Of a stretch of 64,000 nucleotides of DNA, positions 1-64,000 are shown one piece after another. Numbering within the stretch: position 1 is the stretch's first letter; each line of letters opens with the position of its first letter. The translations under genes and the position numbers were made by a program. The DNA comes from Cloeon dipterum (taxonomy: Eukaryota > Arthropoda > Insecta > Ephemeroptera > Baetidae): NCBI RefSeq assembly GCF_949628265.1, contig NC_088788.1, forward strand, positions 29,002,335 to 29,066,334. The letters run 5' to 3'. The notes beneath the pieces were generated by a model. It was not told the origin of the DNA, ran no database searches, and saw only the letters and a program-made list of their open reading frames with translations.

Positions 1-1719
1 AACATTAACTTTTGACATTTGTTATTGAGGCAATACTATACTATCCCGGAAAGAGCAGAGAGGCAAGAGCGATGCTTTGTAATTAATAAGCCAGCGTGCA
101 TTTCCTTCCTCTCTCCTTTCATGCCATTAGAGCGGGTGCGTGGATGATCCATCTGCATTGAGTGACGATGCGCGTTCATAGTGTGTTGTCAAATTAATTA
201 TCCGGCGTGTGGTGGGGACTTATCATCGAGCATTAATACTTGGAGCGCATCAGTAACACTATAGGGGTGGATTCGAAGGGCGGGGTAGGATTAGCGCGTG
301 ATGAATCTCTCGAGCTGGCGATCTGGCAGCGCCTCCACTTGGCGTCGTTTGCAGATTTGCATCGAAATGGTTGTGCTGTGATTAGCTTACTGATTGATTA
401 GACGTCGTTGGAGCGCGGATCAATTCTCACCAGCATTTCACCAGGGCAGGCAGGCGGAAAAGGATTTTTGGCTGACGCTGGGAGAGAAATATTTTTGCGT
501 TCAAGAGAAAACAATTTTACTTTTGCCTTTTCAAAGTTAAAAAACAAAAATACATATTTTCATCTTTGGACTGGATTAAAGTTAAGCCAAGCAAAAGAGA
601 GTTGACAGGGTGATAGACGATGCTGATAAAAACGGCATTGAAAAACATGCAAACAGAGACCAGGCCCGTTCATCAAGCGGAGTAAAGCCGAGTGTCAACG
701 CGAGCCGAGGAGCTCGCTTTGAGCGCTCAAAAGAGCGAGTTTTTGCATGTCAAGTGTGGCGATCTACTTCAAAGAGTCAACAAACCGAGAGCCCCTAAAT
801 AAAACACGGTTAGGCAAGCCCGCGCCTCAGACGTGACAAGCAATTTGCCTGAGCTCCGTCGCTCCAGTGCATCGCGTCCATTATTCTTCATAAAGTCAGA
901 AAATGCAGCCTGCATTAAGTGTGCCCGCGATGGCAAAGAGCGACGTTGCTGGTCGTGTTTGCGAAGCCTCTTTGAATTTGAAGCGAGCGAGCTAGTGTAT
1001 TAAATGTAGACTGGAGTGGAGGAGGGACTCTATTTTCGCCCGGCAACTCGCTCGACAAACAAAGAAAGTTCACTTGACCCGGATGGAGCGACGTGGCGCT
1101 TGAGAGCACGAGATTAATTAAAAATTCCCACCTCTTCTCTCTACGGTTCTCTCGAGAAAAATTAAGTCTGGCGTGATTTGTTTTTGCACGCCAAGGAGAA
1201 ACTACTACCAGAGTAAAAAGCGGTTCTTGTCTAGATGAAAGTTCTTCTCGGAATATTTTCCTGATTTTTTTGTGTGTGCAAACAGACAGACTTCATTTAC
1301 CGAGAAGAGGAAACTGCAGCCTAAGATCTTTGAAACTTTCGAGCTGTTTCCTTCGGCTTTCTAATTAAGGTTAAAATTTTGTACGACTGCAACAATAATA
1401 GACTTGAGATTTATTTTTTGGTTTGTTATAACCAGTGCTGCGAGCGATTACCCCGTATTTTTTCATTTTTGCTCTGTTTGCTATTTCTTGCATTATTTTT
1501 TTTTTAATATCATGTGTTCACTGCAAGAACAAACAAGTATATAATCAGTTAGTCAGGAGCACTTATATGCATTTATATGTAAAAATCTGTAATATTAAAT
1601 TACGCACGACAGATATGAAAACCTATTCCCCCTAAAAATTTACAATTGCTGCCCAGCAGAAAAATTTAAAAAAAATTATGAGTTATAGGTCGTAAATTTC
1701 CTTCTTTTATTCGTTGCAG
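1..1719. other. non-coding sequence upstream of the first visible exon
   Basis: I see no supported exon or RNA gene here. Open frames are short, lack splice-site logic and have no recognisable motif. Because the exon at 1720 is preceded by a good acceptor (pyrimidine stretch then TTGCAG) and enters with two bases of a split codon, this stretch is most likely intron of the + strand gene that continues off the left edge. It mixes AT-rich stretches with GC-richer patches around 600-1100. Confidence 0.6.
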
Positions 1720-24878
<23,159 letters not shown>

Positions 24879-25772
24879 CTCTCATCGAGTTGATCACGCA
24901 AACTCTGACCTGAGGACCAATAGACTTGAGATAATTATATGAACGCTAGTTGGCAAAAGCAGCATTCTAGGAGGCGCGTTTTCTCACAATAATATAATGT
25001 CTAAGAATTGAAACATATACACACACACTGCGAATTTAGATACCAAAATTTTTTACTTATGGACATATATATTTTGGAAAGGAAAAGCAAGTCAAAGTAT
25101 TCATTAAAATCTAGTCACAGGTAGCTGCCTCACCGGCAAGTATCTGGCGATTTCGTGCGTGAGCCACTTCTTGGAGGTGTAAAAAATATATTGAATGTTG
25201 TACTAAAAGCATAAATATATAATATAAATAAATCCTGACAACATACGAAAAAGACGCTCACCGCCGTAAACTGAAAATTAAACTGTTGAATAAAACTCAT
25301 TGTTGAACACGCAAGTAGAGAGAGTTGTAGGAGCATGTTGACACACGAAGTGGCGTCTTAACCTTGTTGACGCCCTACCTAAACATGGATGCATATGATA
25401 TTGTTGTATAGCATTTTTAACATTGGGTGTTCTATGTTTCGTTTAATAAATGACGGCTATATTGTTAAACAACTGGTTTTTAGATTCTAAAACTTGATAA
25501 AAAAATATTTTGCTATTTTTAAAGATTTTAATACGTTTCTAAAGCATTACAAATCGTATTAAATTTGAGGCATACTTGTAAATATATATAAATTATCGAA
25601 GCTCTATGCACATAAATATTTCTTCTAGGGTTGCAAGCTTCCAGGTTTTCATTGAAAGTGCCGATTTGAATTTATTAAAAAATATGAACGTTTTTTGAAA
25701 ACTGGAGGCTGACAACCTTAGATTCTACAGGTACATTGTATGATATAAGTTCTGTTGATGCTTTCCATGAGC
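24879..25772. other. 3' to 3' intergenic gap between the + strand gene and ankyrin gene C
   Basis: Both neighbours end here. AATAAA near 25226 could serve the + strand gene. On the minus strand an AATAAA (read as TTTATT at 25671-25676) lies ~100 bp after the gene C stop. A foldback sequence at 25623-25726 overlaps the latter. No gene seen. Confidence 0.6.
25623..25726. repeat. short foldback element
   Basis: Left arm 25623-25655 (TTCTAGGGTTGCAAGCTTCC...) is inverted at 25689-25726 (...GGAGGCTGACAACCTTAGA), about 80 percent alike by eye, with a ~33 bp AT-rich centre. It sits in the 3' flank of gene C and contains that gene's likely polyadenylation hexamer. No target-site duplication is obvious. 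Confidence 0.55.
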
Positions 25773-27176
25773 CTATTGCGCCTCCTGCACTTCCTTCATT
25801 TCCTCCTCTTTAAGATTAAGAACTTCATCTCTGTTGACAAAGTAAAACGACGGCTGTCTCCCCCTCTGAATTTAACGGAACTTTGTTAAGAATTTTACTG
25901 CTAAAACTTATTTCAATTAAATTACCAAATCTTTGATAACCCTCTTAGCTCCCGCCTTGACAAGAATCATGCTCAACTTCTCAGCGTTTTCCATCGCCAT
26001 GGCATAGTGCAACGCAGTTCTCTCCAGCTGAAATCAAAACCAAATCTTCAGCCAAATTGTCATTTTGGAAGGGCGTGTCTGCTGAAATTTTAAACTTCCA
26101 GCAAACACACTATGCTCAAAAATAGAGGTTAAAAAAATAAATGATCTCTGCACTTACATTGTCTCCGGCTGCTAGACAAATTGGAAACTTGATCGCGATG
26201 AACTCGACGATTTGCTCCTTCTCGGCTAGCACTGCGACGTGAAGGGCGCACCTTCCGAACTTGTTGCGCGCCACTGCAAGCCGACTAGAAGTGAGCACCT
26301 CGCGCACTTTGCCCAAGTCGCCGTCTCGAATCGCCGAGTGGATCCAATCGCGGCGGCTCTGAGGCACGTTGTTAGGATATTGAATTGCCTTTGCAAAAGC
26401 AGACACGCGCTTACCTCGAAAACGGAGACTGACGTTAAGAAAGAAACACTTTCCTGTACGTTTGCTGCCGACACCAAATCGAGAATTCCGTCGCCTTTCG
26501 CGTTTTTCACGTCCAGGATGTGATCGTAGCCGTCCATAAGCAACTCTTCAAGTCTGGTTGTGTCACCTTTAAGGATTCATGCCAAATATTAATTATTTTT
26601 AGCTTTGATAATTTTTATATCAAACATTGCCTTATACAGAAATTTATAGGACTGAAATTTTTTTAAATTTGATTCTTTTTCTTTTAATTTAATTTTTTGG
26701 TTATACCCGCAAAATAAATTTATTATTTTATGTATCAATCAATTAGAAAATTTCATTATCCGCCAAAATTCACCTTCCATGGCGAGAAGCAAAACCCATT
26801 CATCTATATCCCTCGCATTCTCGGGCAGTCCAGCTTCGAGGGCGACGTCCCTAGGCGTCCTGTAAAGCAAGTCCCGCTGTCCGACGCTGAGCCCAGCCTC
26901 CCTGAGGATTTGGGCGAAAGCGTTACGGCTGTGTGCGCGCACAGCCGCGAAGTGCAGCATGCTCTGGCCGAACTCGTCCTGCCGAGACAACAGTAGCAGA
27001 GAAAAGGGCAAACGAGTGCGAGGTTTTACTCTGTTGGTGCTGCCGACGCCACTCGCCATCGAGCCCGCCGTTTCGAGGCGTTGATCGTGGCCTCGCGATG
27101 GCGCCGTCAACAGGCGCTGCTCCTCAGTCGCGTCATCGCCGCCGTCGAGGGGCTTCTTGCTTGTTTCGGGGGTCAT
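25773..27176 (-). CDS. ankyrin-repeat protein, gene C (299 aa)
   Basis: Six exons, transcribed right to left: 27176-27030 (ATG), 26978-26774, 26566-26415, 26358-26158, 26027-25926 and 25865-25773 (TAG). They give 300 codons with all splice phases consistent. A polar N-terminus is followed by ankyrin repeats (GQSMLHFAAVRAHSRNAF, RTPRDVALEAG), then the linker shared with genes A and B (IDEWVLLLAMEGDTTRLEEL), then further ankyrin repeats ending in RTALHYAMAMENAEK and a short Glu-rich tail. It corresponds to one linker+ankyrin module with an extra ankyrin block in front. Likely an intracellular protein-protein scaffold; no enzyme domain, signal peptide or membrane segment. It starts only 413 bp downstream of the gene B stop on the same strand, so it could be an independent gene or a late duplicate. 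The ATG is the first in frame; an upstream non-coding exon is possible. Confidence 0.8.
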
Positions 27177-27589
27177 CGCGCCATTTGATTCTTGCTACAT
27201 ACACGGAGGATAATTTTTTTAATATTAAAATTAAATATCCATCACATCACATTTCTAATTTTTAAGGAGTACATTGAGTGGCTTTGGATTCAGAAATTAA
27301 AAGAACGGTAATTTCCAGCGACTATATTACGACTCTATTTTTTTACGTAATATCCCATCCAGCTCCGTAAGAGTTTTAGGGACCGAATTAAATCTGTAAA
27401 ATACAGAATGCAGTATAGGTACTTGTTATCTAACCTCAAAACATATTGAATGTTGCTACATTAAAAATTATTCACTCTCTTACCAACTATTTATATTAAA
27501 TAACCAACAACGAAAGTTTCATTTATAGGTTGCATACATTCATACCAAGTGTGAGGAAACGAGCGAATATGCATTATGTCGACGGAGTG
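27177..27589. other. intergenic gap between ankyrin genes B and C
   Basis: AT-rich, 413 bp, must hold the 3' end of gene B and the promoter of gene C if they are separate transcripts. I see no clear TATA box or exon. A shared transcript cannot be excluded. Confidence 0.5.
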
Positions 27590-30500
27590 CTAGCTGGGCA
27601 TGCGGCCATGCAAAATCGCTCCATTTGGAGAAGCTACCTTCTCGAGGCTATCGAGCAGCGCGGAGAGCTTTTTTGCATCACTTTTTGTACTTTTGTTCGC
27701 ATATTGGTAGAGGAAATTTGCCAGGTAGGAAATTGGGTGCTGGGGTCGCTTTTTTGATACCTCCTTCAGGCCCTCGAGCAGTGGCTCTTGAAGTGCTGAA
27801 AACCAAACCGTGGACGCGCGATTGGTATGGCAAAAATAATGAAACAGCACACTCTGTGTGTATGTGTTTGGTGCCCTTTGTTCAGTTCCTCCCTTCTTCT
27901 GTTTGTAAGGGTGAGTGTAATTCCGCCAAGCGAAACAGACCCGCTGTTTGTATGATTGTGCATTCGGAAAAAATATATAAATGTTGTTCTTTTGTTTGAT
28001 GTGTGCGTGTTTGAGAAAAGTCAAAATTGTTTTTTGCTTCACTTGCTCAACTCTATTTCCGTTTACCTTTTCCGTCGTAGTGTGCTGTGTCCGGTGGCAA
28101 TGAATTTTTCACTAAAACATTGAAACGGTTCATTTTTCAATATTTCATTTCTGATAATAGCTGTTTAAAGTAAAAATCTGAACGTATAGTGCAAACAAAG
28201 ATCTTAAAAAGCAAATTAATATTTTATACCAATAGGTGGTTCGGTACCAAAAGTCAGGTTCCTCGGCTCGGGTTCAAGCATGTCCATGGTCAAAGCTCCA
28301 GCCGCTGAGGTTGCTAGTGTTGCCGTCGGGTCTAGAGGATCGAGGGCGGCCAGCGACGGGTCAGCGCCCAGCTCAAAGAGCAATTTTGCATGACTTTGCT
28401 TTTGCTCGTGGTGCAATTGATAGTCCAAGGCAGTGCGTCCACGCTAAGAAAATTAAATAAATTTGATTGCATTTGAGAGTTTAATCACTGTGCGTATTGA
28501 GTACCTACGTTTACTTAAAATAAAAATCAATGAAACACGCACTTCCAAGGAATGTAACTATCTAAGATTATTAAAGAAATTTCCAGCAAGCATGGAAATA
28601 AATTGAAAACGTTTTGATTTTCTGCTGAAGCCCCCCTGACAAGAATAGGGTTTGAGCATTTAAATAATTTTTTGACCTGAAATTAAGTTACAAACCCGCA
28701 TAGTCACCATATCGCACTCAGCATGTTTTTTTTAACTTTTTCTTTATACGAGAAGAACATTTCATTATCAGTTTACCATGTCTCTAACGTTGATATCTGC
28801 TCCAAGCGACGCCAAAATGCCGTATATGTTGCCCCTATCGGCCAGAACGGCCGAGTAGTGCAAAGCCGTTCTGCCTGCTTGATCTTGTGCCCTGAGAGAT
28901 TCAGGAAATCGGCCGGCAAGATAACGGACAACTCCCACTTGTTGGTGTAGCACAGCTTTGTGCAGTGGAGTGGCACCGTATTTGTCCCTGGAGGTGACAA
29001 ATTTGCGTCGCTCCAAGGCTTTCTGAAGGGAAACTATGTCACCCGTTTCAGCAGCTTCGTGCACTTTATGGATTTTGATCTAGGCAAGTGAGTTTTTAAA
29101 GTCTTTTTAGTGTGTAGATAAAAAAATAATTACCATATAATCTGGGACGTTTTCCAAAAGCCCCTGGACGTAAGGATTGTCAGAGCGAAGCCCCAAAAGC
29201 TTCTCTCCATGACCGTTGAGAACCATTTCGGCTAGTTTTTCTGTGTTTTCTTCTACAACAAGCTTTTTTGCTTCAATTAGAACAGGATCTTCGTTAGAGG
29301 ATCTTGGTGGCATAATTTCGGCGGTGGCAGCTTCAACTTCTACCACTTTGGCTTGTGCTATTTCCGAATCAACAACTGCTGGGTCGAATTGCTCCACTAA
29401 TTGACTTTGCGTTTCTTCAAGATAGTCTTGTGCCGTGTTTCCAGTCTGAAAATTATCGTTACAGGTTTAAGTGAAATATGAAATTTTGTGCAATTTACAG
29501 CATCTTTCGCTTTTTCTGGTGCTCCATGTGCCAAAAGAAGTTGGTAACAAATCATAGCTTTTTCTGGGTCGAGACACATTGCAGCGTAATGAAGAGGCGT
29601 TCGTCCCTCCTAACACACAATTTTACAAAATATATTACGATTCAATAAATGCAAAATGATATTTTAAGATATTCCGTCAGGAATTATTTAACACGCATTT
29701 CAAATAAAAAATCTTGTAATAAGATTGTAATAATTATTGTACCCAATCAGGTATTGTTGCTCCCTGTGGAAAAATGTTGAGCAAATTTCTGGCCATCGTC
29801 TCGTTTCCCGCCCTGACCGCCACGTGGAGGGGCTGGGCACCTTCTTCATCCCTGGCTAAAACAATCCTCTTGTAAACTTCAAGTAGATCGTTCATTTGAT
29901 TCATGTTTCCCGTCCTGGCAGCCGAGTGCACTAATTTCATTGCCTCCTGCGGGGGCATTCAATGGAATGAGTCTATTGATCGTTTTAAGAAAACAAAAAG
30001 TTTAACCATGAATCCGGGGGCACGCTCAATGAAAGCCTTGAACTCCTCCTGCTTAGGGGAGTTGCTGATCAATTTCATTACTCGCGGCCCGCGGCCTTCG
30101 AGTAGCGCGTCCTCCAGCCGAGCCATATCGAGGTTGCGGACCCACTTTTCAATCAATGGCGCGTGCATTCGGGTGCCTGGAGGCGAGATAGGCCTCACAG
30201 GCTTGTCCTTGAATGTGGTAATAGAGCCAGTTAATCCACCAGGAAAACAATCAATAGATAGCTATTGCTAATATCTAATTCAACTCTATATGCTCATATA
30301 TTTATTACTGTACCGAAGCTAAAATCATTCCTTTTTCATTCTGCGGGGGTTTGATCTCCTCAGGGTTCGGTTTAATTTCTTCTGGCGAAGAATTAGGAGC
30401 ATTTTCTTCAGTAAGATTTTCCGCTTGAGGCGGTTGCTCAGGAGCGGGAGGCTGCGGTGTTTCAGGGATAGCCTCAACTTGCTCCGTGAGCCCTTCCAAA

Positions 30501-33500
30501 GGTCGGTTCGAGGAAGTGGTTACTGAGGGTGCGGTGCTGGGCACGGCTGTCGTGTAGGCCACAGGGGCGGGAGTGGACTCAGGAGCGGTGCTGGGCACCG
30601 GAGGAGCGAAACGAGAATGGAATATGGTAGGGTTGTAAGGAGTATTGATCCTGCTCAGGGTGAACCCCATCGGATTTTTCGTGGACGTGTTTGGTGAAAA
30701 GGAAAAGGTCGTGGGTGGAGTCTGCGTGATGTCAAAATCCCGGGGATTGGGAAAAGCATTGGCAGCAATAGGAATGGTCGACAAGGGATGCCTGCTCACG
30801 TAAACGGATGGAGTGGATATTATTCTCGTGCCGAAATTCTCAAAATTGCGAATATACTGGATGGCGCCGTGGGATGTGTTGAGTCGGCTGCCTGAAGTGT
30901 CCAGCGCTTTCACTGGACTCGTTGGTGGTTGAGCAGCTTGAGGTAGAATGAACCTACCCACTGAGGTTTCAAGAGGCTTTAGTGGACTGGAAGGGGCGAA
31001 TTTTGAACTACTGCTTTCGTTGGTTGATTTATTGGTGACAGGCTTTCTTGAGTTTAGCGGCAGGTATGGTGCGAATTTGGTCCCACTTGTTTCCTGAGTG
31101 GTTTTTGGTTCGGTTTTTTGTTGTGATTCTAAGTTTACCGTTTCCTTTGGTTTCGCGGGCAGAGGTCGAATGTTTGGCAGGGGTGGTTTTTCAACTTTTT
31201 TGGGCATCGGCGGCAATGGAAGAGGTTCGGGCACCATGTTGGTAGCAATTGCATTCGGAGCCACCGTGAGTGAGTTCCAGTTCCAGCTGGAGGGGAGCTT
31301 GCTATGTGCCCTAGGGGCTTCAGGAACTTGGCTCAGCAAGGTCGTGTCAATGTGATCATTTGGGTGTTGTGCATAGTACAAAGGCGAGCGTTCTTTCTGT
31401 AAAATTAAATAATTAAGTTTTTTTTCTGTTAAATAGATATTTAAATATATCAATTCAATATTATATATATGCTAAAAAATTACAATAAAGCTATTATGTG
31501 CAATTTACATTGGTACAGCTGCCTCTTTTTTCAAAATTGCTTCTATGAAAGATAAATTTCACGCAAAACCATTGGATTAAATGACACGTGACGCTTTATG
31601 TGGCGGCACTAATAGTATAATAGATACCTTATCCAAGACATTCTCATCGGCTCCCGCGTCTAAAAGAGCTTTGTAAACGGGGTGTTCCGTTTTCAAGAGA
31701 GCTGCATAGTGCAAAGGGGTTTTCTTTGTTTCGTCCGCAACTTTCTGTGCATCCGGGAAGCGCGACAAAATCTCTTTCACAATCTCCAAGTGGCCGAGAC
31801 CAGCAGCCTGTCAAGCGAAAGCGGATCTCGTAAGTCTCAAGTCGGGGGCAGAACAAAAGATTTTACGTCAACAAACAATTACCTTGTGGAGTGGGGTGAG
31901 ACCATTCTTATCCTTACTTATGACTACGTGCTCAGGTACAGGGGGCGACGTTCGCAAACGCCAGAGTTGCAGGTTGTCCGTGACAGCGGCACAATGAGCC
32001 TCTTTTATCACCGTCTGCGCCAATAGCACCGATGATTTCAATTAAAAACACGATGGCATTAATATGATGGGAGACTTACCAGGATATAAGGAACTGACTC
32101 GAGGAAGCTGCGGACCTTGGGACTGGCGCTGGTTTCGGGCAAAAGCCGGTCCCCGTGGCCGGCCCACAGCAGTTTTTCCAGTTTCGACAGATCTCGCTCG
32201 TGAATCCATTTGCGTATGTGAGCCCGAGTCACAATCACAGGGAGGTCTAAAAAATATTAAAATTACATTCTGTTAAAATTCGCGTTAAAATTATTATGCT
32301 GCCATGGAGAGCTATATCTGATCAAGAAATGCATTTTAATTTGTGTAAATTGGTTTTAAAATACTTGCTGTAAATTATGCAAAGCAAGCTTCGTCAATGG
32401 GGACAGATAAATGTTTCCGTTTCATCATTTCTCATTTCAGTCAGTGTCGTGCGGTGCATGTTTGACTGATTCACGTGCTGCTACAAAGGAGCCGTGCTGT
32501 TTACACAACGTGAACAGTGCAATTTCGATCGGCCATGGAAAACAAATTGAGCAAATGCGCTGGAAATCAAGGTCAGCAATGACTTATTCATGCCCTATCG
32601 TTTCCTTAGACAGGCTGATCTAGGTCGGGCGACTGTCACTGGCCGACCCTTCAATCGTAATTGCTTAATATATCGTTTATCGACGTTGCACACATAAAGC
32701 TAGTGGCTGCATTCGCATGAATATTCTAAGCTCCAGACATGTTTTTGACGAACGGTCAATTACCCTGGGGGCTATCGCAGCACGCGGCAAGCTGGCAAAG
32801 AAATGTGAGCTAGATCGCCTTCCATTCGTGATCGCAAAGTTGGGAAACACTAATTGAGCACACCTTATAGGTGCCACCGACTCGATTATAGCGCGGTTTC
32901 GTTGCGCCAAGTTTAATTAATCTGTCCTCTTTGATAAAGTTTGCTCTTGCGCGCAATGTAAGCCTTATGAATTTATAGTAAAACTTTGGCCGCCAAGGCA
33001 AACTTAAGATTTTAAGGTGCAAAATAAACAGTTCAGGAAACCTGGATCCTGGCGCCGCACTCTTTTCAATGAGCCTAAGCTGCTTCCAGAAGCGTTTTTG
33101 CTCATGTTGAGGTAGTGCTTGGCCCTGTTACCTCGGCGGTCCACCACGTCTAGGTCCGCCCCCGCCGCCTCCAGCAATCCCCACATGTAGTTAGCCTCTG
33201 GACTGGCACCGCAGTAATGCAATGCCGTCCGCCCTTCCTAAACACGGACGAAAATCACTGTGCTATTTATTGGTCTTTAGCTCGAGAAAATTAGAGTTAA
33301 GGAAAATTTCAAACAGGTTTAATCGAAAACTATTCAATCATTTGATTTTGAAATTAAAATTGAATTTTAAAGCTCTTTTGTTAGACGGTTCTTGTTGCGG
33401 TTAAATGAGAAATATATTGATGGCAGAAAAATGTGTGCTGAAAAATTAGTCGTTCTTCTAGTTTGTTTGACAGCCGAAACTAGTAGACTCAAGACTAAAC

Positions 33501-34068
33501 TATTAAAACCAAGGAATTGATGTTATGTGGATATGGTTATCACTTCAGATAAGGGGGTCTAACTTAAATAAGAAAATTAGTTTGATTTAATTTTTTAATT
33601 AATAAACGATTTAGAACTAGTCTGGAGCGTAGCATCTTAAAAGGGAGAAATTTATCTCACGTGGTCTTTAAGATTGATGGTCTGTGGATACTTCTCGACC
33701 AGCATCTCTGCGAGGGCAATATGGCCCCTGAGTACGGCTTTGTGCAGGAGGCCGAGACCAGCGGCATCCTTGCTCACAGCAAGACGGGCACCCTCATCGC
33801 CCTTGTCCAGCATGGCGGCCACTTCTTCCGTCTTGCCATCCTCGGCGGCGATGTGCACTTCCTCCTGCCGGGCCATCAGCGAGGGCAGGGTTCTCAGGAA
33901 ACTGCGGGCAGCTGGCACAGGAGGACGTTCTCCCAACAGACGGTGGCCCTGACCGTCGGTGACCAGTTGGCGGAGACGTTCGATGTCTCCCTCCTTTAGC
34001 CACTGCCTCAACGCTTCGGGCTTCAGTGCGGGCACCGCTGCGAAGCGTCCAAGGGGTGAAGAAAACAT
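27590..34068 (-). CDS. modular ankyrin-repeat protein with C-terminal Dpy-30 motif, gene B (1253 aa)
   Basis: Fourteen exons: 34068-33661, 33237-33042, 32246-32080, 32014-31883, 31807-31628, 31396-30314, 30207-30007, 29946-29743, 29609-29499, 29445-29134, 29079-28777, 28443-28230, 28111-28067 and 27795-27590 (TAG); 3762 bases, one frame. Four modules, each a ~45-residue linker (for example EKLAEMVLNGHGEKLLG, ending in FL or LL..VP.YM) followed by ankyrin repeats with TPLHYAA-type signatures. A 361-residue Pro/Ser/Thr-rich exon (residues 362-722) separates modules 2 and 3. Residues ~1187-1222 (PLLEGLKEVSKKRPQHPISY, then LANFLYQYANK) match the Dpy-30 dimerisation motif (leucines, RP..P..YLA). 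In other proteins this motif docks onto partner helices, often in chromatin or ciliary complexes; that role here is inference. Most introns are phase 0. The ATG at 34068 is the first in frame after a stop, but the pyrimidine-rich tract right after it (TTTTCTTCACCCCTTGG, then ACGCTTCGCAG) could be an acceptor, so an upstream first exon is possible. Confidence 0.85.
33004..33041 (-). other. possible alternative 3' end of gene B (read-through of exon 2)
   Basis: Exon 2 of gene B ends at a rather weak donor (CCAG then GTTTCC). If it is not used, the frame continues 12 codons (GFLNCLFCTLKS) to TAA at 33004, and would end a 213-residue one-module protein, close in layout to gene A. The spliced form is favoured because it restores frame into the next module. 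Confidence 0.35.
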
Positions 34069-34559
34069 GTTATTCTTCAAAAGAATCAAACACTACTGTT
34101 AAAATAAAATGTCCAATTGGGCAATAATAAAGTGCGTGAGCAGTTCTAAAGCTAATTAAAATTTTATCTGAGCATTGATCTGGGTTAAAACTTTGGAACC
34201 GGGCTAAATCATTCTCCTAATACTCGTCAAATAAATCATTATCCTAAAATATAATTTATTTTGGGATCGAAAAAATAAGTGTCAGGTCAGAGCAATTACT
34301 AAAATCCACTTACAAAACACACAAAACGAATTGCTGATCATTTTTCTTGCAGACTAAATCTACACAACCAGTTAAAGCCTTATCAACATGATCTAATTAT
34401 GTGTATGACGATTAGACGAACAGCAACGGTTATTATTGCAAAACACAAAGGTGGCTGTATAAAATATTGAATAATTGAAATAAACCGTTCTGCGAGGCTA
34501 ATTGACCCGCACACGCGATGCACTGAACTTGATATGTATTAACTGTGTCAGAAGGACGC

Positions 34560-34690
34560 AAACAGATTTAATTGTGTCCACGCCGAGGGTGGCCTGACGA
34601 CTGAGGATCGCCCAACAATTTCAACAAGACTCGAACCCGGGACTAAAGGGGTACGGCGTGGCACCATTGTGGCTCAGCGCGGGAAATTCC
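34560..34690 (-). mobile_element. tRNA-derived SINE-like fragment
   Basis: On the minus strand the stretch contains a pol III B-box (GGTTCGAGTC, 34637-34628) inside GTCCCGGGTTCGAGTC, preceded by ATGGTGCCACGCCGTACCCC, a layout typical of the tRNA-related head of insect SINEs. It does not fold as a full tRNA: acceptor stem and anticodon arm cannot be completed. No poly-A tail or target duplication was identified, so it is probably an old fragment. Confidence 0.4.
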
Positions 34691-35689
34691 GCACCCTTGC
34701 ACCCTTTGTTGACGCGAAAACCTTTGATCGACGCGGAAATCAGGTTAATCGATACAGAGAATTAAATGCGTTAACTCGGCGTAGTTTGTCCATTTCGTTT
34801 TTTCATTTATGCGCCTGTGGGTGCACACTGACACGATTCTTACTGTGACACACATTCGGTGACGCACGAAAACAACGCATGACCAATATATTATGAGAAT
34901 GCTCACGCGTGTTTGAGTACACAAAATTCAATTTTTGTATGCCACCATTTTGGCCTAGTTTACTCTTCTTTGATTCGGTTGCCATTACTTTTCATATCAC
35001 AAGTTTAATAATTAACAAGTAAATGTTTTTGCAAATATTTATGTTGACTAAATGTAACACAAGCTTATATTGTAAATTCACTGAAATATCTATTGGGTGT
35101 GTTGTTCAGTATCACTTGACTGACTGTGAATATCAAAGAGATGAATAAATAAATACAAATAATAATTAGTAAAATGAAAAAAATGTGGTGTAAATCTTGT
35201 CCACCTGGTCATGTAAGATTATTAACTATGAGGCGGATATGGAGCCAAACTCCTATTCCATTTTCATTTTTGGTTTGTGGAAACATTTTTTTTTTAGGAA
35301 AATTGTTGTTGAGATTTTGAACTCAAATTAGTTTCGCTGGACATGGCACTTGTCAAGTCGCAATTTTTAGTGCCAAAGCGTTTAATTCTAAAGGACCCAT
35401 ATGAAGCGGATAAATTCTTACTCTTATTTAAGTCACTATAATAATAAAATTCAATCTAAATTTATTTGTTTATCTAAATACGTTGTTAATGTTAGTCTTC
35501 AAAGATCAAATTTATATTTTTGCTACAAATTTCGTTCAGATGTGTACATATTTAATTTCGGTATAGGTCCTTGTGTTCAACTATATAGCCTATGTAGTAA
35601 TATAAAAGCTATAAATGAAGAAAAATCAAGCAGCACATATTCAGCAGTACAATTTCATCCCTCTTCCCTAAAATTCAATTTGAAACCAA

Positions 35690-36595
35690 TATATCTACTT
35701 AATACGCTTTTATATCCGTTTGCTGACATGAGACTAAATATTTAATCTCAAAAAATTCAAACAAGCTTGCTCGGTTTATTTTAATTTTGTTTTAAATTAA
35801 GAGAGCGCCTTGATCATATTTGAATTATGATAAATTGATCTTTGCATTAAAATTAGCAGCACAATTTTGAAGACAAAATATCAATCCACTTGACTCATTT
35901 CTTCCCTCTCTTGTAAATTGATGAGAAGGCGGGTGCAATTTGCGAGCTCAAATTGAACAGTAGCAGTTACTTTGTTCAATTACTTACAATACTTACAAAT
36001 AATATGGTTAATATTTAAGTCTATATTATTACAGTATTGCACTCTATGGAATTTTTTATGACATGTGTGTGTGTGTCTGCGTTTCACACACGGTTTTTTC
36101 ATGCTGGCGCACTTCCACTACGGCGGTTGCCGATGCACGCGATGTCAAGAGCGGCGCGCGAGGAATTCTCTCTCCCACTTGTTGGCCGTCTCGCTCGCGC
36201 TCGCAATCAGAGGCTCTGCCGTTGTAATGAGAATGTTATGCAAAGCACCTCAATCGAGATGGTGCTCGTAATGATGTAACTGTTCAATTTGAGCACGCAA
36301 ATTGCACCCGCCTTCTCATCAATTTGGGAGTGAGGGAAGAAACGAGTCAAGTGGATGACACGCACCGTCTTGATATTTTGTCTTTAAAATTGTGCTGCTA
36401 ATTTTAATGCAAAGAACAAGACGTTGCAATTTTTCATAAAAATTTATGGTATGTTTTCATATACCAAACATGATTAAGGCTCTCTTAAAATTAAAATAAA
36501 TCCAAAAAGCTTGTTAGAATTTTCCAAGAAGTATTAAATATTAATATTTAGTTTCTTTTCAGCAAACGGTTAAATATAAAGCGTAATTAGTTAAA
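35690..36595. repeat. large imperfect inverted duplication (foldback)
   Basis: Left arm ~35690-35955 is repeated in reverse complement at ~36280-36595. The inner part is best kept: GATGAGAAGGCGGGTGCAAT at about 35922 against its complement near 36305, flanked by matching blocks CACTTGACTC, GACAAAATATCAA and GCATTAAAATTAGCAGCACA. The outer parts keep CCGTTTGCTGA and TTTATTTTAATTTT with indels. The ~325 bp centre is unique and GC-richer, with a short (TG)n. The arms have no coding frame. It may be a foldback transposon or an inverted local duplication. Confidence 0.8.
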
Positions 36596-38186
36596 GTTGC
36601 AGGGTTTTGCCTTCATGATTTCATCTCATACGCTTTTAATCGTACAGATCCAGTTTGGATTCATTTGATCTTGCTACGCAAAAAAGTAATTAAACACTTC
36701 TTTCGATATTCACCACCCCCTTCTTTTAAGAAGAACCTATAGGTCATACTTTTAAATGCGTAAAAATAATCATGGTTATTGTAACTCAATGAATAGAACT
36801 TAAAACTTGCCAAATGGTACACTGGTTTTCCATTTTGAAAGAAACTAATTTTTTTTAAAGTTAAGTATTTGGCAAAGCAAAACCATCCCCAAAATGAGTC
36901 GCTCCCAGTTGCATTCAAAATATAAGGGGAAATTAATTTTACTTGAGAGAAAATGGTTTTTAAACTGTCACCGGCGAAAAATTACTATAAAAGAGGACAA
37001 ATGACCGATTATGTGAAATGGGATTGTACCTCTTGGTGGACTGATGTGCTGATAGAGTCCTGTCGTGGTGAAGTTTCTGTGAGGGTGTCTGCAGTTAGCG
37101 GCCCTGGGCTGTGCCATGCGGCGTCAGCAGAACTCACGGCATGGTCGGTATCGGACGGTCGACGGACACCTGCCGAGTGTGGGATGGGGCGCGACGCCTC
37201 GGGTGCCGCCGCGTCGGTCGATGCCATGCATGCCATTATGTGTCCTGTGGGTTGCTAACAACACGGGTATCCAAGTTCCAAGTGACCACCTCTTTTTAAT
37301 TATTCATTCGCCGCAATTTCGCCGACTTTTTATTCCCTTTTGTTCGAGCGAAGACCCTGTCTTTGATGATCTCATTAAGATTAATTCGCGTCGATTCTCT
37401 GGAAAATTGGCCCACTGACCTGCATCGCTGTGTTTTATTGAAAAGCGATTTTTACTTAATCTCTGAATACCAAACGTATACTTTTAGTTGCATTTTAGTG
37501 TTCTATTAACTGTGCTACTTTTTATTTGGAACGACTTGATTTTCAGGCATGTCCAAAAAATATTTAGAAATATAAACTGGGAGTTCGGATAAGTAGGATA
37601 AAAAATGAGAGGTTAATGAAATTCAGAATTTAATAAAATGATAAATAAGACATATTTGAGCTCAATTAAAAGATTAAGCAATATTTTGCTCAATGTTGCA
37701 TCTTGTCATGTTGTCTGGTTTGGCGATTGTTTTTTTTATTGCTAAAGCTTCCCAAAACTAAGAGCTGTATTATCAATGTCCGGAAATCCGAAACACGATA
37801 CATTTCCGTGTTAGTCGACGCAGTGACACCGCGCGTGGTCAGTATAGAATATCTTAACCAGACAAACTCGTTTATGTGTTTGGACCTATACGCATGCCGG
37901 CAGCGAACGTGCCATACGAGCTGATGAGAGAGGCGCGATAAACTGCAAATGAGTCAATATCAGGAGCATTGTCCTATTTACTGCACGAACTCAGCAGGCT
38001 ACACCTTTTTCAGCTCGCTGACGTTTGCAGCCAAATAGTTTAGTTGAAACACCCAATGACGTAGTTTATATTTTATGTTAAGAGGAACTACCGGATTGTG
38101 ACAAAAACTTGCTTGCATTGGATAGAAGTTTCAAAAGTTTATTTATATGAATGGAATTTAGTTGTGTAATATTTAATTTAGAACAA

Positions 38187-41100
38187 TCAACCAGAGTCGA
38201 ATTCGCCTATTCTGATGGTGACTTGGAAGGATAATTGATTTTTGTCCTCCTTCTCTGAAGCTGATGAGCACCTGCTCAAAACCGCACAAGGAGATTCACT
38301 CTCTGGACTGCCTTTAGAATGCAGCAATAACTCCTCGCAGAATTCTTGGTAGAAAATTGGCGCTCTTCCCAACTGGAATCAAGCAGTTGCAAATAAACAA
38401 AAGGATAGATTTCAATGGTGATGATTAATCATCGAGTTATTGATTGGGGGATATATCTATCGAATTATTTAGCTCAAGATAAAAATATCAGGAAATACTA
38501 AAGCTTCAATGTAATGACTGTTGCTCTAAAAACTGTTGCAAAAAATACATATTTAAACTAAAGGGAAATATATGTTTAAAAATCACAGTTTTGCTAAACT
38601 ATTTCACAAAATAATGAAAATAACAAGAAACTCCACTTTAGCAACAAACTCAACAGAGCGTTGTCAAATCAGATCGGGTGGTGGCTGTGATCGTCACTCG
38701 CAAATATTAATTAAGGCTGTGAAATAGCAGCATTGTGGCATGATTCATTAATTTGAGTGAGATAGCTTGTCCGGAGAAACCCATTCATAGTTTGCAATAG
38801 AGGCGTTTCATTATGAAATTCCAGCAGGAGTGACATTGATTAGCAAGGGCAAGGAATTGCGCCGCGCGTGTTTATGAAAGGGCCCGTGCTCATCAATCAC
38901 TTTTGCAATAAACAACGAAAATAGTGTCACGCGGTTATATGTTGCATTTTCATGCTGGAATTGGGTCAAGGGACTGAGAAGAATTTGCACGTCGAAAGCA
39001 GCTAAAAATTAATGCATTAAAGAGATTGCTGGTCTAGTTCTACGCCGTCTAATATTAAAGTATCAAGTTACATAATGCGTTGATTTTCATCCATTGACAA
39101 AAAAGTATGTACTTAATTATTAAGGTGATATATTATATAATTTTAACTATTCAAATACAATATACCTTAATATTCTCACTCCACAAAATCAGCCCTTTAT
39201 AACTTTAAGGATATTGAAAGATTAATCAAAATTGCAAAATTCTGAAATTTATATTTTAATAATGTCTTTAGATCATAATATAAGTGTCCTTGATTTTTAT
39301 TATGATTTTATAGAACAATTTTGAGATTATTACCAAATCCTCGACGTCCTCTGGAGCACCTTCATCTACCAGAAATTGGTACCAGGAAAATCCACTGGTG
39401 TCTCCACCGCCTTGCGTGACACCGTCTAGAGCAGCGGCATAATGCAGAGGTGTGCGCCCCATCTGGGAAAGCAAATAAATTGCATGACTAAATTAAAGTT
39501 ACATTGCAATGCGCAACTTGCTGGGAAGCTCAATATCAAAGTGACTCTGCTTTACAAAAAATGGCATTTAAATGGTTTGTAAACGAAATGACTACGTACA
39601 CCATATAAAAATATGGGTTGCATAACTATATAAAAATTGGAAATGTTTTTCGCAATGGGAGAAAATTAATTTCATGGCACTCTTGCCATTAAAATCTTCT
39701 TGGTTGGGCGGTAGTTAGCTGTCTTCAAGTAGGTACACAAAATATTTAAATTTCCATTCTAGAGTTTTTTTGTGAGTATTTTTCACTGTTTGAAAATGGT
39801 TCGGATAAGTAAAGATAAAATTTTCTGCTCAGTTCAATTTCAGCATTCGTGCTAGTACCGTGCGCGCCCTTCTCGGTCCTCTGACAGGGACAAAAAGCAA
39901 AAAAAATTATTATAAGATATAATTTTATCACAGGGAGATGCTAGTAGCGGCGTTGTCAAGATTTTTGTACTCTTTTATTCTCTCTACTTTTACTTTTAGA
40001 TATGAGTACAGCCGGACACGTTTTCATCAAACGCTAATCCAAAATTCTCAACAGCTAATATTGTGTTATGAATTTTATTTTGGTTGGACTGCTGATGGGG
40101 CCTGTGGGGCAAAAACAGTGTCAGTACAAAAGATACTGTAAGTTATAACATAATTTTTTCTTTTACTATTTATCGAATTCTTCCATTTTGTTTTGCCTAT
40201 GGGAGAACCCATTGTAAAACTCGGTAAAATCAAATGATGAGCTACATTTAAACTAAATAATAATAATATCAGATACAAAATTTACTCGCAAAGAGAGCAG
40301 CTTAAAATTTTGAAAGAATATTTGTATTTCTTTCCAAAGTGTTAGAAATGTAATAAATAAATAAATAAAGCTTCCATTTCCAGAATGTTTTCCTTCTGCT
40401 GCTTACTCTGTCAGTAGCAGAGAGACATCTTGGTGATTTATGAAGTAAATATCTGACGATGGCTATGTGGTTAGCGAGCATGGCCTTTTGGACGGGGGTG
40501 CTGCCTGCGTCGTCTCTGGAAGTGGCCAGCTCGGGTTTTTCCAAGATCATGGCCAAGGTCGTTAGGTCACCGGCGGCGGCCGCTTCGTGAACCCTGGCTA
40601 TGCGACCCTGAAAAAGAAAAAAATCGTCTCATTTATCATGACTACGATCCAGCATGCCAAATTGGCTTCTCGTGTTTCTTTGAGTACGAACTATGCAACC
40701 TGCGTGACTCAAGTGCCGCGCGTGATGCATACACGGGAATTTTAAACTGACCTCACTCTCTGTAATTAGTGTAGTGGAGAAGGTAAGGTTTTTATTCTAA
40801 ATTGTGGTATTAAAATTCAGTTCACACCGGTGATAAAATTTAAAGACTGTAGCAATAATTACAGATTGTGGAGTAAAGTCACGCACGGCTCAGAAGCTTA
40901 GGTGTTGGAATTTAATCTAAATAGTAGATATTAGCAGTTTTTCTGCTTGTTTAGTAAGGTTTAATAATTCATAAATAACTCATTATTTCAAACTGTCAGA
41001 TCAAGCTATGAGACTGAAATAGTTTTGGAACAATTTTGCATGAAGCTATTTGACAGTTAATTTAAATTTTAAGAACACTCACTTTATGATATCGCGTGTA

Positions 41101-42150
41101 GAAATATAATATTAAAATTTAATTTTTGAGTTCAATAACGATTTTAACCAAAACAATCGACTACCTAAAAGGGAATTTTGAAATTGCGCTGTCAATCAAC
41201 TGAAACACAAAATTTAATCTAATCTCTGCTCTCCTGTAAAGTGGGTTATTTTTTTGGAAAATTCTCAAATACGAAAGAGTGAATAGCTGCAACCCTATAT
41301 GCAGACAGCCGGTTGTTTCTGGAGAAACGCGTTGATTTGGCATCGTTGGGGTCTTGCGTTGCTCGTGTGCATCACAGGGACTCGAGATTGTCTGCTTATA
41401 GGGTTGCAGCTATTCACAAAAGCCTTGGTCTAATGAGCTACAAGAATTCTATATATATTAATACTTATTTGACAAGATTATTTTTGATCATTCGCTTGCA
41501 CAATTTGACGATATGGACATAGACACTTAGTGCGGGGCAAATGGGGCGCAAACACAGCCGAATATTGATTGCTAAAAAGCTGGACCCTAACAAGGTGTAC
41601 TAAAACGAGTGAGTGCATTAAATTAAAATGCGCCTTTACGCCACCAAGGTCAGCTTTTGTTTTCCATATGCGCTACTAATAATGAATAATGCTCTTTGAT
41701 CACGAAACTTCATAAACGCAAGTGCACGAATCAAATCGCGAAGGCGCTTTCTATTACAATCCGGTCAGTAATTGAAACGGACCGACTCTTATCATAAACG
41801 TTTGACCATGAGAGACGGAATGAATGAAGTTGTTGAGAGCAGCTTGCCTTGTTTTCTGGCTATGAATATAAAGTTTGAAATATGATATTTGTTTATTTGA
41901 AAAATTAGCTACGTTGCGATTAGGCGCTGACCTGATATCGTGGCACTTTTTTGAGGAAGGCATTCACTTTGGGCAGGCGCGACGTCCTTCCCTCAAGCAG
42001 CTGGCCGTAGCCGTTTAGCACCGCGTGCTCTAAAGGGGCCAGGTTGCCCACCTCCAACCATAAAGACACCGCCTCCTCCAGGGCGTGCCCTGGTCGAGGC
42101 GGAATCTTTACCAGAGGGCCCCAGCACGCCCCACAAAAGCAGGGAACGAC
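38187..42150 (-). CDS. ankyrin-repeat protein, gene A (3' four exons; first exon not found)
   Basis: Four exons join in phase 0: 42150-41932, 40607-40407, 39462-39334 and 38372-38187 (TGA), giving 244 residues. The first visible exon starts with a Cys-rich piece (VVPCFCGACWG) and then carries the linker found in genes B and C (LWLEVGNLAPLEHAVLNGYG, ending FLKKVPRYQ). The next exons hold ankyrin repeats (ARVHEAAAAGDLTTLAMIL, TPVQKAMLANHIAIVRYLL, GRTPLHYAAALDG). The tail is Ser/Glu-rich without a motif. Exon 42150-41932 has no Met in frame and opens behind a clean acceptor, so at least one 5' exon lies upstream between 42157 and 45392. The order linker-ankyrin-ankyrin with phase-0 introns is the same as one module of gene B, which argues for tandem duplication. 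Likely a small intracellular scaffold. Confidence 0.75.
41279..41417. mobile_element. MITE-like element with 29 bp terminal inverted repeats
   Basis: GTGAATAGCTGCAACCCTAT at 41279 and its complement ending at 41417 form 29 bp inverted ends with a single mismatch, enclosing ~80 bp. It lies in the first visible intron of gene A. No clear target-site duplication flanks it, so insertion cannot be proven from this copy. Confidence 0.55.
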
Positions 42151-45100
42151 CTGAAATAAGAAAAAGAAAATAACGATTTAACGTGAAATTCAACATTTAA
42201 AAATATTATGTCTATCAAATAACGTGAATTTAAATTGCCTTGACTGTGTTAAAAAATAAAATTTCGTGCTCTTTTTCATTGCGATTCTGGTAGATTTTTA
42301 ATGTTATTTACAAAACTAGAATTACCAGGGGCCAGATGCGCGTGACACGCAGGTGTGGCGTCGGCTGGGGTACATAATTCTAAAACGTTCTAGTGAAAAT
42401 ATGGTAAAGGAGCCAGGTTTCGACAATATTGTGATATAATTTTCAATTACATAAATTAATTATATCAATCGGATCTTAATAACACACTCGCGACACCCGT
42501 TCGGAAAGCAAAATATAGCTCAAAAGTTAACCAAAATTTAACGCCGTATCTTGGATCTGACCGGCGTATCTGGCCTCCGATGTCTATAGAATCATCAACA
42601 ACCATAGTCTTATCGAAATCAAGTATTTTTATGCACTATTATTGGAAAACTATATTGCTTTTGTTATTTTCCTCTAGATGGCAATCTGTCAACTCCATCG
42701 TCAATTTTAGCTGTCCTTCATAGCCAAACAGGATTGATATGGATATGCAAAGAGAAGCAATTTACTGTTTAACATCAAATTATTTTAAGAGGCACATAAT
42801 ATCAACAATAAATTTATGCTCCTTTTAACTACGTCTCAAATTAAAGGTGACGTTATTTTAATTCGGTTCTATATGTTTTCAAAAGCATGTGAATTTGTTC
42901 TTTACTTTACATACAACTATAAAAAAATCTTTTGAAGACCATGAATGGTCTAAAACATTGCTCAGTGTATTATTATTTACAAAATTAATTCCAACATACC
43001 GAAATATATAAAAGATCGTTAAAACCTTTTTTTAAATTATTGTACCATAGAAGTAAAATCCTATCAGTTAATCAGCAAAAATTTAAAACGTGATTGTCGA
43101 TGATCATGTTTGGAAAAATATATCTTAAATGAAAACTGTTTTTATCAGTCAAGATTTAAAATTAAGAGTAAAAATTGCATGGTTAAAGAAAAAGGCAATT
43201 TTCGCCACAAATAATCTTTCTCGGTAGGAAAAAACAGCAGCAAAGGCTTTTCTTGTGGCACGAAAAAAGTCACAAAGCACATTCTGTCTTCAAAGGGGTG
43301 GAAAATGAAACGCGAGAAACGCAAGTTCAAAGAAAGTGCTAGGCGCTCAATAATTCAGGAGCTGTTGTCCTACCTTGTTCTCCGTGGTGATGCAGCGGCG
43401 CGAGTGGTCAGCAGTACCTTAAGGCCACCATGGGGCTGCGTCACGGTTCACCTTGGCAATGGAAAAGCTCCCTCCCTGCTGCCCCGCCTTGCGTGTGTTT
43501 GACCAGCAACCAACCGTAACCCCTGCTGCCACTCAAAATCAAGCCCCTTTCCGACTTTGAAATCAAGCAGACAACTTTGGCATGTACAATTTTAGCTACC
43601 AAGTCTCAAAACATTCCCTGCACAGGAACAGAGAGTGATGCAAAAAAATATTCTTCGAGAGGCTTCTTATAATTGTTCTCTTTTTGCACACCTGACACAC
43701 AATTGAAGATTTTTCATTTTTTTAATAGATTAAACAATGAGTAGATCTACTTATTTTACTTTGGAAAAATATAAATAACGTTATCTTTTTTTGTTTTAAA
43801 TACAAGATGCAGTTCACGAAGAAAATAATAATTGTAAGATTTTCTAATCTGATTGAGCAGCAAAATCGCACGCAATTTAAATTATTTGATCACATTAAAA
43901 TGTAATCAAATTACAAATATAGCTACAAGTGGGAGTTGATCTGCACTGAATTTTTACCTAATCAGAACAAATATGTGAATTGAATTTGAGTAGAAATTGC
44001 TACACAAAGTGAAACGATATTTTTAAAAGGCAAATGAGTTAAAAATTAACTTGGTTTCAGAATAGCTATGCTTGACTCCCTCATAGCCAATGTTATACTT
44101 AATCTTAACCAGTGCGAATATCCATATATTTTAGGTTTGTCGACTGCAGTACTTGGAAATTTGTGTAAATGTTTTTCAGCTCTGAAATTTAATATTAAGT
44201 AAAAGGTTAACAAAGTTGAAGGTGAAAGACCAGAAATAGCCCTCAAAGTGGTAGCTGGAAAGGGCTTTATGGGCATTCACACGTAACAAATAGCCGCGCT
44301 CAAAATGATCGGATCTGCAAAAGCACAATCGCGCAAAATCTGCCCTTGAGAGGATCACAGAGCGTGCATCCTGCGCTCCTCAATCATCATTTTTTCCACC
44401 CCTGACTGGGTATGCGGAGAGACCTTGGGTGTCCCAAGAGGGGGCGCATAATTGCCGAAGCGCGTGTGAGGCGCCGTACATGCTATTGCACAGAGTGCTT
44501 ATTTTTGAATAAGTCTGCCGCCGTGGCCGCTTAATGTGGTGCGCTAATCAGATTCATCAATCCGTTCGCACGCGAGCCGGCCCGCCTCTCGCGTTTCAGC
44601 GCCATGAGGGTTGGCAACCCGCCCATCACCCATTGCGAGCACCCTCCTCTCACTTGCTTTAACTTGGAAATGAGCTTCTGTTGAGTCTTGAAATCAAGTG
44701 GCCCGCACCGGCCACTTTTAACCAGATAAATTGTTTCTCGTGCGATCACTGTCGTTTTTCAATGAATCGGCTTCATCGGATAGCGGGATTCTCCCAACAA
44801 CTGTTGAAAACGCGCATGCCGTGTCCATATTGTAACAAGTCTTTTTTTCTATCGTTATTACATGCAAGCTGGTTTAATAATAAGTTATTAATGAATTCGC
44901 GACCGTAAATTTGATAAATTATGGCATTAGAGATAACATTGGCCTTGTGTTAATTTCTCTCGCGTGGCTTTTGCTGCAAGTTTTATGGTGCAATTGATGA
45001 CATGCATTCATGAACTTAATTATCCGATTCTATAGACTCCTCCAAAATTCAAATAAGACAAAAATTGAACTTTTTGGGTGCTTATTTGGTTAATATATAT

Positions 45101-45392
45101 TTTTTAAACAAAGCAAGGGACATTAAAAATTCAACAAAACAATGATTTCGCTGAAACGTGATATATTTGTGATGCCCCCAAGCAAAAACAAAAAAATATC
45201 GAGAACTAAAGGAAAAGTAATATGTAGAGTGAGTAGTTCTTAAATATTATCACAAGAATTGAATGAAATTCTACTAATAGAGTAAAATATGCTGCACGCA
45301 CTAGTGTTTGTATTGTTTAATTTTTTTAGAAAATATCCCAAAAACGAGGGTTCCAACCAAAGTGAGAAAAAAATACAAAAAATAATCATTCA
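42151..45392. other. 3.2 kb between gene A exons and PGRP1; should contain the 5' exon(s) of gene A
   Basis: I searched the minus strand for a phase-0 exon with ATG and found none convincing. A 15-codon piece at 43428-43384 would fit in phase but has a poor acceptor. The GC-richer block 44350-44760 has a 72-codon minus frame without features. The rest is AT-rich. Confidence 0.5.
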
Positions 45393-46487
45393 TTAATTTG
45401 AAGTTACATTCTTCCAGTTTGGCCACTGTGAGATTTCCTTAAATAGAGAATCTCCTGGGCACATGGTGTCCTTTGCCTGTCGATGTCCCAATAAAGTGTA
45501 GTTGTTGGGCAGAAAATTCATTTTAATGCTGCATGACACTAGCTTGTAGAACGCTTGCAGTGCCACATCTTCTGGTAATCGATCTAATGAGGAAAGAATG
45601 AAAAAAATATTATATTTTAGCAGTCAGTTTTGTCCCCATTTAGCTTTTAATAAAATATTGGATTGATCGATGACAAGTTAAAAGATGATAAATTAGCTCG
45701 ATTTAAATTTAATTGTGACCTGTGAAATCTCCGACGAAGCAGACACCAATGCTGTTCGTGTTGTACTTGATTGCGTGCGCCCCGATGCGGTCCCAGCCAC
45801 GTCCCTCGTAAATGTTTCCGTCCTCGCCGATGAGAAAACTGTAGCCAATGTCATCCCAACCGCGGTCATCCATGTGTAAATCTTGGTACGAGCGAATAAT
45901 TCGCGAGCACGCTTCTTTTGTGGTACAATAGCTGCGAATGCCACCGTGGTGCACCATCAGGAAAGGAGACAAAGGATTTCGTCGCGCTATCTGCCGTGAC
46001 GACCTTGCTCCCCATTCTTCTCTCGACACAATCGACGGACAACCAGCTGCAAAAATTAAAGAGCATTGAGATTTTAAAATTCATCCACCATGATTTTGCT
46101 TTTAAAAAAATGTTTTCTCTAAATATACATTACTGGTGGAGGCAGGTGAAAAATATTTTGATTATGTTTTCTTGGAGGTCTTTTCTGTTCAAGCATCTAG
46201 AAACTATGTTAAAAAACAATGAATGCATTAACTTGTTGGACAATCTGGGATGCTTAAAAAACAACTGTTGTGTAATAAAAAAATCAACAATCAAACCTGA
46301 ATAATCTATTCCTAACTTTGAAGTGCCCACTTTGGAGCACTTCAGGGACTTTTTATTTTATTAATTACAATTCAATATTTTTGTAGTGCTTAATATTTGT
46401 CAAATAAGTCAGCAACAAACCTGGCAATGTTGGCAGGGCGGCTGCTAACGCAAGTAGATGCACAACAATCACCACTAGCAAGTTCAT
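45393..46487 (-). CDS. peptidoglycan recognition protein 1, secreted, predicted amidase (194 aa)
   Basis: Three exons: 46487-46421 (ATG), 46046-45720 and 45583-45393 (TAA). A signal peptide is clear (MNLLVVIVVHLLALAAA). The PGRP domain follows: EEWGAR, the disulfide pair Cys63/Cys69, DIGYSFLIGEDGNIYEGRGW, and GHRQAKDTMCPGD. Zinc amidase residues of the family are present: His55 (of MVHHGG), Tyr91, His165 and Cys173, with Thr171 at the usual lysine/threonine position. It should therefore cleave peptidoglycan between sugar and peptide in the haemolymph or gut lumen, as short (S-type) insect PGRPs do. The domain is divergent from PGRP2 and PGRP3, but the middle exon is 327 bases in all three, showing shared ancestry. 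The promoter has a TATA-like ATAAATA inside a GGCGAT/ATCGCC palindrome about 45-60 bp before the ATG. Confidence 0.93.
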
Positions 46488-46530
46488 GGTGACACCGACG
46501 CAACCAAACTGTGAACTAGCAGAGTCACCC

Positions 46531-46547
46531 GGCGATTATTTATCGCC
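46531..46547. promoter_or_regulatory. TATA-like element within a GATA-type palindrome, PGRP1 promoter
   Basis: GGCGATTATTTATCGCC is symmetric at both ends and reads GCGATAAATAATC on the gene's strand. It places a CGATAA (GATA-factor-like) motif over a weak TATA box 44-60 bp upstream of the ATG. Function is inferred from position only. Confidence 0.4.
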
Positions 46548-47023
46548 AGGCGCTTATGAGATTCGCTTGCGAGATTCTAAATTGTTTGTTTGCTTTTGGT
46601 ACTTCCTCCGACTGTGGAATGGATAATGCCCACGCGTTTTCTCTGGCAAGAATTAAATCATTTTTGACGTCGTAAAAGGGGAGGGCTCTGCGTTTATTGC
46701 TGCAGCACAGCAGTTGCGATACTTATTTGTGTTTCTGTTGGAAAAATTACCATTTTGCCGAAATTGTGACTCAAAATATTGATTTTTGTGCACGGTGGGA
46801 AAAATGTTTACTTGGCATGCAGCACGTTATACTAAATTATAGGTTATTGCCGCAAACATGCGCTACAAAAGAAACATTGTAATAAATGTTAATGCTGTTT
46901 TGATACTTATCTAGTGCAAAACACATTTTCTATGAGTTCGTGAAATGCTCCTTTTTGTGTAATTTGAATAACGAAACGTGTTTAACATTAAATTTCGTAT
47001 GTTTCGATCCTGATTATGATCCT

Positions 47024-48901
47024 TTAAGGTTTGATTTTATCAAGTTTAACATTGCGCAGGAAGCTGTAATAGCTATATGAAGCTGCTGTTATCTGAAAAA
47101 TCCGAAAAAATAAAATTTAAGTTAGGAATATACTTCTAGCCGTCATAGCTTGCGATAAAGTATTTTTTAACTCACAGCGTTCAGCGTTTTCAGCGAGAGC
47201 TTGTAAAAAGGTCCTGCCTTAAGCGAGTATTTGATGTTGCTTCCCAATGCAATGATTTCCAATGAGGTATAGTCCGCAGAATTGATATGCGGAGCAGTTG
47301 CCAGTTTAGATAACACTTCCGTTCGGAACTTCACTTCCTGAAACGTTTAATAATGACTTTTTTCAGCAAATGGTGTAGTGGAAACAAACTGCGTCAGTCA
47401 GATTTTCAGCAAGCCACCCAAAAATAAAAAGTTCTAGCATGTTGGATGCAAACTCGAGAGCCAGGACCGCACTTTGACTTGAAATTTCAGCCTATAACCG
47501 GAAAAATATTAGAAATTGTACAGTTTTATTGGATAAAGATAAACTTGCATGGTCTGTGATTTCCTTAGCAGTTAGGCAGAGAACTAAAATAATTCGCCAC
47601 ATTTTCATTTGGAGCTGAAATGAGTACACCTCGTTGGCCATTTTTATTAGCCTGTGAAAAATGACTTGATTATTGCCACAAAAATGCCGGTTCGAGCAGC
47701 ATACTTTAAAATATACTGGTGCAAAGTTGCAATATAACGAACGTCAACTTTCTCTGGATTTATGATCGATGGCCAAATTCTATTTTCGCTCGACTTTTCT
47801 GTAGTAAGAACTAGTTCACTCATGCTTTCAACTAAATGATCGGCATATCCTTGTATGAAGCAGCAGATATGAAAGTAAATCATAGCGTAGCCAAGCTGGA
47901 ACAGTCCTAGGGAGGTGTGCACGAAAATTTCAACATAGCCGTTCAGAGCCAAAAACACTGATGCCAGAGTGGGATTTAAATATTTCGCTAAAAAATTTTC
48001 ACTTTTGTTTTCTGCTCTCTCTATTGTTGCCCTTTCTTCTTCAGGATCATTGAAAAAGTAGTTTCTGTGAAATAACGAAATCAAAAATAGAAAAATAAAT
48101 TAATTTTCTTTTTGGCATTCCTGTACTTAAAGCATTATTAATCAGCATAAAAGACGAACTAATTTTTCAACGTTGAGGTATGTCAAAAGTCTAAACGCAT
48201 AATAATAACTATTGAAAACCGACCTGTGATAACATGAATGTACTGACAATTTGTGATAATAAACAACCATATATATAAATGTAAGCCATTCTTTATCACT
48301 TCAGCACAACCTTTTATGAAATTGTGAATCTTTTACTATCATATTTTTAAAGCAAATGGTTGTTGTTCAATCTATGACTAAGACAAGTTATTTCAAATCT
48401 TTTGTAATAAAATTAAAAATATCCTTGCAACAGAATAAAGGTATACCTGTATTCAAGTGCGATTGAAACAGCAGCTGATATGAGCATATAAAGCCAGACG
48501 ATCAAGTAACACAGCCTTCTTGCCTTCCTCATATACATCTTGAGCACTGTGCCAAAATTTTCTTTGATCACTTCAGGACAGCTGTGCAATATTTCGTGCA
48601 CTTCCTTTCTTTTCATTTGGAACCCCAAAATCTGCAGGACGTAAATAAGCAGGCTGCCCTTGATCCAGAGTCCTCGTAAGAGGACTTGTGTATTTTCAGC
48701 GTTAATGAAAAAGTAGAGAAGGATCTCAAAAATTGTGTGCACGCAACAGATTGCAGTGATGGCGACATATAATTGCGAAATGAGCCTAAGAAATTTGTTC
48801 CTCGGATTCATAGGTAATGCTCCACTGACTTTCATCAGGATAAGTAACTTCCTTGAATAACAAATTAGTATGCGACCGTCGTCTTCTTTCTGCTTAAACA
48901 T
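47024..48901 (-). CDS. odorant receptor, 7tm_6 family (416 aa)
   Basis: Six exons: 48901-48447 (ATG), 48064-47705, 47651-47549, 47491-47390, 47337-47176 and 47092-47024 (TAA); 417 codons. The frame carries the usual series of hydrophobic helices, the HQYILK segment in the third intracellular region, and the conserved C-terminal block: LKAGPFYKLSLKTLNA spliced to ITAASYSYYSFLRNV, the hallmark SYY..L end of insect odorant receptors. It should act with the co-receptor Orco as a ligand-gated channel in sensory neurons; the ligand is unknown. The third intron starts with GC (GCAAGT) instead of GT. An alternative start splices an ATG at 48954-48952 (GATATG then GTGAGT) onto exon 1 at CAGAAAGAAG; I kept the unspliced ATG. 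Length is normal for the family. A decayed relative lies at 50970-51470. Confidence 0.9.
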
Positions 48902-49252
48902 TTATAATTAATATTACAATTAAACCGTTCGTTTCTCATGAACTCACCATATCGAAAACTTCAAACTTATCTGTAGACGATTTGTAGTTAGCAAAAAGCA
49001 GCGTTTCCGAAGTGAGACTGACTGATTATAGTGAGCGAATGTTTATGTTTCCCATAGTTGAGAAAATGGGTCTTTAAATTATTCATGTAGCAAATCACTT
49101 GGTTTGCATCCATTCACCAAAATTGCTCACAATAAAAACAGGGAAGCGTGTGAAAAATATCAAATGTCTTTTTCACGTTTATTATAAAACTTCATTATTT
49201 ATCGTTATAACATGCGCAACAATATTTTCTTTCAATTTTCCAAATTATACCT

Positions 49253-50510
49253 TTAAGGCTTTTTTGTCCAATATTTCCATTTTGTAATTAGATTGTACAG
49301 AGTGTTTCCAGGACAAGCAGTTGGGTTTGCCTGTCTGTGGCCGATCAACTTGTATCTGTCCGAAATTTTCTTCGTTTTGACCCCGCACTCTATCAGTCGC
49401 TTCGCAGACGCAATCGCAGAAGCAGTTGGTGCTCTCCCTTGAAAGTAAAATATTGCGAGCGTCATGAAACAAATAAGACGCAAATCACTTAATCAAGCAT
49501 TCATCATCATTTATGGCATGGCATATATAGCAGGAAATAAATATTTAATGTTTAAAAGATAAAAACATAAAAAATGTTGATGAAGAATCTGGTTTTTCAC
49601 CAGAACTTGCTTTTAGCTATATAAACAGCGTTAAATACATAGATAATGCGGATAAAGCAAAGCCACACTCATTTGACAAGCAGAAAAAAAGGAGAACTAT
49701 GTATCTTTATGTTGAATATAATTAAAACCAGGCTTCGTCCGCCTTGTCAAAAAAGAAACCAAACAACCTCGAGTGGTCGCATTTTTCAAATATGTATCTT
49801 TAATTAATGTCTAGAGTATACAGGGGGCAACTACACCCTAGCTGTCTGTGGCAACCCTTTAGCAGTTATCACCCCATCTCATTCCTGTTCTAATGTTATA
49901 CATTTTGCTTGATGGCCGGCTGAAAGATATATCAATCTCTTGTCGCAAATATACATGCTAAATAAGTAAATAGCGCATTTTACGGTATTTCTCACTTATA
50001 TTTCGCTACAGTTAAGGTCCAATAAAAGTGCAATTTTACCAATTTATACTGACCTTGGAAATTCCCCAAGAAGCAGATACCAACGCCGTTAGTATTGTAG
50101 TTGATTGCGTGCGCACCAACTCGGTGCCACCCGCGTCCCTCATACACGCTTCCATCGCCGCCGATTTAGAAGTTGTAGCCAATGTCGCCCCATTTATTGG
50201 CATCCATGTGATAGTTTTGGATGCTGCGAACAACAGAAGAGCATCTACCTTGGTTAGAGCACTCGCTTCCAGCGCTGTGATGGATCACCACAAATGGCAC
50301 GGGCACTTTGCGATTCGTGGTCCACTTGGTGGGTCGGGCGCCCCATTGGGCGCGACTGATAACCAGAGGACATCCTGAAGCTGGAAATTATAGTATTAAA
50401 ATAAATTCACACCAAAATTCTTGCACTCTGGTGCAATGGTTATATTTATAATTACCTTCAAAGAGGCTGGTGACGAAAAAGGTCAGAAATACTATCAGTT
50501 GCTTTTTCAT
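49253..50510 (-). pseudogene. peptidoglycan recognition protein 2, interrupted by one in-frame stop
   Basis: Exons 50510-50456 (ATG), 50380-50054 and 49437-49253 (TAA) would give 188 residues with signal peptide (MKKQLIVFLTFFVTSLF) and a PGRP domain closest to PGRP3 (GARPTKWTT, FVVIHHSAGSEC, GHRQANPTACPG). All splice sites and all zinc ligands are intact. However codon 90 is TAA (50168-50166), where PGRP3 has Leu in GYNFLIGGDG. The product would lack the second half of the domain, including the His and Cys zinc ligands. Everything else is undamaged, so the loss is recent, is a segregating allele, or is a sequencing error. A TATA box is present upstream. Confidence 0.85.
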
Positions 50511-50588
50511 TCTAACGAGATGTTCGGTGGCTAGCAGTAGTCTTTAAGGTACTTCATGTTATTGAGTAAAAGCAAATCGCACCGCACA

Positions 50589-50595
50589 TTATATA
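50589..50595 (-). promoter_or_regulatory. TATA box of PGRP2
   Basis: TATATAA on the minus strand, 79 bp before the ATG, would place the transcript start near 50560. Its preservation fits a young pseudogene or null allele. Confidence 0.5.
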
Positions 50596-50969
50596 CAGCA
50601 CGCTGTCTCAAAAAATTGTTGAGCAAATGGGTTTGTTTTGCCAATGGTTGATATCAGAACCAAAACAAACATTTCAATTATCTCATCGGCTAGAGCTTGC
50701 AAAACATTTTACATGGCTCACAAAAGTTTGTTGAGACGTGTTCATTATAAGTATCCACAGATTTACATGATGTTACTATCATTTTTAATTGAGGGTACAG
50801 GTTCATCAAGATAAAGTTTTCAGCAGGTCTCCAAAGTAGGTTAAAGAAGGAGAATGTATGCTCAATGAGAGAATTGAGAACAATGGATGAACTGATATGA
50901 TGTCATCGATTCAATAGTTAGAACACACAGTTATAATCTTGAAATATTTTATTGCTTTTTTTTATTAAT

Positions 50970-51470
50970 AAAACACTGCTGAATTGATGCGTGGAATCGT
51001 CGCCAATTGAGACAATCAAAACTTAACTTCCTACGCCACAATAATGTATTCAATTAAAATTAAAGACGACATAAGACATCGTGTAGTTGTAATACCGCTT
51101 TATTAAAGGTTTCATCCAGCCAACCAAAAGTGAGAATTTCCAGCATATATTTGGTAGCAAATTTGAAATCCAAATCAAAACGTTTTGACTGGAAAACTCA
51201 GCCTTGAAAAGTAAATATTTAAAATACATCGGTTTTGGCTCTTGAAATGTTTTTATTACTAACGTGGTCCGTGATTTCCTTAGCGTTGTGAGGCACGGGA
51301 ATTGTATACCCTCAATTTTCATCTAAAGTTGAAATGAGTGCACGCCATTTTTTAATATGCCTGTGCGATAAATACATATTAATCCAATGACTCAATGGAT
51401 GATAAATGAAATTTTATTCTACAGGTATACTTTAAAATATATACTGATGCGAGGTTTGTTCTGCACGAGT
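50970..51470 (-). pseudogene. odorant-receptor relic
   Basis: Read on the minus strand this stretch follows the intact receptor from the end of its exon 2 through exon 5. It keeps CAGTATAT..TTTTAAAGTAT, an exon-3 acceptor, GCTAAGGAAATCAC.GACCA, GCTGAGTTTTCCAGTCAAAA (receptor: GCTGAAATTTCAAGTCAAAG), and AGGAAGTTAAGTT..CGCATCAATTC. Frames are broken: exon 4 continues only after a shift (FATKYMLEIL then FGWLDE in another frame), and exons 1, most of 2, and 6 are gone. It lies between PGRP2 and PGRP3, so the PGRP and receptor were duplicated as a pair. Confidence 0.8.
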
Positions 51471-51530
51471 GATGTTTTATTTTTGTATCTATATAAAAAT
51501 CGATTCAGTATTTATGCTACAGCTTAGATT

Positions 51531-52907
51531 TTAAGGGTTTGGAGTCCAATTTTTCCATTTTTTAATCAGATTATACAAATTGTTCCCTGGACATTCAGTT
51601 GATTTTGCCTGTCGATGTCCAATCAATTTGTAATTGTTTGAAATCATATTCGTTGATACACCGCAATCTATAAGCCGCTTCGCAGACTCGATTGCTGCAG
51701 CTGTTGGAGCTTCACCTGTAAGAGTGAAAAATACTGTTAACTGTTAAATAATATATCAGCATTCTATTGTGATAAATGGAGGGAAATATACACCAATATT
51801 CTTCAAAATTCCGGACGAAAAAGGCTTAAATTAACTGTTTACGCAAATAACATGACATGTGTGTTCTAGGGCTGAAAGACATGATGAGTGCCACCATTTA
51901 TAAGCGCTAAACTAAGTTGTAGAAGGAGACGCACTACGTGTCTTTGTCTCTTATTCTTGTTAAACCTAATTCAACTCTATAAACTACCTCGTCCGGTTAT
52001 ACTTTGAAAAAGTTATAATAACCACTCGTGTGAGATTATCGGATTTAAAGTAAAAAAATTGGCTATTAAAGTCAACAATCGCGATATTTAAAGGATATAT
52101 TAAGGTAATTGTGAAAATATAATCAGTTAACTATTAGGACAAGTGGTGTAAATGCTACAATTTAAAAAAAATCGATATAAGGTGATCCAATATATTTATA
52201 TTCAATCAGTCTTTTTATAGATATTAATTATTAACAATAAGCTAAATATATATATTATATATGTTAAGTTTGTACTCTTTTGCTGAAATAGTTAAATTAA
52301 TTCATTTATGCGCCATGTTATAAACGTTCCATAAATTGGGCTATTTTTTATTTTATAATATTATTTCTCAATCAATCAATCAATATTTTGTATGTTCCCA
52401 AATGAATATATGACTTATGAAAATAAAAATTATATACCAACCTTGAAAATTTCCTAGGAAACAAATTCCCAAGCCATTAGCGTTATACTTGGGCTCGTGG
52501 CTACCCTGTCTGGTCCAGCCACGTCCTTCAAACACACTCCCATCACCTCCTATCAGGAAATTGTAACCAATATCTGACCACCTTCTGGAGTCCATGTGGT
52601 ACGCTTGGATGTTGCGAACAGTTGATGTGCATTTACTAAGGTTGTCGCAATTGTTTCCAGCACTGTGATGAATCAACACAAAGGGCACGGGCCTTCTGAG
52701 ATTAGTTCGCCTTGTCGCAGGTCGGGCGCCCCACCCATCGCGAGTAATAATTGTAGGGCAGCTTGAAACTGTAAAGGACAAATTGCAATCACGCATTTTA
52801 ATATGATCTCAATTCAACTGCTTGAAATCTATATCGAATAAAATATGATTGATACCTGCAACAACTGCAGTGATGAATAAGATCAGAAATGCAAGTCCAG
52901 CCCTCAT
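51531..52907 (-). CDS. peptidoglycan recognition protein 3, secreted, predicted amidase (187 aa)
   Basis: Three exons: 52907-52856 (ATG), 52768-52442 and 51715-51531 (TAA). Signal peptide MRAGLAFLILFITAVVA, then the PGRP domain: DGWGARPATRR, FVLIHHSAG with disulfide pair Cys58/Cys64, DIGYNFLIGGDGSVFEGRGW, and LIGHRQAKSTECPG. The family's zinc ligands (first His of IHH at 51, Tyr86, and the His and Cys of GHRQAKSTEC) are all present, so it is predicted to be an active amidase. Second and third exon lengths (327, 185) equal those of PGRP2, its nearest relative. A TATAAAG motif stands 47-53 bp before the ATG, leaving a very short leader. This appears to be the functional member of the recent pair. 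Confidence 0.93.
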
Positions 52908-52953
52908 TTTGACGATCGATGCGAGTCGTTGCTATATAGCTCAAGTATTGACG

Positions 52954-52960
52954 CTTTATA
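52954..52960 (-). promoter_or_regulatory. TATA box of PGRP3
   Basis: TATAAAG on the minus strand, about 50 bp before the ATG. A second TATA-like run (CTATATAG, 52932-52939) is too near the ATG to serve unless translation starts almost at the cap. Confidence 0.45.
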
Positions 52961-53463
52961 AATGAGGAAAACTGCAAAATGTTCTTTTTATACTCCCGAA
53001 GCTGATAGCCATTGGTCACTGCGATAAGAATGTATCTTAATGGGTTTGTTTGGACTTTTCATTATGACGCAATATGACTTCAAACTAACGCTTCGTCGCG
53101 CATTATTTTATTTTTGTTAATATCTATACTTTCCTTAAATTTTTAAAAATTCTTTTATTTGCGTTATAAAAGTGTCGTTTTGTTTCTTGCTGTGATGTTT
53201 AAGATTTCTTGTCAAAATAATATATTCAATTACGAACCTAATTCTCATTACTCAAAGTATTTACTTGAATTCTCTGGTTTATTGTGTGCAGAAATAAAAT
53301 TTCCTGGATATACCACCATCATATCATAAACGCATCATCTTCTGTGTTGCTCAAGACCAATATTGGTCTGAGAAAAAACATCATTCATTAACTTGGGTGA
53401 CACACAAAATTGAGGTTTAGAGGATAGTTATTGTTCTTTAAACAATAACTTTATTTTATTCTA

Positions 53464-56064
53464 CTAAAACGGAAGATTACTTAAAGTATTGAAGTTTGTA
53501 AGAATAATGGGCTGGTTCCCCACTTGTGAGAGGTCAAGCGAAGCTCCAGACACAGTAATAGGGAGCTGAATTTGCAAGGTTTGTGGAACTTGGAAGAAAG
53601 TAGGTGTCTGCAGAGCGTTGGCAGCAGGTGTCATGATGTGCATTGGAAGAGGGCTGGGGGTTTGCAAAATATTTTGAGTGGACAAAATGTTTTGCGGAGG
53701 AACATTTGTAATAAGAGAATCGACTGCATTTAGGGGCAATGATTCAACAGTTTCTGCGTTTGAAAACTGTAAATTGTCTTGGGCCACTTCAATTATAATA
53801 TCTGCTACATTGCTTTCAACTTCAATGGGTTCTTTTGGCTCCAATTCAAAGATATCGTCTTTTTCGACGGAGGCAGACGCAGCTTCTTCTCCAACATCTG
53901 CTTCCTTGGATGCATGAGTCCTCCTGAGAAAATCATTGGTTGGAATTGAATAAATATGCATATGATGGATTTGGTTACCTTTGATGTGCTCTTAGGTCAT
54001 GAGCGACCAAAAACCTTTTGCTGCAAACTTCACATTCATGTTTCTTTTCTCCCCGATGTCTGCGCAGGTGTTCATCAAGTTTGGATTTTCTAATGAATCT
54101 TTTCGAGCACTGGTTGCACACATAAGGCTTTTCCCCTGTAATTGCAATTAAAAGTCGAGTAGTATACCATTGATACTTGTACCAATTAATATTTCTCTAC
54201 CTGTGTGTATGCGAGTGTGAAAGACCAGTTTGTCTTTTCTGTTGAATTTAGACCCACATATTCCACATGAGAATTTCTTCTCCTTATCAGTGTGGCGAGC
54301 TACGTGGATTTTAAGGCTCTGAGTGTTGCTCAATCCTTCTCCACAAACCTAAATGAAGAGCGTATTTGATCACCAATGAAATCAAATTTTAAACAATTAC
54401 CTGGCAGAGATACTTTTTAATTAAGTTGTGCTGCTGCTCCTTGTGGCGAGTGAGCAAAATTTTCATTGTAAAAATTTCTTCACACTCATCACATTTAAAT
54501 GAATCTTCATTCTTCTCATGTTTCTTTACCAAATGCTTTTGAAGCGAAGGACGGTTTTTGTACTTGGCGTCGCAGAAATCACAGAAAAAACTGAGCGTAT
54601 CCCTACAAACCAAAGATGAAATTTGTCACTTCTTCATTCAATCTCCATTAACTAACATGTGATTTTTCTTCTTATGGTAGTTTAGATCCTTTTTGTTTTC
54701 AAAGCTTTGGCTGCAAATTTCGCAAAGGTATGGCCCTGGCTTGCACTTTGCAATGTGGCACACCATTCGGTCGAGACTTCTGTACTCCTCCCAGCACTGG
54801 TTGCATATTAGGTAGCTAAGTTCCAATAAATGATCAAAATGTCTGACAAGTCGATCTTCTCCTTCTTTAATGGGGAGGTCCAGCTGGGTTCACAAATAAT
54901 TTTATTAATTTTCTTATGTTTCTGTTAAATCAGCTATGTACCTCCTGAAGTTCCTCTGCCTTCAAGTTGCAGTCGTGCTTTGTAAATGTTTCCAAGTCTT
55001 TGTATGTGTGAAAACATTGGCAGCAACATAAAATATTCAAGCTGTCTTTGTCCAGTTGGGAAAATCTGTCGAGCGTTTGCTCACTCATTTCATGGGCATA
55101 TTTAACATGATTTTCAAGGTAGACAGAGGTGGAGAATATCCTGTAAATTTTATTAATTAATAGCACTTAATTAGCTTAATCTTTGATTTTGGTTCCAACA
55201 AACCTCAAACATTGAGTGCAAGGCCATTCAGTTCTTACATTGCGTTTTCTTTTACGACCGGGTGAACTGCTTTTATCCTTTTCAGGCTTTGAAGGTGACA
55301 TAACAGCTAAAATATTGATTGCGAATGTAAAAAATAAGAAATTATTTCATTTCTCTTACTCTCAATTAATATGGGCTTCTTGGTTTGAGCTTCTCGAAGC
55401 ATTCGTTGACGACGAGTTCGATACTGATTAGCATTGCTTGAGTTGTCATTCTGAATTTCAGCAGGTATTTCATCTGAATTGGTATAGTATTAGAATTTAT
55501 ATAGCACTATAGCTTTACTAAACTTACTTGAATATTTGTGCATTCCTTCATTTGAGTCAGGACATTCTGCTTCAGGGACTTCATTCAAATCAAAATTTGT
55601 GACGTTGTCAACCTCTGTTTCTGAGTTATATGATTCAAGAAGGCACTAAAAAATAAAAATTTAGAAAAATTCCTTTTTCAATATTGCACTGCACAGTTAA
55701 GAGGCTTAATTTGTTTCAATTGTGATAAATAATTACCTGTATCTCTGAAGCAAATTTTCTTGATAAATTAATTACTTCATCAACTGCTGGACCATTTTGG
55801 AATTTTCGTAATAAACACGAGCACGAAGCTATCTCAAAAATCGAATCGACTGAAGACAGCTGCAGATGCACATACATAATTGTCAATTACATAGATGTAA
55901 TGCATAAATACATACATACATAACACAAAAAATGTAAATAAATAATAAATAAATAAATACGAATAATGCCTTTTTAAGATAATTTTATACGCATTACATA
56001 CCTGTTCAACAAAATTTTGAAGAGTTTTAACAATGTTTTTGACTGTGCACTCTGCTGAACCCAT
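53464..56064 (-). CDS. C2H2 zinc-finger protein, probable transcription factor (637 aa)
   Basis: Eleven exons: 56064-56002 (ATG), 55859-55737, 55645-55528, 55473-55360, 55306-55204, 55140-54942, 54883-54657, 54602-54401, 54348-54201, 54135-53979 and 53923-53464 (TAG); 638 codons in one frame. The N-terminal ~140 residues have a Cys-containing helical piece ([13 protein letters not shown]) and acidic stretches but no domain I can name. A basic patch (GRKRKR, likely nuclear signal) precedes eight C2H2 fingers, starting with CTQC..H..H and ending with [20 protein letters not shown], plus two imperfect C2HC fingers ([19 protein letters not shown]). One linker is the classic HTGEKPY. The ~150-residue C-terminal exon is acidic then Gln/Pro/Leu-rich, fit for an activation region. 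Nuclear DNA binding is inferred; the target is unknown. Confidence 0.88.
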
Positions 56065-56470
56065 CTCAGATAGAATATAATGACACGATGCTACACGCTA
56101 AAATATTTGATTAATCCGAACACTAGAATTTTGTTTGGATAAAATTTACTATAGTATTTTTGATTATGAACAGCGAAAGTTTGTTGTTATTGCAGCCAGA
56201 GTTTTCCGTTCCATTAGTGCTTGTTGTGTTGTGAACAGTTGTGATGGTCTTAGACACTCCCCTTTTCAAGCAGTGGGTGGGGGTGTGGCACGAGTCTTAT
56301 AGACTCGAGTTTGTTATGTGGTTTCCATAGTTTCGTTCTCGTTGGGCTGGTCCTCGTCAGAAATACATAATATTAAATTATTTTTAATGGTGTCATGTCA
56401 TCAGGCATCTGATTGATTCAATTTTGCTCTTTAATACGTTCATTGATATAAAAACTTTAAGCATTAGACT
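56065..56470. promoter_or_regulatory. shared promoter region between the zinc-finger gene (-) and the Nudix gene (+)
   Basis: The two start codons face away from each other across 406 bp, so both promoters must lie here unless there are distant leader exons. I see no TATA box at a fitting distance for either gene, as expected for broadly expressed genes. Confidence 0.5.
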
Positions 56471-57435
56471 ATGGAGAAATTATCTGACGTGGTCTGCAAA
56501 TCGTTCACTGAAAACTCGCCCTATGTTCAGCCGTATCATATGTTTTTTGTTCAGGTTATAGACCCTTCAAAGCTTATCACAATTATATTATTTTGCTTCG
56601 TAAAATTATTTTTTGTGTATTTGAGTTAAATTAAGAATTGATTTTCATTTTTAGGATGGTCGAAAGAGAAGATGGGATCTTTTGAAAATTCATGACAGGT
56701 GAAAAAACCTTCCCATAATGAAAATTAATTTTTGTTTCGTCCAATTTTCAGTGTGGCTATTCTAATTTTCAATGTTACTCGCCAAGTCTTGGTATTGGTG
56801 AAACAATTTCGCCCAGGTAATCCATCACTTCTAAACCCATTCCTTTGATTGAGTGACTTTGCACAGCTGTGTACTTGTCAAATATCCAAGACGAAGACAA
56901 AGTATTGGAAAAGCACATTGACACTTCAAAATATCCTGCTGAACTGGGTCTGACCATTGAGCTGTGTGCAGGCATTGTCGACAAAAATAAGACCCTTGAA
57001 GAGATTGCATGTGAAGAGGTGGATGAGGAGTGTGGGTACACTGTTCAACCAGCCGACTTGCAAAAGATAGTTTGCTACAGGTCATTGTTACAAAGCAGAT
57101 ATTACTTTTATTATGACTGACTTGAATCTAACAAAATTTATCAAAAGTAGGTCTGGTGTTGGAGTATCTGGTGATAAGCAGACCGTTTATTATGTTGAGG
57201 TCACTGACGAGATGAGAACTTCAAAAGGTTTGAAGCACAGACCTCCAATTTCAGTGGAGTAAAGTTTTGTTCTATCTCCACAGGTGGAGGAAACCTGGAC
57301 GAAGGTGAGCTGATTGAAGTCATTGAGATGAGCATAGAAGAAGCCAAAAAGTACATGAAGAGAGAAGATGTCCTTAGTCCTGGTGGTTTCCTCTTTGCTC
57401 TGACTTGGTTCTTTAATATGAAAAACATCAAATGA
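56471..57435 (+). CDS. Nudix hydrolase, NUDT14-type (UDP-sugar diphosphatase) (211 aa)
   Basis: Six exons: 56471-56554, 56655-56698, 56752-56816, 56867-57080, 57151-57227 and 57284-57435 (TGA), 212 codons. The N-terminal part carries the WDLLKIHDSVAILIFN and LVLVKQFRPAVY blocks of the ADP-sugar/UDP-glucose pyrophosphatase subfamily. Residues 96-122 form the Nudix box in the NUDT14 form: ELCAGIVDK, then TLEEIACEEVDEECGY, with the catalytic E..EE cluster. The C-terminal GGGNLDEGELIEVIEM and a hydrophobic end also match NUDT14. It should hydrolyse UDP-glucose or related sugar nucleotides to UMP and sugar phosphate in the cytosol, with Mg2+. Length is near that of vertebrate NUDT14. The spacing within the box has one residue more than the textbook pattern, as in that subfamily. 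Confidence 0.9.
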
Positions 57436-57468
57436 GACATTTTGATGCACTTAAAATATACTCACAAT

Positions 57469-60400
57469 TCACAAAGCCTCCTCGTCTTCTTTGCTGAACT
57501 GGGCAGATACCCAAGCTAAGCCCCATTTCAGATTGGTTAATACAAACTTCAGCGCCTTTGTCCACTGTTCCTCAGAGTTGAATTGAATCCTGAAATGGTT
57601 AATCGAATAAAATTAGATTTTAGATCTTTGTTAAAAGGCACGGGAAAGTGTCGCATGAATTTAAATCGTTTTTTTAAATATAAATAAGCCACAAAAAATG
57701 AAGAAACCGTCAATGGGCTTATTAAAATTAAGTTTTTTTCCGCAGTGTTGGCTTAGTTAAAATTAAATGCAAGGGACTTAAATTTTGTACAAAAAGCTTT
57801 CTGTTATTTTGTGACTTGAAAAAAACTTATTCTAAAATGAAAATACCTGACCTAGCCTAGAATTAAATTTTACAACAAGATTACAAGCCAAATTTTAATG
57901 GCTTTTCAAAGCCATCAAAGGTGAAGCTTTGAAAGGATGGCTAACATTTCAGATGACATTGCTGGTTTACTGCAAATTAATTCCTTTAAGAAAAGTTCCA
58001 TTTGAATTTCAATGGACCATTGCCTAGACTGTTTTTATTTTGACCCTCTGCACAGCATATCCCGCATACTATGAGCTCACCAGGTCCCAATAACATGAGG
58101 CCCGAGTAGCCGCAGGGGAGCTTGGGCCTAATGAGGCCATCTTTTCGCTTCTAGACCCTCAAAATGCTCAAATAAATGTCTCCCATAGCCTTGAAACTGC
58201 TAGAAATGCTTAATGTGCAATTACATTGAAAAAACAATCAAATTTAGCTAGCAAATAAATGTAATAATATGTACCTTTAACTAATACCAACATAGTGGCC
58301 ATAATTTAATGCTTCATTATTGGAATAAACAAATGAATAAATGCTAAATAGGGAAACACAATTGATCCCAAAAGTTTTATGTTTTCTTTCAACCAGATGA
58401 TAGTTACCAGAAAAGCGAAAAGCAACATCCACCAAGGACATTTTGAATGGTCAGCGAGTTATTCGTCGCTGATAACTGATCTATTTTCGCGCAGCAGAGA
58501 TTCGCAGACGTTAATTACCGCCGTGGAAGTAGCGGTTACTGTGACTGCTCACAATGAAAAAACAATTTTGAATGTTGCAAAAATTATTCAACAATTAATG
58601 AAAAATTAAAATTTCATCCTTTGTCCGAGGTCAAAATCGCACTATAATCCACAGCACTAAAATAACGTCCGCAATTCTCCATCACGCGGAAATAGATTGG
58701 TAATTAACTCACTGACCATCCGTAGCGGGGAAATTTCCTTGTTGGGTGTAGTACTTCTGTATACTAACTACAATCTGGTTGAAAGAAAGCATTTAAACTC
58801 TTTAGATCAATTGGTGTTTCCCTTGTGGGGCATGCCATTCATAATATGTTTCATAACCCTAACGCTTACTTGATTGAATAGGAGTTTCCAGACGTGGTAT
58901 CTTCAACTTTTCCTTTTTCCACTCCGTATGGCAAACAGAATCCGGATTCTCCCCTCTCGACTTCTTCCTTAAACTGCTGCATCAAGTCTAAAAACGCGAC
59001 CATAGCAGCATCAAACTTGTTATCCCAGAGGAAACGAAATCCTCCTGACCCGTACAGAGGAAGTTCCTTGTTTTCTGCTAAAACCTGCAGGACAAAATAT
59101 TAAATTTACTTGCCAGCAAAAACAAAGTAACTCTTACTTCAATATAAGAGTGATTCCCGTATGGAACTAATCGGTATCTCGCAAAAGTGAGGTTGATTTT
59201 TCTAGCCAGTGAAGCAAGCAAGAGAGCAGTTTGACCCCAGGCTGCATTGATTTCACTCCAATCAACCGGCGCACTTGGAAGTCTACCCAATCTGAAATTG
59301 TTGATGGTGCCAAAGTGGCCACTGTGCCAAATGTGGAAAGTGGCGTTGAAGACATTAGTTTTCTTCAACTTCTCCAGCTGAGACCTACGAGCATTAATAA
59401 AACATATTTATTTAGTTTGAGCTGTGGAAAGATCCTTCTATTTAAGTTTGTAGCAGGTGTTCAAAGTTCATTGATATTATTTTAGAAACAAATGTGATCA
59501 ACACTTTTTAAACTGTGATAGACTGATATTGCTGGACTTGGATACATTAAAACTGTTTACTTTGTAAAGACTTCCTAGCACATGCAAAGGAAAAAAGCTA
59601 ATACAACAAGAAGTAAAAAAAAAATTTAAACATATATTTTACATTTTTGTTAAATATTGACTGACTGGATTGTTTCCCTCACCGTGTGTATGCTAGCTGA
59701 CACCTCAGGGATTTCTCTTCGTCTTCAGTGATGAGTAATTCACGCCTATGCTTAGTGTATTCCCTCCAGTATTTGGCTTCCTCCTTTTCCAACTGCTCTT
59801 TGGCAAGCTGTTTTTGCTTCACTGATAACTTTGCCTCGAGTTCTAGTGATTTTAAGTTCTCGAGGTCTTGAATAAGGGTAAGCTCTTCCAATTGCAGCTG
59901 CCCCGTTAAGTATTAAAAGTAAATTTCTTAAAAAAAACATCTTGATTTACCTGCTGGAGCTCAGCTTCCAATTCTTCCGTGGATTCATCATAATGCTCTG
60001 ACAACAGTCTAAAATATCTATTTGAGAAAAGCGACTGGCATTTTTTTTAGATGAATCACCTTTCCAAGTAATCCTTGTAGTCTCTTTGCTCGTCTTCTGT
60101 TTGCAGAACCTGGCGTTTCAACAGTTCAAGAATTGTGTCAGTGCATTCTTCACAGAGGGGATGGTCGATTTCAGAATTATTAGAGAGAGCGTCAAAGAGA
60201 GCAGCATTTACCTATAAAAAAGAGGGAGCAAATTTTATGATTTAAATTGAATCGCAAAAATATTGTTGTTTTAATACTTTATAGTGGTGGCTGAATCCTT
60301 CATATTCTCCATCTCCTCCAACAAGCATAAACCCATTGGTACCAGTTGCTGTCGAGTCTGCCAAACGAAACGGAGGAATGAATCTATCAAAGCCAGCAGC

Positions 60401-60722
60401 TTGCGCCTCTAAATCGATCCCTGGGCTTTGGCACAATGGAACTGGAATCAAGCATGCATTTGGTTATTTACTGGCGTTTAGTTGCAACAGAATAATCAGC
60501 TTTCAAAAGGAGATTTAAAAGTATCAAGGGCTGATTTTCATTCGATTCAGTGTAGTCCTGGTTGCGAAAAATCCAGCTAATCAAAGAGATTTTATGAAGG
60601 ATGCTTTTACCTGCAAGGTCAGCGAGGGTTTGATCAGCGAGAGCGTCGAAAGTCGAGTCTAGTTTCAGAGGCTGCAAGCACCTCTGGCAGGCAAAATTAA
60701 CGTGCACCTTGTTTTCTACCAT
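57469..60722 (-). CDS. Atg6: Beclin-1 (Atg6), autophagy protein (427 aa)
   Basis: Eight exons: 60722-60611 (ATG), 60441-60278, 60211-60060, 60008-59951, 59897-59683, 59384-59138, 59084-58870 and 57589-57469 (TGA). Domains in order: zinc-like pair CQRC (12-15) and CEEC (112-115); a weak BH3-like stretch before it (ALFDAL); a coiled coil (~120-234) ending in [13 protein letters not shown]; and the C-terminal ECD/BARA domain ([79 protein letters not shown]). Beclin-1 is the core subunit of the class III PI3-kinase (Vps34) complexes that start autophagosomes and sort endosomes. The membrane aromatic finger is F-L-W (334-336) where vertebrates have F-F-W. The gene ends 33 bp from the Nudix gene, and its 3' UTR must run antisense into it. 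The last intron (1.28 kb) is much longer than the others. Confidence 0.95.
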
Positions 60723-61675
60723 TTTCGTTGTGCGTCTTGCTTTAAAAGATCCTTGGAGACATCACGTAACAATCAGGCAATGCACGCAGAACTATCACAG
60801 ACTATTGAATCAAGCAGTAGAACTTCTTTAACTTTAAAATAGTATTATTGTTTGCCTCTGACTGTTCAACTGTTTGAGCTTATTATGAGATGTTGAGCTG
60901 GGAGCTAGGGCAAAGAAAACAGTGTCAGGACAACAGCTGGTTGCTGGTTGTGACGCAGCACTGCACAATGCTGCCCCCGCGCGGCGGAGGCACAGTTAGC
61001 CGATCCCCCCGTTGAATAATATTATGCAACCAGCGGCATTTTCACATTCGCAGAAGGAGAAGGCGCAATGGCGCAAAAATAATTACATAAGTTAACAGAG
61101 CAATATTATACAGTCATGTTATGACGGATTTTTCGTTTTAGATTATGTGACAAAGTAAGCTTTTTTAATATTATTTAACACAGCTCAATAAATTACTATG
61201 CCACTGCACACAAAGTTCTAATTTTTTTAATTTTTGCGTTTTTCTCTTGCATGATATTATCATGTTATCTTAATTGATATGATAGATGAAATTAAGGAAT
61301 ATTATCGAATATATAGGTTTAAGATTTAATAGGCTCCTCTCAATCTCCATGTTTTAGCAGACAGCAGACAGGTGTTTTTGATTAGACTCTATGATGGATT
61401 TAATTTATGAATTTTCAATAATGTGTGCGATAGTTGTTAATGAATGAGACTGTTTGTATAGGCGGCTTCTATTGTGCGTAATATGATATAACTTTATTGA
61501 TAAGATGTATGAAATATGGAGGAAAACTGTTGACGAGAACTGGTGTTGTGCGAGGAGCGTTATAAGTGGAACGTCGGGGGAAAAATACTCAAAGACACAT
61601 TATATGAGCTCTCATTTCTAAATTATCACATTTTTAAATAGGATAATGAACTGCCATTATTTGTGATAAAACAGT
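60723..61675. other. intergenic gap between Beclin-1 and its paralogue
   Basis: 953 bp, with the Beclin-1 promoter on the left and the end of the paralogue on the right. The left part is GC-richer (60930-61030) and the rest AT-rich. No exon seen. Confidence 0.6.
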
Positions 61676-63166
61676 TCATTTATGAGTATCCTCTGTTAAA
61701 AATACAGAAACAAAACATAAATAACATTGCAAATTTCTCAACATATATTTTAGCGCCTTTTGCCATCCTTCCTCCGAATTGAACTCTTTCCTTAATTAAA
61801 AATATATTAATTTTAGAGTAATAAATTATCAGAATGAATTGAACCTTATAGAGTATGATTGGCCATATTTGTCCTCAAGTACTCCACCTTTTATTTCGTA
61901 AGGCATCAAAACTGTCGCATCAATTGACTTTATCCTCACTTCGAGTTGTTGCATTAATTCTAAAAATGCAACCATTGCTGCGTCAAAACTTTTGTCTTTT
62001 GATTTAAAGGCGCAACCATTTAAATTAAACAGAGGCAGCATTTGCCCGTCCTCTAAAACCTACAGAAAATTAGTTAAATTTTAGACCATAAAATTAAATA
62101 GTTTTAAAAATACCACAAGATGAGAACGGCTTGCGTAAGCTACAATCCGGTACTTTTCGAACTCCAGTCCAATTAATTTTGCTAGGGATGTGAGCAACAA
62201 AGCAGCCTGACCCCAGGCTGCGTTAATTTCCCTTAGCGAGTGGTCTAGTGAGAAATTGTTAATCACACCCACAGTGCCTTCGTCGCAAATTTTGAAGCAG
62301 GCGCTAAACACGTTTGTATCTTGCACCGTTTTTAACCAGAGACTGTAAATAATTGCCATCATTTTAAGTAAAATTTAATATGAAATTATCAAACGTTGCA
62401 TTAAGTAGACGCAATTGAAGGGATGAGATTTCATCTTCGTTCATAGCGAGTTTTGACAGCTCACGTGCTTCATGAAGCTTGCGTTTCCTTTCCAACGCCT
62501 CTTTTTCTGCTATGGACTCACGGGAAGTCCTCTTTTCCTCATTGAATTCTCCAATATCCTCCTCTAATTTTTTCTCCTCTTGTTGAAGCTAAAAATATTT
62601 AGTTGTTTCATTGTTTTTACCGTTGTATTTTAAACCTTAGCTAGTTCTGCCTCTAACTCATCAAGGGTCTCGTCACTTTGTTCAAAATTGAGTCTGTAAG
62701 AAAACATAATAATAAATAATTTTTAACGTAATAATTGCTGGTACTTGTTTAAATATTCCGTATAATCTTCAACTTCATGTTCCGTGTTTAAAATTAAAAG
62801 TTTTATCAAATCAATACTGCAGTCTGTACATCCTTCACAGAGGTGGTGCTCGACTTCAAAATTATTAAATAATAGATCACACAAGCCAGCATTCACCTGG
62901 ACAGATTGATATTACAGAGTTTTATTTATTTTCCAACTTTTCCATACCACATATTGATGACTAAATCTCTCAAACTGTTGATCATCTGCCATTAAATTTG
63001 TTTCGCTTGGTGCTTCCTCCCCTATTTAATTGAAAATGATACAAATCTCTTTCCATTTTTAACATCCCATTTAATAAAAGTCGTACATACCTTCATCATT
63101 TTTATGCTTTTGCTTCATGTGGCAATTTACACAGCTGAAAGAGGTGCGTGTATTATAGGCGGACAT
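61676..63166 (-). CDS. divergent Beclin-like paralogue (370 aa)
   Basis: Eight exons: 63166-63091 (ATG), 63021-62948, 62896-62745, 62693-62636, 62588-62395, 62342-62114, 62059-61845 and 61790-61676 (TGA). Three exons equal the Beclin-1 exons in length (152, 58, 215) and all junctions align, so it is a tandem copy. Kept: Cys12/Cys15 (CVNC) and Cys70/Cys73 (CEGC), a coiled coil, DTNVFSACFKICDEGTVGVI, INAAWGQAALLL and [14 protein letters not shown]. Changed: exon 2 is less than half as long (74 against 164), the [12 protein letters not shown] loop is reduced to LDHSLR, the aromatic finger is KSK (280-282), and the C-terminal LKWGLAW is replaced by LQCYLCF with a new tail. There is no stop or frameshift in 1113 bases, so it is probably expressed and constrained. 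It may be a tissue-specific or dominant-negative-like Vps34 partner; that is conjecture. Confidence 0.85.
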
Positions 63167-64000
63167 TTTCTTTGATATCTAGGCACCTATACTGAGTGTA
63201 GTCTGACCGTAGCAACTTATTATGAGAATTATCTCAGTTGATAAGATAAAACTTGTGAATCAAAACTGATTAACGTTCACAGCCACGCAATCGTTCATAT
63301 AAATACACTGCCAAACATTAAATGACAAGGCAGAATAAACAAGAATAAATAAATATACTGTATGATACATTAGATATAACTTGAGGTTTGAACATCGAAG
63401 GCACCTCATAAGAATGCTTTTCTTCGAAAATAAAATACCAACCTTGGACCCCAATTAGTGAGGTTCACCCTGGCAATCGTCAACATATGATTTTCTTGCT
63501 CTGCTTTTTCCTGATTCTCGGTAATAATCGGTGTGGAGCTGGGCCTGCGGGGGTGTATGTATGCAGCTCTCTGGCGCTCTCCACGAGCCAGCCGCCCCCG
63601 AGGCGGAAAGCAGGTGGGTGGAGAAGGTGATTAGCCGCCTCTCGGATGCCGCCCCCGGGCTGCCAATTCCGCTCGTTTTCGAAGAAAACAAAAGCAAGCC
63701 AAGTGACGCCGCGATGATTATTATTATATTAGACGGCGGTGGCGGCGGCATAGGCACCTTCCTTCATCCTCACTCTCGCTGCTCTCTCGGGCGATCAGGG
63801 AAAATTGATGTGGGTGCTGCTTTTTTATGACCTGGTATTCAAAGGAAATTTAACAGCTCTTGGAAATTAGAGTGCCGTAGAGGAATATCGCTCTGGAGGA
63901 AGTTTGCTTTCACATATCCGAACACAGCACAATCCCTATAAGCAATGAAAATTAAATATATAAACATTGCACTAGTACGTTTTTTTAATATTGAATGAAT
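63167..64000. other. right-edge sequence upstream of the Beclin paralogue
   Basis: AT-rich to 63450, then a GC-rich block (63530-63800) with GGC and ATT simple repeats. The 100-codon open frames on both strands there come from the simple repeats and have no splice or homology support. It may be promoter sequence of the paralogue or of a gene beyond the edge. Confidence 0.5.

Follow-up and report, generated by a model that had tools for sequence, protein, structure and literature searches.

The second Beclin of eutherian mammals, BECN2, is an intronless retrocopy. The chordate ancestor is reported to have carried one BECN, with BECN2 arising in eutherians; relaxed selection accompanied its asymmetric divergence, and in BECN1-knockout cells it fails to bring back autophagic flux (PMC13020874). 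In Beclin-1 itself three membrane motifs of the BARA domain have been described, a hydrophobic loop (human residues 293-298), aromatic finger 1 (359-361) and aromatic finger 2 (418-419); the activity of complex II is reported to need all three, whereas that of complex I is reduced by mutants of finger 1 and of the loop and unaffected by those of finger 2 (PMC7326497). Mutation of the aromatic finger in yeast Vps30 is likewise described as leaving complex II inactive (PMC6358306). Further towards the N-terminus, the CxxC pairs are reported to bind one zinc in human complex II, and a strand at residues 78-83 augments the C2 domain of UVRAG in that complex, whereas the same N-terminal region is almost completely disordered in complex I (PMC13218723).

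In the mayfly Cloeon dipterum, the window analysed here (64,000 nucleotides of contig NC_088788.1, GC 39.6%) carries a canonical Beclin-1 gene (B1) and, upstream of it and head to tail with it on the minus strand, a second Beclin gene (B2), the two coding regions lying 953 bases apart (Table 1). An earlier note, made from the letters of this stretch, had described B2 as an intact but divergent tandem paralogue with eight exons in frame for 370 codons, which the spliced model bears out: all introns are GT-AG, the frame ends in TGA after 370 codons, and the eight exons contain no stop, frameshift or broken splice dinucleotide. B2 matches the Pfam family APG6 of the BARA domain (PF04111) with 142.2 bits (cut-off 34, E 2.2e-41) and the human Beclin-1 chain with 179 bits (E 1.6e-51), to which B1 aligns with 491 bits (E 3e-146); the Pfam coiled-coil family PF17675 reaches 37 bits in B2, under its cut-off of 45 bits.

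The positions and phases of all seven introns (7/7) are common to B1 and B2. Exons 3, 4 and 7 are of equal length in both genes (152, 58 and 215 nt), as the same note had observed, and the remaining five pairs differ by 36, 90, 21, 18 and 6 nt, each a multiple of three. Since the intron positions are common to both, the duplication took place at the DNA level and in tandem, and a retrocopy is excluded. The introns of B2 all measure 47 to 69 nt, those of B1 up to 1280 nt. Intron 7 of B1 contains, at 58359-58813, terminal inverted repeats with 28-nt arms that are 89% complementary and 358 nt apart, plus 19-nt outer arms, an element that resembles a small non-autonomous DNA transposon. A repeat search did not find a long repeat linking the flanks of B1 and B2 (25 of the 34 inverted pairs were listed); it did return a long direct match in exon 6 and another that crosses the start of exon 7.

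Table 1. Positions of the two Beclin genes and of their exons in the window.
Feature	Position	Strand	Basis
B2, Beclin paralogue, coding span, 8 exons, 370 aa	61676..63166	-	GT-AG spliced model, open frame, Pfam APG6 E 2.2e-41
B2 exon 1, 76 nt: start and first CxxC (CVNC)	63091..63166	-	aligned to human C18/C21
B2 exon 2, 74 nt, 90 nt fewer than exon 2 of Beclin-1; lacks the equivalent of human 78-83 (UVRAG-pairing strand)	62948..63021	-	alignment; role of 78-83 as described in PMC13218723
B2 exon 3, 152 nt: BH3-like region and second CxxC (CEGC)	62745..62896	-	spliced model and alignment
B2 exon 4, 58 nt: coiled coil begins	62636..62693	-	spliced model and heptad analysis
B2 exon 5, 194 nt: coiled coil; one heptad (7 residues, 21 nt) missing relative to Beclin-1	62395..62588	-	spliced model and heptad analysis
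B2 exon 6, 229 nt: BARA; 18 nt shorter, 6-residue gap on hydrophobic loop (human 293-298)	62114..62342	-	alignment; motif as described in PMC7326497
B2 exon 7, 215 nt: BARA; aromatic finger 1 is FKS (human FFW, Beclin-1 FLW)	61845..62059	-	alignment; motif as described in PMC7326497
B2 exon 8, 115 nt: C-terminus; aromatic finger 2 QF to EF	61676..61790	-	alignment; motif as described in PMC7326497
B1, canonical Beclin-1, 8 exons, 427 aa	57469..60722	-	spliced model; human Beclin-1 E 3e-146
B1 exons	60611-60722, 60278-60441, 60060-60211, 59951-60008, 59683-59897, 59138-59384, 58870-59084, 57469-57589	-	spliced model

The neighbourhood of the two genes holds several further reading frames. Minus-strand C2H2 zinc-finger frames lie at 53978-54889, one of them with a zf-H2C2_2 match (E 1.5e-12), and two hydrophobic minus-strand frames at 47647-48901 look chemoreceptor-like by eye and have no Pfam match. 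Plus-strand frames at 56468-57435 include a stretch that by eye resembles a Nudix box, with three single frames having no Pfam match; the last of the plus-strand frames ends 33 bases before the stop codon of Beclin-1 (in plus-strand coordinates), so that the two genes converge.

No third Beclin locus is found in the whole genome (190.1 Mb), as all four PF04111 matches fall in B1 (three) and B2 (one), and a genome search with B2 as query returned ten matches, seven in B2, three in B1 and none elsewhere. At E up to 1, PF17675 had nine matches, all of them under its cut-off: three lie within B1 and B2 and six elsewhere (E 0.035 or more); because the same search also matched 9 of 14 prokaryote controls, I regard these six as meaningless and discount them as further copies. 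In the same 190 Mb no exact (TTAGG)5 was found, which is weak evidence since the search skips simple repeats; TTAGG is reported to be missing in mayflies and dragonflies (PMC8977481). The expectation, voiced in the earlier note, that most animals have a single Beclin-1 and that a second copy (BECN2) occurs mainly in mammals is supported for chordates (PMC13020874). Among the matches listed in literature searches aimed at duplicates, covering titles and the starts of abstracts, no arthropod Beclin duplicate is reported. A shrimp survey of ATG genes has one ATG6 row in the part available (PMC11188248), the available text of a paper on Tenebrio Atg6 mentions no paralogue (PMC7072900), and that of a paper on Cloeon development mentions neither Beclin nor Atg6 nor autophagy (PMC11491810).

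The proteins encoded by B1 and B2 are identical at 154 of 369 aligned sites (42%). Human Beclin-1 is matched by B1 only at 107 sites and by B2 only at 12, and 39 aligned sites are common to B1 and B2 against human; these counts suggest that B2 originated after the split from vertebrates, and that most of the change would have occurred on its side. At four-fold sites the two genes are 34% identical (n=50), compared with 26% expected by composition, and with synonymous sites this near saturation the duplication is old. The earlier note had proposed dN/dS against Beclin-1 as a measure of selection on B2, of which only one half could be had: dN is 0.55-0.57, whereas dS is saturated and either not computable (NG86) or meaningless (ML, 11.5). 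As dS is saturated, selection was judged by codon positions, stops, gaps and residue classes.

Identity between B1 and B2 at codon positions 1, 2 and 3 is 0.59, 0.63 and 0.31, as against 0.68, 0.67 and 0.67 in a neutral simulation run to equal protein identity; in the neutral simulations the codons of Beclin-1 stand in for the ancestor and stops are disallowed. A stop would be created by 187 of the 3330 possible single-base changes in B2, and under neutrality the simulated probability of remaining free of stops drops to 0.065 after 0.05 substitutions per site and to 0.007 after 0.1. For the residue classes I used the 145 sites of the BARA domain that are common to human and B1, dropping the five in the B2 deletion, two of which are aliphatic (L293, V298). 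Over the 140 retained sites the aliphatics are identical in B2 at 23 of 27 and still aliphatic at 27 of 27, whereas other residues are identical at 54 of 113, and of 2000 neutral simulations with the same total, 5 reached the first of these aliphatic counts and 0 the second. The effect is weaker in the wider region 131-448, with 30 of 43 aliphatics identical, a value that 89 of 2000 simulations reached, and 38 of 43 still aliphatic, which 5 of 2000 reached. The hydrophobic core of B2 shows clear purifying selection, and to judge from its sequence B2 has for most of its history been a folded protein under selection, though it may have gone out of use recently; that it is coding and selected I consider very probable.

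With Beclin-1, Atg6 and Vps30, B2 has in common the BARA domain, the coiled coil and both CxxC pairs; with its neighbour Beclin-1 it also shares the exon structure. All four zinc-ligand cysteines are kept, CVNC and CEGC aligning with human 18-21 and 137-140. The a/d contrast of the heptads in the coiled coil is matched by only 2 of 5000 shuffles in B1 and 4 of 5000 in B2, and the coiled coil of B2 is shorter by exactly one heptad (seven residues, a gap in exon 5 that the aligner split 3+4), with the register of Beclin-1 kept at both ends; its middle departs from the common register in B1 and B2 alike. In the BH3 region (human 105-130) B2 keeps five of the nine sites common to human and Beclin-1, with a cysteine in place of human F123; B1, too, differs from human at several sites of this region.

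On the other side, B2 differs from these proteins in having only 42% identity to its own neighbour, in the lost heptad, and in the loss of most of the N-terminal disordered region, including the part aligned to human 78-83. It differs as well in the surfaces that are required for Beclin-1-like membrane work, not for homology: all three membrane-contact motifs, the loop and both fingers, are changed or lost in B2. The hydrophobic loop falls in a six-residue gap and is deleted, aromatic finger 1 reads FKS against FLW in B1, with two of the three hydrophobic residues gone, and aromatic finger 2 reads EF against QF, each finger retaining one phenylalanine. The human Beclin-1 mutants AFM1, AFM2 and HLM, studied in complexes I and II, alter the same three surface motifs (PMC7326497); however, these are engineered aspartate mutants, whereas the deletion of the loop, FKS and EF in B2 are natural. 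Conserved residues are kept in B2 at 2 of 9 motif sites versus 75 of 136 in the rest of the BARA domain, which may weakly indicate a loss targeted at the motifs beyond that in the remainder of the domain (Fisher p 0.057, five of the residues lying in one deletion and not being independent). However, the stretch corresponding to human 377-402 is lost as badly, with 3 to 4 of 15 conserved sites kept in each run of sites compared, so that the motif losses may belong to a general relaxation.

As with BECN2 and BECN1 in eutherians, the second Beclin diverges fast and the first is conserved, the same asymmetry of fate (PMC13020874). Unlike BECN2, B2 adjoins its own Beclin-1 and has 7/7 introns in common with it, and it shares 39 sites with B1 as against 12 with human. 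The introns, the neighbouring position, the site counts (taken against human Beclin-1) and the date of BECN2 speak against a common origin of B2 with BECN2, and B2 looks like an independent, intron-bearing parallel of BECN2.

The partners of Beclin-1 were searched for exon by exon, a procedure in which diverged copies can be missed. The genome has one locus for ATG14 (human ATG14, E 2.6e-32) and one for UVRAG (E 8.4e-14, at first a weak match on C4 with E 0.011), the frame upstream of the UVRAG match having no PDB match; three other matches to PF10186 are weak (E 0.1-0.4), and the Bcl-2 family gave one genome match. With one ATG14 and one UVRAG locus, the animal appears able to form complex I as well as complex II, and B1 and B2 would be in competition for a single set of partners; duplicated partners as the reason for a second Beclin were considered and none were seen. 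Splice donors, scored against the consensus MAG|GTRAGT, average 5.4/9 in B2 and 6.9/9 in Beclin-1, six of the seven B2 donors scoring 5; such weak donors would fit low or conditional expression. TCAGT, at -29 and -103 from the start of B2, and A[AT]TAAA, downstream of its stop, are such frequent motifs that I give them no weight as expression signals.

In the reading that I favour, Beclin-1 was long ago duplicated in tandem, head to tail and with all its introns, and B2 is the protein-coding copy that resulted. B2 would be translated, its fold would be that of a BARA protein carrying a zinc finger at the N-terminus, and its coiled coil could pair with ATG14 or UVRAG, or with Beclin-1; that it is still a subunit of a VPS34 complex seems somewhat more probable than the opposite. 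A VPS34 complex containing B2 would be expected to sit poorly on membranes, because the loop is gone and finger 1 is short of two of its three hydrophobic residues. As complex II depends on all three motifs and complex I less so, the human mutant data would predict that B2 cripples complex II, the one with UVRAG, and merely lowers complex I, the one with ATG14; this specific defect in complex II is possible, at a little under an even chance. B2 might then damp endosomal VPS34 activity as a competitor, or serve as a complex-I-biased subunit. The whole chain, in which B2 is a specialised, complex-II-defective Beclin with weakened membrane contact that acts as a rival to Beclin-1 or as a subunit biased towards complex I, can be put forward only tentatively. 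Its sharper form, a long-maintained Beclin with the assembly parts and without the membrane surfaces and the UVRAG strand, which would be a brake on complex II or a switch towards complex I, I consider unlikely.

The main rival is that B2 is a relaxed, little-used copy heading for loss, translated at a low level or in few tissues and dispensable for autophagy, the ancestral work being left to Beclin-1, much as BECN2, for which a higher dN:dS is reported along with the failure to restore autophagic flux in BECN1-knockout cells (PMC13020874). The one-sided divergence (107 versus 12 sites) and the weak splice donors agree with it, as do the replacement of five of the seven conserved tryptophans of the BARA domain, of 21 of the 31 conserved D, E, K or R sites and of the membrane motifs. 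However, the frame has stayed intact and its length changes have come in threes while synonymous sites approached saturation, the coiled coil was shortened by a whole heptad, all 27 aligned core aliphatics are still aliphatic, and full neutrality beyond about 0.1 substitutions per site is improbable. I regard this rival as slightly less probable than the favoured reading. Weak donors could also belong to a dead or recently dead pseudogene, yet eight exons free of stops, frameshifts and broken splice dinucleotides and a core that did not evolve neutrally are hard to reconcile with this, and given how seldom a neutral copy escapes a stop in the simulations any death of B2 could only be recent. 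The selected core, the frame-keeping lengths and the loss of a whole heptad rule out an old pseudogene, in agreement with the claim of the earlier note that B2 is intact, and the recent one is very improbable.

Alternatively, B2 may now work outside VPS34 complexes I and II, in a new role such as tissue-restricted (germline or immune) signalling via its coiled coil and zinc finger. The kept zinc cysteines and heptad pattern, next to changed membrane contacts, are compatible with such a role, and non-autophagic roles are reported for BECN2 (PMC13020874); however, the conserved core of the BARA domain favours the same type of complex, which makes a role of this kind quite doubtful. Finally, B2 could stem from an error of assembly or be the second haplotype of Beclin-1, retained in the assembly; I found nothing in favour of either: both genes lie on one 37-Mb contig with 953 bases between them, and 42% protein identity with nearly saturated synonymous sites makes this explanation practically untenable.

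The VPS34 lipid kinase has Beclin-1 as a subunit in its autophagy form and in its endosome form alike, and the two roles of Beclin-1 are hard to separate genetically. If the favoured reading of B2 as a specialised Beclin is true, the mayfly gene would be evolution's own experiment on this point, with the assembly parts retained and the membrane contacts altered. It would also be a second, independent duplication of Beclin besides that of BECN2, and as such it would bear on whether Beclin copies drift repeatedly to non-autophagic use.
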